Shown here: positions 1-64,000 of the stretch, in pieces | How the letters are laid out: each line of letters starts with the position of its first letter | Position numbering within the stretch: position 1 is the stretch's first letter | DNA from: Consotaella salsifontis | GTDB lineage: Bacteria; Pseudomonadota; Alphaproteobacteria; Rhizobiales; Rhizobiaceae | NCBI RefSeq assembly: GCF_900167365.1 | Contig: NZ_FUXL01000018.1 | Location: forward strand, 1-64,000 | DNA length: 64,000 nucleotides | Direction of reading: 5' to 3' | The notes under the pieces: model-generated | Seen by the model: the letters and a program-made list of their open reading frames with translations, nothing else | What the model was told of the DNA's origin: nothing | The model's database searches: none | Translations under genes and position numbers: made by a program

Positions 1-230
1 GTGCAGCGCCGGCGCAGCCACTCGGCATGCGCGCCGGCGATCTTCTTCGGCTTGTGCCCACCCATCTGGCCGGGCGCCACACTGCCCGTCTCATGGTGGC
101 GCTGCAGCCATTTGACCGCCGTGCTCACCGCAACCCCGAAGCGCTCCGCCGCCTGATGGCGCGACAGCCCGCCCTCAAGCACCGCCGCAACCACCCGCTC
201 GCGCAGATCCATCGAATAAGGTCGACCCAT
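1..230 (-). CDS. IS630-family transposase, N-terminal part (cut by window edge)
   Basis: The first 76 codons of a transposase read MGRPYSMDLRERVV and then a helix-turn-helix segment (residues about 20-42, SRHQAAERFGVAVSTAVKWLQ), followed by GGHKPKKI. This is the usual start of the OrfA part of IS630 transposases, whose N-terminal HTH binds the element's ends. The DDE catalytic part would lie beyond position 1. The gene reads away from the interrupted glycosyltransferase and starts 92 bases inside the element's end. Whether the copy is intact cannot be judged. Confidence 0.85.
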   Translation of the reverse strand, partial: MGRPYSMDLRERVVAAVLEGGLSRHQAAERFGVAVSTAVKWLQRHHETGSVAPGQMGGHKPKKIAGAHAEWLRRRC

Positions 231-322
231 CCATGCTGGCCTCCGTCTCCAGCCAGCATGTTGAATCAGATTGGCGCCTCCGATGGAATCCTCTTCCGAT
301 TCTGCCGAACTTCATCCCGCTC
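1..322 (-). mobile_element. IS630-family insertion sequence, 5' end only
   Basis: This is the transposase-start end of an IS630-type element; the rest lies outside the window. The boundary is placed where the glycosyltransferase reading frame stops looking like its family. On the minus strand the sequence after ...CCCCTA becomes GAGCGGGATGAAGTTCGG, which resembles an IS630 terminal inverted repeat. IS630 elements insert at TA, and a TA sits exactly at 323-324. The far inverted repeat and duplicated TA cannot be seen. Confidence 0.8.
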
Positions 323-1747
323 TAGGGGAATCGGCATTCCTCGCGCCGCCAGGAAGGGCAGGAGCCCGCGAAAAAGTGCCGCGTATTCCAGCGCGAAAAG
401 CGCGGCTAGCCAATGTTTGTCGCCGTTGGACACGACGAGGGGAGCCTGAACGCAGGCAAGATCGTGCCCTTCCGCAGCGAAGGCGGCATGTGCCTGTCGC
501 AATTGCTTGGGATGCGGCCGATCCTCCGCGTCATAGAGCGCCAGGAGACTGCCACGCGCTATTGGCAGCGCGAAATTGAGCGCCTTCGGCTTGGTGCGGG
601 GCAAGGAGGGTGGCACGCGAAGGACCGTGATGTAGGGACGACCACGCGCCGCCATTTCGGCAGCCGCCACCGTCGCTGCGTCGTCCTCCTCGCACACCAG
701 TTTTATGTCGAGCTTGGTTTTCGGCCAGTCGAGCTTTTCCAGGGCCTCGACGAGAGACGCCACCACCGTGCTCTCATGATAAAGCGCGACGAGAAGCGTA
801 TAGACAGGGAGGGGCTCGGCGGGACTTCCGGCGTCGGGCTCGCTCCCGAAGGGCGCGACCGCGGCGCACAGGCGCACTGCGGTGCAGGCGAGGAACAGGA
901 ATGCCGACATCGTGTGGAGCGCGTCCAGCCAGGCGCCGATCGCTCCAACCATGGCGAAGCCGGACAGCAGGAGGAGGCATGCGGCAGCAAAACCCTGCCC
1001 GCCGGAGAGAGTCTGCCGGGCGGAAAAACCCGGCTGCGTTTCGGCCAGACTGATCTGGGCGTCTCGCGAGCGCCGGGCCGAAGACGTTTCCGCCGCGTGG
1101 GCTTCGATCTCGCTTTCGAGACCGATTTGAATTCGCCGGGCGATGGTGGGCCTTCGATCGAGGACGTGGCGCAGAACGTCGATCGTTTCCAGAGTCGGAG
1201 CCAGGAGCGTCTTGAGGCCTCGCTCGGCATCATAGGCCTTGACGACGCGGATAGGCTGGTCCGCCATTCTGATCGTTCGGTCCGACAAGACGGCATCGCC
1301 GGGTCCTAGATGACCTCGCGGAAGTGCCAGAACTGCCGCAACGGCGTCCGCAACAGCATCTTCCGAGACGATGCCCGCACAGAGCAGTTCCGCTGTGGCG
1401 TTCGTGCCGTTGGTTCGTGCCGCCGCTTGGGCGCGAGAAAAGGCGCCGGATGGAAGCGCAAGCCGAGACAAGACCTCGGCGAGCGGCGATCTGCTGCTTC
1501 GAAGCCCTGGCGATGGCGCGATCTCGAGCGGACCGGGCATCGCCGATCGACCCGTTGCGGTCCGGTCAAGGTCACCTCCGCAAGACGCTGGCATTCTTGC
1601 CGCTTGACCGAACGGGACGGAAGGCTTCACAGACGGCAGATCAATCAAGTCGCTGGGCACGCGCCGACACCCGAAATACGCCACTTTGAGTTCAGAAGTT
1701 CGCTGAACTGAATTATCTTCCGGTAGAAATTCGGTTGTAGGAACCAA
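323..1747 (-). pseudogene. Family 2 glycosyltransferase with GspE-like N-terminus, interrupted by IS630
   Basis: The frame encodes about 475 residues before running into the IS. Residues about 85-210 resemble the GspE/MshE N-terminal domain found in front of some alphaproteobacterial exopolysaccharide glycosyltransferases. Two hydrophobic segments follow (about 250-295), then a GT2 core with LPVYTLLVALYHE, LVCEEDD and the DxD-like YDAEDRPHP. The protein stops at GMPIPL, just before the expected GGTSNHF acceptor motif and QxxRW, so it should be inactive. The true start is unclear: the longest frame begins with TTG at 1747, and an ATG at 1594 is an alternative. Loss would affect an extracellular polysaccharide, but the product is unknown. 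Confidence 0.8.
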
Positions 1748-1764
1748 CCAGGAGAGGAATCGCC

Positions 1765-2604
1765 TTGAGATTGCATGGTTTGGTTACTTTTGCCGCAGCG
1801 GTAGTCTTCTGGCTGGGGCCGGCGATGGCGCAACAGGTCGAGGTTCCGAACTTCTGGGATCAACATCAGCGGGTTTCTCGCCCGGACCTCAGCGAGAGGC
1901 GGCAGATACGCTTTCTGACCAGCGTCGACTTTCCGCCCTTCAACTTTCTCAACGACAGGGGCAGGCTCTCGGGCTTCCATGTCGATCTCGCGAGGGCGAT
2001 TTGTGCCGAACTCGGCGTGACCGATCGCTGCCAGATCCAGGCCATGCCGTTTCGCGATCTCGGGCCGGCACTGAAGGCCAAGAAGGGGGACGCCATCCTC
2101 GCGGGATTGGCCGTGACCCCGGAAAACCGGCGCGAATTCGCCTTCACGCAACCGTTCTTCCGGTTTCCGGCGCGTTTCATTACCTTGAAGGAGAAGCCGC
2201 TGGCCGAGCCAATGGTCAGCTCGCTTTCGGCCAAGACGGTCGCGGTGGTCGCCGGCAGCGCTCACGAAGCGATGTTCGCCGCGTTCTTTCCGGGGCTGTT
2301 GGCCAAGCCGTTTCCGACCCGGCAGGATGCGTTGGAGGCGCTGAAGGCCGGAACGGTCGACGCTCTTTTCGGTGACGGTGTCGACCTTTCGTTCTGGCTC
2401 TCCAGCAATGACGCCGGCGGCTGCTGCGTCTTTTCCGGCGGGCCCTATCTCTCCGACAGGTTCCTGGGCGAGGGGCTGGCGATTGCCGTTTCGCCCGACG
2501 ACGCCGAACTGGCGACCGCCTTCGACTATGCAATCGGCAGGGTCGTCGCGAAGGGCGGCTTTTCGGAACTCCTGCTACGGTATTTTCCGGTCAGTGCCTT
2601 CTGA
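1765..2604 (+). CDS. ABC-type amino-acid substrate-binding protein (SBP_bac_3)
   Basis: This 279-residue protein has a clear Sec signal peptide (residues 1-22, cleavage after AMA). A family 3 periplasmic binding fold follows: FPPFNFLNDRGRLSGFHVDLARAI near the N-terminus, then TPENRREFAFTQPFF and an FGDGVDLSFWL lobe-2 region. Such proteins deliver polar amino acids or related solutes to an ABC permease, but none is adjacent, so it may serve a distant transporter or a sensor. The start is TTG, chosen because AGGAGAGG stands 6-8 bases upstream and the signal peptide begins there. It is divergent from the broken glycosyltransferase. Confidence 0.8.
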   Translation: MRLHGLVTFAAAVVFWLGPAMAQQVEVPNFWDQHQRVSRPDLSERRQIRFLTSVDFPPFNFLNDRGRLSGFHVDLARAICAELGVTDRCQIQAMPFRDLGPALKAKKGDAILAGLAVTPENRREFAFTQPFFRFPARFITLKEKPLAEPMVSSLSAKTVAVVAGSAHEAMFAAFFPGLLAKPFPTRQDALEALKAGTVDALFGDGVDLSFWLSSNDAGGCCVFSGGPYLSDRFLGEGLAIAVSPDDAELATAFDYAIGRVVAKGGFSELLLRYFPVSAF

Positions 2605-2635
2605 GCCTTGCTGGGCCAGCCGCGCCTGACGCTCA

Positions 2636-3061
2636 TCAGTCCGGCAGGCGGTAGCGCACGCGAGCGCTGCGCTCGATGGCGGCCACCGCCAGAGGGTCGA
2701 GGTCCAATCGATCGCGAATCATTTCGAGCAGACGAAGCTCCGGCTGGCTGGCGAAACGGTCGGACGCCGCGATCTCGACGGCAAGCGCATAGGCGGTCTC
2801 GTGAAACTTGCGAGGCACCGAGGTCGCGACATGCTCGATGATGGTATCAATGCCGTTGGTTTGGTCGAGAAGAAGGCCGATCTCGGCCGCGATGCTGCCC
2901 AGTCGGTCGCGGTCAAATCCATCGAACACGGGAAGCGTCTGCAGGATCAGGCTGATCTGGCGGAATTCGCTGTCGCGTAGCGTCTCGTCGGCGGCCGACA
3001 TGGCAACCATGAGGTGGATGAGCGCGCTTTGCGCTTCGGTTTGCGGACCCACCTTCGACAT
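2636..3061 (-). CDS. TerB-like (tellurite resistance TerB family) protein
   Basis: This 141-residue all-helical protein has the TerB/DjlA-like pattern: an N-terminal helix with LIHLMVAMSAADETLRDSEF, a middle segment and a second acidic helix pair (AVEIAASDRFASQPELRLLEMI). TerB-like domains may bind a metal through acidic residues; no tellurite genes are nearby, so a resistance role is not implied. An AGGAAA Shine-Dalgarno lies about 9 bases before the ATG. It is convergent with the binding-protein gene, with a gap of about 30 bases. Close relatives are common single genes in Hyphomicrobiales. Confidence 0.7.
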   Translation of the reverse strand: MSKVGPQTEAQSALIHLMVAMSAADETLRDSEFRQISLILQTLPVFDGFDRDRLGSIAAEIGLLLDQTNGIDTIIEHVATSVPRKFHETAYALAVEIAASDRFASQPELRLLEMIRDRLDLDPLAVAAIERSARVRYRLPD

Positions 3062-3165
3062 CGTCGTTCGTTTCCTTTTCCTCTTGCAAATGTGCCCTCA
3101 AGCTAGGTGCGGTTGGGGTGTCCCACAAGTGTTGACCGTGGGATGGCCAAGGCCGCCCTGTTCAT

Positions 3166-3204
3166 GTCAACTTTGTTGACGGAAACGTCCGGCCGCCATA
3201 GACG
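3166..3204 (+). promoter_or_regulatory. Candidate lysK promoter with embedded palindrome
   Basis: GTCAAC-TTT-GTTGAC (3166-3180) is a perfect inverted repeat. Its right arm supplies the -35-like TTGACG (3176-3181). ATAGAC at 3198-3203 is a possible -10 at 16 bases spacing. It is about 110 bases upstream of lysK. This is a visual match only. Confidence 0.35.
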
Positions 3205-3312
3205 AGGCGATCCAGGACCTTGCGCGGGTTTTTTTGATCGGCCGCCGGCAGAGGCGGAGGCTCGGCATCAAACCCTCGGCGTAGGGCAACGAACTCGAAA
3301 TCCGAGGACAAT

Positions 3313-4974
3313 ATGGCCGCCCAAGAGCTCGAGCCGCTCGTTATTGATCCCAGCCTCGTCGCCGAAGCGAAAACCTCGAGCGCCTGGCCCTTCGAGGAAG
3401 CGCGTAAGCTGGTCGAGCGGCTGAAGAAAAATCCCGAGAAGGAAGTTCTGTTCGAGACGGGCTATGGGCCCTCCGGTCTGCCGCATATCGGCACGTTTGG
3501 CGAAGTTGCACGCACCTCGATGGTGCGCCACGCCTTTCGCGTGTTGACGGAAGACACGGTGCCGACCCGGCTGCTCTGCTTCTCGGACGACATGGACGGC
3601 CTCAGGAAGGTGCCGGACAACGTTCCGAACCGAGAGATGATGGAGACCTATCTCGGGCGTCCGCTGTCGCGCATCCCCGATCCCTTCTCCAACGAATATC
3701 CCTCCTTCGGCGCCGCCAACAACGCGCGCCTGAGGGCATTCCTCGATCGCTTCGGCTTTAGCTACGAGTTTGCCTCCGCGACGGACTATTACTCCGCCGG
3801 GCGATTCGACGAGACGCTTCTGAAGATGCTGGCCGCCTACGACGAGGTGATGGAAATCATCCTGCCGACGCTCGGGCCAGATCGTCGCGCCACCTATTCG
3901 CCGTTCCTGCCGATCTCGCCGCGTACCGGCGTCGTTCTTCAGGTGCCGATGGTCGATCGCGACGTCGAGCGCGGCCTTATCGCCTACATCGATCCCGAGA
4001 CGGGCGAACGCGTCGAAACCGGGATCACCGGCGGCAGGGTGAAGTGTCAGTGGAAGGCGGATTGGGCGCTGCGCTGGACGGCGCTGGGGGTCGACTACGA
4101 GATGTCCGGGAAGGACCTCATCGACTCGGTCACGCTGTCCTCGAAGATTTGCCGCGTCCTGGGCGCCAATCCGCCCGAGGGATTCAACTACGAGCTCTTT
4201 CTCGACGACAAGGGGCAGAAGATCTCGAAGTCCAAGGGCAACGGCCTGACCATCGACGAGTGGCTGACCTATGCCTCTCCCGAGAGTCTGTCTCTCTACA
4301 TGTTCACCAAGCCGAAGACGGCGAAGAAGCTGCACTTCGACATCATTCCGAAGGCTGTCGACGACTATTATGCCTTCGTCTCGGCCTTTCAGCGCCAGCC
4401 CACGGCCCAGAGGCTGCAAAATCCGGTCTGGCATATCCACGATGGAAACCCGCCGGAGCATGGCATCGCCGTGCCTTTCGCCATGCTGCTCAATCTCGTC
4501 TCCGCCTCGAACGCTGGCGACAAGGGAACACTTTGGGGCTTCATCAGCCGCTATCAGCCGGGTGTGACGGCGGAAACGGACCCCGAGCTCGATCGGTTGG
4601 TTGGCTACGCGCTTCGCTATTTTGAGGACTTCGTCAAGCCGAACAAGACCTTCAAGACTCCTGACGATGTGGAGCGCGAAGCGCTTCAAGTGCTGGATTC
4701 GAAGCTCGCCGCCTTGCCGGCCGACGCCGACGGAGAGGCTATCCAACACGCGATTCTCGACGTTGCGCGCCCGATCGAGCGCTATCAGGACCTTAAGAAG
4801 AAAGGGCCGGACGGTGGCCCTGGTGTCTCCGTGGAGTGGTTCCAGGCTCTCTATCAGGTCCTGCTGGGGCAGGAGCGGGGACCGCGCTTCGGCTCCTTCG
4901 TCGCGCTCTATGGCATCGCCGAAACGCGCAAGCTGATTGCGGCGGCGCTGGAGGGACGGCTTGGCGCGGCCTGA
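3313..4974 (+). CDS. lysK: Lysyl-tRNA synthetase, class I
   Basis: This 553-residue enzyme charges tRNA-Lys with lysine in the cytoplasm. It is the class I (archaeal-type) form, which many alphaproteobacteria use instead of class II LysS. The HIGH-type signature is PHIGTFGE (His58-Thr61) and the KMSKS loop is KISKS (303-307), in the spacing expected for a class I Rossmann synthetase. Length is normal for the family. A GAGGA ribosome-binding site precedes the ATG. The gene stands alone between a TerB-like gene and a reductase, and is probably transcribed from its own promoter. Confidence 0.95.
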
Positions 4975-5118
4975 TGCCGGAAGAATTCCCGATCCCGCGA
5001 GCGTCGTTCTCGCGGGATCGGTTGATTTGACAGGGTGATAGCACGTCCGCCTGAAAAACTGATTCATCTTCAGGAATAGATTCATCGGGCGAGGCTATCG
5101 GACCGTTGCGCTTACGGT

Positions 5119-5991
5119 TTATCGAGGCGCGGCGATGGCGTTCAGCTCTTCCACCGCCTCCGCCGGAAGATCGAGTTCCGCAGCGGCGAGATTCTCGTCG
5201 AGATGCGTGATCGAGGACGTGCCAGGGATCAGCAGGATATTGGGAGAGCGCCGCAGCAGCCAGGCGAGCGCCGTCTGCATCGGTGTCGCCCCAAGACGCT
5301 GCGCAACCTCCGAGAGCGACGAGGACTGAAGCGGCGTGAAGCCGCCCAGCGGGAAGAACGGGACGTAGGCGATGCCCTCGCCGGCAAGGTCATCGATCAG
5401 CCGATCGTCGTCGCGGTGGGCGATGTTGTACATGTTCTGGACGCAGACGATCTCGGCGATGCGCCGGCCCTCGGCAATCTGGGTCGGCGTCACGTTGGAC
5501 AGGCCGATGTGACGGACGAGCCCCTGACGCTGCAGATCGGCGAGAACGGTCAGCGGCTCCTCGATCGACCCTTCGGCCGGGCCGTGAGTCGAGAACATGA
5601 TGCGCAGATTGACGACGTCCAGCACGTCCAGGCCGAGATTGCGCAGGTTGTCGTGAACGGCCGCTTTCAGTGCCTCGGGCGAGTAGGCGGGTAGCCAAGA
5701 GGCGTCCTCGCCGCGCCGCGCGCCGATCTTGGTGACGATCACGAGGTCGTCCGGATAGGGCGAGAGCGCTTCGCGGATGATCTGGTTGGTGATGTGCGGC
5801 CCGTAGAAGTCGCTGGTGTCGATATGGTCGACACCGCTCTCGACGGCCTTGCGCAACACGGCGAGCGCGGCATCGCGATCGCGCGGCGGGCCAAAGACGC
5901 CGGGACCGGCGAGTTGCATGGCGCCATAGCCGAGGCGCTTCACCGTGCGGCTACCGAGCGTGAAGGTACCGGAGCGTTCGATTGCGGTCAT
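5119..5991 (-). CDS. pdxI: PdxI-type pyridoxal reductase (aldo/keto reductase)
   Basis: This 290-residue aldo/keto reductase very closely resembles E. coli PdxI (YdbC), which reduces pyridoxal to pyridoxine with NADPH. Shared stretches include RLGYGAMQLAGPGVFGPPRD, HIDTSDFYGPHITNQIIREA, ARRGEDASWLPA and PNILLIPGTSS. Catalytic Asp58, Tyr63 and Lys88 are present; the segment VVNLRIM (127-133) replaces the more usual histidine region, as in PdxI. The start at 5991 has AGGAGAG about 9 bases upstream; a longer frame to 6114 runs through the intergenic palindrome and is rejected. It is divergent from a LysR gene that probably controls it. Confidence 0.85.
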   Translation of the reverse strand: MTAIERSGTFTLGSRTVKRLGYGAMQLAGPGVFGPPRDRDAALAVLRKAVESGVDHIDTSDFYGPHITNQIIREALSPYPDDLVIVTKIGARRGEDASWLPAYSPEALKAAVHDNLRNLGLDVLDVVNLRIMFSTHGPAEGSIEEPLTVLADLQRQGLVRHIGLSNVTPTQIAEGRRIAEIVCVQNMYNIAHRDDDRLIDDLAGEGIAYVPFFPLGGFTPLQSSSLSEVAQRLGATPMQTALAWLLRRSPNILLIPGTSSITHLDENLAAAELDLPAEAVEELNAIAAPR

Positions 5992-6039
5992 GGGGTGACT
6001 CTCCTGTTGAAGCTGAACCGCAGATAGATCCTGGTGCGG

Positions 6040-6067
6040 CGTACGATAATCCGGCATTATCCGTACG
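6040..6067. promoter_or_regulatory. Candidate LysR operator between pdxI and its regulator
   Basis: CGTACGATAAT-ccggc-ATTATCCGTACG forms a near-perfect inverted repeat with a single-base bulge, centred between the two divergent starts (48 bases from pdxI, 22 from the LysR start). Position and symmetry suit a LysR-type T-N11-A operator. Confidence 0.55.
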
Positions 6068-6088
6068 GGCTGTGCGGAAAGCTGAACG

Positions 6089-6994
6089 ATGGCGATCGAT
6101 CTGAATGATCTCAATGTGTTCGTGGCGGTTGCGCGGGCCCGCAGCTTTCGCGGCGCCGCACGCCATTCGCAGGTCAGCGCTTCGTCGATGAGCGAGGCAG
6201 TGCGGCGTCTCGAGGCGGCCCTTGGGGTGCGTCTGCTTCACCGCACGACGCGCACCGTCGCCCTTACTGAGGCCGGCGCCGGCTTTCTGGAGCGCCTGAC
6301 GCCGGTCTTCGGCGAGTTGGATGCGGCGCTCGACACGGTCAACCGATTTCGTGACCGTCCGGCGGGGACACTGAAGCTGAACGTTCCTTTGAGCGCGGCG
6401 CGGCTGGTGCTGCCGACCATCGTTCCGGCCTTTCTCGCCGCCTATCCGGACATTCGGCTCGAGGTCATCGTGGAGGAAGGCTTTGTCGACGTGGTCGCCG
6501 AAGGATGTGACGCGGGCATTCGCTATGATGAACGTCTGGAGCCGGACATGATCGCGGTGCCCATCGGCCCCCGCGTCCAACGCTTCGCAACGGCGGCCGC
6601 GCCGGCCTATCTCGATCGCCACGGCCGGCCGGAGCACCCGCGCGATCTGCTCCGCCATGCCTGCATTCGCGGCAAGTTTCTGAGTGGCGCAATGGCCGCA
6701 TGGGAGTTCGAGCGGGACGGAGAGGTCGTCGAGGTCGATCCTCAAGGTCCGCTCACGGTCATCATCGGCGGCGCCGTGGACCTTTCCGTCGCGACCGCCA
6801 TCGCGGGGATCGGCATCGTGCATCTGTTCGAGGACTGGCTGCGTCCTCATTTCGAGAGTGGAGAGCTTGAGCCGGTCCTTGAGCCCTGGTGGCAGAGCTT
6901 TTCAGGGCCTTTCCTATATTATCCGGGACGCCGCCTTGTGCCGGGTCCCTTGCGGGCCTTCGTCGATTTCATCAGGAACGGAGCCGGGGCGTAA
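6089..6994 (+). CDS. LysR-family transcriptional regulator
   Basis: This 301-residue LysR-type regulator has an N-terminal winged HTH (residues about 3-60: LNDLNVFVAVARARSFRGAA, then VSASSMSEAVRRLEAALG) and a periplasmic-binding-like effector domain of about 200 residues. The C-terminal half contains FVDVVAEGCDAGIRYDERL, typical of the CrgA/PA2758-like subgroup that often sits next to oxidoreductase genes. It is divergent from pdxI across a 97-base gap with a palindrome, so control of pdxI and of itself is the likely role. The effector is unknown. Confidence 0.85.
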   Translation: MAIDLNDLNVFVAVARARSFRGAARHSQVSASSMSEAVRRLEAALGVRLLHRTTRTVALTEAGAGFLERLTPVFGELDAALDTVNRFRDRPAGTLKLNVPLSAARLVLPTIVPAFLAAYPDIRLEVIVEEGFVDVVAEGCDAGIRYDERLEPDMIAVPIGPRVQRFATAAAPAYLDRHGRPEHPRDLLRHACIRGKFLSGAMAAWEFERDGEVVEVDPQGPLTVIIGGAVDLSVATAIAGIGIVHLFEDWLRPHFESGELEPVLEPWWQSFSGPFLYYPGRRLVPGPLRAFVDFIRNGAGA

Positions 6995-7056
6995 GAGCTG
7001 CCCGACTTGCCTTGCGATCGTTTGGGCCGGTGGCGACCTCTACTGGAGCGCCTGAA

Positions 7057-7692
7057 TCACTGGCTCGCCCAGAGAATGCGCGCCATCCAGTCGATCTGAT
7101 CGACGTTGAAGTGCAGGGGGGGAAAGTCCGGGTTCAGCGAGGCGAGTTCGATGGTCTTCGCCGTCTGGCGCTGGAGCACCTTCGCCATCACCTCGCCCTC
7201 TCGCGTCTTGACCACGACCCGATCGCCCCGGCGCAGCGAAGCCGTTGGAGAGACGATGACGATGTCGCCCTCCCGATAAAGCGGCATCATCGATTGTCCC
7301 GTGACCTCCAGCGCATAGACCGCATCCTCATCCGTCGGCGGAAGCTGGATCTCGTCCCATCCCTGACCGGCGGGAAAACCGGCGTCGTCGAAATAGCCGC
7401 CGCCGCCCGCCTGGGCGAGGCCGAGCAAAGGCACGGTGATCGAGCGGATACGGCGTGGGCCGCCCTCGCGGACGAGATCGGCGAACTCGTCGAAGCTCGA
7501 GTTGGTGGCCTGGATGATCTTGGAGATCGATTCGGTCGATGGCCAGCGGGGCCGTCCGTCCGTCGCGTTGCGCTTGGACTTGTTGAACGTCGTCGGGTCC
7601 AACCCGGCCCGGCGCGCCAAGCCCGACGGGCTTAGCCCTTGTCGCGCCGCCATGGCATCGATAGCCGCCCAGACGCGATCGTGCGAGAACAT
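7057..7692 (-). CDS. S24-family (LexA/CI-like) HTH repressor
   Basis: This 211-residue regulator has an N-terminal HTH (about 5-60, LSPSGLARRAGLDPTTFNKSKR) and a C-terminal S24 peptidase domain. The serine lies in TGQSMMPLYREGD and the lysine in DRVVVKTREGEVMAKVL, and an Ala-Gly pair in LLGLAQAGGGG is a possible self-cleavage site. The family includes phage repressors that release their promoter after RecA-stimulated cleavage, but here no phage genes are present. It is a stand-alone gene common in Hyphomicrobiales. Repeats directly in front of the start (7698-7733) suggest autorepression. Confidence 0.8.
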   Translation of the reverse strand: MFSHDRVWAAIDAMAARQGLSPSGLARRAGLDPTTFNKSKRNATDGRPRWPSTESISKIIQATNSSFDEFADLVREGGPRRIRSITVPLLGLAQAGGGGYFDDAGFPAGQGWDEIQLPPTDEDAVYALEVTGQSMMPLYREGDIVIVSPTASLRRGDRVVVKTREGEVMAKVLQRQTAKTIELASLNPDFPPLHFNVDQIDWMARILWASQ

Positions 7693-7697
7693 CGCGC

Positions 7698-7733
7698 ACC
7701 TTTTTGTCGGTAAAGGAATAAATACCTTTTTGT
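7698..7733. promoter_or_regulatory. Operator repeats upstream of S24 repressor
   Basis: ACCTTTTTGT occurs twice (7698-7707 and 7724-7733). Between and overlapping them is AAAGG-N8-CCTTT (7712-7729), symmetric at 14 of 18 positions. The block lies 6-41 bases before the repressor start, where a bound repressor would block initiation. Confidence 0.6.
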
Positions 7734-7897
7734 TCTATCCGCTTGATCGCTGAAAGTCTAGGGCCTTCGTCTTGAAAGGGTGGGACAGGGGCTTAATCTT
7801 GGCTCGACTGCATGCGCAAGAGCAGCCCACCGGCCGTCTACGCAAGCGCCTTTGAGGTGTCACATGCAATGCTGACAGAATTCAGCGGGAGGGGCCG

Positions 7898-8959
7898 GTG
7901 AGTGTGCGTTTTGCTCCCGATACCACTGAGGAAACGCGTCGCCGCGCCAGTGAGCCGGGGAGGGGCCGTGATGCCGGGAGCCCGGCCGCCATCCCTCTCA
8001 AGGGCTGGAAGGACATCATCGCGCGGATCGCGCGCTCCTTCTTCCGCGACCGGGTTATGCTGATCGCCGCGGGAGCGACCTTCTACCTTCTTCTCGCGAT
8101 CTTTCCCGCCGTCGGCGTGTTCGTCTCGCTGTACGGCATGGTGGCCGATCCGACGACGATCGCCGGACATATCGCCTTCTTCAACTCCGTTTTGCCGCCC
8201 GCGGGTGCCGATCTCATTCAGTCGCAGTTGCAAAGACTGACGACAGAGACCGGCACATCGCTTTCCATCGGCTTTATCGGCGGGCTTCTCTTTTCGCTGT
8301 GGAGCGCCAACAACGGCATCATGACGCTGTTCGAGGCGATGAACGTCGCCTATGGCGAGATCGAGAAGCGCGGCTTCCTCAAGCTTTACGGCATGGGTTT
8401 CGCCTTCACCCTGGGCGCCTTCTGCATTGGGACGCTGCTGCTCGTGACCGTCGGCCTCGTGCCCATGATCCTCTCTGTGTTCGGGCTTTCCGGTGTCGCT
8501 GACAGACTGATCGACCTTTCCCGCTGGCCGATCGTCTTTCTGCTGCTGGTGGGCGCCATCGCCTTCGTCTATCGATTCGGGCCAAGCCGGACGCGCGCCC
8601 GGTGGAGCTGGGTGATCTTCGGCGCGATGCTTACTGCGATCGCCTGGCTGGTGATGTCGGTCGCCTTCTCCTGGTATCTCCAGCACATCGCCAACTACAA
8701 CCGCACCTATGGGCCGCTTGGCGCGGTGATCGGCTTCATGATGTGGGTGTGGATTTCCTCACTGATCTTCATCATCGGCGCCGAGGTGAACGCCGAGATG
8801 GAGCATCAGACCGCGCTCGACACTACCGATCGACCCGAAAAGCCGCTCGGCAAGCGCGGTGCCCGTGTCGCCGACACGATCGGGGAGAGCACGGCAAAAA
8901 CCAGGACGCCGCATCTCGAAAAGTCGGGATTTCTGCACCGACGCTGGCGAAAAGGCTGA
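7898..8959 (+). CDS. YihY/BrkB-family inner-membrane protein
   Basis: This 353-residue membrane protein belongs to the YihY/BrkB (formerly RNase BN) family. It has about six transmembrane segments: AAGATFYLLLAIFPAVGVFVSL, a second near SIGFIGGLLFSLWSANNGI, then segments around 175-200, 213-230, 240-265 and 275-300 (GAVIGFMMWVWISSLIFIIGAEVNAE). The signature FYLLLAIFPA and the terminal E-VNAE are typical. Molecular function is unsettled for the family. The GTG start has GGGAGGGG 5 bases upstream. The hydrophilic C-terminal tail (after 310) is variable. It is divergent from the S24 repressor. Confidence 0.85.
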   Translation: MSVRFAPDTTEETRRRASEPGRGRDAGSPAAIPLKGWKDIIARIARSFFRDRVMLIAAGATFYLLLAIFPAVGVFVSLYGMVADPTTIAGHIAFFNSVLPPAGADLIQSQLQRLTTETGTSLSIGFIGGLLFSLWSANNGIMTLFEAMNVAYGEIEKRGFLKLYGMGFAFTLGAFCIGTLLLVTVGLVPMILSVFGLSGVADRLIDLSRWPIVFLLLVGAIAFVYRFGPSRTRARWSWVIFGAMLTAIAWLVMSVAFSWYLQHIANYNRTYGPLGAVIGFMMWVWISSLIFIIGAEVNAEMEHQTALDTTDRPEKPLGKRGARVADTIGESTAKTRTPHLEKSGFLHRRWRKG

Positions 8960-9031
8960 AGCGCCGCAATGGCGGCGCTTCTCTTCTTGGAACACGTGAG
9001 GCTTTTCCAGGACAGCGGCGCGACCGCGGCA

Positions 9032-9538
9032 CTATCCTTCACCGTCCATCTTGTCGAGAAGACCCCTCACATGCCGGATGGCAATTTCCATGGCGGCCAA
9101 TGATTGCTCGATCTCCGCGCGCTGTTCCTCGAGAATCTGCCTCTGTTCCTCGAAGCGCTCCAGGGCGGTCTCGAGTTGCAGCTTTTTGCCGCCTGGCCGA
9201 CCATAGAGCTCGATCATCTGCTTGGCCTCGGTCAGCGAGAAGCCAAGAAGCTTGGTCAGCAGAACCAGTCGCAAGCGAGCCCGGTCTCGGCGCGAGTAGA
9301 TGCGCGTCGTGCCGCGTCTCTCCGGCTGGATGAGACCCCGGTCCTCGTAATAGCGCAACGTGCGAAGCGTCACGCCAAACTCCCGGGCCAGATCGCCTAT
9401 GCGAAAAGTGGTCTGACTGGCGGATTCATCCGTCGACAAACCCAGTAGGACATTAATGTCCGGCGTCGGATCGTCATCGGACCTGTCGGTCCTGTCCGTG
9501 GTAATCATCATGATATTCCCAGCGATCCCGGATCGCAT
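9032..9538 (-). CDS. MerR-family transcriptional regulator
   Basis: This protein of up to 168 residues has an N-terminal extension of about 40 residues and a MerR winged HTH (about 44-110: FRIGDLAREFGVTLRTLRYYEDRGLI). A long helix with EEQRQILEEQRAEIEQSL then gives the antiparallel dimerisation coiled coil. No cysteine cluster for metal sensing is seen, so it is probably not a metal regulator. The start is uncertain: ATG at 9538 has a distant GGAG, and the pair of ATGs at about 9511 is an alternative. It is divergent from podJ but 250 bases away. Confidence 0.75.
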   Translation of the reverse strand: MRSGIAGNIMMITTDRTDRSDDDPTPDINVLLGLSTDESASQTTFRIGDLAREFGVTLRTLRYYEDRGLIQPERRGTTRIYSRRDRARLRLVLLTKLLGFSLTEAKQMIELYGRPGGKKLQLETALERFEEQRQILEEQRAEIEQSLAAMEIAIRHVRGLLDKMDGEG

Positions 9539-9693
9539 TCGGCAGAGCAGTCTCCATTCGGTCTAGGTTCAGCGAGCAATCATAAACAAGCCGAACCAAT
9601 GGGAGAGATCGGATAGTTTACGCTCATTTACCAGAGCTTAATCCAGCTTCAGTCACGGTTCCATTACTAAAGGGTGAAGAAGGGGTCGCCTCG

Positions 9694-9708
9694 TTAGGTG
9701 GATGTTAA
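9694..9708 (+). promoter_or_regulatory. Possible CtrA half-site box upstream of podJ
   Basis: TTAG-N7-TTAA matches the CtrA consensus TTAA-N7-TTAA with one mismatch, about 80 bases before podJ. PodJ is a cell-cycle-controlled polarity factor in related bacteria, which makes the site plausible. One such match can arise by chance. Confidence 0.35.
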
Positions 9709-9789
9709 CCGTATCTTCCGTGGAAGCACCCCAGAGCCAGCGGGCAGTGAGCATCGCTCGCTGCTCAAGAAGAGGCGCCGAGGATAAGG

Positions 9790-12700
9790 ATGGGTGAGAT
9801 GGCAACCCCTTCAAAGCCCGATATGGCGGGACCCCATGAGGCTGGGCAGGGAGCGTCTCTTTCCGCTTTGAGTCGAACCCTGGAAGATCTCGAGTCGCGG
9901 CTGGCGCAGTTGCAGCGGTCTCGCCCGCAGAAGCGAGACGAGCCTGCGTTGCCGGTGCGAGCGACCGGGCCGCATACCACCCCCCCAGCCGCGGTGCCTC
10001 AGGCCGCGTCGCAGCCCGTCGTCTCCCGCACGAGCTGGGAGGATGCGGCTTCCGAATTTGTCATGCAGCGCCGGATGCACGACCAGCTGGCTCGCCGCCA
10101 GCAGCCAGGCGCCGATGGTTCGCATCCCGCCGGCGTTGGCCGCCAGGAACTTGCGGCGCAAGCGGCGCCCGCTCACCGCGACATGCCGATGTCCGATGAC
10201 TCGCTGCGGCTGCTTGCCGGAGAGATCGAGGCGCTGCGCCACCGCGGGCAGGGCATGGGCGTCGTCGTCGATATCGCCGACGAGCTGCGTCAGCTCCGCC
10301 GTGACATCCGTCAGGAGCGGGAGCTGCGCTTCCTCGGCCGCTTCGACGGCGTTCGCGAGGGTCTCAAGGATCTTCGCGTGATGATCGCCAACGGTGAGGA
10401 CATGGATATCCTGTCGGCCGAGATGACGCGGCTTTATGACGCGCTCGAGGCACTTGGCCGCGATGGCGCCGACCGCCAGGCGGTCGAGGCATTGGAGGAA
10501 GAGCTCGATCAGGTGCGGGTGCTCGCGAATGAGGCGCAGGATGAAGCCGGTGCCAAGCCGCGCCGGACGGCCGAACTCATCGATGGCGTACTCGCATCGA
10601 CCTCCGAGGAGCGCACCGAGCTGAAGCAGGAGCTACAGCGGCTGCGTGATTCGCTGCGTTCTCTCGCCAAGGAAGACGATATTCGCGACGCGGTGCGTCG
10701 CTGGGAGGAATTTCAGGTCCACTATCACGAGAACGATCCCGCCCGCACCGAGGAGAAGCTGACGCAGCTCCTCAAGAGCGAATTCGACGCTCTTCGCGCC
10801 AAGCTCGAAAGACTCGCCAGTGAGGAATCGCTGAAGGCGGTCGAGGAGCGCTGGGGCGCCCTGGAGGAAAAGTTTGCCTCGAAGACGATCGAGGAGAGCA
10901 TTCTTGCGCTCAGCGGCAGGATGGGCGAGATCGAAGCCTCGCTGGCGCGCATTCCCGATGCGATGGTGATCGTGCCTCTCGAGGAGCGCATCCACGCGCT
11001 GGCTCTCGGCGTCGACGCTTTGGCTCGGCGTCAGGCGGAGCCGGATGTCGAACAGTTCAAGGCGCTCGAGGATCGCCTCGATGAAATCTCGCGCGCCATC
11101 CTGGCGGTATCCCGCGAGGCGTCGCGAGAGATCGACATGGCGCCGATCGAGCGCATCGAGGCGCGAATCGCCAGTCTCGCGGCACGCGTCGATCGACTCG
11201 GCGACGACAGCGAAACCGAAGCCATGTCACGGCAGATCGCCGATCTCGCCGCGCGCCTTGATGCAATCGCGGCGGACGGTTCGGCTGAGGAACTGGCAGG
11301 GCGGCTCCAGAGCTTTTCGGAGCGAATGGAGACACTTTTCCTGGAGGCCGAGCAGCCGAAGCTCGATACCGGTCCCATCGAAGCTCGGCTTGCCGCCCTG
11401 GCAACGCGCCTCGAAGGCGTCATGGCCGCGCAGGTCGATCCCGAAATCGTCGCATCGCTCCAGGATCAGATCGGCCGGTTGTCGCAGGCGCTCAGCGCGG
11501 CCGTTCTGCCTGCTTCCGAGGGAATCGACGAGGAGATCAGCCAGCGGCTGGAGGCGATCGAGCGACGTCTGGACGACGACCGCGACAACCTGATCGCGTC
11601 GGCGCGGGCGGCGGCGGATGAGGCCGTTTCGCGCATGCTCGAGGCTGAACAGCAGCGCGAGAGCGAGCATGTCGCGCGCCTTTCGGAAGATCTGCGGGCA
11701 CTCGAGGCGTTGGCGCGGGAAACCGACGAGCGCGCCAACGACGTCTTCGAGGCAATGCACTCGACGCTGCTCAAGATCGTAGACCGGCTCGACCAGATCG
11801 ATCATGAGATGGTGCAGGCGCGGCTTCTCCAGGAGGAGACGGTCCGCCAGCCGGCCCCCACGCGCGAGGCTGCCCATGCGGGAGATTCGGCGCAAAAGCC
11901 AGCCTTGCCGAAAAGCGGATTGAGACAGGCCGCCGCCGCGGTTGCCTCCGCCTCAGTCGAGGAGCTGGTTGCAGAGAAAGAGGACGGCGAGGGCGATGTG
12001 GCTGGGACACCCTGGCCCCAGGCAGAGCCGGTCCGTTCGCCTCTCGCTGCGCCCTCGCTGGACGCGGCGGATATTATCGATGACGCGGAGGCCGACCGTC
12101 CGCTCGCTCCCGGCTCCGGCATTCCGAACGTCGCGGCGCTTCTCGACCGTGTGCGAGCGGCGCAGGCCGACGAGGCCAAGCGCGACGAGTTGGCGGGCAA
12201 GGCCGATTTCATTGCGGCTGCGCGCCGCGCGGCCATGGCGGCTGCTGCCGAGGCCGATCAGCTGCGTTCCTCAACAACCGAGGACAATGCAACATCTGGC
12301 GCGGGCAAGCTTGTTGATCTCGTCTCGCGGCGGCGCAAACCCATCCTAATGGCCGTGAGCGCCATCATTCTGGCGCTGGCGGCCATGCCGATCGGTCGCG
12401 CCCTTCTTGCCAGCGACGCGGCCGGAGTCGGCGGCGAGACGGTCAATCTCGAGGCGTCCGCGCTGCCCGCCATGCAGGAGAGTGAGAGGCGGGAGCCGGC
12501 CGCGGAAAAGCCCGTGGAGGACGCGACGACAACGCAGTCGGTCGCCGCCGAGGCATCCGCCGTCGATGTTCCACGCGCCGTAGCCTCAACAGAATCTTCG
12601 TCGTTGAAGAGCGCCACCCCCACTCTTCTTCAACCGATGCCCGAACCGCTGCCGCCGGTGGCGATGGAAGACCTCCTGGCGAATGCCAAGATGCAGGAGG

Positions 12701-13668
12701 CTGCAGGCGCCTCCGCTCAACCGAAGTCTCTCGCGGGCCCATCTGCAGACAAATCCGCGATCATGGAGAACGTTATGGCCAAGCTTCCCGCTGAGGCCAG
12801 GCAGCCGCTACCGGATGTTCCGTCCGGTCTAGGGACGCAGGCCCTGTCCGATGCAGCCAAGGCGGGTGATGCCAAGGCTCTTTTCGAGGTTGGTCTTCGG
12901 CTCATGGAAGGGCGGAGCGGCGAGCCGTCGATCGCCAAGGCGCTGCCATTCTTCGCGGCCGCTGCCAAAAGTGGCTTTGCTCCAGCCGAATACAGCCTGG
13001 GAACCCTCTACGAAAAGGGCAATGGCGTCGTCCGCGATACGGCCACGGCGCGTGACTGGTATTTGCTGGCTGCCGAGCAGGGCAACGTCCGGGCCATGCA
13101 TAATCTGGCGGTGCTCTACGCCACCGGTATCGACGGCAAATCCGAGCCGGAAACCGCTGCCGATTGGTTCCGCAAGGCGGCCGAGCACGGCATGCGCGAC
13201 AGCCAGTACAATCTCGGCATTCTCTATGCGCGAGGCGCAGGCGTCGAGCAGGACATGAAGGAGTCCTTCCGCTGGTTCGCCATCGCCGCGAAATCCGGCG
13301 ATGCGGATGCCAAGTCGAAGATGGACGAGGTGGCGAAGTCGCTGTTGCCGGCCACGCGAGACGAGATCAACAAGCAGGTGGCCACATGGACGGCCGAGCC
13401 CGTGCCGGACGCCGTCAACACAGTCGATGTGCCCGCCGAGTGGTCGGTCTCCACCGAGCAGACCTCTTCGATCGACATGGGCCGCGCCGTTCGCAACATC
13501 CAGGCGATCCTGATCAAGCTGGGCTATGACCCCGGCAAGCCGGACGGCGTCGTCGGCGAAAAGACGACGAGCGCCATCATCGCCTTTCAGAAGCAGGCGG
13601 GGCTTCAGCCCTCGGGCGCGATCGACGAGTCCCTCATCCGCGCATTGCTCGCGCGCAAGGACGGATAG
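9790..13668 (+). CDS. podJ: Polar localization factor PodJ-like protein
   Basis: This 1292-residue single-pass membrane protein has the PodJ layout. A long cytoplasmic coiled-coil region (about 20-690) is rich in repeated acidic/basic heptads such as LEERIHALALGVDALARR. Next come a Pro/Ala-rich linker and a transmembrane helix at about 849-870 (ILMAVSAIILALAAM). Periplasmic Sel1 repeats follow (about 1018-1180, e.g. AEYSLGTLYEKGNGV and AMHNLAVLYATG), then a C-terminal peptidoglycan-binding domain (about 1231-1290). PodJ marks the new pole and recruits polarity proteins. ATG at 9790 or 9799 may be the start. A strong terminator follows directly. Confidence 0.88.
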   Translation: MGEMATPSKPDMAGPHEAGQGASLSALSRTLEDLESRLAQLQRSRPQKRDEPALPVRATGPHTTPPAAVPQAASQPVVSRTSWEDAASEFVMQRRMHDQLARRQQPGADGSHPAGVGRQELAAQAAPAHRDMPMSDDSLRLLAGEIEALRHRGQGMGVVVDIADELRQLRRDIRQERELRFLGRFDGVREGLKDLRVMIANGEDMDILSAEMTRLYDALEALGRDGADRQAVEALEEELDQVRVLANEAQDEAGAKPRRTAELIDGVLASTSEERTELKQELQRLRDSLRSLAKEDDIRDAVRRWEEFQVHYHENDPARTEEKLTQLLKSEFDALRAKLERLASEESLKAVEERWGALEEKFASKTIEESILALSGRMGEIEASLARIPDAMVIVPLEERIHALALGVDALARRQAEPDVEQFKALEDRLDEISRAILAVSREASREIDMAPIERIEARIASLAARVDRLGDDSETEAMSRQIADLAARLDAIAADGSAEELAGRLQSFSERMETLFLEAEQPKLDTGPIEARLAALATRLEGVMAAQVDPEIVASLQDQIGRLSQALSAAVLPASEGIDEEISQRLEAIERRLDDDRDNLIASARAAADEAVSRMLEAEQQRESEHVARLSEDLRALEALARETDERANDVFEAMHSTLLKIVDRLDQIDHEMVQARLLQEETVRQPAPTREAAHAGDSAQKPALPKSGLRQAAAAVASASVEELVAEKEDGEGDVAGTPWPQAEPVRSPLAAPSLDAADIIDDAEADRPLAPGSGIPNVAALLDRVRAAQADEAKRDELAGKADFIAAARRAAMAAAAEADQLRSSTTEDNATSGAGKLVDLVSRRRKPILMAVSAIILALAAMPIGRALLASDAAGVGGETVNLEASALPAMQESERREPAAEKPVEDATTTQSVAAEASAVDVPRAVASTESSSLKSATPTLLQPMPEPLPPVAMEDLLANAKMQEAAGASAQPKSLAGPSADKSAIMENVMAKLPAEARQPLPDVPSGLGTQALSDAAKAGDAKALFEVGLRLMEGRSGEPSIAKALPFFAAAAKSGFAPAEYSLGTLYEKGNGVVRDTATARDWYLLAAEQGNVRAMHNLAVLYATGIDGKSEPETAADWFRKAAEHGMRDSQYNLGILYARGAGVEQDMKESFRWFAIAAKSGDADAKSKMDEVAKSLLPATRDEINKQVATWTAEPVPDAVNTVDVPAEWSVSTEQTSSIDMGRAVRNIQAILIKLGYDPGKPDGVVGEKTTSAIIAFQKQAGLQPSGAIDESLIRALLARKDG

Positions 13669-13694
13669 CGTCGTCTCGCCAAACGAATGGATGC

Positions 13695-13730
13695 AAAAAG
13701 GCCCGGCTGCGCTCCGCAACCGGGCCTTTT
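13695..13730. terminator. Bidirectional intrinsic terminator between podJ and pdeM
   Basis: AAAAGGCCCGG-CTGCGCTCCGCAA-CCGGGCCTTTT is a GC-rich stem flanked by A and T runs. It can stop both podJ and the convergent pdeM operon. Confidence 0.85.
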
Positions 13731-13759
13731 GCTGATGTGCGGCCATTTGGGGGGAAGAG

Positions 13760-14455
13760 TCAGACCAGCGCTGAAAAGGGAATCGGGTAGACCTTGTCGC
13801 GGCCGATGACCCCCGCCATCGGCCTTTCGCCGGTGAAAAGGCCGTCAAAAGCTCGATGGAGCACGTTCAATCCGCCGGTTGTCACGCCGAAGGCCGGCAT
13901 GATCATGCGCCGTCTGTCGGTCGCGAAGCAGGGGCCACGCACGGAGCGGCCACGCGATGCGACACGCGCGGCAGGATGGAGATGGCCGGCGATCTCTCCG
14001 GCGGGCGCATCGGGGCGCGGCTCGTGCCGGAAGGAGAGAGCACCCATGGTAAAGCACTCTGTCCACTCGCCGCCAAGGCTCGGACGCTCCGGATCGTGAT
14101 TGCCGCTGATCCAGATCCACTCCCGCCCTGTCATCATGAGAGAGAGGTGCTCGCGGAGAGGCGCAGGCATGAGGTCGGCGCCGCGTCGATCGTGAAAGCT
14201 GTCGCCAAGGCAGATCACCCGGTCAGGGGTGTGACGCTCGATCGCCTGGGATAGAGTGGCGAGGGTCATTGCGGTGTCATAGGGCGGAAGAAACATGCCA
14301 CGCCGGGCAAAGGCGGCACCTTTCTCCAGGTGAAGATCGGACACGACAAGCGTGCGTTCTGACGGTACGACGAGAATGCCCGCGGGATCGCAGGCAACCT
14401 CTACGCCGTTCAGCTCAAGCTGCAGCGTCCGGCCGCAGATGTGCGCGATGTTCAT
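13760..14455 (-). CDS. pdeM: PdeM-type metallophosphoesterase (ligase-associated endonuclease family)
   Basis: This 231-residue calcineurin-like phosphoesterase carries metal-binding motifs VVSDLHLEKGAAF, CLGDSFHD, ISGNHDPE and AGHLHPA in family order. It matches the ligase-associated DNA damage response endonuclease PdeM, normally encoded beside an ATP-dependent ligase, an exonuclease and the helicase Lhr. None of those partners is here; instead it follows trmO. The start at MNIAHICGRTL fits the family; a GTG 18 bases upstream is an alternative. The ORF extension to 14803 overlaps trmO out of frame and is not coding. Confidence 0.82.
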   Translation of the reverse strand: MNIAHICGRTLQLELNGVEVACDPAGILVVPSERTLVVSDLHLEKGAAFARRGMFLPPYDTAMTLATLSQAIERHTPDRVICLGDSFHDRRGADLMPAPLREHLSLMMTGREWIWISGNHDPERPSLGGEWTECFTMGALSFRHEPRPDAPAGEIAGHLHPAARVASRGRSVRGPCFATDRRRMIMPAFGVTTGGLNVLHRAFDGLFTGERPMAGVIGRDKVYPIPFSALV

Positions 14456-14535
14456 CGAAAGGACGCTCGTCACTGATTCGCCGAGCGACCAATCGAGTCG
14501 ATTTCCCACGTCGCCGCAAGGGGACGGCCCTTGCC

Positions 14536-15030
14536 TCACGCGTTGGTCATCGCATCGCCTGGCGTGGGCGGGGCAAGTGGGACGAAGCTTTCGCGCGCCG
14601 GCTTGATGTCGATCACCGGCGTCTCGTCCAGGCAATCGAGGCCGCGGACGAAAAGTGTCGTGCCCTCGACCCTCTCGACGAAGACCACGCTGGTCCCGAT
14701 CGGATTGGGTCGCACAGGTGACCGCAGCGAGAATGTGCCTCGCGTGGTGCCGTCGCTCTTGGGCGATTGCCAAACGAGATCGCGCCGGGAGCGATGGAGC
14801 CAATAAAGGATCTCCAGTCGATCGTAGAGCTCGATATCCTTCAGCGCATCCTTCCAGACATCATCGATCACGATTTGGCAAAGTGGCCCATCCGCGCGCC
14901 CTTGACGGGGGCACTCCATCCGGTCCTGCCAAGGCGTGTGAATGCGGCCGATGAAGACCAATCCCGCATCAGTGGCGGGTGGGGTCGCGACGGCGCGTTC
15001 GCCGTCGCGCATTTCGTCGCGCCGAACCAT
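14536..15030 (-). CDS. trmO: TrmO-type tRNA methyltransferase (TsaA family)
   Basis: This 164-residue protein of the TsaA/TrmO family uses SAM to methylate N6-threonylcarbamoyladenosine at position 37 of tRNA. It shows the family signatures [42 protein letters not shown]-like order, and [12 protein letters not shown]. The start ATG at 15030 overlaps the stop of mop (TGATG), indicating translational coupling; a GTG one codon earlier also fits. The short length shows the beta-barrel domain without a large C-terminal domain, as in many alphaproteobacterial homologues. Confidence 0.85.
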
Positions 15031-15245
15031 CACGATTTATGGTCGACAGCGACGAGCACATCGCTGGCTTTGATTACGGCGTAGGCGTCCTGGCCCTCTT
15101 TCAGGGCAAGATCGTCCACCGCCTCGTTGGTGATGGAGGACGTGACCGTCGCGCCGCCGATGTCGATCTTGACGTGCGACGTCGTCGCGCCCTTCACGAT
15201 TGAGATCACCTTTCCCTTGAGCTGGTTGCGCGCGCTGATCTTCAC
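15030..15245 (-). CDS. mop: Molbindin (Mop) molybdate-binding protein
   Basis: This 71-residue single Mop/TOBE domain ([23 protein letters not shown] in two parts, then [15 protein letters not shown] and [15 protein letters not shown]) is the size of a molbindin. Molbindins assemble into hexamers that store molybdate in the cytoplasm. The start is GTG with AAAGGAGG just upstream. It is first in a tight group mop-trmO-pdeM, with mog about 110 bases further upstream on the same strand. A palindrome at 15280-15294 lies in its promoter region. Confidence 0.9.
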
Positions 15246-15279
15246 TGAAACCTCCTTTGCCGGATCGACACGATCGATG

Positions 15280-15294
15280 TGTAGTTTCGCTACA
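15280..15294. promoter_or_regulatory. Palindrome upstream of mop
   Basis: TGTAG-TTTCG-CTACA is a perfect 5-bp inverted repeat, extended to 6 of 8 matches by flanking AT bases. It lies 35-49 bases before the mop start. A Mo-responsive or other repressor site is possible, but the sequence is not the classic ModE box. Confidence 0.4.
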
Positions 15295-15358
15295 TATCGT
15301 CGTCAATCGGCAAGGCGCCGTGGCCTGCCAACGTGTCGCGCCTTTGAGACATAGCGGG

Positions 15359-15880
15359 TTAGGCGGGACGGAAAGCCACCAGCTCCGAAGGGTTGGTCTC
15401 GATGCGCCCCGCGCCGATGAGGTCGAGGCAATAAGGAATGGCGGGGAAGACCGCCTTGAGCGAGATGTCGATCGACGACGGCTTGCCCGGCAAGTTGACG
15501 ATCAAGGTGCGGCCACGCGTGCCGGCGGTCTGGCGCGAAAGGATGGCGGTCGGCGTCTGCTCGAGGCTGATGCGGCGCATGAGTTCGCCGAAGCCCATCA
15601 GCTCCTTTTCAAGTACGGCGGCCATGGCCTCGGGTGTTTCGTCGCGCGGCGCCGGCCCAGTGCCGCCGGTTGTGAGGACAAGATCCACTTTGTCCTGGTC
15701 GCACAGCGCGACGAGGCTTTCGGCCACCTCTTTCCTTCCATCCGAGACGATGCGGTAGACCGGCGTCCAGGGCGAAGCGACGACCCGCTCAAGCCAAGCC
15801 TGAATGGCTGGGCCGCTCTTGTCCTCGTACACACCGCGGCTGGCGCGGTCGGAGATTGTCAGGATGCCGATCTGAACCAC
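15359..15880 (-). CDS. mog: Molybdopterin adenylyltransferase Mog
   Basis: This 173-residue MogA/MoaB protein activates molybdopterin with ATP to give MPT-AMP before molybdate insertion. Motifs include IGILTISDRASRGVYEDKSG, LVLTTGGTGPAPRDETPEA and LIVNLPGKPSSIDISL. Length is normal. The start is GTG with AAGGA about 10 bases upstream. Its neighbour mop on the same strand stores molybdate, so this stretch looks like a small molybdenum-handling locus. No moa or moe genes are in the window. Confidence 0.92.
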   Translation of the reverse strand: MVQIGILTISDRASRGVYEDKSGPAIQAWLERVVASPWTPVYRIVSDGRKEVAESLVALCDQDKVDLVLTTGGTGPAPRDETPEAMAAVLEKELMGFGELMRRISLEQTPTAILSRQTAGTRGRTLIVNLPGKPSSIDISLKAVFPAIPYCLDLIGAGRIETNPSELVAFRPA

Positions 15881-16026
15881 TTCGTCTCGTTCCTTTCACG
15901 ATGGTGTCGATCCGACAGCTACGTTAACGGGCGCTGTCATGCCAGCCCGGATGATGCGACGCCTTCGATCCGTCACGATTCATGGCTGCTCTGGACAGGA
16001 TCAAACGTTCCTCAAGGAGAAAGCGC

Positions 16027-16419
16027 ATGGATCGGTTCACCGGTGGCTGCCTCTGCGGCTCGGTTCGCATCGCGGCGATGGGGCGTCCCTATCGCGTCGG
16101 ACTTTGCCATTGTCTCGACTGTCGCAAACACAGCGGCGCCCCGTTTCATGCCTCCGCCATATTTCCCGAGGATGCGGTGACGGTCGAGGGCGAGACGCGC
16201 GATTATGCCGGACGCTTCTTCTGCCCGCGCTGCGGCTCGTCGGTGTTCTCACGCTGTGGCGACGAGGTCGAGGTGAGCCTGGGTGCCCTGGATGAGCCTG
16301 ATCAGATGAAGCCAACCTACGAGCTCTGGACGGTGCGCCGCGAATCGTGGCTGCCACCTTTCCCTCTCCTCAGGCGATATCCGCGCGACCGCGACGCCAC
16401 GAGTCGATCGGAGGAATAG
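16027..16419 (+). CDS. GFA-family (Gfa/CENP-V) zinc-binding protein
   Basis: This 130-residue protein has the GFA fold. Cysteines are arranged as GGCLCGSVRI, GLCHCLDCRKHSGAPF and RFFCPRCGSSVFSR, the expected zinc ligands. The founding member was proposed to speed glutathione-formaldehyde adduct formation, but most members are uncharacterised. ATG at 16027 was chosen for its GGAG site 9 bases upstream (AAGGAGAAAGCGC), which shortens the frame from 16 kb-side ATG 15982. It is divergent from mog. Confidence 0.85.
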   Translation: MDRFTGGCLCGSVRIAAMGRPYRVGLCHCLDCRKHSGAPFHASAIFPEDAVTVEGETRDYAGRFFCPRCGSSVFSRCGDEVEVSLGALDEPDQMKPTYELWTVRRESWLPPFPLLRRYPRDRDATSRSEE

Positions 16420-16536
16420 GCGGTTGGGAGACCATGGCCTAAAGATAGGCAGAGGCACAATCGCGCTGCCGGTGAACCGATCTTCTTCTCTTGCGTTTTT
16501 CCGCCACTGGATGATGCCCAAAGGGACAGTGTGATC

Positions 16537-16764
16537 ATGAAGTTTCGTCATCGCGTGCTCTTAGCCGCTCTGGTCGGCGGTGCATGTCTGCTTCTGAGAC
16601 AGCAGCGGCGCGAGGAGGAGGCGCTCATGGTGGGATTCCGCAAAGGGGAGGGTGCCGGCGCCCGGCTTCGCGGCGAACCGGGCCGCCGAGCGTCCGGGGA
16701 CTGGGACAAGGTGGACGAGGCGGTGGACGAGTCTTTCCCCGCCAGCGACCCGCCGGCCTACTGA
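16537..16764 (+). CDS. Small membrane-anchored hypothetical protein
   Basis: This 75-residue protein has one hydrophobic N-terminal helix (residues about 7-20, VLLAALVGGACLLL), a basic stretch, and a C-terminal DWDKVDEAVDESFPASDPPAY. The tail VDEAVDESFPASDPPAY recurs at the end of small alphaproteobacterial proteins of unknown function, which supports it being real. An AGGGA site lies about 10 bases before the ATG; a GTG two codons upstream is possible. No function is proposed. Confidence 0.6.
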   Translation: MKFRHRVLLAALVGGACLLLRQQRREEEALMVGFRKGEGAGARLRGEPGRRASGDWDKVDEAVDESFPASDPPAY

Positions 16765-16793
16765 GCGCGCCGGCTCGGCCCACCGCATATTGG

Positions 16794-16840
16794 CGAAGGG
16801 GCTAGGGCGTGGAACGGCTGGATTCACGCCGGCCCCTTCG
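16794..16840. terminator. Long compound hairpin downstream of small membrane gene
   Basis: CGAAGGGGC...GCCCCTTCG encloses a second stem GGCGTG...CACGCC. It lacks a T run, so it may be a factor-assisted terminator or an mRNA 3' protecting hairpin. Confidence 0.5.
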
Positions 16841-16928
16841 TTGCGACAAATGTTGAAACGCGGTTTTGGGCTCAATCCTTGACCTCGAATTGGAAAGGTG
16901 TAGCCGTCTCGCGAGCTTGGAACGCTCG

Positions 16929-16954
16929 GCTCAAACCCGAAACGGGCTTTGAGC
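16929..16954 (+). promoter_or_regulatory. Leader hairpin before the aminotransferase
   Basis: GCTCAAACCCG-AAA-CGGGCTTTGAGC is an almost perfect stem (one unpaired C), 42 bases upstream of the aminotransferase start. It could be an attenuator-like or stability element; no T run follows. Confidence 0.4.
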
Positions 16955-16996
16955 GGTCGTTCGAAAAAGCCATGCGTGAAATTGAGGACCTGAACC

Positions 16997-18145
16997 ATGC
17001 TGAAACCGATCCCGTTCATCGACCTTGCCTCTCAACGGGATCGCTTGCGCAGTGGCATCGATCGACGGATCGCGGCCATATTCGATTCTTGCGCCTTCAT
17101 CATGGGCCCGGATGTGCGCGAGTTAGAGGAGCGCCTTTGCTCCTTCTCGGGCGTTGCCCACACCCTGAGCTGCTCCTCGGGCACGGATGCTCTGGCGCTG
17201 CCCTTGATGGCCTGGGGCATCGGGCCGGGAGACGCCGTGTTCGTGCCGAGCTTCACCTTTGCCGCCACGGCCGAGGTGGTGGCCTGGCTTGGCGCGACGC
17301 CGGTCTTCATCGACGTCCATGAGGACACGTTCAACATGGACCCGGCAAGCCTCCAGGCTGCCATCGGAGAGGTGGAGCGCGAAGGAAAACTGCGGCCCCG
17401 CGCCGTCATCGCAGTCGACCTCTTCGGCCAGATCGCCGACTATCCGGCGATCAAGCCGATCTGCGAGAAGCATCACCTCAAGCTGATCTCGGACGCGGCG
17501 CAGGGTTTCGGCTCGACTCTCGATGGCAAGATGGCCAATGCCTGGGCGGATGTCGTCACGACAAGCTTCTATCCGGCAAAGCCTCTCGGCTGCTACGGAG
17601 ATGGGGGCGCCATCCAGACCGATGATGCCGAACTCGCGAAGGTGATGGAGTCGCTGCGCGTTCACGGCGGTGGCACGGATCGCTACGACAACGTGCGCAT
17701 CGGCATGAACGGTCGCATGGATACCATCCAGGCCGCCGTTCTGCTTGAAAAGCTGACGGTTTTCCCAGAGGAGATTGAACTCCGCCAAGCTGTGGCCGAT
17801 CGCTATGCGTCCGGACTGGGCGATGTGGTGAAGACGCAGCGGGTGATCGGCGGCGCGCAGTCGACCTGGGCCCAATACACGGTCACGCTCTCCAGCCAGC
17901 GCGATGCATTCATGACCGCCATGAAGGGCAAAGGCGTGCCGACGGTGATCTATTACGGCAAGCCGCTGCATCGCCAGACGGCCTATTCCGCTTTCCCGCG
18001 TTCGGGCGGCACACTTCCCGTTTGCGACCGACTGTCGGAGATCGTCGTGAGCCTGCCGATGTATCCCTATCTCGACAACGAAACGCAGGACTACATCATC
18101 CAGTCTGTGCGACAGAGCCTGGACGAGATCCATGCTCGCGCGTGA
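16997..18145 (+). CDS. DegT/DnrJ/EryC1/StrS-family sugar aminotransferase
   Basis: This 382-residue PLP enzyme of fold type I transfers an amino group to a nucleotide-linked keto-sugar. Substrate-loop and cofactor motifs are in order: CSSGTDALALPLMAWGIGPGD, PSFTFAATAEVVAW, LISDAAQGFGST and the internal aldimine lysine K195 in SFYPAKPLGCYGDGG. Products of such enzymes go into O-antigen, capsule or glycan modification, but no nucleotide-sugar genes are adjacent, so the substrate is open. A GAGGA site precedes the ATG. It stands alone after a hairpin-rich leader. Confidence 0.88.
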   Translation: MLKPIPFIDLASQRDRLRSGIDRRIAAIFDSCAFIMGPDVRELEERLCSFSGVAHTLSCSSGTDALALPLMAWGIGPGDAVFVPSFTFAATAEVVAWLGATPVFIDVHEDTFNMDPASLQAAIGEVEREGKLRPRAVIAVDLFGQIADYPAIKPICEKHHLKLISDAAQGFGSTLDGKMANAWADVVTTSFYPAKPLGCYGDGGAIQTDDAELAKVMESLRVHGGGTDRYDNVRIGMNGRMDTIQAAVLLEKLTVFPEEIELRQAVADRYASGLGDVVKTQRVIGGAQSTWAQYTVTLSSQRDAFMTAMKGKGVPTVIYYGKPLHRQTAYSAFPRSGGTLPVCDRLSEIVVSLPMYPYLDNETQDYIIQSVRQSLDEIHARA

Positions 18146-18514
18146 TCTTCTTCTGCCTGCCGCCTCTGGGCGAGAGAACGAGGCCGTCTGCGAACTCGCT
18201 GGCCGGCTTCTTCAGCCGGTCCGCCTGAGGCTTGGCGCACCGCCGCGCGCCGTCCTGCGAGGCGCAACCGCATCGCGACTTCTCCCCGGCCGAATCCTGG
18301 CAGCCGTCCGCCCTTGGGGGCTTTGATCAGCTTGAACTGACCTGCGGCTCGGGCAGGGGCGACGCATTGCCGCGCCCCCCTTCGCCAGCTATTGAAAAAG
18401 CACGAGTTTCAGCACTCATCGGTCGTCAAAATCAGCCCTTGAGCCGCGCTTTTAACGCATAATTCTTTTTTTGAGCCGCTTCCTAGAGAAAAGAATGAAG
18501 CGGAAGGCTCGCAC
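18146..18514. other. Intergenic region, 369 bases, no convincing gene
   Basis: A 64-codon open frame (18132-18326, plus strand) overlaps the aminotransferase end but shows no recognisable domain and only a weak ribosome-binding site. The last 90 bases are AT-richer (with ATAATTCTTTTTTTGAG) and probably hold the promoter of the GGDEF-EAL gene. Confidence 0.5.
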
Positions 18515-20125
18515 ATGTCTCTGGAGTCGGCAACTCAACCGCTGAACGACACTATGGCGGTTGATGCACTCGATTTGTTGCCGCATCCGGTGTTGATCGC
18601 CGACAGTGACGGACATATCGAATTCGCGAACCCCGTGGCTCGATCCGCGTTCGGAACGGCGGTGGGACGGCTCCTGGGCGACCGGCCTTTTCGCATGGCC
18701 GAGGTGCGAACGGTCGGCCGGGGCGAGAGGATCCGCGTCAGTCATGAGGGGCGGGCGTTCGACGTATCCCTGGCGGGCCTCGGTGGCAAACGCATGCTCG
18801 TCAGCTTCTTCGACGTCACGGATTACGTCGAAAAGGACATCACCCGCTCGCCCAAGCGAAGCCTCAACGACCTCCTCGATCGGAAAAGCTTTCTCGCGCG
18901 GGTCCATTACGCGGCGGCGCGCGCCAGGAGCTCCGGCGAGATACTGGCGGTCCACTTCCTTGACGTCGACCGCTTCAAGCTCGTCAATGACACGCTGGGC
19001 TACGCCGTCGGCGACAGGCTGCTTGAGAAGGTGGCCGAGCGCATCGTCGCCGTCTGCCCGCCGCAAACCAGCATCGCCCATTTCGCCAGCGACGAGTTCG
19101 CAATTCTCCAGTCGCGGATAGCAGGTGCGGCGGACGCTGAGGGGCTCGCGAAGCGGTTGGTCGACGTCGTGGGGCGCACCTATGTTCTCGACACCCAGAT
19201 GGTCAATGTCGGCCTCTCCGTCGGCATCGCGCTATCCTCGCCAGACGCCGGAAGTCCGGATACACTGGTCAGGCAGGCCGACCTCGCACTCGCGCGCGCC
19301 AAACGTACGGGCAGGGGGCATTTCTGCTTCTGCGAACCGTCGATGATGACGGAAGTCGCCGAACGGCGCTCCATGGAGACGGACCTGCGCTCCGCTCTGG
19401 CGCTGAAGCAGCTGGAGCTTCACTATCAGCCACAGATTGACCTCGCGGCTGGCCGCACGGTGGGTTTCGAGGCGCTGCTGCGATGGCGCCACCCGCTCAA
19501 GGGCAACATTTCCCCGGCCCTTTTCATTCCGCTCGCGGAGGAGACGAAGATCATCCGCGAGATCGGGGACTGGGTGATTCTAACGGCGGCGGCGGAAGCT
19601 GCGCGCTGGCCCGATCCGATCAGTGTTGCCGTCAATGTCTCGCCGGTGCAGTTTCAGGGCAAGCTGGTCCACACCGTTGCATCCGCTCTCCAGCGATCCG
19701 GCCTTGCACCGGAGCGTTTCGCCATCGAGATCACGGAAGGAATTCTCCTTGATGAGAGCAGCGATGTGCTGTCGATTCTCAATCAGCTGAAGGATCTGGG
19801 GGTCCACGTCGTCATCGATGATTTCGGGACGGGTTATTCCTCCCTGGGTTATCTCCGGCGCTTTCCATTTCATAAGCTCAAGATCGATCAGTCCTTCATT
19901 CGAAGCGCCAGCGACAGCCGAGATTGCGCGATGATCGTGAAAGCGGTTGCCGGCCTTGGGAAAAGCCTCGGCATCAAGACCACCGCCGAGGGGGTCGAGA
20001 CCGAGATGCAGCTCGATTATGTTCGCGCGGAAGAGGTCTCGGAGGTTCAAGGCTATTTGACGGGGCGCCCCATGGATGCCGGGTCGATCGGCGCTTTCCT
20101 TGCCCAGGAAGCAAGCCGACCTTAG
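18515..20125 (+). CDS. PAS-GGDEF-EAL c-di-GMP signalling protein
   Basis: This 536-residue soluble protein has an N-terminal PAS-like domain (about 15-110, LLPHPVLIADSDGHIEFANP), a GGDEF domain (about 120-275) and an EAL domain (about 285-530). The GGDEF signature is degenerate, ASDEF at 191-195, so cyclase activity is doubtful. The EAL motif is intact (E319-A-L), with DDFGTGYSSLGYL and TTAEGVETEMQ, so phosphodiesterase activity is likely. The PAS domain suggests a sensed signal. The next gene encodes a BLUF photoreceptor on the same strand 210 bases away, a possible partner. Confidence 0.88.
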   Translation: MSLESATQPLNDTMAVDALDLLPHPVLIADSDGHIEFANPVARSAFGTAVGRLLGDRPFRMAEVRTVGRGERIRVSHEGRAFDVSLAGLGGKRMLVSFFDVTDYVEKDITRSPKRSLNDLLDRKSFLARVHYAAARARSSGEILAVHFLDVDRFKLVNDTLGYAVGDRLLEKVAERIVAVCPPQTSIAHFASDEFAILQSRIAGAADAEGLAKRLVDVVGRTYVLDTQMVNVGLSVGIALSSPDAGSPDTLVRQADLALARAKRTGRGHFCFCEPSMMTEVAERRSMETDLRSALALKQLELHYQPQIDLAAGRTVGFEALLRWRHPLKGNISPALFIPLAEETKIIREIGDWVILTAAAEAARWPDPISVAVNVSPVQFQGKLVHTVASALQRSGLAPERFAIEITEGILLDESSDVLSILNQLKDLGVHVVIDDFGTGYSSLGYLRRFPFHKLKIDQSFIRSASDSRDCAMIVKAVAGLGKSLGIKTTAEGVETEMQLDYVRAEEVSEVQGYLTGRPMDAGSIGAFLAQEASRP

Positions 20126-20335
20126 GCGGAATCCGATCTTTCGCGATGGTTGTTGAAGCGAGCCTTCAATTAGACGTGATCGCTCGCCAAAAGGTTCTGC
20201 AACTTCTGAGCGCTAAGCTCGTCAACTATCTGGCGCCGCGAGGGAAGCGGTAAGCACGGCCTTCGATCGGCCGCGCCGGAATATCCGTGTTCCCAAGAGC
20301 GTGGTCCATGGTCGGACCAGTCAAAGGTCTCCGCC

Positions 20336-20785
20336 ATGAATCGCCGGCTCTACCGTCTTTGTTACTTCAGCGAGAACCGCATCCCGGGCGATGCCGACCA
20401 GGTGGTCGCCGAAATCCGGCAGATCCTGTCGATGAGCAGGCACAACAATGCCGCGGCAGGGATCAGTGGCGCTCTGATGTTCAATTCGGGATGCTTCGTG
20501 CAGATCCTCGAAGGGGCGCTACCCAATGTCGAGGAAACCTTCGAGCTGATCCAGCGGGACGAGCGCCATGGCGCGATCACGGTGGTCGCGCTGGAGCCGA
20601 TCGAAAGCAGGAGCTTCGAGCACTGGTCTATGGCCTTTGTCGGCGCTTCGCTGGACGATGCCGAGAAGTTCTCCGGCATCGTCGATCCATCTAGCTTCAA
20701 TCCAAGCCAGATGAGCGCCGATCATCTCCACGAGCTGCTATGCCGCCTCGCCCTGGAGCAGGAGGATCGCTCAGAGCTGCGATAA
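20336..20785 (+). CDS. BLUF-domain blue-light photoreceptor
   Basis: This 149-residue stand-alone BLUF protein binds FAD and senses blue light through a hydrogen-bond switch. The photocycle residues are all present by alignment to AppA: Tyr10 (LCYFS), Asn38 (NNAAAGISGAL), Gln56 (FVQILEG), Trp97 and Met99 (WSMAF). About 50 residues follow the core as a short helical cap. No output domain is fused, so it must act by protein contact. It follows the EAL gene on the same strand and is convergent with trcR. Confidence 0.88.
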   Translation: MNRRLYRLCYFSENRIPGDADQVVAEIRQILSMSRHNNAAAGISGALMFNSGCFVQILEGALPNVEETFELIQRDERHGAITVVALEPIESRSFEHWSMAFVGASLDDAEKFSGIVDPSSFNPSQMSADHLHELLCRLALEQEDRSELR

Positions 20786-20855
20786 GCTCGTCGTCGTTGG
20801 CCTGCGCTGGAACGCCGGCTGTCGCGGCATGGCGATCCCCCCTAAATGGCGAGGT

Positions 20856-21542
20856 CTATTCGTCCTCGTCTTCGTCAGGTGTGCGGCGGCTCATGGAGGT
20901 CAGCTTGGCGAACACCGCCGCCGCGTCGAGCTCTTCCTCCTCGCGGCTGTCGCGGCGATAGGACTGGGTCTGCGAGGCTGCGAGGAGACGCTCTTCCTCG
21001 GCAAGGGAAGGCTGCGGCAGGTCGCGCGAGGCTTTCTCGACCTCAAGGTCCAGGTCGATCTGCGAGCAGAGCCCAAGCGTGACCGGGTCCATCGGCGTCA
21101 GATTGGCCGAGTTCCAGTGGGTGCGCTCGCGGATCTGCTCGATGGTGTTCTTGGTGGTGCCGACGAGGCGCGAAATCTGCGCGTCCTTGAGTTCGGGATG
21201 GTTGCGCACCAGCCAGAGAATGGCGTTGGGTCGATCCTGGCGCTTGGAAACTGGCGTATAGCGCGGCCCCTTGCGCTTTGCCTCGGGGACGCGGACCTTG
21301 GGGGGCGCGATCTTCAGGCGGTAGTTCGTATCCCGCTCGCCCCTGGCGATCTCCTCGCGCGTCAGCTGGCCCGTCATGACGGGATCGAGCCCCTTGATGC
21401 CCTGGGCCGATTCGCCGTCGGCGATCGCTTTCACCTCCAGCGGATGGAGCGTGCAGAATTCCGCGATCTGGTCGAAGGAGAGCGACGTATTGTCGACCAG
21501 CCATACGGCGGTCGCCTTGGGCATCAAGAGTTGCTGTGCCAC
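20856..21542 (-). CDS. trcR: Cell-cycle transcriptional regulator TrcR (DUF1013)
   Basis: This 228-residue DUF1013 protein is conserved across Alphaproteobacteria and described as the cell-cycle regulator TrcR. Characteristic stretches are LMPKATAVWLVDNTSLSFDQIAEFC (in parts), LHPLEVKAIADGE and NAILWLVRNHPELKDAQISRLVGTTKNTI, the last with HTH character. The C-terminus is highly acidic (DEDEDE). The start is GTG at 21542, chosen for the perfect AGGAGG about 9 bases upstream; the longer frame to 21599 lacks support. It is convergent with the BLUF gene. Confidence 0.85.
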   Translation of the reverse strand: MAQQLLMPKATAVWLVDNTSLSFDQIAEFCTLHPLEVKAIADGESAQGIKGLDPVMTGQLTREEIARGERDTNYRLKIAPPKVRVPEAKRKGPRYTPVSKRQDRPNAILWLVRNHPELKDAQISRLVGTTKNTIEQIRERTHWNSANLTPMDPVTLGLCSQIDLDLEVEKASRDLPQPSLAEEERLLAASQTQSYRRDSREEEELDAAAVFAKLTSMSRRTPDEDEDE

Positions 21543-21702
21543 GGGATAAAGACCTCCTGTTCGCCCACCCTGGAGAAGGTGGGCCGTGGACCTGACCATA
21601 TGTCATGGAATGGCGCTTGTTATAGGGAGAAGTCGTCCAATTCGCAAGGAAATCCCAGCACGGGCATGCAACGCGCCGGCAGGGCCTTTGTCTGCTCTGT
21701 CT

Positions 21703-22704
21703 TCACTGCGGCGCGAGGCTGAGGACGATCTTGCCGACATGGTCCCGTTCGAGATGGCGATGAGCCTCCGCCGCCTGGGAGAGCGGATAGCTGGCGTCGA
21801 TCACCGGCCGCACGGCGCCGTTCGCGAGCAATGGCCAGATTTCCCGCTCCACAGCTTCGGCGATGGCGCCTTTCACCGCGATCGGGCGATTACGCAGGGT
21901 TGATCCGGTCAGGACGAGCCGCTTGCGCATGACAAGCGACATATCCAGCGTGGAACGGGTTCCTCCCAGGAAGGCGATCTGCACGATCCGGCCATCCTCG
22001 GCCGCCGCCTCACAGTTTTTCTGAACGTAGTCTCCGCCCACCATGTCCAGGATGACATCGGCGCCGCGCCCCTCCGTTTCATCCAGGACGGCTTCGACGA
22101 AGTCCTCTGTGCGGTAGTTGATGGCGCGATTGGCGCCCAGGCGGCGGGCGTCGTCGCATTTCGCATCGCTGCCCGCCGTGGTGATTACCTTCGCGCCAAA
22201 GGCGCGGGCGAGCTGGATGGCCGTCGTGCCGATGCCGGAGGTTCCGCCGTGGACGAGCAGCGTCTCGCCGGCCTTCAGGCCGCCGCGCTCGAAGACATTG
22301 TGCCAAACGGTGAAGAAGGTCTCTGGCACCGCCGCGGCCTCGACCATGGGCAGGCCGGCAGGCGCAGGGAGAACGGTTTCCTGTGCGACGGTGCAATATT
22401 CGGCATAGCCGCCCCCTGGAAGAAGGGCGACCACGGGCTCGCCAATCCGGAAGCGCGACACGCCGGAACCCAGCTCGACAACCGTGCCGGCGACCTCGAG
22501 GCCCGGCCAATCAGGAGCTCCGGGAGGGGGCGGATAAGCGCCGACGCGCTGGAGCGCGTCGGGACGATTGATCCCCGCCGCCTCGACCTTGATCAGCACT
22601 TCTCCGTCACCAGGAGCGGGGAGGGGACGCCGGCTCGTCTTCAGGACCTCAGGGCCTCCCGGCCGCTCGATTTCGACGACGGTCATTTCGGACGGCAAGG
22701 ACAT
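21703..22704 (-). CDS. Zeta-crystallin/PIG3-type NAD(P)H quinone oxidoreductase
   Basis: This 333-residue medium-chain reductase lacks zinc and belongs to the PIG3/quinone oxidoreductase branch. Signatures are PGGPEVLK, AAGINRPDALQR, VWHNVFERGGLKAGETLLVHGGTSGIGTTAIQLA (in parts) with the GxGxxG-like nucleotide site, and GADVILDMVGGDY. It probably reduces quinones or activated alkenes with NADPH. The start MSLPSEMT at 22704 has GGAG 6-9 bases upstream; the longer frame to 22920 is not protein-like. It is downstream of no clear operon partner. Confidence 0.85.
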   Translation of the reverse strand: MSLPSEMTVVEIERPGGPEVLKTSRRPLPAPGDGEVLIKVEAAGINRPDALQRVGAYPPPPGAPDWPGLEVAGTVVELGSGVSRFRIGEPVVALLPGGGYAEYCTVAQETVLPAPAGLPMVEAAAVPETFFTVWHNVFERGGLKAGETLLVHGGTSGIGTTAIQLARAFGAKVITTAGSDAKCDDARRLGANRAINYRTEDFVEAVLDETEGRGADVILDMVGGDYVQKNCEAAAEDGRIVQIAFLGGTRSTLDMSLVMRKRLVLTGSTLRNRPIAVKGAIAEAVEREIWPLLANGAVRPVIDASYPLSQAAEAHRHLERDHVGKIVLSLAPQ

Positions 22705-22984
22705 TGCTTTCTCCATGGTCGGTGATGTCGCTGGCGCAGCCTGGAGCCCCGCAGGGTCATATGGGTGCTGTTTCTCTTCGCCCTCCGCGGAGGCTCTTCG
22801 CGGAGATTTGAGCCGCTCATAACCCCGCCACGCCAGCAAGACGACAAAGTGGGGGCCGCTTGGCGGAAGCCAAGGGCTGGATGCGCCGGCGTCAAATGCC
22901 ACGCGTTTCGGCTTGACCATGACGCAACTGTCTTCCGCCGCACTACGTCAATATTACCGTTGGGTGCTCCCGAAGACTTCGATT

Positions 22985-23122
22985 TAAGCTTTAATCAAGC
23001 TTTATGGAGGATAAAGAGGCTCTCCGGATCTTCCGGATTGAGCGGTGCCAACCGTTTGGTGGGTGCCGTTGACGCCTCCCTGTTGATAACTTTTCAAGAG
23101 CCGCGCAAGCGGCTCTTTTTTT
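22985..23122 (+). ncRNA. Candidate trans-acting small RNA
   Basis: A plus-strand intrinsic terminator (AAGAGCCGC-GCAA-GCGGCTCTT, then seven T) ends a stretch without any gene. Upstream are a hairpin TCCGGA-TCT-TCCGGA (about 23024-23038) and a probably single-stranded GACGCCTCCCTGTTG that contains CCTCCC, complementary to Shine-Dalgarno sequences. This layout resembles Hfq-dependent AbcR/alpha-r15-type sRNAs of Rhizobiales, but I have not aligned it. The 5' end is a guess. Confidence 0.45.
23096..23122 (+). terminator. Intrinsic terminator (orphan)
   Basis: A nine-base-pair stem AAGAGCCGC/GCGGCTCTT with GCAA tetraloop is followed by a seven-T run. No protein gene lies upstream on this strand. 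Confidence 0.85.
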
Positions 23123-23266
23123 ATCGGCGTCGAACCTCTGCGGCCTGTGGGTGTTAACCTAAATCGCCGGCTCGACTTGCCTTGCGGGACGCTCGGCGAC
23201 AGTCTTGACAAAATAGCCGGCTGCGCCGCAAGCAAAGAGCAGAGCCGAAACGAAAGCCGTTCCGCG

Positions 23267-23794
23267 ATGACCCAAAGCCACGACCAACTGGACGACGACC
23301 GGACGATCCGTCTTGCGGAGCATCTCGCCTTTTCGCGGTCGTTCCAGTCGCTCTTCAACGAAGGCATGACCTTGGTGGACGAGACCGCGGCCTATCTCGA
23401 TGGCGATGGTCGCACGGCGGCCAAGCGGCTGCCGAAGTCTTGCGCCACACTTTACGCGGCGGAGTCCATGCGGCTCACGACTCGCCTGATGCAGATCGCG
23501 TCCTGGCTTCTTCTCCAGCGCGCGGCCAATCAAGGGGATATGTCGCGGGCCCAGGTCGAGGCGGAAAAGGTCAAGATCAGGCTCGAAGGGGTCGGCACGG
23601 GTCGCGAGACGCCTCTGTTTGCCGAGTTGCCGGAGGCCTTCCGTGATCTTGTGGATCGCGTGTTGAAGCTCGAGCGGCGGATCGTGATGCTTGATCGCGA
23701 AATCTACGGCACTGGCTCTTTCGATGCCGACGAGGAGCCGCGCAACCCCGTCGGTGAGCAGCTGAACCTTCTGAAGACCGCATTCAACGGCTGA
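23267..23794 (+). CDS. DUF1465-family protein
   Basis: This 175-residue protein matches the alphaproteobacterial DUF1465 family: an N-terminal FSRSFQSLFNEGMTLVDETAAYLDG (in parts), YAAESMRLTTRLMQIASWLLLQRA, and a C-terminal LVDRVLKLERRIVMLDREIYG. It is mostly helical and soluble, and function is unknown. Its length suits the family, which decides the ATG at 23267 over an in-frame upstream GTG. It is convergent with rpmE; both end at a shared terminator region. Confidence 0.82.
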   Translation: MTQSHDQLDDDRTIRLAEHLAFSRSFQSLFNEGMTLVDETAAYLDGDGRTAAKRLPKSCATLYAAESMRLTTRLMQIASWLLLQRAANQGDMSRAQVEAEKVKIRLEGVGTGRETPLFAELPEAFRDLVDRVLKLERRIVMLDREIYGTGSFDADEEPRNPVGEQLNLLKTAFNG

Positions 23795-23864
23795 GGCCGT
23801 CGCGCCGGCCGTGGCCGGCGCCCTTCGCGGGCAGGCGAGATTTTCCAGCTTTCTCTAGACATGA

Positions 23865-23893
23865 AAAAAGCCCGGGTCAGTGCCCGGGCTTTA
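23865..23893. terminator. Terminator between DUF1465 gene and rpmE
   Basis: AAAAAAGCCCGGG-TCAGTG-CCCGGGCTTTA gives a long T run on the minus strand, so it mainly ends rpmE. It may also serve the convergent gene. Confidence 0.85.
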
Positions 23894-23917
23894 TGATTCT
23901 CGCCGATCGTTGGACGA

Positions 23918-24139
23918 TCAGATGCCGAGGCCCTCATAACGCTTCTTGAAGCGCGAGACGCGGCCGCCACGATCCACGAGGTTCTGTGCGCCGCCGGTCC
24001 ATGCCGGGTGGGTGGAGGGATCGATGTCGAGGTTCATCCGATCGCCTTCCTTGCCCCAGGTCGAGCGGGTCTCGTACGTGGTGCCGTTCGTCATCACGAC
24101 GGTGATGGCGTGGTAGTCGGGATGAATTTCTTTCTTCAT
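23918..24139 (-). CDS. rpmE: 50S ribosomal protein bL31, zinc-free type
   Basis: This 73-residue L31 has [20 protein letters not shown] and the family's STHPAWTGG and FKKRYEGL. It lacks the CxxC zinc-binding cysteines of the classical C+ form, as is usual in Hyphomicrobiales. It forms part of the ribosome's central bridge region. A GGAAGGA ribosome-binding site precedes the ATG. It is divergent from an ABC transporter gene. Confidence 0.95.
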
Positions 24140-24312
24140 GTCATCTGTCCTTCCAGGACCGCCCTTGCGCTTGTCCCTGCCCGAAACAGGCTCATGGCCA
24201 GCACGATCCGGCGCGGCGGGTTCACATTTCCAGATTACGGAGCTAGATCGCTTCCAAATTCAGGGGTGAGCCTATACATCAGGCCCCCTGGTCGCACAAG
24301 AGCGGAAGCTTA

Positions 24313-26166
24313 ATGAACAGCCAAATCGACAGCGGAAGCGCGAAAGCGCCGTCCCTGAAGGAGCGCCCGAGTATGCAGAACGGCAAGGGGCGGCGTCGCA
24401 GTCTCAATCCTCTGATGCGGCTGATGCCTTACATGGCGCGCTACAAGGGCCTCGTGGCCGGCGCGTTGATCTTCCTGACACTCGCCGCCGTGACGACGTT
24501 GTCATTTCCGCTCGCGGTCCGGCGGATGATCGACCATGGGTTCAACCGGCCCGATACGGTCTTCATCGATTCCTATTTCGGAATGCTCATCGTTCTCGCG
24601 GCGTTGCTCGCCGTGGCGAGCGCAGGCCGCTACTTCTTCGTCATCACGCTTGGCGAGAAGGTGGTGGCGGATCTTCGCAAGGAGCTCTTCGCCCATGTGA
24701 CGCGGCTCTCTCCGGCCTTTTACGACAGGACGCTGTCCGGCGAGATCGTCTCGCGTCTTTCCGCAGACACGACGCAGATCAAGTCGGCGGTCGGAGCGAC
24801 CGCCTCGCTCGCCCTGCGCAACGCGATTCTCTTCGTCGGCGCGGTAGCGATGATGGCTGTCACGAGCGCGCATCTCTCGCTCATCGTCGTGGGTGCCATT
24901 CCGCTCATCGTCATTCCGCTCATCGCCTTCGGCCGCTCGGTCCGCCGGCGCTCGCGCGCTGCCCAGGACACGCTCGCCGACGCCACGGCCTTCGCGGGCG
25001 AGGCAATCGGCGCCGTGCGAACGCTTCAGGCCTTCACCAGCGAGCAGGCCGCGTCGGGCCATTTCGCCCGCACGGTGGATGCCGCCTTCCGCGCCGCGCG
25101 ATCGTCCATCACGGCGCGCGCGCTGCTGACGGGATTTGCCATTTTCCTGATCTTCTCCTCCGTCATCGCGGTGTTGTGGATCGGCTCGCAGCAGGTGATT
25201 TCCGGGACAATGACTGGCGGCACGCTCGGGCAGTTCCTGCTTTATTCCGTCTTCGCCGCATCCTCTCTTGGCCAGCTCTCGGAGGTGTGGGGTGAACTCT
25301 CCCAGGCCGCGGGCGCGACGGAGCGCATTGCCGAGCTTCTCGACGAGGCTCCGAGCGTGGCGAGCCCGGCCGAGCCAAAGGCGCTTCCGGCGCCGCCCAT
25401 CGGCTCGATCCGATTCGACGCGGTATCATTTGCCTATCCGGCGCGGCCGGACAAACCGGCGCTTCACCAGCTTTCGTTCGCGGTCGAGCCTGGGGAGACT
25501 GTCGCGATCGTCGGGCCGTCTGGAGCCGGCAAGTCGACTATCTTCGGGATGATCGAGCGCTTCTATGACCCCGATGCGGGAAGTGTCTTTGTCGATGGAG
25601 TGGATGCGCGGGCTGCGGATGTCTCGCATCTGCGTCAGCGCATCGCGCTGGTGCCGCAGGATGTGACGCTCTTCGCCACGACGCTCGCCGAGAACATCCG
25701 CTTCGGCAAGTCGGATGCTGAAGAGGAGAAGGTTCGCTCGGCGGCACGGGCCGCCCAGGCGGAGGAATTCATCACGGCGCTCGACGCGGGCTTCGAGACG
25801 GTTGTCGGCGAGCGTGGAATGACGCTCTCCGGCGGGCAGCGCCAACGCGTCGCTGTCGCCCGCGCCATCCTGCGCGACGCGTCGATCTTGCTGCTGGATG
25901 AGGCGACTTCGGCGCTTGACGCCGAGAGCGAGGTCGCGATCCAGCGCGCGCTCGAGAGGCTGATGGAGGGTCGCACGACGCTGGTCATCGCCCACCGGCT
26001 GGCGACCGTGCTCAAGGCCGACCGCATTCTCGTGCTCGACGAAGGGCGGATCGTGGAGGAGGGGACGCACGCCGCTCTCATGGAGCGGAACGGCGTCTAT
26101 GCGCGGCTCGCGCGGCTCCAGTTCAACGCCGAAAGCCATGAGGCAATCACCCGCGCGGCCGAGTAG
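24313..26166 (+). CDS. MsbA-like ABC exporter (fused permease and ATPase)
   Basis: This 617-residue half-transporter has six transmembrane segments (about 40-325) followed by an ATPase domain. The nucleotide-binding motifs are Walker A GPSGAGKST (401-409), signature LSGGQRQRVAVARA, Walker B ILLLDEATSALD and the H-loop IAHRLATV. It should work as a homodimer exporting a lipid, peptide or drug. The substrate cannot be told from sequence. The gene is divergent from rpmE, a neighbourhood seen in many Hyphomicrobiales, and probably has its own promoter. Confidence 0.9.
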   Translation: MNSQIDSGSAKAPSLKERPSMQNGKGRRRSLNPLMRLMPYMARYKGLVAGALIFLTLAAVTTLSFPLAVRRMIDHGFNRPDTVFIDSYFGMLIVLAALLAVASAGRYFFVITLGEKVVADLRKELFAHVTRLSPAFYDRTLSGEIVSRLSADTTQIKSAVGATASLALRNAILFVGAVAMMAVTSAHLSLIVVGAIPLIVIPLIAFGRSVRRRSRAAQDTLADATAFAGEAIGAVRTLQAFTSEQAASGHFARTVDAAFRAARSSITARALLTGFAIFLIFSSVIAVLWIGSQQVISGTMTGGTLGQFLLYSVFAASSLGQLSEVWGELSQAAGATERIAELLDEAPSVASPAEPKALPAPPIGSIRFDAVSFAYPARPDKPALHQLSFAVEPGETVAIVGPSGAGKSTIFGMIERFYDPDAGSVFVDGVDARAADVSHLRQRIALVPQDVTLFATTLAENIRFGKSDAEEEKVRSAARAAQAEEFITALDAGFETVVGERGMTLSGGQRQRVAVARAILRDASILLLDEATSALDAESEVAIQRALERLMEGRTTLVIAHRLATVLKADRILVLDEGRIVEEGTHAALMERNGVYARLARLQFNAESHEAITRAAE

Positions 26167-26217
26167 AGCCGCGCGGCGGCGCATCTCCGCCACTCGCGAG
26201 AACGCGCCGTCCTGAAC

Positions 26218-27246
26218 CTATCGCTCGGTGAGCTTCAACTCGATGCGGCGATTGCGGGTTCTCGCCTCGGGCGTATCGGCCTGTTCGAGTGGCTGGAACT
26301 CGCCGAAGCCTGTCGCCGCCAGCCGGTCGGCCGGAACGCCCTGCTCGATCAGGAAGCGCACGACGGCGGCCGCGCGACTGGCCGACAGCTCCCAATTGTC
26401 CTTGAAGCGCCCGCCTGTGATCGGGATGTTGTCGGTATGCCCGTCGACGCGGATGATCCAGTTGATGTCCGAGGGGATCTCTCGCGCCAGTTCCTTGATG
26501 GCGGTGGCGAGCTTGACCATCTCATCCCGGCCAGCCGGCTGAAGCTCATCGGAGCCCGACGGGAAGAGCACTTCGGACTGGAAGACGAAACGGTCCCCGA
26601 CGATCCGAATGTTCTCGCGATCAGCGAGGATCTCGCGCAGGCGACCGAAGAAGTCGGAGCGATAACGCGCCAGTTCCTGGACACGTTGAGCCAGGGCGAC
26701 GTTGAGGCGGCGGCCGAGGTCGGCGATCTTGGTCTGGCTCTCCCTGTCGCGGCTTTCCGTGGCTTGAAGCGCGTCCTCCAGCGCCGCGATCTGCTGGCGG
26801 AGGGCCGCGAGCTGTTGATTGAGAAGCTCGACCTGCGCCTGGGCACGCTGGGAAATCTGCACCTGACTGGACAGCTCTCCCTGAAGACTGCCGATCTTCG
26901 CCTCTGCCTGGGCAGCGCTGCCGCTGCCCGAATCGAGCGCCTGCTGGAGGCGCGAGCGGGCATCCTCGCTACTGGCGAGGGAGGCCTGGAGACTGTCGAT
27001 CTGGCTCTTCAAATCGGAGCTGTTGCCCTGTTCCAGTGCGAGAAGCTGCGTCAGTTCGTTGATTTGCTGGTTGAGGCGGTTCAGTACCTCGTCCTGGCCG
27101 CTGACCTCGCGGCTGAGAAGGTACTGCGCCAGCACGAAGACCGAGAGCAGGAACATGATGGCCAGAAGCAGCGTCGACAAAGCGTCGACGAAGCCGGGCC
27201 AATAGTTGACGCCATTCTCGTTGCGATGGTTGCGCGACAGAGGCAT
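26218..27246 (-). CDS. MotB/OmpA-like peptidoglycan-binding stator protein
   Basis: This 342-residue protein has a single N-terminal transmembrane helix with an aspartate at its start (Asp21 in PGFVDALSTLLLAIMF), as in MotB. A coiled coil follows (about 50-190, rich in Gln/Leu/Ala), then an OmpA C-terminal domain with WIIRVDGHTDNIPITG and NWELSASRAAAVVRFL. The aspartate probably carries protons in a channel with the ExbB/MotA-like protein encoded 6 bases upstream. No flagellar genes are near, so the pair probably drives an envelope process rather than swimming. Confidence 0.85.
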   Translation of the reverse strand: MPLSRNHRNENGVNYWPGFVDALSTLLLAIMFLLSVFVLAQYLLSREVSGQDEVLNRLNQQINELTQLLALEQGNSSDLKSQIDSLQASLASSEDARSRLQQALDSGSGSAAQAEAKIGSLQGELSSQVQISQRAQAQVELLNQQLAALRQQIAALEDALQATESRDRESQTKIADLGRRLNVALAQRVQELARYRSDFFGRLREILADRENIRIVGDRFVFQSEVLFPSGSDELQPAGRDEMVKLATAIKELAREIPSDINWIIRVDGHTDNIPITGGRFKDNWELSASRAAAVVRFLIEQGVPADRLAATGFGEFQPLEQADTPEARTRNRRIELKLTER

Positions 27247-27252
27247 TGCGCC

Positions 27253-28284
27253 TTAGCTCCGCTTGTCCTCGATCGCCCGCGACAGGCGCTCGAGGATGCC
27301 GCGCAGCTCGCGCTGGTCGCCCGCCTGGTTCTCCACGAAATCGCGTAGCATCTGCTGCTCGCTGCGCATGTGCTGGACGAGGCCCTGGATGCTCTCGGCG
27401 AGCTGGGCCATCGCGGCCCCCTGGCGCGGACCGGCCGTGTCCTGCACGATGCGATTGATCTTTTCCGCGAGGACCCGCATTTCCTCGCTCTCGCCGCGAT
27501 GGCCGGGTTGGCCCGGCGTCATCACAAGGTCCTGGCCCACGTCGGTGATCGACGAAAGCCAGTTTTCCAGCTCGGTGTAGAAGCGGTTCTGGGCGCGGCC
27601 GAGCTGAAGGTCGAGAAAGCCGAGGATTAGCGATCCGGAAAGGCCCAGGAGCGAGGACGAGAACGCGGTTCCCATTCCGGCCAGCGGAGCGCCGAGGCCG
27701 GTCTTGACCGTGTCGAGGACCGAAGCGGCATCGCCGCCCGCCGGGTCGAGGCCGTTGATAGTCGCCCCGATCGAGCCGATGGTGCGCAGCAGGCCCCAGA
27801 ACGTTCCGAGAAGCCCGAGAAAGACGAGAAGGCCGGTAAGATAACGGGCGATATCGCGCGTCTCGTCGAGACGGCTGGCGATGGAGTCCAGAATCGACCG
27901 CATGGAGAGGGTCGACAACACGAGCTGCCGGCGCCTGCCGATGAGCCCCCGCATCGGCGCGAGGAGCACCGGACCGCGCATCTGCTCGAAATCCGTGGCG
28001 CCGTCGCGGAACGCATTGACCCACCGAACCTCGCGGGCGAGGCGAATGACCTGGACAAGGGACAGCAGGACGCCGATGCACAGGACGCCGACGATGAGGC
28101 CGTTCAAGCCTGGATTGGCGCTGAAGGCAGCCGACACCTGGCGCCACAGAATGGCGGAGACGAAACCGGCCAACGCCAGAAAAACCAGCATCGACCAGAG
28201 AAAGACCAAGGGCGTGGACAGCCGATGAGCATCGAAGCTGTCTGACCTTTGCGGCTTGTTGGGCGGCGAACTAAAGACCTGCAT
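27253..28284 (-). CDS. MotA/TolQ/ExbB-like proton channel protein
   Basis: This 343-residue membrane protein has two N-terminal helices (about 25-50 and 63-85) and a MotA/ExbB channel core (about 140-225: YLTGLLVFLGLLGTFWGLL and GMGTAFSSSLLGLSGSLILGFLDL in pieces). The cytoplasmic C-terminal tail contains coiled coil. It precedes the MotB-like gene by 6 bases in one operon, so the two proteins should form one ion-driven complex. It lacks the long cytoplasmic tail region typical of ZorA. Confidence 0.85.
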   Translation of the reverse strand: MQVFSSPPNKPQRSDSFDAHRLSTPLVFLWSMLVFLALAGFVSAILWRQVSAAFSANPGLNGLIVGVLCIGVLLSLVQVIRLAREVRWVNAFRDGATDFEQMRGPVLLAPMRGLIGRRRQLVLSTLSMRSILDSIASRLDETRDIARYLTGLLVFLGLLGTFWGLLRTIGSIGATINGLDPAGGDAASVLDTVKTGLGAPLAGMGTAFSSSLLGLSGSLILGFLDLQLGRAQNRFYTELENWLSSITDVGQDLVMTPGQPGHRGESEEMRVLAEKINRIVQDTAGPRQGAAMAQLAESIQGLVQHMRSEQQMLRDFVENQAGDQRELRGILERLSRAIEDKRS

Positions 28285-28433
28285 CGCGCTTGAAAATATT
28301 CCTCACTGCCGTTGCCAGACAAACTAGCGGAGAATCCAACTCTTTGAAACGGCGGCGGCCGTTCCTTTTCCCCTGTTCGTCCAAAACAAGGGCCGTGGAA
28401 CCTCGGCGGGAGGGGTGGATGCGCCTTTTGCGA

Positions 28434-29267
28434 CTATTCTGTCGCGGCTGAGCCAGTTCGCGCGCGCTGGTATGAGGCGTCAGCCGACGCGAGACGCCCC
28501 AGGAGCAGCTTGTGAATCATTTCGTTGCCGCAGGCGAGATCGCCCTTCATGTGATCGAACTTGCTGCCGTCGACGGATGTCAGGATGCCGCCGGCCTCCC
28601 GCACGAGGATGGAGCCCGCCGCGATGTCCCACGGATGCACAGACCATTCCCAATAGGCATCGAAGCGACCCGCCGCGACATAGGCAAGGTCTAGCGAAGC
28701 GGCGCCCATGCGCCGGATGCCGGAAGACTCAGCCATGATCTGGCGGGCCTCGAACAGGAACCGGGCATGGTCGCCACGTCCGAAAAAGGGAATGCCCGTG
28801 CCGAACAGCGCCTCGTTCATGGTCTGACGCGCCGCGACGCGCAGCCGGCGATCATTGAGGAAGGCGCCGCCGCCACGTTCGGCCGAATAAAGTTCATCCG
28901 TCGCCGGATTGAAGATGACGCCCGCGACGATCTGTCCCTCACGCTCCAGCGCAATCGACACGGCGAAAACCGGAATGCCGTGAAGAAAATTGGTCGTCCC
29001 GTCCAGCGGATCGACGATCCAGCGATGGGTCGGGTCCTTGCCTTCGACGATGCCACGCTCCTCCATGAGGAAGCCCCAGTCGGGACGGGCTCGGCTGAGC
29101 TCCTGGAAGACGATGTCCTCGGCCTTTCGGTCCGCGTTGGACACGAAGTCGGCCGGCCCCTTCATGGAGACCTGGAGGTTCTGGACCTCGCCGAAATCGC
29201 GGGTCAGGGATCTGCCGGCCTTGAGGGCGGCCTGCGTCATCACGGTCAAAAGGGCGGAGCGCGCCAT
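28434..29267 (-). CDS. suhB: Inositol monophosphatase family protein (SuhB)
   Basis: This 277-residue Mg-dependent phosphatase shows the family's metal sites in order: DRKAEDIV, the EERG loop, WIVDPLDGTTNFLHG, and WDIAAGSILVREAGG. SuhB dephosphorylates myo-inositol monophosphates and in E. coli also takes part in rRNA antitermination. Length is normal apart from a short variable tail. It follows efp on the same strand after about 110 bases and a strong hairpin, so it may be transcribed from its own promoter. Confidence 0.9.
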   Translation of the reverse strand: MARSALLTVMTQAALKAGRSLTRDFGEVQNLQVSMKGPADFVSNADRKAEDIVFQELSRARPDWGFLMEERGIVEGKDPTHRWIVDPLDGTTNFLHGIPVFAVSIALEREGQIVAGVIFNPATDELYSAERGGGAFLNDRRLRVAARQTMNEALFGTGIPFFGRGDHARFLFEARQIMAESSGIRRMGAASLDLAYVAAGRFDAYWEWSVHPWDIAAGSILVREAGGILTSVDGSKFDHMKGDLACGNEMIHKLLLGRLASADASYQRARTGSAATE

Positions 29268-29295
29268 CGCTCGTCTCCCATGGTGTCAAGACAAT

Positions 29296-29327
29296 GCGCC
29301 CGAGGCTCCGGAAGAGCCCTCGGGCGC
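29296..29327 (-). terminator. Hairpin after efp
   Basis: GCGCCCGAGG...CCTCGGGCGC, with an inner CTC/GAG, is a strong stem between efp and suhB. It has no clean T run and may be a partial terminator. Confidence 0.5.
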
Positions 29328-29374
29328 CATAAAACTTCGCTCAAGTGGCCTGAAAAAGCCGGGTGCGTGGCCGA

Positions 29375-29938
29375 TCAGTCGGCGCGACGGACATAGGTGA
29401 TTTCATTGGTATCGACAATGATCCTCTCGCCCGCCTCGATGAACGGCGGCACCATCACCCTCACACCGTTCTCCATGATCGCGGGTTTGTAGGACGACGC
29501 CGCCGTCTGGCCCTTCACCACGGGGTCGGCCTCGACGATGGCCAGCGTCACCTGGTCGGGGAGCGACACGCCGATGGGCCTCTCCTCGTAAAGCTCGACG
29601 GTGACGACCATGCCGTCCTGCAGGAAGGCCGCGCGCTCGCCGACGAAATCCTTCTGGAGCTCAAGCTGCTCGTAGGACTCGGAGTCCATGAACACCAGCA
29701 TTTCGCCTTCGGCATAGAGGAATTGGTAGTCCTTCTGCTCCAGGCGCACGCGCTCCACCGTCTCCGACGCCCGGAAGCGCTCGTTGAGCTTGGTGCCGTC
29801 GAGCAGGTTCTTGAGTTCGACCTGAGCGAATGCTCCGCCCTTGCCGGGCTTTACGTGAGCCGTCTTCACGGCGGCCCAAAGGCTGCCGTTGTGCTCGATG
29901 ACGTTGCCGGGACGGATTTCGTTTCCGTTGATCTTCAT
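29375..29938 (-). CDS. efp: Translation elongation factor P
   Basis: This 187-residue EF-P relieves ribosome stalling at proline runs. The KOW-like N-terminal domain carries [18 protein letters not shown] with the modifiable lysine in the PGKGG loop (Lys34 region). OB domains follow with [13 protein letters not shown] and [12 protein letters not shown]. The start MKINGNEI at 29938 matches the family; the TTG start 4 codons earlier has no ribosome-binding site. No epmA or epmB gene is in the window. The proline-rich DctM tail encoded at 37.5 kb is a likely client. Confidence 0.93.
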
Positions 29939-30056
29939 AGTGGTGCTCAAAGGTGCGGGAATGGGGGGGCAAAAATGCCGATTGGCCGCTCAAGACCACA
30001 AATTCCATCGCCGTTCAAGCCTGACGCGCGCTAAGAGCCGGGAGATGCCCTGGCCT

Positions 30057-31088
30057 TCAGCCTCGGTCAAACCTGTTTGCTGCCTCGAGCGCTGAGCGCT
30101 GAACGGCTTCGTCCAAGCCGCGAAAGAAATCGTCCAGTTCCGGATCCGTATTGGATGCGCGCTTGGCGAGCACGGCCCATTTGGCGGCCTGGGCCTTGTC
30201 CGGGGTGACGCCGACGCCGTCCTTGTAGAGATGTGCGACCCTGTTGATGGCTATAGGGTTGCCTTGCTCTGCCGCCCGCCTCAGCCACAAAAAACCTTCT
30301 TGAGGATCGGCAGGGCCACCGCGTCCGTTGACCAGCCAGATACCCAACTCGACCTGGGCGGTGTCGTGACCGAGGGAGGCCGCCGCGCGAAGCCACTGCC
30401 GCGCGGCCGGCTCATCGATATGGTCGACGCCTCTGCCATAGGCCAGCATCTCGGCCATGGCGTATTGCGCATCGGGAATCCCGGCGAAGGCTGCTGAGCG
30501 GAAATAGGGAAGCGCATCGGCGAAGCCGGCGGCCGGCGATGCCTGGATGAGCATCTGGGCGTAATTGAACTGAGCCAGCGGATTGCCGGCATCGGCAGCA
30601 GCCTTCATCAATTCGCGCGCCCGGTTCGCGTCCTTCTCGACCACCTTGCCGTCGAGCAGGATGAGCGCATAGGCGAACTCGGCCGCCGGATTGCCGGCCT
30701 TGGCCGCGGCTTCGTACCAGCGCGCGGCCTCCTTGGCGTCCTGACGCACGCCCAGGCCACGGGTGTAGATTTCCGCGAGAAGCGTCTGTGCCGCCGGATC
30801 TCCCAGCTTGGCCAGCGGTTCCGCCAGCTTTCGGGCTGTGACATAGAGCTCGCGCTGGTAGGCGCCAAAGGCGATGGCGCTCTTGCTCGGAGCGGCAGGT
30901 TTCTTCGCCTCGGCGGGTGCTTCCGCGGGGGCCGCGTCCTTCTCGACCGGCGTCGCGTCCTTCGCCGACGGTTCTGCTGCTTTTACGGTAGGAGCGGCCG
31001 GTGCCCCGGAGGTCGGTGCCTGCGCCAGCGCGGCGCCGCTCCCCAAAAGGAGGACCAGGGCCAGAAGTGGCGTGCGGGCCGGCGTCAT
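30057..31088 (-). CDS. Sel1-repeat protein, exported
   Basis: This 343-residue protein has a signal peptide (residues 1-22, ending ALA) and an Ala/Pro/Glu-rich linker (about 25-70). At least five Sel1-like repeats follow (about 90-320), with repeats such as AQTLLAEIYTRGLGV, AQVELGIWLVNGRGG and AINRVAHLYKDGVGV. Such solenoids are scaffolds in the periplasm. Its start overlaps the stop of the ThiE-like gene (ATGA), so the two are translationally coupled. The function is unknown. Confidence 0.82.
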   Translation of the reverse strand: MTPARTPLLALVLLLGSGAALAQAPTSGAPAAPTVKAAEPSAKDATPVEKDAAPAEAPAEAKKPAAPSKSAIAFGAYQRELYVTARKLAEPLAKLGDPAAQTLLAEIYTRGLGVRQDAKEAARWYEAAAKAGNPAAEFAYALILLDGKVVEKDANRARELMKAAADAGNPLAQFNYAQMLIQASPAAGFADALPYFRSAAFAGIPDAQYAMAEMLAYGRGVDHIDEPAARQWLRAAASLGHDTAQVELGIWLVNGRGGPADPQEGFLWLRRAAEQGNPIAINRVAHLYKDGVGVTPDKAQAAKWAVLAKRASNTDPELDDFFRGLDEAVQRSALEAANRFDRG

Positions 31089-31741
31089 GCGTCGGTGCTT
31101 CTTGTATATTGATCGAATAATGCGTTGGCCTTTGCCACAGCGGCGGCCGGGTCGGCTCCGGGTCCGAAGACGGCTGCGGACAGGGCCACGAACTCGGCTC
31201 CCGAAGCCGCCGCCGGGGAGAGCTGATCGATGTCAGTGCCGCCCATGATGATTGCAGGAATCTCGACCAATTCCGCCCACCAGCCTGCGAGATCGACAGC
31301 CTTGTCGTGAGGTTCGGGATGGGTGTCGCCGCCGGGGCGCCCGAAGAACAGGTAGTCGGGCATGAGCTCGCCCGCCTCCAGCGCGGCATGGCGCGTCGCA
31401 AAGCCGGAGGCGCCAACGATCAGCTTGGGCGAGAAGCGCTTGACGAGATCGGCCAGGTCGTCGCGCGAGCCCGAGGAGAGGTGGATGCCGTCGGCGCCAA
31501 CCCGCCCGGCGCACCGCGTGTCGTCGACGATGACCGCGGCGGCGCCGGCGTCCTGAACAATGGGAACGATCTTCTCCGCAAGGTGCTGGAAGTCGGCATC
31601 GACGCGGCCGGCCGGGTCGATGAGGACGCTGGCAACATCGCCGGCCTCCAACGCCGCCTTCAGACGGTCGATGCCTTCCTGGCCATCCTCCAGAAGGGTC
31701 GTCAGAAGGACGAGGCGCGGGCGGAAGATTTCATCGGGCAT
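31085..31741 (-). CDS. Degenerate ThiE-like (thiamine phosphate synthase superfamily) protein
   Basis: This 218-residue TIM-barrel protein aligns with thiamine phosphate synthase: VIVDDTRCAGRVGADGIHLSSGSRDDL, LIVGASGFATRHAALEA, YLFFGRPGGDTHPEP and IIMGGTDIDQL. Several catalytic positions look changed. The usual IND is VDD, the QxRxK strand is missing, GxSxH is GASGFAT and the GPxxxTxTK loop is GRPGGDTH. It may not make thiamine phosphate. No thi genes lie nearby, and it is coupled to a Sel1 protein. The ATG at 31741 has AGGA 10 bases upstream and fits family length. Confidence 0.75.
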   Translation of the reverse strand: MPDEIFRPRLVLLTTLLEDGQEGIDRLKAALEAGDVASVLIDPAGRVDADFQHLAEKIVPIVQDAGAAAVIVDDTRCAGRVGADGIHLSSGSRDDLADLVKRFSPKLIVGASGFATRHAALEAGELMPDYLFFGRPGGDTHPEPHDKAVDLAGWWAELVEIPAIIMGGTDIDQLSPAAASGAEFVALSAAVFGPGADPAAAVAKANALFDQYTRSTDA

Positions 31742-32061
31742 GAACGTGGGTCCTGCGAGACACGCATTTCGCGAAACGGCGACGACCGCCGGAGCCCTTG
31801 TGGCAGGCTCCATCGCCAAAATTCAAGAGGCATCGCCAGTCAGCGAGCATGTCACTCCCTGTCGCAACGGGAGCGACGGCGCGCCCGGCCCTGCCGCGGC
31901 ATTGTCAAGGCTCACTCTACCGGCTCGGAAGGGCGGCGGCAAACGCGGTGGCTTTTGCTTCAACGTTTCGTCACTGGAATGCGCCGGCTGCTTGCTCCGC
32001 TGTACTGAACCGCATAATCCTGGGACCCCTCGCCACGCGCCTGTTTGGCCGGATTCCCTTC
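31742..32061. other. Intergenic region, 320 bases, between divergent genes
   Basis: It contains no recognisable gene; the in-frame upstream extension of the permease ORF (from 31798) is not protein-like. It should hold the promoters of the ThiE-like operon and the TauE gene. No clear operator is visible. Confidence 0.5.
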
Positions 32062-32823
32062 ATGATCACCGATCCGAACTTCTATTTGTGGGCTATCCCT
32101 GCCGTGTTTCTCGTCGGCCTCGGCAAGGGCGGCTTCGGCGGATCGCTGGGCATGATCGGGGTTCCGCTCATGGCGCTGGCCATCTCCCCCGTCACGGCGG
32201 CCGGCATTCTCCTGCCGATCCTGGTCATCATGGACTGGGTCGGGTTGGCGGCGTGGCGCAAGACGTTCCGCGCGAGCATCCTGCGGACCATGCTGCCGGC
32301 GGCGCTCGTCGGCGTCGCGATCGGTTATCTCACCGCTGCCGTCGTCAGCGAGTCGGGCGTTCGCCTGGCCATCGGCATCGTCTCTGTCTGGTTCGCGGCG
32401 GAATGGTTTCTGGTGATCCGGCACCGCGCCGGAGAGCGCGACGAATCGACGCCCCGTGGCCTGTTCTGGGGAGCTGTTTCCGGCTTCGCGAGCTTTGTCA
32501 GCCATGCCGGCGGGCCGCCCTTCCAGGTCTATGTGCTGCCTCTGCGCCTGTCGCCGCCCCTTTTCGCAGGCACGGCGGCGATCTTCTTCACCGTCGTCAA
32601 CGCGGTGAAGCTGGTGCCCTATTTCCTGCTCGGGCAGTTCTCACCGGAAAACCTGATGACCTCGGCGGTTCTTTTGCCTCTTGCGCCGATTGCGACGCTG
32701 GTGGGGGTCTGGCTGGTCAAGCGCATCGAGCCAAGCCGGTTTTATGTCGTGACCTACGCCCTGCTGGTCCCGATCGGTCTCAAGCTGATCTACGATGCTT
32801 TCGTGGGTCTCGGGCTCATCTAA
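32062..32823 (+). CDS. TauE/SafE-family sulfite/organosulfur exporter
   Basis: This 253-residue membrane protein has about eight transmembrane helices and two inverted repeats. The TauE motif is seen as FLVGLGKGGFGGSLGMIGVPLMAL near the N-terminus and FVSHAGGPPFQVYVLPLRL in the second half. The family exports sulfite or sulfonate-related anions, but the substrate here is unknown. The start at 32062 is based on family length and the beginning of helix 1. It is divergent from the ThiE-like operon. Confidence 0.85.
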   Translation: MITDPNFYLWAIPAVFLVGLGKGGFGGSLGMIGVPLMALAISPVTAAGILLPILVIMDWVGLAAWRKTFRASILRTMLPAALVGVAIGYLTAAVVSESGVRLAIGIVSVWFAAEWFLVIRHRAGERDESTPRGLFWGAVSGFASFVSHAGGPPFQVYVLPLRLSPPLFAGTAAIFFTVVNAVKLVPYFLLGQFSPENLMTSAVLLPLAPIATLVGVWLVKRIEPSRFYVVTYALLVPIGLKLIYDAFVGLGLI

Positions 32824-32959
32824 CCGGGCAGGAGCGCGTCCGGGAGAACAGATGTCTGGGCGATGTCGCCTCGTCACATGCCGTCCAGAGGGCCCGCACG
32901 GACGCAACATAGGGACAGCGAGAAAAATCTATTCCAGCCGGGATGCCTCGCCGGAACAA

Positions 32960-32989
32960 CTCGTATCCGGGCGGGAACCCGGATACGAG
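32960..32989. terminator. Hairpin between tauE and ydcH-like gene
   Basis: CTCGTATCCGGG-CGGGAA-CCCGGATACGAG is a perfect 12-bp stem lying between two convergent genes. It has no long T run. Confidence 0.6.
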
Positions 32990-33005
32990 CCATTTAAGGA
33001 ATGGA

Positions 33006-33173
33006 TTACTTGGAACGCAGCTTCTCGATCTCGTCTTTTAGTTGAAGTTTCTTACGCTTCAACTCCTGGACATCCATATCGCTGACGGCGGGCTTGCCCT
33101 GGGCCGCGATGATCTCGCTATCGAGGGCAGCGTGCCGACGTTCTAGCGTCGCGAGATGGGAATCGAGGGACAT
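33006..33173 (-). CDS. YdcH/DUF465-family small coiled-coil protein
   Basis: This 55-residue protein with LATLERRHAALDSEIIA and ELKRKKLQLKDEIEKL belongs to the YdcH/DUF465 family, short antiparallel coiled-coil proteins of unknown role. The ATG at 33173 has an excellent AAAGGAGG 6 bases upstream, so the longer frame to 33233 is rejected. A second member lies on the opposite strand about 200 bases away. Confidence 0.85.
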   Translation of the reverse strand: MSLDSHLATLERRHAALDSEIIAAQGKPAVSDMDVQELKRKKLQLKDEIEKLRSK

Positions 33174-33375
33174 GGTACCTCCTTTTGATCGTTGCCCGAT
33201 GCGCCGCGCACCGGGGCGCTGCATTAGCCTCATGAGAGTGTCATAAGACGGTCACACTGTCGAACGTGATTTAGGCCAGTGTTTGACGATTCCTTTCAGG
33301 CTGGTAAGGCGAAAGAACGGCTGCTAAGGCATTTTTCCGGATAGGCGGAAAGCCGCCGTTGATGGGGAAACGAGG

Positions 33376-33579
33376 ATGTCGGATCAGGAGCAGGCAGGCC
33401 TTCGATTGCAGCTGGCGCGGCTTCGCCAGGAGCATGCCGACTATGACGCCGCGATCGGCGCCATGATCAGCGTGAATTGCGATCCGCTGCAGGTTCAGCG
33501 AATGAAGAAAAAGAAGCTGGCCATCCGCGACAAACTCAAGGAAATCGAGGACCAGATCATTCCGGATATTCCTGCATGA
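33376..33579 (+). CDS. YdcH/DUF465-family small coiled-coil protein (second copy)
   Basis: This 67-residue protein has [20 protein letters not shown] and [26 protein letters not shown], the same YdcH pattern as the divergent gene at 33006. Its stop overlaps the purE start (ATGA), placing it in the purEK operon. Such genes stand in front of purE in many Hyphomicrobiales. Function is unknown; the tight coupling suggests co-expression rather than a purine role. Confidence 0.83.
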
Positions 33580-34079
33580 CGGCAGCGACCGCCACGGCCG
33601 ACATCGCCATCATCATGGGCAGCCAGTCCGACTGGCAGACCATGCGCCACGCCGCCGAGACACTCGATGCGCTCGGCGTCAGCTATGATGCCCGCATCGT
33701 TTCCGCGCATCGCACGCCCGAGCGCCTCTACGACTTTGCCCGCAGCGCCAAGAGCAATGGCTTCAAGGTGATTGTCGCGGGGGCGGGCGGAGCCGCTCAT
33801 CTGCCCGGCATGACGGCGGCGATGACGACGCTGCCCGTGCTTGGCGTGCCGGTCGAAACCGGGGCGCTCTCGGGAGAAGACAGTCTTCTCTCCATCGTCC
33901 AGATGCCGGCGGGCGTTCCGGTTGGAACTCTCGCGATCGGGCGGGCAGGGGCGGTCAACGCGGCGCTTCTCGCCGTCTCCATCCTGGCGCTGGGCAACCC
34001 GGCGCTCGCGGAACGCCTGGACCATTGGCGACAGGCACGAACCGAAGCCGTTGCCGAGCGCCCGGAGAATATTTCGTGA
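33576..34079 (+). CDS. purE: N5-carboxyaminoimidazole ribonucleotide mutase
   Basis: This 167-residue class I PurE converts N5-CAIR to CAIR in purine synthesis. Motifs are [39 protein letters not shown] and [18 protein letters not shown]. It overlaps the upstream YdcH gene by 4 bases and the downstream purK by 4 bases (GTGA), so the three are translated together. Length is normal. Confidence 0.95.
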
Positions 34080-35158
34080 GTTTCCGTCCGCTCGTTCCTG
34101 GCGCGGTGATCGGCATTGTCGGCGGAGGCCAGCTCGGCCGCATGCTGGCGATGGCGGCGGCGCGCCTCGGTCTCGGCACCATCGTCGTCGATCCCGACAA
34201 ACATTGCCCTGCGTCCGAGACGGCCGGCGACATTATCGTCGCCGCCTATGACGATCCGGTGGCGATCCTGAAGCTCGCTCGGCGCTGTCAGGTCATCACC
34301 TACGAATTCGAGAACGTACCCGTGGCACCGCTTCGGCGCGCATCGGAGGAGACGCCCGTCTTCCCGCCGGTAGAGGCGCTGGAGGTCTCCCAGGATCGCG
34401 TCGTCGAAAAGGCGTTCCTCAACGGAATTGGTCTTGCCACCGCGCCGTGGCGGGCGATCGATACCGTTCAGGAACTTGACCACGCCCTTCAGGAACTCGA
34501 AGGAGGCTGTATCCTCAAGAGCCGGCGCTTCGGCTATGACGGCAAGGGGCAGGTGAGCCTTTCCCGCGCCGATGGCTATGCCGAGGCCTGGGACGCCCTG
34601 GGCGGGGTGCCGAGCATCCTGGAAAAGCGCGTTCCCTTCGTTCGTGAGCTTTCCGTCGTCGCGGCGCGCGGCGCCGATGGGACTGTCGTCGGCTTCGATC
34701 CGGCGGAGAACACGCATGAGGACGGCATCCTTCGCCGCTCTGTCGTTCCAGGCGGCATCTCTCCGGCCACAGCGGCGAACGCCCAAGCGGTCGCAAAGAC
34801 GATTCTCGAGAAGCTGAACTATGTCGGGGTCGTCGGCGTCGAGCTGTTCGAGACGGCGGAAGGCGCGCTTCTCGTCAACGAGATCGCTCCGCGCATCCAC
34901 AATTCGGGCCATTGGACGGAGGCGGCCTGCTTCGTCTCGCAGTTCGAGCAGCATATTCGCGCGGTGGCGGGGCTGCCGCTCGGCGCGCCCACACGGCACA
35001 GCGACTGCGTCATGGAGAATCTCATCGGCGAGGAGGCCAGTAAGGCATACGAGCTCCTTTCGGAGAGCGATGTCGTGCTGCATCTCTATGGCAAGCGGCA
35101 GGCCCGGCCGGGGCGCAAGATGGGCCATTTCACGCGGCTTCTAACGCGTGATGCCTGA
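34076..35158 (+). CDS. purK: N5-carboxyaminoimidazole ribonucleotide synthase
   Basis: This 360-residue ATP-grasp enzyme makes N5-CAIR from AIR, bicarbonate and ATP, feeding PurE. Motifs: [38 protein letters not shown] and a [31 protein letters not shown] segment (in parts). The start is GTG at 34076 with GGAG upstream, overlapping purE's stop; the ATG at 34025 in purE is rejected. An intrinsic terminator follows at 35233-35256. Confidence 0.95.
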
Positions 35159-35232
35159 GATGAAGCGCGATGCCGCCGCTCGCCGAGCGTTGACATTTCA
35201 GGCCGGCGAGGTTAACTGACGCCACTTTCTCG

Positions 35233-35256
35233 GCGCGCCGTTTGGCGCGCTTTTCC
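35233..35256 (+). terminator. purEK terminator
   Basis: GCGCGCC-GTTTG-type loop-GGCGCGC followed by TTTT ends the ydcH-purE-purK operon. Confidence 0.7.
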
Positions 35257-35310
35257 TTGGGTAGCGGCCGGTGCTTTCGGTCGTCGCCGGTCGATTCTAC
35301 GGTCAGCACC

Positions 35311-35436
35311 ATGAAGATCAAGAACTCGCTGAAGAGCCTCAAGTCCCGCCACCGCGCCAACCGCATGGTGCGTCGCAAGGGCCGCATCTACATCATCAAC
35401 AAGGAAGCGCCCCGCTACAAGGCCCGTCAGGGCTGA
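35311..35436 (+). CDS. ykgO: 50S ribosomal protein bL36, zinc-free type B
   Basis: This 41-residue protein, [15 protein letters not shown] then [22 protein letters not shown], is the YkgO form of L36. It lacks the CxxC...CxxxxH zinc site of the classical form, as is normal in Hyphomicrobiales. In enterics the paralogue is Zur-regulated; here it is probably the only L36. A GC hairpin (35446-35461, GCGGCC/GGCCGC) follows. Confidence 0.93.
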
Positions 35437-35528
35437 GGCGGGCGAGCGGCCTTCGGGCCGCGCCTCCCGTGCATCGGCGTCTCACGCTGATGTCACTTTT
35501 CAGCATGCGTATCGCGGGCTAGCATCGA

Positions 35529-36173
35529 ATGATGCAGGCCGCGATTTCGTTTGTCGTTTTTGTTTCCTTGATGGCCCCTCCCGCCATGGCGGAGGGGAGC
35601 GATATTGCCTCGCGCAGAAACCCGGCCGAGGCGATCGCCGGACGGGCGGCAGAGACCGAATCCAACGAATCGCAATCTTCTCCTGGGACGCGTGAAGAAC
35701 GGCTCGACGCGCTGTTCGTGGAGCTCAAACGCGAATCATCGGCACCCAAGGCCGCGCAGATCGCCTCCCGCATTGAGTCGGTGTGGAACGAGAGCGGCAG
35801 CGCGACCATCGATCTCCTGCTGCAATGGTCCGGCGAGGCGATGGCGAACGACCAGGGCGCCGCGGCTCTCGATCTCATCGATCAGGCTATCGCGCTTCGG
35901 CCCCAGTTGGCTGAACTTTGGAACCGGCGGGCGACGCTCCACTTCACCAGCGACCGCATCAGCAAGTCGATTTCCGATCTTCAGCAGGTGCTGCGGCGCG
36001 AACCGCGCCACTTCAATGCCCTGATCGGGCTGGCGACCATCTTTCAGCAGATCGGGCGAAAAGAGCAGGCTCTCGACATCTACATGCGCGTGCTCGACGT
36101 CTATCCGGCGAACCAGGGCGCGCAGTCGGCCGTCTCGCGGCTCGCGGAGGAACTGGCGGGCGATCGCGCCTGA
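35529..36173 (+). CDS. Exported tetratricopeptide (TPR) protein
   Basis: This 214-residue protein has an N-terminal signal peptide (about residues 1-21, ending AMA) and about three TPR units (about 95-205) with LIDQAIALRPQLAELWNRRATL, SDLQQVLRREPRHFNALIGLATI and ALDIYMRVLDVYPANQGAQ. Likely a periplasmic scaffold. Function is unknown; it lies alone after ykgO. The first residues could start a few codons later (second Met), with little effect. Confidence 0.8.
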   Translation: MMQAAISFVVFVSLMAPPAMAEGSDIASRRNPAEAIAGRAAETESNESQSSPGTREERLDALFVELKRESSAPKAAQIASRIESVWNESGSATIDLLLQWSGEAMANDQGAAALDLIDQAIALRPQLAELWNRRATLHFTSDRISKSISDLQQVLRREPRHFNALIGLATIFQQIGRKEQALDIYMRVLDVYPANQGAQSAVSRLAEELAGDRA

Positions 36174-36338
36174 TCCTTGCCGTTGGCTCTGACGGGGGGG
36201 CAGAACCCGTGCCAGCGAGCGCCTTTGCAGGCTCTCTTTCTCCAGTCAAAACTATCCTTGGCGCCTGGAGCTGCCTTGCCATCAGGCGAGCTTCCTGCTT
36301 TGTTTCCCCGCCCGTCAGCGAATGCGCGTCGGCGGTGA

Positions 36339-37469
<1,131 letters not shown>

Positions 37470-37487
37470 GCTCTTCACCCACTGCAT

Positions 37488-37525
37488 GAAAAAGAGGCCG
37501 TGGCGTCGGCGCCGCGGCCTCTTTT
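37488..37525. terminator. Bidirectional terminator between TRAP binding protein and dctM
   Basis: GAAAAAGAGGCCG-...-CGGCCTCTTTTCG forms a strong stem with A/T runs on both sides, serving both convergent genes. Confidence 0.85.
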
Positions 37526-37543
37526 CGTTGGCAACTCGCTTCG

Positions 37544-39523
37544 TCAGTTGAACGATGGCGGCTGGCTGAGATCGACGGGCGGCGTTTGACCCGAGGATTG
37601 CCCCGTGTCGGGCGGGTTCTGTGCCGGGGCGGCGGCCGCCGGCTGCGGCGGAGTGTCGGTCGGACCACCCAGCGCGGGTGGAGGACCGCCCAGCGTCAAG
37701 GGCGGCAGGCCCATGGCGGGTGCTGTCGAAGAGGAGCCGCCGTCCGCCGGAGGGGTGCCTTCCGATGCGCCACTGCCGGGGCCGCCAAGGTTCAGCGGTG
37801 GCAGGTCGAACGACGGGGCAGGAACCGTGGCGCCGTTTGACGGCGAGGCGGGAGTTCCTGGCGCCCCGAGCGGCGGCAGACCGAAGCCCCCGTTGCCTGC
37901 CCCCCCGTCGAAGCTCGGCGGCGCGAACTCGATCGCGCCCTCGAGCGGCTTCGCCTCCGTTTTATAATGCAGCACGAGATAGGGCACGGCGATGATCAAA
38001 AGGATCATGAGGAACTGGATGCCGATGAAGGGCAGGCTGCCCCAGTAGATGGCGCCGGTGCGAACCGGAGGCATGAGACGGCCGGTCACGGCGTCCCGCC
38101 ATTCGCGGGTCGGTGCGACGGAGCGCAGATAGAACAGCGAGAAGCCGAAGGGCGGCGTCAGGAAGCTGGTCTGGAGGTTGATGCCGAGGATGACGCCGAA
38201 CCAGACGAGGTCGATCCCGAGCTTCTGCGCAATGGGTGCGAGCAGCGGCACGAGGATGAAGGCAATCTCGAAGAAGTCGAGAAAGCAGCCCAGGATGAAA
38301 ACGATGATCGTGACGACGAACAGGAAGCCGTATTCGCCGCCGGGCAGCTCGAGAAGCAGGCTCTCCAGCCATATGTTGCCGTTGATGCCGTAGAAGGTCA
38401 GGCCGAAGACGCGGGCGCCGATGAGAATGAACATGACAAAGGCGGACAGCGTCGTTGTCGCCTCGACCGAGGAGCGCAGCGTCTTGAAGTCCAGCCTGCG
38501 CTTGAGGAAGGCGAGCGAGACTGCGCCCACCGCGCCCATGGCGCCGCCTTCCGTCGGCGTTGCGATGCCGAGGAAGATCGTGCCGAGGACCAGGAAGACG
38601 AGAGCGAGCGGCGGGATGAGGACGATGATCACCTGACTTGCCAGTCGCGACAGGATCGAAAGCCCGAGAAGCTGATTGGCGACCGCCAGGAGATAGGCGA
38701 GAAGCACGGCCGTCACCGCCGAAGAGACGAGCCGCGTCTCATCCCGCATGTCCGCAAAAATCGTGTCGTGGGCCACGAGATAGACCGCGACGGCGCCGGC
38801 CAGGACGAGGATGAGCGAAATCACGCCGCCGCCGAGTGTGCGCGCCTCGGGCGGCAGCGAGGGAACGAGCTCTGGCCTGGTGATGGACAGGGTGAAGATA
38901 TAGCCACAATAGACGGCGACGATGATCAGCGCCGGCCACATCGCGCCGATATACATATCGCCGACGGAGACGCCGAGCTGATCGGCCATGACGATCAGCA
39001 CCAGCGAGGGCGGAATGATCTGTGCGAGGGTGCCGGAGGCGGCGATGGTGCCCGTCGCGACGCGCTGGCTGTAGCCGTAGCGCTGCATGATGGGCAGCGA
39101 GATCAGCCCCATGGCGATGACCGAGGCGGCAACGACGCCGGTGGTCGCCGCGAGAAGCGCGCCGACGAGAATCACCGCATAGGCGAGGCCGCCCCGGATG
39201 GGGCCGAAAAGCTGGCCGATGGTGTCGAGAAGGTCCTCGGCCATGCCCGAGCGCTCGAGGATCAGGCCCATGAAGGTGAAGAAGGGAACGGCGAGCAGCG
39301 TATCGTTGCTCATGATGCCGAACACCCGCTCGGGCTGGGCGTTGAGGAGCGGCCAGAACAGATGAATTTCTCCCGGTGCGGAGCTGGAGAGCGCGACGCC
39401 GGCGACGAAATAGAACAGACCGCCGGCGGCGAGCGTCAGCGCGACGGGATATCCGATCAGCAGCATCGCCATGACGGAGATGAACATGATCGGCGCAAGG
39501 TTGTGGGCGATGAGCTCAAGCAT
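37544..39523 (-). CDS. dctM: TRAP transporter large permease DctM with proline/glycine-rich tail
   Basis: This 659-residue protein has about 12 transmembrane helices in residues 1-530 (e.g. PVALTLAAGGLFYFVAGVAL, GTLAQIIPPSLVLIVMADQL, EGGAMGAVGAVSL), the elevator-type DctM fold. The last 126 residues (about 534-659) are a low-complexity Pro/Gly/Ala/Ser tail with three LPPL units. Usual DctM proteins are about 430-530 residues, so the tail is extra. The ATG at 39523 has an AGAGGCGG site and overlaps dctQ by 8 bases. It works with the binding protein at 36363. Confidence 0.88.
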   Translation of the reverse strand: MLELIAHNLAPIMFISVMAMLLIGYPVALTLAAGGLFYFVAGVALSSSAPGEIHLFWPLLNAQPERVFGIMSNDTLLAVPFFTFMGLILERSGMAEDLLDTIGQLFGPIRGGLAYAVILVGALLAATTGVVAASVIAMGLISLPIMQRYGYSQRVATGTIAASGTLAQIIPPSLVLIVMADQLGVSVGDMYIGAMWPALIIVAVYCGYIFTLSITRPELVPSLPPEARTLGGGVISLILVLAGAVAVYLVAHDTIFADMRDETRLVSSAVTAVLLAYLLAVANQLLGLSILSRLASQVIIVLIPPLALVFLVLGTIFLGIATPTEGGAMGAVGAVSLAFLKRRLDFKTLRSSVEATTTLSAFVMFILIGARVFGLTFYGINGNIWLESLLLELPGGEYGFLFVVTIIVFILGCFLDFFEIAFILVPLLAPIAQKLGIDLVWFGVILGINLQTSFLTPPFGFSLFYLRSVAPTREWRDAVTGRLMPPVRTGAIYWGSLPFIGIQFLMILLIIAVPYLVLHYKTEAKPLEGAIEFAPPSFDGGAGNGGFGLPPLGAPGTPASPSNGATVPAPSFDLPPLNLGGPGSGASEGTPPADGGSSSTAPAMGLPPLTLGGPPPALGGPTDTPPQPAAAAPAQNPPDTGQSSGQTPPVDLSQPPSFN

Positions 39524-40163
39524 CGTTGCGGCCCGCCTCTGGCTTTTCTGTGTGCGCCCCTTCTTCTCCACGCCGCCAACTGATCACCGGGTCCATGTCT
39601 TTGCCGGCTTCAGGCTCGATATCCTCCTCGTCAGGCTCCTCCACCTCGTGTCGATGGCCGCTGAGAACGGCGACGCGCTTGATGATTTCGGAGACGCCCT
39701 GGGCGATCAGCACGATGAAGCCGAGGAGAATCAGCCCCTTCGCCGGCCATAGCAAAAGGCCCCCGGCGTTCATCGAGCGCTCGCCGGAAAAGAACGATCG
39801 CCAGAAGAATGACCAGGACAGCCACGTCATCAAAATGGCGAACGGCATCAGAAACAGGATGTGGCAGACGAGATCGATCCAGTTGCGCGCGCGCGGGGAG
39901 AAGCGCGAGGACAGGACATCGATCCGCACATGATCGTTGCGCTGCAGCGTCCAAGCAGTCGCGAGCATGAAGACCGCGCCGAAGAGATACCACTGAAGCT
40001 CGAGCCAGGCGTTGGACGAGATGTCGAAAGCCTTGCGCAACGCCGCGTTGACGGCGCTGACAAGAATCGCGGCAAGGATGAGCCAGGATACGCTCTTTCC
40101 GATCCATGCGGTCACGCGGTCGATGGCGTGCGACAGCGTGAGAAGCCCCGTCATTATGGTCAA
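39516..40163 (-). CDS. dctQ: TRAP transporter small permease DctQ
   Basis: This 215-residue protein has four hydrophobic helices (SWLILAAILVSAVNAALRKA, LQWYLFGAVFMLATAWTL, LVCHILFLMPFAILMTWLSW, GLILLGFIVLIAQGVSEII). It includes the DctQ features SNAWLELQWYLFG and NDHVRIDVL. It scaffolds the large subunit in the membrane. The long charged tail (about 170-215, EEPDEEDIEPEAG) is cytoplasmic or disordered. Its 3' end overlaps the dctM start by 8 bases, so the two are one operon. Confidence 0.88.
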   Translation of the reverse strand: MTIMTGLLTLSHAIDRVTAWIGKSVSWLILAAILVSAVNAALRKAFDISSNAWLELQWYLFGAVFMLATAWTLQRNDHVRIDVLSSRFSPRARNWIDLVCHILFLMPFAILMTWLSWSFFWRSFFSGERSMNAGGLLLWPAKGLILLGFIVLIAQGVSEIIKRVAVLSGHRHEVEEPDEEDIEPEAGKDMDPVISWRRGEEGAHTEKPEAGRNDA

Positions 40164-40301
40164 ACCCCCATTGCACCCCGGCCTACGCTGGGGCCATGCC
40201 GAACCCTGTTTGATGAACCCAGCCGGTCACGGCCGCGCTCTTAATCGAACAGGCGTGAAGGGCTGAGGGGCCCTGGTCGTAGTCTTTTTTCCCCCTGGGG
40301 T

Positions 40302-40345
40302 GCAAGCACGCCGACCGATTAGGGAAGTGGCGTGCCTGCTTTTTT
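40302..40345 (+). terminator. Orphan plus-strand terminator
   Basis: GCACGCC-N16-GGCGTGC with flanking GCA/TGC pairs is followed by TTTTTT. A second T-run (TTTTTT at about 40285) lies just upstream. No gene on the plus strand ends here: dctQ starts at 40163 and the next gene reads minus, so it may end a short unannotated transcript. Confidence 0.6.
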
Positions 40346-40378
40346 CTCATGCCTGGAGCACTCGTAACGATGTTTGCG

Positions 40379-42424
40379 TCACGCGCTCGCGGCATCCGGC
40401 GCCTCGGGTTCGGCCCCGCTAAAGAAGAGCTGCCGTGCGACAACCGCCGCAACGAGCACCAATCCCACCGACGTCGAAACGACCTCGGGGGCGACGAGGA
40501 GAGCGGCCGCGATGCCGAGAAGCCAGCGCTCAACGCGGTACAAGGGGCCGGCAAGCCACCCCGCGAAGGCGGCCGAGAGCGCCGTGATGCCAATGACGGT
40601 TCCGGTGAAGGCCAGGAAGAAGCGGAACCAGCTGAAGTCATCGACGACGATCAGAAGCGAGGGCGCGAAGACGAAGACGAAAGGCACCAGCGCCTTGCCC
40701 ATGCCGAGGCGGAACGCGGTGTTGCCGGCCCTGAACGGGTTGGCGTTCGCAATGCCCGCGCCGGCGTAGGCCGCCAGCGCCACGGGGGGCGTGATGTCCG
40801 CCAGAACGCCGTAGTAGAAGACGAAGAAGTGGGCGACGAGCGGCGCAACGCCGAGAAGGCCGAGCACCGGGGCGGCGACGGACACCATGATGAGGTAGGT
40901 CGCGGTCGTCGGGATGCCGCAGCCCATGACGATGCAGACCATCGCCGTCAGAATCAGCGTGATGAGCAGCGTCAGGGTCGACACGCCCATGATGCCGAAG
41001 GGGATGAAGGGCGCGATGGCCGAGGCCCACGTGCCGGCGGTCGAAGTCACCATGTAGGCGATCTTGAAGGACACGCCGGTCAGCGTCACGACGCCGATGA
41101 TGATGCCCACGGTCGCCGCCGCGGCGCCGACGGCCAGGGCGTATTTGGCGCCGAGGATGAAGGCGTCGAGAACGTCCCTCCAGGTGATGCGGTTCAGCGG
41201 ATTGACGAGGCCGATCACGATGCAGGCGGTGATGGCGTAGAAGGCCGCGAGATAGGGCGTGAAGCCCTGAAGCAGAATCGAGATGAGGATGATGAGCGGG
41301 ATGACCGTTGGCCAATCGCGCTTCAGGATGGCACCGACGCGCGGCAGCTCGTCACGAGTCAGGCCGCGCAGTCCCAGGCGCTTCGCCTCGAAGTGGACCT
41401 GACAGAGAACGCCAAAGAAGTGCATGAAGGCCGGCACGATAGCGGCGGTGATGATGGTCGAATAGGAGACGCCGAGAAACTCGATCATCAGGAAGGCGGC
41501 CGCGCCCATGACTGGCGGCGTGATCTGGCCTCCGGTGGAGGAGGCGGCCTCGACGGCGGCGGCGAAATGGCGCTGATAGCCGATGCGGATCATCGCGGGG
41601 ATGGTCAGCGCGCCGGTCGTCACCGTGTTGGCGATGGACGAGCCGGAGATCGAGCCGAGCAGCGCCGAGGAGAAGACGGAAACCTTCGCCGGGCCGCCGG
41701 AATAGCGGCCGGCAATGGCCATGGCGATGTCGATAAAAAGCCGCCCGAGGCCGATGCGTGTGGCCAGAACGCCGAAGAGAACGAAGTGGAAGACGTAGGT
41801 TGCCACCACGCCGACTGGCAGGCCGTAGATGCCCTGGCTGGTCAGGTAAAGGTGATTGACCAGCATCCGCCAATCTGCGCCGGGATGAACCAGAACGCCC
41901 GGCGCGTACTGACCAAACAGTCCGTAGGCCATGATCACGATGGCAATCACCGGCAGCGGCCAGCCCATGGCCCGGCGCGTCGCCTCGAGCAGCACGACGA
42001 TCATGACCGTGCCCATGATGACGTCGATCGGCAGCGGATTGCCGACGCGGAAGGCGAGATCGTCGAAGATGTAGGGGACGTAGAGAGAGGCGGCGATGGC
42101 GGCGATGGCGAGCAGCCAGTCGATCACTGGAATGCCAAAGGGCCGCCAAAGGCTCGACGGATAGAGCTGCTCCTGCCCCTTCTTCGTCGCGGCGAAAACG
42201 ATGAAGATGAGGGAGAGAACGAAGGCAAGATGGACGCCGCGATGGTTGACCTCCCTCAGGAGGCCGAACCCGGCCGTGTAGTAATGAAAACAGGAGAGCA
42301 GGAACAACAAGGTGGCCGCGATCCCTGCCGCCACCTTGCCGAGCGGCCGGAAGCGAACCTCGGGATCGAATTTTTCCTCCAGTTCCTTGATGGCGGCTGG
42401 GTCGGCATCCTTGTCGTCGAACAT
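40379..42424 (-). CDS. TRAP transporter fused permease (TAXI type)
   Basis: This 681-residue protein is the fused 4TM-12TM permease of TAXI-type TRAP systems, in which DctQ and DctM parts are one chain. About 16-18 hydrophobic helices are visible; conserved stretches include VSVFSSALLGSISGSSIANTV (in parts), SSTGGQITPPVMGAAAFLMIEFLGVSY and GCGIPTTATYLIMVSVAAPVLGLLGV. It follows the TAXI binding-protein gene on the same strand, separated by a hairpin at 42465-42494. The substrate is unknown; TAXI systems often move glutamate or C4-dicarboxylates. Confidence 0.9.
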   Translation of the reverse strand: MFDDKDADPAAIKELEEKFDPEVRFRPLGKVAAGIAATLLFLLSCFHYYTAGFGLLREVNHRGVHLAFVLSLIFIVFAATKKGQEQLYPSSLWRPFGIPVIDWLLAIAAIAASLYVPYIFDDLAFRVGNPLPIDVIMGTVMIVVLLEATRRAMGWPLPVIAIVIMAYGLFGQYAPGVLVHPGADWRMLVNHLYLTSQGIYGLPVGVVATYVFHFVLFGVLATRIGLGRLFIDIAMAIAGRYSGGPAKVSVFSSALLGSISGSSIANTVTTGALTIPAMIRIGYQRHFAAAVEAASSTGGQITPPVMGAAAFLMIEFLGVSYSTIITAAIVPAFMHFFGVLCQVHFEAKRLGLRGLTRDELPRVGAILKRDWPTVIPLIILISILLQGFTPYLAAFYAITACIVIGLVNPLNRITWRDVLDAFILGAKYALAVGAAAATVGIIIGVVTLTGVSFKIAYMVTSTAGTWASAIAPFIPFGIMGVSTLTLLITLILTAMVCIVMGCGIPTTATYLIMVSVAAPVLGLLGVAPLVAHFFVFYYGVLADITPPVALAAYAGAGIANANPFRAGNTAFRLGMGKALVPFVFVFAPSLLIVVDDFSWFRFFLAFTGTVIGITALSAAFAGWLAGPLYRVERWLLGIAAALLVAPEVVSTSVGLVLVAAVVARQLFFSGAEPEAPDAASA

Positions 42425-42464
42425 CGGCGGTGCGGCCTCTCGTCGTTTGGGCTGGAGGAAAGAT

Positions 42465-42494
42465 GAAGAGCGGGCAGGCTGGTGCCCGCTCTTC
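42465..42494 (-). terminator. Intercistronic hairpin between TAXI binding protein and permease
   Basis: GAAGAGCGGGCA-N6-TGCCCGCTCTTC is a perfect 12-bp stem without a good T run. Such hairpins keep binding-protein mRNA more abundant than permease mRNA. Confidence 0.6.
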
Positions 42495-42514
42495 TATGTG
42501 CGGCTAAGCGCCTG

Positions 42515-43537
42515 TTACTTCGTGAGGCCTGCTTCCTTATAGAAGCGCTCGGCGCCCGGATGGAGAGGAATGGCAACGCCGTCCAGAGCGGTCTCCTTGG
42601 TGATCGACTTGCCCTTGGAATGGCCGGCATCGAGAAGCTTGCGCGTGTTGTCGTTCCACAGCGCCTTCGTCACCTCGTAGATGAGGTCGTCGGGCTGATC
42701 GGCGCTCGTCACCCACTGCGCGCCGACAGACAGGGTCTGGACGTCGCCCTGCTGGCCTTCATAGGTGCCGGAGGGGATTGTGTTCTTCGCAAAGAACTGA
42801 TGCTCTCCGATGACCTTCTCCGCGCCCTCGCCATCGATCGGCACGACCGTGATAGGCGTGCTGCTGGCGAGCTCGACGATGGCGCCGGCCGGGAAGCCGC
42901 CGACGAAGAAGAAAGCGTCCATCGCGCCGTCGCGCATCCGGTCCGCCGCCTGGTTGGGTTTCAGGTATTCAGGCTCCACCGACTTCTCATCCAGGCCATA
43001 GGCCTGAAGAATGAGCCGCGCGTCCACCAGCGTCCCCGAGCCCGGTTCGTCCAACGAAACGCGCTTGCCCTTCAGGTCGGCCACCGAGGTGATGCCCGAG
43101 TCCTTGCTGGCGATAAGATGGATGCTCTCGGGATAGAGGTTGGCGATGGCGCGGAGCTTCTCGACCTTGCCCTTGCCCTCGAAGACGCCCGTGCCGGTCT
43201 GCGCCCAATAGGCGACGTCCGACTGGGAAAAGCCAGATTCCACGGCACCGGAGCCGATGGCGTTGACGTTTGCGACCGAGCCGTTGGAGGCGATGGCCGT
43301 CGCCACTACGCCGGGTGCGCCGCAGCTGCCGCCTTCCTCGCAGGCGCGCGAGCCGGGGGGATTTGAGATCGCGTTGGCGATCAGCCCGCCGATCGGGAAG
43401 TAGGTGCCCGCCGTGCCGCCGGTGGCGATGCGGAAGAACTTCATGTCCTGCGCTTCTGATGGTCCGGAAAACGCAAAACCGGAAATAGCGACGGCGACAA
43501 TCGCACCGAACAGCGAAAGGGGTCGGGTGTGCTTCAT
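42515..43537 (-). CDS. TAXI-family TRAP solute-binding protein
   Basis: This 340-residue periplasmic protein has a signal peptide (about residues 1-29, ending SEA) and the TAXI core: FFRIATGGTAGTYFPIGGLIANAIS, SGFSQSDVAYWAQTGT, GKRVSLDEPGSGTLVDARLIL and DAFFFVGGFPAGAI. A Cys pair (residues about 64-69, ACEEGGSC) may form a disulfide. It works with the fused permease downstream. The ATG at 43537 is supported by AGAGGAGAG; the longer frame to 43822 is not. Confidence 0.92.
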   Translation of the reverse strand: MKHTRPLSLFGAIVAVAISGFAFSGPSEAQDMKFFRIATGGTAGTYFPIGGLIANAISNPPGSRACEEGGSCGAPGVVATAIASNGSVANVNAIGSGAVESGFSQSDVAYWAQTGTGVFEGKGKVEKLRAIANLYPESIHLIASKDSGITSVADLKGKRVSLDEPGSGTLVDARLILQAYGLDEKSVEPEYLKPNQAADRMRDGAMDAFFFVGGFPAGAIVELASSTPITVVPIDGEGAEKVIGEHQFFAKNTIPSGTYEGQQGDVQTLSVGAQWVTSADQPDDLIYEVTKALWNDNTRKLLDAGHSKGKSITKETALDGVAIPLHPGAERFYKEAGLTK

Positions 43538-43689
43538 TCCACTCTCCTCTTGTGGTGCCGCCGGAGGCTCCGGCGGCGTTCGGATGGAGAATGTTAAGCA
43601 GAATGAAAGCTTTGGGGAAAGCGCTTCAGGCCACAAAAGCGCCCGATATCGGCCTTTATCCTGGATTCTTGCCTGAATTGCAGTTTCTA

Positions 43690-44049
43690 TCAGCGATTGC
43701 CGCGATCCGGTGAGGCGCAAACGGTGGACCGTGTGAGGAATCGGCGCTCCCGCCCGTTGTCGAGAGAAAACATCCCGCCGCGTCCCGGCACGACGTCGAT
43801 GATGAGATTGGTGTGCTTCCACACCTCGTATTGCGCGCCGCCGATATAGAATGGCATGCCGCCAATCTCGCCGAGCTTGACGTCGCTGTCGCCGAGGATG
43901 AAATCGCCCTCAGGGTAGCACATGGGCGAGGAACCGTCGCAGCATCCGCCCGACTGGTGGAACATGACCGGGCCGTGATCGGCGACGATTTCCGCCAGAA
44001 GCGCGAGAGCTTCGGGTGTGGCGCTCACCTTGTTCAACGCTTCGCTCAT
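43690..44049 (-). CDS. DUF779-family protein, aldehyde dehydrogenase partner
   Basis: This 119-residue DUF779 protein has the family's cysteine cluster SGGCCDGSSPMCYPEGDF, suggesting a metal or redox site, and IGGAQYEVWKHTNLIIDVVPGRGGMFSLDNG (in parts). DUF779 genes commonly stand beside aldehyde dehydrogenases, as here, but the biochemical role is unknown. A strong GGAGGAG precedes the ATG. It follows the dehydrogenase by about 80 bases, past a GC-rich hairpin (44084-44111). Confidence 0.85.
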   Translation of the reverse strand: MSEALNKVSATPEALALLAEIVADHGPVMFHQSGGCCDGSSPMCYPEGDFILGDSDVKLGEIGGMPFYIGGAQYEVWKHTNLIIDVVPGRGGMFSLDNGRERRFLTRSTVCASPDRGNR

Positions 44050-44083
44050 CTCCTCCTCCCGAGGCAGACATCCAAATGGAAAA

Positions 44084-44111
44084 CGCCCGGCCGGCGGAGG
44101 CCGACCGGGCG
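44084..44111 (-). terminator. GC-rich hairpin between aldehyde dehydrogenase and DUF779 gene
   Basis: CGCCCGG...CCGGGCG with inner GGC/GCC pairs gives a stable stem without T run. It may protect the upstream message or reduce read-through. Confidence 0.45.
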
Positions 44112-44130
44112 CATCGGCAAAGTCGCTCGA

Positions 44131-45654
<1,524 letters not shown>

Positions 45655-45660
45655 GATTGA

Positions 45661-45703
45661 CCTCCCAGCATTTGAAGCGCCGCCTCCTCGCGGCGCTGCT
45701 GGG
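45661..45703 (-). promoter_or_regulatory. Leader hairpin overlapping the aldehyde dehydrogenase SD
   Basis: On the minus strand, CCCAGCA and TGCTGGG pair around an inner perfect GCGGCGCT/AGCGCCGC-type stem (45664-45703). The right arm covers half of the GGGAGG ribosome-binding site (45661-45666) that lies 6 bases before the ATG. Folding would hide the site. Confidence 0.5.
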
Positions 45704-45760
45704 AATGAGTGTCTGCCGTTCGCCGGTTCAAGTCAGCCCGCTTGCAAAGAGCGAGGATTG

Positions 45761-45788
45761 CAACCTGTCGCAGAAGTGCGACAGGTTG
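45761..45788. promoter_or_regulatory. Perfect 11-bp inverted repeat, candidate operator
   Basis: CAACCTGTCGC-AGAAGT-GCGACAGGTTG lies 107-134 bases before the dehydrogenase start and directly behind the regulator's stop. TGTCGC-N6-GCGACA suits a dimeric Fis-type HTH, such as the one at the end of the adjacent regulator. It could instead be a stem ending the regulator mRNA, but no T run follows. Confidence 0.6.
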
Positions 45789-45797
45789 TCGCAGGTG

Positions 45798-46757
45798 CTA
45801 GGCGGCGTCGCTCGAGCGCTGGCGCCCCAGCTTTCGATGGAACGTCGCGCGGGAAATACCGATGCTGCGAGCCGCCGCCGAGACATTACCGCCGGCGCGC
45901 GCAAGGGCGCGGGCGAGGACTGCGCGCTCGGCATCGCCAAGGGTTTCGGAGGCTACCGACCCCAGAAGATCGGACGCCGGCACGGGGTTGGCCGACAGAT
46001 CGCCCTTGAGCCCCAGGGCGCGGCGAGCGCTATGAGTCGCGCCGACGACGAGATCATCTGCATCGATGGCGATCAGCGCGCCGGCATTGCGCTCGTCGCT
46101 CGATACCAGAGTGATCCGCGCCTTGGGAAAGGCCTCTCGAAAAATCTCGGCCTCGATCCGCCGTGCTGTCTCCGTCACTGTGAGGGAGATGAGCGAGGCG
46201 ACTCCTTGGGAAAGGTCGTCGCGGCAGGAGGAGACGTCGATGACGCCGGCGAGCGACCCGGTGTGGTCGTGCAAGGGGGCCGCCATGCACCCCAGGACGA
46301 CGTTGCGCGCCATGAAGTGCTGATCGCGGTGGATCGTAACCGGCCTGTGCTCGATGAGGCATGTGCCGATGCCGTTGGTGCCTTCTTCCGCCTCGCTCCA
46401 CACCGCGCCGGTCCAGAGCCCCCAGTTCTCAAAGGTCGAATCGTCACCGGCCGCGCCACGTCGATCGACCGGGATGCCGTTGCTGTCGGCCAGAAGAACG
46501 CAGCATCCGATGCCGCCGACGGCTTGAAACAGCCGGTCGAGATTGGGTGATGCAATTCGAACAAGAGGTTCCATGCGCGAGCGGACCTCGCGGAACTCCT
46601 TCGCGCTGAGCCGCTTGGGCGGTGTCCGACACTGGGGATCGAGGCCATGAAGGCGCGCGGAGCGGCTCCACGACGCGACGAGCGGCGACCGGGCTGCCTC
46701 GTTGGCGGCAATGGCCGCCTCGATGGCAGAGGAATGGTCGGTGTGAACGGACTGCAT
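45798..46757 (-). CDS. AcoR-like regulator: GAF plus Fis HTH, without AAA+ domain
   Basis: This 319-residue protein matches the N-terminal half of AcoR-type bacterial enhancer-binding proteins: SWSRSARLHGLDP, then a GAF domain (about 70-190) with GGIGCCVLLADSNGIPV and EEGTNGIGTCLIEHRPVTIH. The sequence continues directly to a C-terminal Fis HTH (about 270-310, GGNVSAAARSIGISRATFHRKL). The central AAA+ sigma-54 ATPase domain is absent, so it should act without remodelling sigma-54 polymerase. It is upstream of the aldehyde dehydrogenase on the same strand and probably controls it. Confidence 0.85.
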   Translation of the reverse strand: MQSVHTDHSSAIEAAIAANEAARSPLVASWSRSARLHGLDPQCRTPPKRLSAKEFREVRSRMEPLVRIASPNLDRLFQAVGGIGCCVLLADSNGIPVDRRGAAGDDSTFENWGLWTGAVWSEAEEGTNGIGTCLIEHRPVTIHRDQHFMARNVVLGCMAAPLHDHTGSLAGVIDVSSCRDDLSQGVASLISLTVTETARRIEAEIFREAFPKARITLVSSDERNAGALIAIDADDLVVGATHSARRALGLKGDLSANPVPASDLLGSVASETLGDAERAVLARALARAGGNVSAAARSIGISRATFHRKLGRQRSSDAA

Positions 46758-47057
46758 GCGTCATCCTCCCGTGGCGCGGCTGCGGTTCGATCGAAGCTTG
46801 CGGCCTTCGTCCTCCTTCGGGCCACGGTCTTTTTATAGCGTTCTAATGTGCGGCGGAAAATCCTCCCGACATTCGATCGGGGAATTTATCTCGAAAAGTG
46901 GCGGGCGCACTCGGTTTAAGCGGCTATCCCGAATACATCAAAATTCGTTGATACGAGCGCAGGCGCCTCGCATCGCCTACGGCTCAAGGTGCTCGCTCAT
47001 GCGCCGAGCGGCCCGTGCCGGCGGTTCTCTCCCACCGGCACGGCCAATCTTGTCTGA
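46758..47057. other. Intergenic region, 300 bases
   Basis: It carries the promoter region of the GAF regulator and the 3' end of the sugar ABC operon. A 9-bp stem CCGTGCCGG/CCGGCACGG at 47013-47043 lies just behind the binding-protein stop and probably helps end or protect that transcript. No gene is seen. Confidence 0.5.
47013..47043 (-). terminator. Hairpin downstream of the sugar-binding protein gene
   Basis: CCGTGCCGG...CCGGCACGG, nine base pairs, 15 bases after the stop; no T run on the minus strand. Confidence 0.5.
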
Positions 47058-48005
47058 TCAATCGTAAAGGACGGCGGCGATCTTGGGATCGTCGATGTTC
47101 GTCTTGTCGTACCAGAAGAAGCCGGTGTCGATGTTCTTCTCGACCTTTTCGCCCTTGGCGGCCGCCACGGCGGCCTTGACGGTCTCGTAGCCGATGCCGA
47201 CCGGGTTCTGCGTGATGGCGCCGGCCATCAACCCATCGCGGATCGCCTGCTTCTGAGCGGCGCCCGAGTCGTAGCCGATGACGACGACATCTTTCTTACC
47301 CATCTCGCGCACGCCGTTGATGACGCCGACCGCCGAGCCTTCGTTGGCGCCGAAGATACCGGCGAGGTCGGGGTTGCCCTGGAGGATCGACTTGGTGAGC
47401 TCTGTCGACTGGAGCTGGTCGCCGCCGCCATATTGGACGGTGACGATCTCGATGTCGGGGTACTTCTCCTTGATGCGATTGACGAAGCCGTCGCGGCGAT
47501 CGATGCCGGTGCGGCTTGTCTGGTCGTGAACGACCACGGCGACCTGTCCCTTGCCGCCGATGAGCTCGGCCATCTTGTCAGCGGCGAGAGCCGCGGCGGC
47601 AACGTTGTCGGTCGCGGCGGTGGCGAGCGGAATGTCACTGTCGACGCCGGAATCGAAGGCGATGACGGGGATTTTCTGCTCTTGCGCCTGCTTCAGAAGC
47701 GGAATGGCGGCCTGGCTATCAAGCGCCGCGAATCCGATGGCGCTCGGATGTTTGGCGAGGGCGGCGGCGAGCATGTCGATCTGGCGGTCGACCATGCTCT
47801 CATTGTCCGGCCCCTCGAACGTGACCTCGACGCCGAGTTCGGCCGCCGCCTTGTCCGCGCCGGTCTTCACGGCCTGCCAGAACTGATGCTGGAAGCCCTT
47901 GGAGATCAACGGGATGTACATCTTGTCCTGTGCAGATGCGCCCATGGTGGGGGCCAGCAACGCTGCGGCGCAGATGGCGCCGAGAAGAACGCGACGGGTA
48001 AACAT
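47058..48005 (-). CDS. Sugar ABC transporter substrate-binding protein (ribose/rhamnose type)
   Basis: This 315-residue periplasmic protein has a signal peptide (about residues 1-25, ending ASA) and a Peripla_BP_4 fold: MYIPLISKGFQHQFWQAVKTG, AIGFAALDSQAAIPLL, IPVIAFDSGVDSD and IFGANEGSAVGVINGV. The family binds pentoses and deoxyhexoses. It is the third gene of the operon ATPase-permease-binding protein, divergent from the DeoR regulator. ATG at 48005 has GGAGGA upstream; a TTG one codon earlier is unlikely. L-fucose or L-arabinose is the likely ligand from context. Confidence 0.88.
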   Translation of the reverse strand: MFTRRVLLGAICAAALLAPTMGASAQDKMYIPLISKGFQHQFWQAVKTGADKAAAELGVEVTFEGPDNESMVDRQIDMLAAALAKHPSAIGFAALDSQAAIPLLKQAQEQKIPVIAFDSGVDSDIPLATAATDNVAAAALAADKMAELIGGKGQVAVVVHDQTSRTGIDRRDGFVNRIKEKYPDIEIVTVQYGGGDQLQSTELTKSILQGNPDLAGIFGANEGSAVGVINGVREMGKKDVVVIGYDSGAAQKQAIRDGLMAGAITQNPVGIGYETVKAAVAAAKGEKVEKNIDTGFFWYDKTNIDDPKIAAVLYD

Positions 48006-48077
48006 CAACTTCCTCCGATTGATTGATCTGGGGATGACGCACGCGAGGGGAGCGTTGGCCGCTCTCTTGTTTCAGGT

Positions 48078-49082
48078 TCAGCCCATCTTCCGGCGTCGCA
48101 TCATGTCGGCATAGACGGCCATGATGATGATCGCGCCGGTGACGACGGTCTGCCACTCCTGCGCCACCGAAAGGATGCGCAGGCCGTTGGTAAGGACCGC
48201 CATGATGAGCGCCCCGATGAGAGTTCCGAGAATCGTGCCGCGCCCGCCCGAGAGCGACGTGCCGCCGATGACGACGGCGGCGATGGCTTCCAATTCGTAG
48301 CCTTGGCCGAGAGCCGGCTGGGCCGAGTTGAGGCGCGAAGCGATCAGCAGCCCGGCGATGCCGCAGATTCCTCCGGAAAGGGCGTAGATGCCCATCTTCC
48401 AGGCATCCACGTTGACGCCCGAAAGGCGCACCGATTCTTCGTTGGAGCCGAGCGCGAAAGTGTAGCGGCCGAGCACGGTGCGTTCCAGGATGTAGCTCGC
48501 GGCAAAGGCGGTCAGGAAGAGGATGAGCACACCGTTTGGCAGGGGCAGGGACGGCAGAACGGCGCCGATCAGGGAGCCGCGGGAAATCTCTGTGAAGCCG
48601 GGCGTGTCGTTGAAATAGATCGGCTTGGTGCCGGAGATGACCAGGGAAAGGCCCTTGAGCATCAGCATCATGCCGAGCGTGGCGATGAACGGCGGGATCT
48701 TCATCTTGGCGACGAAGAAGCCAGAGGTGAGGCCGCATAAGGCGCCGGTGCCGATGGCCGCGACGATGCCGAGCGGGAGCGGCAGGCCCCAATAGGTGAG
48801 GACCACGCCGGTGATGACGGCACAGAAGGTCATCAAGGTTCCGACCGAAAGATCGATGCCGCCGGTGATGATGACGAGCGTGACGCCGACGGCCAGGACG
48901 CCATTGACCGCCGTCGCCTGAAGGATCGCGATGATATTGGCGGTCTGCATGAAGTTCGGCGACGCCAGCGAGAAGCCGATCAACAGCAGAACCAAGCTGG
49001 CGAAGGCGAGGAGCTTTTGGTAGGCGCCGGCGCCGAGGGAAAAGCCGGACTTTGCCCGTGATGTTTCGGCGGTCGTGCTCAT
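48078..49082 (-). CDS. Sugar ABC transporter permease (RbsC type)
   Basis: This 334-residue RbsC-family permease has about ten transmembrane helices and the signature [16 protein letters not shown] near residue 75. Other features are [14 protein letters not shown] and [14 protein letters not shown] plus [20 protein letters not shown] (in parts). It forms the import channel with the ATPase whose gene overlaps it by 4 bases (ATGA). It is followed after about 70 bases by the binding-protein gene. The operon runs away from the DeoR gene. Confidence 0.9.
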
Positions 49083-50605
49083 GCGGGTTCTCCGACAGGT
49101 TCCATGGCGCTCTCGCGCAGCGTCGCGAGGTGCATGATTTCCTCCTGCGTGGTCTTTCCTCCGCCCGGCAGGATGCCGGTCAGCCGTCCCTCGCACATCA
49201 CGGCGATGCGGTGGCTGAGACGCAGCACCTCCGGCAGCTCCGAGGAAATCACGATGACGGCGCGACCCTGGGCGGCGAGGCTTTGCAGCAGCTTGTGGAT
49301 CTCGGCCTTGGCGCCGACGTCGATGCCGCGCGTCGGCTCGTCGAAAATCAGAATTTCGCAGTCCCGGAGCAGCCACTTGGCCACCACCACCTTCTGCTGA
49401 TTGCCACCGGACAGAAGCCGAACCTCCTGGCGGTCGGACGGGGTGCGGATGCCGAGAAGGGAGATGTATTTCGCCGCCTCGCCGCGCATTCCTTTTTCGT
49501 CGAGCTGGCCGGCGCGGTTCGTGAACCGGTCGAGGCTGGCCATGACGATGTTGGCGCGCACGTCCATGCCGACCGCCAGGCCGAAATGCTTGCGATCCTC
49601 GGAGAGATAACCGATGCCGGCGGCGACCGCATCGGCCGGCGCGCGGATGTGGCAGCGGTTGCCGTTGATGAAGATCTCGCCGGCCTCGATGGGGTCCGCG
49701 CCGAAGATCGCCCGCGCGACCTCGGTCCGGCCCGCGCCCATGAGCCCCGCGAAGCCGAGGATCTCGCCCTTCTTTACGGAGAAGCTGACGTCGCGGATCT
49801 CCCGTCCGCGCCGAAGGCCCTTGACCTCAAAGGCCACAGGAGCCGCCGATAGGTCCGGGATGACGGCGGCCTCGTCGCTGAGCGAGCGTCCCACCATCAT
49901 GGAAATGATCTGCCCGATCGGGGTGGATGCGGCCGGAACCGTGCCCACGGTCTCGCCATCGCGCATGACGGTGACGCGATCGGCGATGCGCTTCAGCTCG
50001 TCCATCTTGTGGGAAATATAGATGATGCCGACGCCCTCGCTCTTGAGGCGGCGGATGATGACGAAGAGCTCCTCGATCTCCGCGTCGTTCAGCGCTGCGG
50101 TCGGTTCGTCCATGATAAGGACTCGCGAGCGGAAGGAGAGGGCCTTGGCGATCTCGACCATCTGCTGCTTGGCGATCGTCAGGCGTTCGACCTTGGTGCG
50201 CGGATCGAGATGAAGGTTCATCGCGGCGAAGATTTCGTCGGCTCGACGGTTCAGCGCAGCCTCGTCCAGTCGCCCGAAGCGCAGGCGCGGCTCCCGGCCG
50301 ATGAAGATGTTCTGCGCCACCGACAGGTCATTCATCAGGGAAAGCTCCTGGTGAATGATTGAGATGCCGAGCGCCTGGGCGGCACGAGGGCCATCGATCG
50401 TCACTTCGTTGCCGCCGACGCGGATCGTCCCTCCATCCTTGGCATAGACGCCGGAGAGGATCTTCATCAGCGTCGACTTGCCGGCCCCGTTCTCCCCCAT
50501 GAGAGCGTGAACCTCACCCGATCGCAGCTCGAAATCGACGTTCTTGAGCGCGTGCACGCCGGGGAAGATCTTCTCGATGCCGCGCATCTCGATGAGATCA
50601 GCCAT
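49079..50605 (-). CDS. Sugar ABC transporter ATP-binding protein (RbsA type, two ABC domains)
   Basis: This 508-residue tandem ATPase has a first domain with Walker [15 protein letters not shown], and a second with the modified [16 protein letters not shown] and [16 protein letters not shown] plus [18 protein letters not shown]. The second P-loop is degenerate in the usual RbsA way. It powers the importer. It is first in the operon; the ATG at 50605 fits the family start [20 protein letters not shown]. Its promoter lies in the 450-base region shared with the DeoR gene. Confidence 0.9.
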
Positions 50606-50720
50606 GGCTAGACCGTCTCCCGCTGCGTTGCAGGCAAGGAGCCGGCATCGCATGGGCATAGAAATCCATCTCGCCGCGGCGCGCTTGATGCGCCGAGACG
50701 TCCACAGCCTCTGATCATCG

Positions 50721-50820
50721 GACAAATACCTCCCAGTATTTTGTCGTCCGTTCCTCCAGGGGCGCCGTTCGATACAGCGACCACAAATTGTCTAACGCCG
50801 CGCAGGACGAAAGACAAATA
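50721..50820. promoter_or_regulatory. Cluster of GACAAA operator-like repeats
   Basis: GACAAATAC (50721-50729) pairs with GTATTTTGTC (50736-50745) as an inverted repeat with one bulged base. ACAAATTGT (50783-50791) is a palindrome and GACAAATA recurs at 50813-50820. The four occur within 100 bases, 116-215 bases before the ATPase start, and fit a DeoR-family operator array. Confidence 0.55.
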
Positions 50821-50882
50821 ACTCAAGCCTCACTCTTCAACGCCACGTGAGTGATTGGCGACCGCAACGCAGGGCGATCCTC

Positions 50883-51017
50883 TTTGCAAAAACTCTATGC
50901 GCAAGATCACGTTTCCTCCCAGAACCGCGCTCCGATGATGGAGCTTTGCTCATTTATCCGCGCTACGCAACCGCAACTTTCGCGGAAAATGATCAGAAAT
51001 GCGAACTTTTGCAAAAA
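50883..51017. repeat. Direct repeat TTTGCAAAAA near the DeoR promoter
   Basis: The ten-base TTTGCAAAAA occurs at 50883-50892 and 51008-51017, 125 bases apart. The second copy is about 40 bases before the DeoR start. It could be an autoregulatory or global regulator site. Confidence 0.4.
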
Positions 51018-51058
51018 GCCGATTGACCGGCTGGAGACGCAGACGATAGCATGTGGCC

Positions 51059-51946
51059 ATGCTTAAGGAAGATCGCCTTAAAAGTATTCTAAAGTATATA
51101 GAAGGGAAAACCGCGGCATCCTACCGTGAGCTTTCAGCGATCGTTGACGTTTCGAGCGCCACCTTGCGCCGCGACGTGGAGGATCTTGACAGGCAGGGGC
51201 TTCTGCGCCGGGTGCGCGGGGGCGTCGCGCCGCTCGACACGGTGGAGCGCCAGCCGCTGCCATCCTACTTTTTCAGCGAGGAAGAAGCACGCCATGCCGA
51301 TGCCAAGGACGCCATCGCCTCGGCCGCGCTGTCGCTTTGCCATGTGCCGGACACGCTCATTCTCTTTGGCGGCACGACGGTGGCCCGCTTCGCTGAACAC
51401 CTGCCGCGCGCCGGGCTGACGGTGCTGACGAATTCGCTGCCGGTGGTCAATCATCTGACGGCGCACACGGACAACCGCACCTTCATGACCGGCGGTCAGG
51501 TCTTCGGCCAGTCGGGCATCGTTCTTTCCCCGTTCGAGGCCGACTCGATGCGGCAGGTGGCGGCGAGCACGTTCTTCATCGGCTGCCATGCCGTGAGCAC
51601 GGCGGGCATCCTGGAGGAGGACCCGATGCCGATCCAGGTGTTCAACGCGTTGCGCCGGCAGGCCGAACGGCTGGTGGTTCTCGCGGACAGCTCGAAATTT
51701 CTCGCGGGGCGAAGCCTGGTGCTGTGCCCGCTGAAGGCGGTCGACGTGTTCGTGACGGACGACGGCATCTCCGAGCGCAGCCACCAGATGCTGGTGGACG
51801 AGGGGGTCACGGTTCTGGTCGCGCCGACCGGCCGCGTTTCATCGAGCAGGGATGCGTCTCGCGCGGGAGACAACGGAGGAGAGGCCGCCGGCGGCCGCCG
51901 GGAGGCGGGGATCGTCAGGGGTGGCGGCGTTTTGGAGGCATCATGA
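51059..51946 (+). CDS. DeoR/GlpR-family regulator of the sugar cluster
   Basis: This protein of about 295 residues has an N-terminal DeoR HTH (about 5-60, YRELSAIVDVSSATLRRDVEDLDRQGLLRR) and a phospho-sugar sensor domain with LILFGGTTVARFAEHL, CHAVSTAGILEEDP and VLADSSKF. Effectors of such repressors are usually sugar phosphates made by the pathway. The C-terminal 40 residues (Gly/Ser/Arg/Ala-rich) are unusual. Its last bases overlap the fucA start, so it is the first gene of the catabolic operon. The start may be GTG at 51053. Confidence 0.88.
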   Translation: MLKEDRLKSILKYIEGKTAASYRELSAIVDVSSATLRRDVEDLDRQGLLRRVRGGVAPLDTVERQPLPSYFFSEEEARHADAKDAIASAALSLCHVPDTLILFGGTTVARFAEHLPRAGLTVLTNSLPVVNHLTAHTDNRTFMTGGQVFGQSGIVLSPFEADSMRQVAASTFFIGCHAVSTAGILEEDPMPIQVFNALRRQAERLVVLADSSKFLAGRSLVLCPLKAVDVFVTDDGISERSHQMLVDEGVTVLVAPTGRVSSSRDASRAGDNGGEAAGGRREAGIVRGGGVLEAS

Positions 51947-52653
51947 CGGACAATTATCAAGGTATCCGGGAAGAGATGATCGCGACCTGCCGGCGGATGA
52001 ACGCGGCGGGGCTCAACACGGGATCGTCGGGAAATCTCAGCGTGCGCATCGACGGCGGGCTGCTGATCACGCCCTCGGGCATCCCCTACGACGTCATGAG
52101 GCCCGAGCAGATCGTCGAGATGGACGAAGACGGGCGCTATTACGGCGACTTCATCCCGTCGTCGGAGTGGCGCTTCCACTACGACATTCAGAAGGCGCGA
52201 CCCGACATCAAGGTGGTGCTCCACAGCCACGCGGTCCATTGCGCGATCCTGGCCTGCTGCCGGATGGATATTCCGCCGATCCACTACATGGTCGGCGTTG
52301 GCGGCGGTTCGGTCGTCCGGTGTTCGGGCTATGCGCCGTTCGGCACCCAGGCGCTTTCCAATGAAGCCCTGAAAGCTCTCGGCCCTCGCAACGCGTGCCT
52401 GCTCGGCAACCACGGCGTCATCGCCCTGGGCCAAACGATGACGCAGGCGTTCGGTGTGCTCGAGGAGGTCGAGAACCTCGCGCGCATCTATATCGGAACG
52501 CGCACCCTCGGCGCCGGCGTGCTCCTGAGCGATGCCGACATGGACGTGGTTCTTCAGCGCTTCAAGACATACGGCAAGCAGGCGGGGGAGATCGATCCGT
52601 CGATCGCCGAGCGGGTGGAGCCGCCGGCCCATGGCGGTGCGTCGCGGAGGTGA
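51943..52653 (+). CDS. fucA: L-fuculose-1-phosphate aldolase (class II aldolase)
   Basis: This 236-residue zinc-dependent aldolase splits L-fuculose 1-phosphate into DHAP and L-lactaldehyde. Motifs are TGSSGNLSVR, LITPSGIPYDVM, the catalytic Glu in SSEWRFHYDI, the zinc histidines in VLHSHAVHCA and GNHGVIAL. Pentulose or other deoxyhexulose phosphates are possible substrates. It overlaps deoR by 4 bases and has a good GGAGG site. fucI follows 49 bases downstream. Confidence 0.9.
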   Translation: MTDNYQGIREEMIATCRRMNAAGLNTGSSGNLSVRIDGGLLITPSGIPYDVMRPEQIVEMDEDGRYYGDFIPSSEWRFHYDIQKARPDIKVVLHSHAVHCAILACCRMDIPPIHYMVGVGGGSVVRCSGYAPFGTQALSNEALKALGPRNACLLGNHGVIALGQTMTQAFGVLEEVENLARIYIGTRTLGAGVLLSDADMDVVLQRFKTYGKQAGEIDPSIAERVEPPAHGGASRR

Positions 52654-52702
52654 AGGCTGAACGCCTGAGCCGGACTTAAAGGGGATCATCGGGGAGGAAA
52701 CG

Positions 52703-54481
52703 ATGAACAAAGTTTTCGCGGGGGATCTGCCGAAGGTCGGCATCCGCCCGACCATCGACGGACGCCGCCAGGGCGTGCGCGAAAGTCTGGAAGAGCAGAC
52801 GATGGGCATGGCGCGGGCCGTGGCCGCGCTGATCTCTGAGACGCTGCGTCATCCCGATGGCCGGGCGGTGGAATGCGTCATTGCCGACACCACGATCGGC
52901 GGCGTGAGCGAGGCGGCGGCCTGCGCCGAGAAATTCCGTCGCGACAATGTCGGCGTGTCGCTGACCGTCACACCGTGCTGGTGCTACGGTTCCGAGACGA
53001 TGGACATGGACCCGATGCTGCCGAAGGCGGTGTGGGGGTTCAACGGCACGGAGCGTCCGGGCGCGGTCTATCTCGCTGCCGTTTTGTCCGCCTATGCGCA
53101 GAAGGGGTTGCCCGCTTTCGGCATCTATGGCGGCGAGGTTCAGGACGCGGGGGATCGTTCGATCCCCGACGATGTCGCGGAAAAGATCCTGCGTTTTGCG
53201 CGGGCGGGGCTGGCCGTCGCCACCATGCGCGGCAAGGCGTATCTCGCCATCGGCGGCACGTCGATGGGCATCGCCGGCTCGATGGTCGACCCGGACTTCC
53301 TCCAAAAATATCTCGGCATGCGCTCCGAGAGCGTCGACATGAGCGAACTTCAGCGCCGCCTCCAGCTTTTGCTGTTCGATCCGGACGAATACGAGAAGGC
53401 GCTCGCCTGGACCAAGGCGAACTGCAAGGAGGGGCGGGACGTCAACGCGCCGGAGAAGCGCTCCAGCCCCGAACGGAAGGCGGAGGAGTGGGAGACCAGC
53501 GTGAAGATGACGCTGATCGCCAGGGACCTTATGGTCGGCAATCCGCGCCTCGCCGAGCTCGGATGGGCGGAGGAGGCGGAGGGCCATCACGCTATCGCTA
53601 GCGGCTTCCAGGGGCAGCGCCAGTGGACGGACTTCATGCCCAATGGCGACTTCATGGAGACGATCCTCAACACCTCGTTCGACTGGAACGGGCCGCGCCA
53701 GCCGCTGATCATGGCCACGGAGAACGACTGTCTCAACGGGTTGGGAATGCTCTTCGGCAACCTCCTCACCGGCACGGCGCAGATCTTTTCCGATGTCCGC
53801 ACCTATTGGAGCGCGGAGTCGATCGAGCGTGTCAGCGGGTGGAAGCCCGAGGGCGCGGCGGCCGGCGGCATCATCCATCTGATCAACTCCGGTGCCACCT
53901 GTCTCGATGGTTCCGGCGAAATGATGGTGGACGGCAAGCCGGCAATGAAGCCGTTCTGGGACGTCACGGAAGAGGATCAGAGGCGCTGTCTGGAGGCGAC
54001 GCGGTTCTGCGCCGCCAATCTCGGCTACTTCCGTGGCGGCGGCTTCTCCACCGACTTCACAACGCGCGGCGGCATGCCGGTGACGATGATCCGTCTCAAC
54101 CTCGTCGACCGCCTGGGGCCGGTACTCCAGATCGCCGAGGGCGAGACGGTGGCGCTGCCGGAAGAGGTGCATGACACGCTGGACCTGCGCACCGATCCAA
54201 GCTGGCCGACCACCTGGTTCGCGCCGCGCCTGACCGGGGAGGGGCCGTTCCGCTCGGTCTATTCGGTGATGGATGCGTGGGGCGCCAATCACGGCGCCAT
54301 CTCCTACGGCCACAACGGCGCCGAGATCATCACTCTGGCCGCCATGCTGCGCATCCCCGTCGCGATGCACAACGTCGCGCCGGAACGCATCTTCCGTCCG
54401 CGCGCGTGGGGCCTTTTCGGCTCCGAGCCGGAGGGCGCTGATTTCCGCGCCTGCGCCGCCTTCGGGCCGCTTTATCGTTGA
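52703..54481 (+). CDS. fucI: L-fucose isomerase
   Basis: This 592-residue manganese enzyme converts L-fucose to L-fuculose and in many species also D-arabinose to D-ribulose. Family patterns: [56 protein letters not shown] (metal aspartate) and the C-terminal [16 protein letters not shown] with a metal histidine. Length is that of FucI. The gene lies between fucA and a RhaB-type kinase on the same strand, giving the order aldolase, isomerase, kinase. Confidence 0.93.
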
Positions 54482-54555
54482 GCCATGGGACCATTCGCCG
54501 CCCGCAGGGAGAACGGGCGGCGACCTTCTGACACCGCCTGGGGAGGGGCAGAGCA

Positions 54556-56022
54556 ATGACGACGACGCGCTGCGTGGCGATGGATCTGGGCTCGAGCAGC
54601 GGCCGGGCGATCGTGGCGAACTATGACGGCGATCGGCTGACCCTGACGGAGGTTCACCGCTTCGACAACCGGCCATATCCCGACGCCGAAACCGGCTATC
54701 AAATATGGAACCTCGACGCGGTCGAAGCGGGCATGCGCGAGGGCCTCGAAAAGGCTCGCGCCTCGGGTCCGGTCGACAGCGTCGGCGTCTGCACCTGGGG
54801 CGTGGACTTCGCGCTTCTAGATGCCGAGCTGCGTCGCATCGGCCCGGCGGTGAGCTACCGCGATCACCGCACCGACACCATCATGGACCGCGTGTTCGAA
54901 AAGATGCCGGCCGACGAGATCTACCGGCGCACCGGCATTCACTTCCAGACCTACAACACGCTTTATCAGCTCGCCGCCACGCAGCGCGACCATCCCGAAT
55001 GGCTCGAGGCCGCGCGTCATCTTCTCCTGATGCCGGACTATTTTCACTACCGGCTCAGCGGCGAGTTGAGCAACGAATACACGATCGCGACCACCACGCA
55101 GCTGCTCGACCTCGAAAGCCGCGATTGGGACCCGGCTCTCCTTGCTCTTTGTGGCGTGCGGCCGGGCCTCATGAAGACGCCGGTGCCGGCTGGCACGCGC
55201 ATCGGATGGCATCGGCCGGACGACGGCGGTGATCCTATCCCCGTGATCGCGCCCGGCGGGCACGACACGGCATCCGCCGTGGCCGCGGCGCCGCTCGGCG
55301 GGGCGGATGAAGCCTTCATCTCTTCCGGCACGTGGTCGCTGATGGGAGTGGAAAGCGCGAGGCCCTTCGCCGACGAGACGGCGCGTCGGCTCAATTTCGG
55401 CAACGAGGGCGGTGTAGCCGGGCGATACCGCGTTCTCAAGAATCTGATGGGGCTTTGGATCATCCAGCGCCTGCGGGAGGAATTGGGCGTTGCCTCCTTC
55501 GGCAATCTCGTCGCCGCGGCCGCGGCGGCGGAAGGCTGGCGCACCCTCATCAATCCCGACGATCGCCGTTTTCTCAATCCGCCATCGATGATGGAAGCGA
55601 TCACCGGTTTCTGCGCGGAACACGGGGAGCCGGTGCCGGAGGGCGTCGGTGATTTCGCGCGCTGCGTCTTCGACAGTCTCGCGCTCGACTATCGGCGGGT
55701 CAAGAACGAGCTGGAGGAGCTGAGGGGGCGGCCGATCAAGGCCATCCGCATCATCGGCGGCGGCAGCAAGAACATGCTGCTCAACCAGCTCGCGGCGGAC
55801 GCGTGTCAGGTGGCGGTCAGCGCCGGTCCTGTGGAGACGTCCTCGTTGGGCAACGCCTGCGTGCAGATGATGGCGCTCGGCCGCTTCGCCTCGCTCGAGG
55901 AGATACGAGCCGTAGTCCGGTGTTCGTTCGAAGTGACGGATTACGCGCCTCGGCAAACGGTGCCGGCAGACGTCTGGCAGCGCTTCGTCGCGCTCTCGCG
56001 GCACAAACGCGCGGTTGTGTAG
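54556..56022 (+). CDS. RhaB-type FGGY kinase, likely L-fuculokinase or rhamnulokinase
   Basis: This 488-residue FGGY-family kinase matches the rhamnulokinase subgroup: DLGSSSGRAIVANYDG, TWGVDFALLDAELR, APGGHDTASAVAA, SSGTWSLMGVE and GGGSKNMLLNQLAADAC. Rhamnulokinase-like enzymes also serve as fuculokinases next to FucI and FucA. No rhamnose isomerase or rhamnulose aldolase is in the window, so phosphorylation of L-fuculose is the best guess. The gene is 74 bases behind fucI. Confidence 0.85.
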   Translation: MTTTRCVAMDLGSSSGRAIVANYDGDRLTLTEVHRFDNRPYPDAETGYQIWNLDAVEAGMREGLEKARASGPVDSVGVCTWGVDFALLDAELRRIGPAVSYRDHRTDTIMDRVFEKMPADEIYRRTGIHFQTYNTLYQLAATQRDHPEWLEAARHLLLMPDYFHYRLSGELSNEYTIATTTQLLDLESRDWDPALLALCGVRPGLMKTPVPAGTRIGWHRPDDGGDPIPVIAPGGHDTASAVAAAPLGGADEAFISSGTWSLMGVESARPFADETARRLNFGNEGGVAGRYRVLKNLMGLWIIQRLREELGVASFGNLVAAAAAAEGWRTLINPDDRRFLNPPSMMEAITGFCAEHGEPVPEGVGDFARCVFDSLALDYRRVKNELEELRGRPIKAIRIIGGGSKNMLLNQLAADACQVAVSAGPVETSSLGNACVQMMALGRFASLEEIRAVVRCSFEVTDYAPRQTVPADVWQRFVALSRHKRAVV

Positions 56023-56204
56023 AACCTGCCAAGCAAGTCTCGGGAGCGCTCTAAAGGCAATGTCACGCCTGAAGAATAGCAGTATCGTCCAGCTTTGCAG
56101 CCGGTTTAACCCTTCCGGAATGGGCATGATAGGGATACCGTTCATGCAATTGGCAAGCTCACAAAAAGCTCGAGTGGCTGAGCGCCAGAGGGAGGTTCAT
56201 CGCT
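56023..56204. other. 182-base break between the fucose and arabinose parts
   Basis: It contains no gene. The sequence (with TTTAACCC...TGATAGGGATACC) could include a second promoter; none of the GACAAA motifs occur. The downstream araB start is preceded by AGGGAGG. Confidence 0.45.
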
Positions 56205-57890
56205 ATGCCGTCAGCAGTCGACAGCTATGTCGTCGGGCTCGATTTCGGCACGGACAGCGTCCGGGCCGTGTTGATGCGGGTCGATACGGGCGAAGAGGTT
56301 AGGACTTCAGTCGAGGCCTATGAACGATGGGCTCGCGGTGAGTGGTGCGAGCCGACGCGCCAGCAGTTTCGCCAACACCCGCTTGACCACGCCGAGGCGA
56401 TGACGCGGGCAGTGCGCGCCTTGTTCAAGGGCGACCGTCGCCTGGCCGAAAAGGTGGTCGGTATTGGTGTCGACACGACAGGATCGTCACCGTTGCCGGT
56501 AGACGCCGCGGGCCAGCCGCTCGCCTTTTCGCCAGAGTTTGCGAACGACCCGGATGCCCTCTGCATTCTCTGGAAGGACCACACCTCGGTGGCCGAGGCG
56601 GAAGAGATCAACGCTCTCTGCCATTCGCCCAACATGCGCGACTACACGCGCTATGTCGGCGGCATCTATTCGTCCGAATGGTTCTGGGCGAAGATCCTTC
56701 ATACCTATCGACGCAATCCCAGGGTTCAAGCGGCTGCTGCCTCTTGGGTCGAGTTCTGCGATTGGATTCCGGCGCTGCTCACCGGCGTTTCGCGGGCTGA
56801 GGATATCGTTCGCGGTGTGTGCGCGGCCGGCCACAAGGCCCTCTGGAATCCGGACTTCGGCGGCTTGCCGCCGAAGGAGTTCTTCGCCGCGCTGGACGAG
56901 CGCCTGCTCTCGCTGCCGCATCCGCTTTTCGGCGATCCGGTGACGACCGACCATCCGGCCGGCCATCTCTCGGCGGAGTGGGCGGAGCGGCTCGGGCTGT
57001 CGGAGCGCGTGGCTGTGGCTGTTGGTGCGTTCGACTGCCACATGGGCGCGGTGGGAGGCGGCATCACGCCCTATACGTTCGCCCGCGTTGTCGGCACCTC
57101 GACCTGCGACATTCTCATGGCGCCGCCGGCCGAGGTCGGCGACACGGTCGTGCAGGGCATCTGCGGTCAGGTGCCGGGCAGCGTGCTGCCGGGCTATGTA
57201 GGCTTCGAGGCCGGCCAGTCGTCCTTCGGTGACGTCTTTGCCTGGTTTGCCCACCTTCTATCCTATGGCGCGACCTCCGACGTTGACCGCGGCGAAATCC
57301 TCAAGCGCCTCGAAGCCGAAGCCTCTGCGCTTCAGCCGGGCGCCTATGGCGAGCGGGCTCTCGATTGGCTCAACGGCCGGCGCACGCCGGACGCCGACCA
57401 GCGCCTCAGGGCGATGATCGCCGGGCTTCATCTCGGCTCGACCGCGCCTTCGATCTATCGGGCGCTGGTGGAGGCGACGGCCTTCGGCGGCCGTGCCATC
57501 GTCGATCGGTTCGAGGCCGAGGGTATCCCCGTCAAACGCGTGATGGCGCTGGGCGGCATTCCGCAGAAGTCGCCGCTGGTGATGCAGATCTCCGCCGACG
57601 TGCTCAACCGGCCGATCGCGGTGGTCGAGTCCAGCGAGTGCTGCGCGAGGGGCGCCGGCATCTTCGCGGCGGCGGCGGCGGGCGAATACCGCACCGTGCA
57701 CGAGGCGCAGGCGGCGATGCAGAGCAAGATCCTCAAGGAATACCAGCCGAATCCGGAGGCCGCGGCCGCCTACGAGGCGATCTATCGCGACTATGTCGCC
57801 ATGGGCGCCTTTGAGAAGGAGCGAGCAAGCGCTCATGCCAAGGCCGTCGGCGACGTGCCGAAGCGCACGGCGCGGCCGGAGATGGTCTAA
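56205..57890 (+). CDS. araB: Ribulokinase
   Basis: This 561-residue FGGY kinase phosphorylates L-ribulose to L-ribulose 5-phosphate. AraB features are GLDFGTDSVRAVL, GIGVDTTGSSPLPVD, WKDHTS, VGAFDCHMGAVGGGITP, VGTSTCDI and ALGGIPQKSPLVMQISADVL. Its length is typical of AraB. A GGGAGG site stands upstream of the ATG at 56205. It opens the second half of the sugar cluster and is followed by araD 14 bases downstream. Confidence 0.92.
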   Translation: MPSAVDSYVVGLDFGTDSVRAVLMRVDTGEEVRTSVEAYERWARGEWCEPTRQQFRQHPLDHAEAMTRAVRALFKGDRRLAEKVVGIGVDTTGSSPLPVDAAGQPLAFSPEFANDPDALCILWKDHTSVAEAEEINALCHSPNMRDYTRYVGGIYSSEWFWAKILHTYRRNPRVQAAAASWVEFCDWIPALLTGVSRAEDIVRGVCAAGHKALWNPDFGGLPPKEFFAALDERLLSLPHPLFGDPVTTDHPAGHLSAEWAERLGLSERVAVAVGAFDCHMGAVGGGITPYTFARVVGTSTCDILMAPPAEVGDTVVQGICGQVPGSVLPGYVGFEAGQSSFGDVFAWFAHLLSYGATSDVDRGEILKRLEAEASALQPGAYGERALDWLNGRRTPDADQRLRAMIAGLHLGSTAPSIYRALVEATAFGGRAIVDRFEAEGIPVKRVMALGGIPQKSPLVMQISADVLNRPIAVVESSECCARGAGIFAAAAAGEYRTVHEAQAAMQSKILKEYQPNPEAAAAYEAIYRDYVAMGAFEKERASAHAKAVGDVPKRTARPEMV

Positions 57891-57904
57891 AGCGGGAGAG
57901 GACG

Positions 57905-58600
57905 ATGCTTCTCGAAGAGCTGCGCGCCGAGGTTTGCGAGGCCAATCTTGAACTTCAGCGCAAGGGGATCGTGATCCTCACCTGGGGCAATGTCAGCGCC
58001 ATCGATCGGGCGAGCGGGCTCGTCGTCATTAAGCCCTCGGGCGTCGCCTATGACGACCTGACGCCGGACAAGATGGTCGTGGTCGATCTCGACAACAAGG
58101 TGGTCGAGGGGACGCTCAATCCCTCAACCGACACGGCGACCCATACGGTGCTCTACAAGGCGTTCGGGTCGATCGGCGGCGTCGCCCATACCCATTCGAT
58201 GAACGCGGTAGCCTGGGCGCAGGCGCGCCGGCCGATCCCGTGTTTCGGCACCACCCATGCCGACCACTGCTTCGGCGCGGTGCCCTGCACGCCGCCGCTT
58301 TCCGAGGATCAGGTGACGAGCGCCTACGAGGCCGAAACCGGCCATCAGATCGTCCGCGAGATGGGCAATGGCGACCCGCTCGCCCGCCCGATGATGCTGG
58401 TTGCCGGCCACGGCCCCTTCACCTGGGGAAAGAGCGCCAAGGACGCGGTCGTGAACGCGGTGGTGCTGGAGGAGGTCGCCCGGATGGCGAGCGCCACGCT
58501 GGCGCTCGATCCGCGCGCGCCGGCGCTCGAGGACTACGTCCTTTCCTATCACTACCAACGCAAGCACGGTCCCGGCGCCTGGTACGGCCAGAAGGCCTGA
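57905..58600 (+). CDS. araD: L-ribulose-5-phosphate 4-epimerase
   Basis: This 231-residue class II aldolase/epimerase converts L-ribulose 5-phosphate to D-xylulose 5-phosphate, which enters the pentose phosphate pathway. Motifs: TWGNVSAIDRASGLVVIKPSG, zinc site in VAHTHSMNAVAWAQ, and CFGTTHADHCFG, which separates AraD from aldolases. It lies 14 bases behind araB with GGGAGAGGAC upstream. A further product araA-like gene follows after 27 bases. Confidence 0.92.
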   Translation: MLLEELRAEVCEANLELQRKGIVILTWGNVSAIDRASGLVVIKPSGVAYDDLTPDKMVVVDLDNKVVEGTLNPSTDTATHTVLYKAFGSIGGVAHTHSMNAVAWAQARRPIPCFGTTHADHCFGAVPCTPPLSEDQVTSAYEAETGHQIVREMGNGDPLARPMMLVAGHGPFTWGKSAKDAVVNAVVLEEVARMASATLALDPRAPALEDYVLSYHYQRKHGPGAWYGQKA

Positions 58601-58627
58601 GGCAGCCGCAAGAACGAGGGAGAGACA

Positions 58628-60037
58628 ATGAACGCTGCAACGAAGGCCGGCCGCAAGCCGGTGATCGGGCTCCTGGGCATTATGCAGGAGCTCTACGACG
58701 CCATGCTGCCGGGGATCACGGAGCGGCAGGAGGGCTATGGGCGCCAGATCTGCGACAAGCTGTCGGGCGTTGCCGAGATGCGCTTTCCGTCGGCCGCGCG
58801 CAATCGCGACGACATCGAGCGCATCGTCCGCGGCTTCCAGGAAGAGGGCGTCGACGGCATCCTGATCGTGATGCTGACCTATGGGCCGGGCCTCAGGCTG
58901 GTCAACGCGATGCGCGACGTGTCGCTGCCGCTGATGCTGGCCAACGTCCAGCCTGAGCCGCAGGTAACGACGCGCTGGGACATGGGCGATCTCACCTATA
59001 ACCAGGGCGTCCATGGCGCACAGGATACGGCCAACACCCTGAACCGACTGGGCAAGCGCTTCTCCGTCTTCTCGGGCGACTGGCAGGGCGACGAGTTCGT
59101 GGAAGCGGTCAAGACGTTCGCCTGTGCGGCGCAGGCCAAGGCGACGCTGCGCAAGGCGCGCATCGCGGTGTTCGGCCAGATGCCCGGCATGGGCGACATC
59201 CTGACGGATTCTCACGCCTTCATGCGCGTGCTCGGCGTGCAGGTCGAGCATTGGGGCATGGGCACCATCGTTTCGGCGATGGAAAAGGCGCCGGCGGAAG
59301 CGGTCGAGGCCGTCATCGCCGACTGCCGCAAGAACTTCGAGATCGATCCCATGATCACCGAACCGCAATTCCAGGAGGCGGCGAAGATCGAGGTCGGGCT
59401 GCGCACGGTTCTCGAGGAGGGCGGTTTCGATGGCTTCTCCGTCTACTTCAACCAGATCGGCTTCGACGGGCGTTTCAACCAGATCCACATGATGGCCGCC
59501 TCGAACCTGATGGCCGAGGGCTATGGCTATGCCGCGGAAGGCGACTCCACCTGCGCGGCGCTGATGGTCGCGGCGCGGGCCATCGCTCCGGATCCGCATT
59601 TCACCGAAATGTACGCCATGGACTTCGAGCGCGACGCCGTGCTCCAGAGCCACATGGGCGAGGGCAACTGGAAGGTGGCCCGCAAGGACAAGCCGGTGAA
59701 GCTGATCGACCGGCCGCTCGGCATCGGCGGCCTCGGCAACCCGCCGACGGTCCTCTTCATGGCCGAACCCGGCCCGGCGACGCTCGTCAGCCTCGTCGCC
59801 CTGGTGGGCGAGAAGTATCGTCTCGTCGTCTCCCAGGGGACGATCCTCGACACGGAAGAGCTGCCGACGGTCGAGATGCCCTACTTCTTCTTCAAGCCCG
59901 ACACGGGCGTGACCACCTGCCTTGATGGCTGGCTCAAGAACGGCGGCACGCACCACCAAGTGCTCCATCTCGGCGACGTGCGCGCGCGCTGGAAGGCGTT
60001 CTGCGACTTCACCGGTATCGAATACGTCGAGGTCTGA
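58628..60037 (+). CDS. L-arabinose/L-fucose isomerase-family protein (AraA-like)
   Basis: This 469-residue protein is of the arabinose/fucose isomerase-like superfamily: GIMQELYDAMLPGITERQEGYG, VMLTYGPGLRLVNAM, DWQGDEFVEAVKTF, a metal-binding segment GYGYAAEGDSTCAALMVAA and a C-terminal TTCLDGWLKNGGTHHQVLHLG with paired His. It diverges from classical E. coli AraA but has similar length. Placed last after araB and araD, it should supply L-ribulose from L-arabinose. A strong terminator follows. Confidence 0.85.
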   Translation: MNAATKAGRKPVIGLLGIMQELYDAMLPGITERQEGYGRQICDKLSGVAEMRFPSAARNRDDIERIVRGFQEEGVDGILIVMLTYGPGLRLVNAMRDVSLPLMLANVQPEPQVTTRWDMGDLTYNQGVHGAQDTANTLNRLGKRFSVFSGDWQGDEFVEAVKTFACAAQAKATLRKARIAVFGQMPGMGDILTDSHAFMRVLGVQVEHWGMGTIVSAMEKAPAEAVEAVIADCRKNFEIDPMITEPQFQEAAKIEVGLRTVLEEGGFDGFSVYFNQIGFDGRFNQIHMMAASNLMAEGYGYAAEGDSTCAALMVAARAIAPDPHFTEMYAMDFERDAVLQSHMGEGNWKVARKDKPVKLIDRPLGIGGLGNPPTVLFMAEPGPATLVSLVALVGEKYRLVVSQGTILDTEELPTVEMPYFFFKPDTGVTTCLDGWLKNGGTHHQVLHLGDVRARWKAFCDFTGIEYVEV

Positions 60038-60111
60038 TCCTCCCGGCGGCCGGCGATCTTGTCGCCGGCTGTCGTTCCCTTGCCTTCAGCACGCCAGACG
60101 GCGGGCCGAGC

Positions 60112-60163
60112 AGCGGCTCACGACCCATCTCCTCCCGCGGTCGTGAGCCGCTTTCTTTTTTTT
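60112..60163 (+). terminator. Intrinsic terminator of the sugar catabolic operon
   Basis: AGCGGCTCACGACC-N13-GGTCGTGAGCCGCT followed by TTCTTTTTTTT is a perfect 14-bp stem with a T run, 75 bases after the last sugar gene. Confidence 0.92.
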
Positions 60164-60199
60164 CAGGGACGGAACGCGGTTTCCGATGGAACCGATCTG

Positions 60200-60847
60200 T
60201 CATCGCGACAGGTGAGAGCAGGCGATGATCGCTCTGGAGAGATCCTCCCGGTAACGCTGCTCCAGGGTGAAGTCCGCTTGCAGCTTGAGCCGCGTGACGA
60301 GCGAAGGCACGGTGCCGTAGGGTACGCCTGCATCTCGCAGCTTCAGGAAGATCCGATAGCGGTGGCTATGCAGCCTGTCGGCTGCGGCCACCATCCGGGA
60401 AGCCTGTGGCGCTTGCGTCAGAAGGAATGCCTTGGGCGGTATGTAGATCGGGCCGGAAAAGTCCAGGTCCCGCTCTGGCTCCTCGACGAAAATCGAATAA
60501 GGCTTCCTGTCTCCGGGATATTTTCCTGAAATATCGAGCAGGCTTCCGTCTGGGCGGCGCCAGACGCAGTGATGAACCGCCTGGATCAGGATGCTCGGCC
60601 AAAGGAGGATTTGCCAGCCAGTGACCGGGCTTCCTCCCTTGCGGGCGACAACCGACTGGACATTGCTGTAACACTTACCGAATGGATGGCTCGGCTCAGA
60701 CTCGATCCGTTTGAAGACGCCGACATCGAAGGTGGCCTCGGCCTCCCTGCGTCGACGATGGGACAGAGGCAGGGAGACGAAAGGAATCGCAAATTTGTGC
60801 GGGCGGTTGCCGCCGCGCGCCTCTGTTTCAGGGGATTTTTTAAGCAC
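60200..60847 (-). CDS. Conserved hypothetical protein, SecC-neighbour type fold
   Basis: This 215-residue soluble protein has a central conserved part: CYSNVQSVVARKGGSPVTGWQILLWP followed by LIQAVHHCVWRRPDGSLLDIS (in parts). The pattern Asn-Val ... Gly-Trp-x-(Ile/Leu)-x-x-Trp-Pro ... His-x-x-Trp ... Asp-Gly-x-Leu-x-Asp-(Ile/Val) recurs in hypothetical proteins, some of which also carry a SEC-C zinc motif; that motif is absent here. The C-terminus is basic and helical. No function can be given. It is divergent from a LysR gene and convergent with the sugar operon. Confidence 0.6.
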   Translation of the reverse strand: MLKKSPETEARGGNRPHKFAIPFVSLPLSHRRRREAEATFDVGVFKRIESEPSHPFGKCYSNVQSVVARKGGSPVTGWQILLWPSILIQAVHHCVWRRPDGSLLDISGKYPGDRKPYSIFVEEPERDLDFSGPIYIPPKAFLLTQAPQASRMVAAADRLHSHRYRIFLKLRDAGVPYGTVPSLVTRLKLQADFTLEQRYREDLSRAIIACSHLSR

Positions 60848-60974
60848 GTCACTACTGCCAGGGGGGATACATCAACTCGCCGCGATGCGCGGACGATGAT
60901 GATTCCGCACTGCAACATGGCTATAAGTGGCGGTCGATCTTCATGTTTGGAAATGGCATTTTCTCATCAAGTCC

Positions 60975-61955
60975 ATGAACGCTATTCATTTTAGGTCCCT
61001 TGATCTCAACCTTCTCCGCTTGTTCGTCGCGCTCTGGGATGAGCGCCATGCCACTCGCGCGGCCTCTCGCCTGGGGTTGACGCAGTCAGCCGTCAGCCAT
61101 GCTCTCGCCCGTCTGCGGGAAGCGTTGGATGATCCGCTGTTTGTTCGGGAGAAGCGGAGCCTGGTGCCCACGGCACGGGCCCGCGAGATCGCGCCCGCGA
61201 TCAGGCGGACGCTCGAGACGCTCGAGGTCATTCTCGCGCCATCCGCTTTCGACGCGGCAACAAGCGACCGCCAGTTCACCGTGGCGGCTGGAAGCTATGC
61301 CTGTCAGGTCATCCTGCCCGGCCTTTTCCGTCTGATCAGCGCGGAGGCCCCGGGCATACGGCTCAGGATTGTTCGCCCTGATGCCGAAACCGCGCGTGAT
61401 CTCGAGCTCGGCTATATTGACGCGGCGATTTTCCCTGCGCAGGCGCTATCGGCGCGTTTCGTCAGTCATGAACTCTTCACGGAAAGCGCTGTCTGGGCGG
61501 TTCGCGCCGGTCATCCGGCCGCCGAGGGCGGGCTTTCCGCTGCGAAGCTGTCGACCATTCCGCTGGTGGCCGTGACGGGAGCGAGCCCATGGACGCACGA
61601 GCAAACCGATGATCGTTGGCCGGAAGACTTCCCGCGACCACACTGGATCGAGGATTATTTCGCGGGCGTCTCGGCGGGCAGGCCTGCCGCGATCGTGCCG
61701 GGCGATCACGCGGCGATCCTGATCGTGTTGTCTGCCGATTACGCCGCGCTGTTGCCGCGACGCTTTGCGATGGCGGCTTGGCTGCGGCCCCGACTGGCCC
61801 TCTTTGAGCCGGTCGATCCGCCCAAGCCGATCACTGTTTCGGCCATCACATCGGCGGCGAATGCGGAGAACCCTGCCGTCCAGTGGCTGTTGCAAAGCAT
61901 GAAGCGCGCGGCCTCGGATGCCGTCGCGCAGTGCGACGGCATGATAAGGCCGTAA
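60975..61955 (+). CDS. LysR-family transcriptional regulator
   Basis: This 326-residue LysR-type regulator has an N-terminal HTH (about 5-65, LDLNLLRLFVALWDERHATRAASRLGLTQSAVSHALARL in parts) and an effector domain with FTVAAGSYACQVILPGLFRLI and ARDLELGYIDAAIFPAQ. It belongs to the NodD/PA0218-like branch judging by the HTH. The ATG at 60975 begins the usual MxxxxLRSLDLNLL-type lead. Possible targets are the unassigned divergent gene or the RraA gene; the inducer is unknown. Confidence 0.85.
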   Translation: MNAIHFRSLDLNLLRLFVALWDERHATRAASRLGLTQSAVSHALARLREALDDPLFVREKRSLVPTARAREIAPAIRRTLETLEVILAPSAFDAATSDRQFTVAAGSYACQVILPGLFRLISAEAPGIRLRIVRPDAETARDLELGYIDAAIFPAQALSARFVSHELFTESAVWAVRAGHPAAEGGLSAAKLSTIPLVAVTGASPWTHEQTDDRWPEDFPRPHWIEDYFAGVSAGRPAAIVPGDHAAILIVLSADYAALLPRRFAMAAWLRPRLALFEPVDPPKPITVSAITSAANAENPAVQWLLQSMKRAASDAVAQCDGMIRP

Positions 61956-62034
61956 CGCTGTCTCCGGCATCGGCGCCATTACGGGCGGTGTTATTCTGAC
62001 AAGCGCTCGCGCGTCGAGCCGCAGGGGCGGGGGC

Positions 62035-62077
62035 GGATAGAGAGCGCGCGACGCCGCGCCCTCTATCCCAGATTTTC
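62035..62077. terminator. Hairpin between LysR and RraA genes
   Basis: GGATAGAG...CTCTATCC, with inner GCGCG/CGCGC pairs, is followed by CAGATTTTC on the plus strand, so it probably ends the LysR transcript. Confidence 0.55.
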
Positions 62078-62122
62078 TTCCCCGAGTCTCGGCGAACGAT
62101 CCGCTCCCTCCGTTTGGGCGAA

Positions 62123-62830
62123 TCAATCGCCTTTGGAAGCCTCGTAGCGGGCGCGCGTTTCCTCGTTCATGGGATAGAGGCCGGGCAGCGGCACACCGCG
62201 GCCGATTTCCTCCATGATCCACGCTTCCATGCGCTCCTGTTCGGGCGCTGTCGCCACGACCTTGTCGACAAACGCGGCGGGAATGACGATCGCCCCGTCG
62301 TCATCGGCGACGATCATGTCGCCGGGGAAAACCGCGACGCCGCCGCAGCCGATCGGCTGTTGCCAGTCGACGAAAGTGAGGCCGGCGACGGAGGGCGGCG
62401 CGGCGTTGCCCTGGGCCCATACGGGCAAGTCCGTGTCGAGAACGCCGCGAATGTCCCGGACGACGCCGTCCGTCACGAGCGCCGCTCCCTTGCGCTGAAC
62501 GATGCGGGCGCAAAGGATGTCGCCAAAGATGCCGGCGTCGGTGATGCCGCGCGCGTCGGCGACGACGACCGCCCCTTCCGGCATGGCCTCGATGGCCGCG
62601 CGCGTCGATTTCGGCGACGCCCATGATGCCGGTGTCGCCAAATCCTCGCGCGCGGGCACGAAGCTCATGGTGAACGCCCGCCCGACGATCCTCTCGCCGC
62701 TGAAGCAGACGGGCAGAGCGCCGCGCATCCACACGTTTCGCAGCCCTTCCTTGAGAAGCACCGTGGTGATGGTTGCCGTCGAGACCTGCCGTAGCGTCTC
62801 GATGATTTCGGCCTCGTTGGTTTGGTCCAT
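62123..62830 (-). CDS. RraA-family protein (HMG/oxaloacetate aldolase-like)
   Basis: This 235-residue protein has the RraA/4-hydroxy-4-methyl-2-oxoglutarate aldolase fold: ATITTVLLKEGLRNVWMRG, GDILCARIVQRKGAALVTDGVVRD, and GDMIVADDDGAIVIPAAFVDKV. The Gly-Asp and Arg-Asp positions for Mg and oxalate-like substrates are visible. The family includes true aldolases and RNase E inhibitors; the enzyme role is more likely here because the next gene, divergent, is a methylmalonate semialdehyde dehydrogenase. A LysR gene is convergent. Confidence 0.85.
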   Translation of the reverse strand: MDQTNEAEIIETLRQVSTATITTVLLKEGLRNVWMRGALPVCFSGERIVGRAFTMSFVPAREDLATPASWASPKSTRAAIEAMPEGAVVVADARGITDAGIFGDILCARIVQRKGAALVTDGVVRDIRGVLDTDLPVWAQGNAAPPSVAGLTFVDWQQPIGCGGVAVFPGDMIVADDDGAIVIPAAFVDKVVATAPEQERMEAWIMEEIGRGVPLPGLYPMNEETRARYEASKGD

Positions 62831-63054
62831 CGGATACTCCTCGATTGGGGGTGATCGGTTGGCTCCGGCATCGTCGCGATGCGAGGAGCTGTCAATAGCC
62901 GGTCAGGGTGCTGAGGCGATGAGTGATCGCGCCGGGAGCGTCCGACGCTATCGAAGGCGGTTCTCCTCGAATGTCCACGCAGCCGACGCGTGGCCAGGTG
63001 CATTGCTTTCGCCGTCCAGTGCCCGACATTGCGAAGAGACCCAGGAGGAAAGCG

Positions 63055-64000
63055 ATGAACGAAATCGGGCACTTCATCGACGGAGAGAAGGTCGCCGGCC
63101 GCAGCGGGCGCTTCTCTGACGTCTTCAATCCGGCGACAGGCGAGGTTTCCTCGCGGCTCGCGCTCGCTTCTCTCGACGAGCTTCAGAGGGCGGTGGAGGC
63201 CGCCAGGCGCGCGCAGCCGGCATGGGCGGCTACCAATCCGCAGCGCCGCGCCCGCGTTTTCGCCCGTTTCGTCCAGCTTCTCAACGATCACATGCAGGAC
63301 CTCGCCGAGCTCATGAGCTTCGAGCATGGCAAGACGGTCGACGATTCGAAGGGCGACATCCAGCGCGGCCTTGAGGTCTGCGAGTTCGTCACCGGCATCG
63401 CCCATCTCCAAAAGGGCGAGTTCACGGAAGGGGCAGGCCCCGGCATCGACATCTATTCCGCGCGGGCGCCTGTGGGCATCGGCGCCGGCATCACGCCGTT
63501 CAACTTTCCGGCCATGATCCCGATGTGGATGTTCGCCCCGGCCATCGCCTGCGGCAATGCCTTCATCCTGAAGCCGTCGGAGCGCGATCCCTCCGTTCCG
63601 ATGCGTCTCGCCGAGATGATGATGGAGGCGGGGTTGCCAAAGGGCGTTCTCCAGGTGGTGAACGGCGACAAGGAGGTGGTGGATGCCATGATCGACCATT
63701 CCGACATTGCCGCGATCTCTTTCGTCGGGTCCACGCCGATCGCCGCGCATGTCTATGCCGAGGCCGCCTCGCGCGGAAAACGCGCCCAATGCTTCGGCGG
63801 CGCCAAGAATCACATGATCGTCATGCCTGACGCGGACATGGATCAGGCGGCAAATGCTCTCATCGGTGCCGGGTATGGCTCTGCGGGAGAGCGGTGCATG
63901 GCAATTTCCGTCGCCGTACCGGTCGGCGAGGGGACGGCCGAGGCGCTCCTCGACAAGCTGGTGCCGAAGATCGAGTCGCTGAAGGTTGGTCCCTACACCG
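63055..64000 (+). CDS. mmsA: CoA-acylating methylmalonate-semialdehyde dehydrogenase, N-terminal part
   Basis: The first 315 codons (the gene runs out of the window) match MmsA, which converts methylmalonate or malonate semialdehyde to propionyl- or acetyl-CoA in valine, beta-alanine and inositol breakdown. Features: IGHFIDGEKVAGRSGRFSDVFNPATGEV, GITPFNFPAMIPMWMFAPAIACGN and the catalytic Cys281 in GSAGERCMAIS, the MmsA-specific surroundings. AGGAGGAAAGCG precedes the ATG at 63055. It is divergent from the RraA-family gene. Confidence 0.92.
   Translation, partial: MNEIGHFIDGEKVAGRSGRFSDVFNPATGEVSSRLALASLDELQRAVEAARRAQPAWAATNPQRRARVFARFVQLLNDHMQDLAELMSFEHGKTVDDSKGDIQRGLEVCEFVTGIAHLQKGEFTEGAGPGIDIYSARAPVGIGAGITPFNFPAMIPMWMFAPAIACGNAFILKPSERDPSVPMRLAEMMMEAGLPKGVLQVVNGDKEVVDAMIDHSDIAAISFVGSTPIAAHVYAEAASRGKRAQCFGGAKNHMIVMPDADMDQAANALIGAGYGSAGERCMAISVAVPVGEGTAEALLDKLVPKIESLKVGPYT

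Follow-up and report, generated by a model that had tools for sequence, protein, structure and literature searches.

We analysed a stretch of 64,000 nucleotides from Consotaella salsifontis (the window), in which a gene for the large permease subunit (DctM) of a TRAP transporter lies on the reverse strand at 37544..39523. From the ATG at 39523 this takM-like gene encodes a protein of 659 aa, and an alternative upstream GTG start would give 675 aa. The protein scored above the curated cut-off of the Pfam DctM family PF06808 (313 bits compared to 23.8; E 3e-93, residues 14-516) and above that of TIGR00786 (297.8 bits compared to 268.45). The gene for the TRAP small permease, dctQ or takQ (39516..40163, reverse strand; PF04290, 5e-19), is directly upstream of takM and overlaps it by 8 bases. 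The gene for the binding protein, dctP or takP (36363..37469, forward strand; PF03480), is convergent with takM, such that both TRAP partners flank takM in the window. takP and takQM are arranged tail to tail, so that the two transcription units, one for the binding protein and one for the permease, run towards each other. The window TakP matched Rhodobacter sphaeroides TakP (2hzk) with an E-value of 1.1e-153, residues 1-364 aligning with 1-361 and the C-terminal helix region being included. Because of this near-full-length match and of the dctQ gene directly upstream of dctM, the window system is of the TakPQM type. We infer from TakP homology that its substrates would be alpha-keto-acid-like monocarboxylates. 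A fused TRAP permease gene (40379-42424; TIGR02123) adjoins takQM on the same strand and constitutes a second TRAP system alongside the first. Beyond its DctQ domain, TakQ has a further ~45-50 residues that are rich in Glu and Asp and would be cytoplasmic given a SiaQ-like topology; in the 14 of 80 loci that were looked at, the C-terminal ends of TakQ relatives diverge.

Past the end of the Pfam domain at residue 516, TakM continues with 'VLHYKTEAKPLEGA' and then with 129 residues rich in Pro, Gly, Ala and Ser. This C-terminal tail (residues 531-659; 37547..37933, reverse strand) contains 31 Pro, 23 Gly and 16 Ala, and not a single Lys, Arg, His, Cys, Trp or Tyr. It includes the units FGLPPL (residues 547-552; 37868..37885), FDLPPL (residues 572-577; 37793..37810) and MGLPPL (residues 604-609; 37697..37714) and ends with the motif DLSQPPSFN (residues 651-659; 37547..37573), all encoded on the reverse strand. 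The initial annotation had reported a low-complexity tail with LPPL repeats on this DctM protein and had placed it correctly. A search of the tail against Pfam and NCBIfam at E 0.001 returned no domain. The DNA of the tail reaches 76% GC, and Tandem Repeats Finder detected no DNA tandem array at 37400-38050.

To describe the fold of TakM we used its AlphaFold model, which had a mean pLDDT of 77, with the membrane part mostly confident and the tail mostly below 50. The pLDDT was below 50 at 126 of the 659 residues, and 118 of these were in stretches between residues 530 and 649. The model aligned with PpSiaM (7qha_B) with a Z score of 38.1 and an rmsd of 2.9 A over 416 residues (10-523 on 1-427) and thus has the elevator fold of the SiaM type. 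Since this alignment covers SiaM chain positions 1-427, the TakM tail begins where SiaM stops. According to PMC9971032, SiaM has an N-out/C-out topology. Of the 165 TakM-clade members (defined below) in which the loop preceding the last helix was readable by script, 156 carry a net positive charge there, and this positive loop, together with a window tail lacking Lys and Arg, agrees with the positive-inside rule. From SiaM homology and the positive loop, the TakM tail is most likely in the periplasm, on the same side as TakP.

Midway along TakM the model also shows an additional helical hairpin (residues 234-286; 38666..38824, reverse strand), made up of helices 234-255 and 261-286. As the hairpin adds two helices, the side on which the C-terminus is predicted to lie should be unchanged. 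Some tailed relatives are without the hairpin, their matches covering residues ~1-232 and then 293 onward. Longer inserts occupy the same site in other relatives such as L092, as judged from an alignment to TakM of 43 of the 58 relatives collected by that stage, in which every second row was examined. The hairpin was rejected as an explanation of the tail because relatives whose matches skip it (L177, L178 and L184) are still tailed.

The initial annotation had proposed an alignment of DctM homologues to gauge the extent of tail conservation. We drew relatives from family, order, class and phylum genome samples and from the best 80 named-genome loci. The 268 DctM ORFs collected were merged into 230 distinct ones; alignments ending before residue 490 were excluded, which removed most paralogues from the same genome, and the ends of these paralogues were measured separately. 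A FastTree tree was built from 223 cores, taken from closed ORFs scoring 140 bits or more whose core exceeded 380 residues. In this set 208 proteins were tailed, one of them outside the TakM clade. The TakM clade, in which the window gene is joined with L269, has 209 members and a support of 0.999. The tail proved to be present in 207 of these 209 members, extending 13-174 residues past the core with a median of 59. Recruitment was not driven by the tail, as 73 of the 74 members reached (also) via tail-less queries are tailed. A frameshift or assembly artefact as the source of the TakM tail, a possibility named in the initial annotation, was ruled out because a similar tail terminates 207 of the 209 clade members. 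The other refuting outcome named there, a tail missing from all relatives, did not occur either.

The two tail-less members differ in kind. L269, the deepest branch of the clade, ends at the last helix and lies beside a DctP with 45% identity to the window TakP, suggesting that the arm is not indispensable. In L162 the 3' ends of takM and takP overlap (L162:5400-5600) and both proteins are shortened; this looks like a deletion that removed the takM tail and the TakP end together, or else like an assembly fault. The sister and outer DctM proteins L190-L196, L189, L100 and L274, with a nearest DctP of at most 43% identity, have no tail. The one exception among these outer proteins is L292 (at 2534), a sister-clade member with a Pro-rich end of 32 residues that was perhaps gained independently. 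Within its own genome the window protein also stands apart, in line with the earlier remark that such a tail is unusual for DctM. The genome carries about 19 DctM genes (20 rows reduced to 19 places, two rows being one gene), of which the window gene and 17 others were measured and C10 was left out. Fifteen of these 17 end 7-16 residues past the Pfam match, and the remaining two are fused permeases above the TIGR02123 cut-off with hydrophobic ends. Overall, the tail marks the whole TakM subfamily, and the tree points to a single main gain close to the base of the clade. The initial annotation was right about an unusual LPPL tail and missed its spread through a subfamily, the TakPQM identity of the system and the periplasmic side expected for the tail.

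To characterise the tails, we compiled 208 of them, each of at least 13 residues, from closed ORFs with at least 300 bits, a set that differs slightly from that of the tree. Motif counts were compared with within-tail shuffles; as the tails are related, the counts are not independent and the comparison is not a probability. The composition is for the most part prone to disorder: the fraction of Pro plus Gly had a median of 0.39 and was at least 0.30 in 152 of the 207 clade tails and below 30% in 55. Arg made up 0.5% of tail residues, Cys was found in none of the 208 tails, and none contained a hydrophobic stretch of 19 residues. Tail length and sequence drift by lineage, and in distant relatives the tail is often acidic or short, at about 13-35 residues. 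The initial annotation had given EF-P, whose gene lies in the window at 29375-29950 (TIGR00038, over the cut-off), special weight for translation of the proline runs. The case for this is weak: PPP occurs once in the window tail and is missing from 152 of the 208 tails, so a need for EF-P would not be shared by the tails in general.

Several short motifs recurred in the tails far more often than in their shuffled counterparts. A strand-like hydrophobic IxIxxP just past the core was found in 96 of the 208 tails compared to a shuffled mean of 2.9, LPP[LIMF] in 52 compared to 7.3, and at least two LPP[LIMF] units in 23 compared to 0.12 (maximum 2 in 300 shuffles). DLSxPP was present in the last 12 residues of 67 tails compared to a shuffled mean of 0.01. 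In a thinned set of 150 tails, the corresponding counts were 71 for IxIxxP, 36 for LPP[LIMF], 18 for at least two units and 34 for DLSxPP. The wider form D[LM][SGT]xPP occurs in 79 of the 209 clade members, whose tails are 25-174 residues long. In 67 of these 79 the first residue of the last copy is precisely the ninth counted back from the C-terminus, irrespective of tail length; 25 of the 79 bearers have at least two copies. This motif is absent from 130 of the 209 members, and LPP[LIMF] from 157. In 90 of 208 tails the end is Phe or Ile followed by N, D, K, E or Q, compared to a shuffled mean of 4.2. Among the ends listed, those of L254, L256-L259, L262 and L263, from elsewhere in the phylum, have another sequence in common, of the kind DPMKGLLESIKKE, perhaps a lineage-specific helix that replaces DLSxPPxF.

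Conservation around takM was followed in the best 80 named-genome loci. A TakQ-like ORF adjoins TakM on the same strand in all 80. Of the 60 loci whose stretch included a TakP-like ORF of at least 45% identity, 58 have this ORF downstream in convergent orientation. The TPR gene next to takP in the window (35529-36173) was rejected as a conserved partner, since a search with it at E 1e-5 in the same 80 loci, with flanks of up to 4 kb, gave no match. For the association between tail and TakP, we took the 226 DctM proteins with at least 180 bits and removed four that run off their locus; of the resulting 222, a DctP was in the stretch for 156. Where the nearest DctP was at least 45% identical to the window TakP, 141 of 143 DctM proteins were tailed, and where it was less than 45% identical, 11 of 13 were tail-less. 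In the two tailed cases of the latter group, L278 and L263, another DctP in the locus has 59 and 48% identity, respectively. Because the association is in essence a single event on the tree, it is weak evidence for direct contact. The idea that the tail tracks the C-terminal swap helix of TakP was unsupported, as the DctP proteins of some tail-less sisters (L190, L191, L193 and L100) also extend through that region.

The usual picture of TRAP transporters is one of dependence on freely diffusing binding proteins. We tentatively propose that the tail is a flexible periplasmic arm of the predicted TakPQM-type importer, which may loosely capture the TakP dimer by short motifs; on sequence and model grounds this reading is quite possible. 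In such an arrangement, the disordered arm of Pro, Gly and Ala would extend into the periplasm after the last membrane helix as a flexible line, bearing as candidate binding motifs the strand-like IxIxxP, the LPPL units and DLSxPPxF at its free end. These motifs would loosely hold dimeric TakP, the proposed partner, and raise its local concentration, and loaded TakP could then dock, deliver and rebind quickly. Speaking for capture are the spread of the tail across the TakM clade, its co-occurrence with TakP, the predicted periplasmic side and the excess of motifs over shuffles; speaking against it are the variation of the motifs between lineages, the many short or acidic tails and the tail-less L269. 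The earlier suggestion that the tail recruits a partner is plausible in this light. A more specific form of the proposal is somewhat doubtful: the arm would act as a disordered periplasmic leash, with motifs along it and at its end holding TakP such that one subunit loads and the other delivers. Available parts of the paper on R. sphaeroides TakP (PMC1839085), which gives its helix-swapped dimer and binding data, describe the dimer as stable and tight and suggest that it may be retained on the membrane protein. Modelling on HiSiaPQM (PMC9352664) indicated that dimers of the TakP type could dock, with their second monomer directed away from QM.

Alternatively, the tail may be an entropic brush or spacer whose bulk and flexibility, a matter of composition rather than sequence, bar non-cognate binding proteins, peptidoglycan and neighbours from the docking face of TakQM. 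The wide variation in length (13-174 residues) and sequence, the high Pro and Gly content, and the lack of both Cys and long hydrophobic stretches would suit such a role, as would the about 19 DctM genes of the genome, which imply many possible binding proteins. However, a brush needs neither a motif fixed at the C-terminus, as in 67 of the 79 bearers, nor a strand-like start, and tails of 13-25 residues would serve it poorly. Since tails of the motif-bearing subset vary along their length but preserve their end, binding motifs are favoured over a pure brush, and we consider the latter unlikely. It is quite unlikely that the tail is an envelope anchor which positions the transporter by binding peptidoglycan, a porin or another envelope protein, although the initial annotation had also raised anchoring. 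This role would be consistent with the predicted periplasmic location, with the motif fixed at the C-terminal end in many tails and with a reach that might allow 126 extended residues to span the periplasm. The reach of tails of 20-30 residues is nevertheless too small, no third conserved neighbour was seen among the best 80 named loci, in which the TPR gene was the sole one looked for, and the presence of the tail on TakM rather than on other DctM proteins would be left unexplained. We regard as very improbable a proteolytic handle, in which a periplasmic tail-specific or PDZ protease would read the exposed C-terminus and set TakM turnover: it would account for the placing of the motif exactly at the C-terminus and for the excess of ends in Phe or Ile plus N, D, K, E or Q, but not for long tails and internal LPPL copies. 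Lastly, a low-complexity extension that is neutral and persists by chance or as drifting repeats in GC-rich genomes is very unlikely despite the variable lengths and the GC content of the tail DNA, given that 207 of 209 clade members in samples up to phylum level are tailed and nearly all sister DctM proteins are not, that the motifs are far above shuffles, and that there is no tandem array in the DNA.

By family, TakM is an ordinary TRAP permease; what is new is a tail shared across its subfamily. In the literature searched, consisting of the accessible portions of PMC, with preprints and most subscription journals outside it, neither TakM nor DctM was seen to be described with a disordered tail, and the available parts of the TakP paper (PMC1839085) describe no TakM tail. 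A 2021 review (PMC8276074) calls the advantage of TakP-type binding-protein dimers unknown; a periplasmic arm beside dimeric TakP would offer a testable answer to this open question. If the leash arrangement is true, it would make the system a TRAP importer with non-covalent tethering and would explain what the TakP dimer is for. Expression constructs cut at the last helix would lose a widely kept part of TakM.

Like the window, the TakPQM system of Rhodobacter, known from the TakP structures 2hzk and 2hzl, has a TakP-type binding protein beside its QM genes. The sample, which did not contain R. sphaeroides TakM, included a TakM-clade protein of R. capsulatus DSM 1710 (L133) with a tail of 76 residues past the core, which makes the tail a property of such systems and not of the window genome alone; the stretch around that gene held no TakP-like ORF. 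The R. capsulatus tail is another Pro/Gly sequence and differs from that of the window TakM with its three LPPL units and DLSQPPSFN. The membrane fold is common to TakM and to SiaQM (PpSiaQM, 7qha; HiSiaQM, 7qe5 and 8thi). In contrast to SiaM (427 aa), which stops at the last helix, TakM adds the mid-protein hairpin and the tail, and the SiaQM structures, being without such a tail, could not reveal an arm. In the ABC importers OpuA and GlnPQ, as described in the excerpts available, covalently linked binding domains provide an analogous flexible link that keeps the binding protein near the translocator. Unlike in these fusions, takP in the window is a separate, convergent gene and the TakM tail contains no Pfam domain; any hold on TakP would, by analogy, be non-covalent and made through short motifs.
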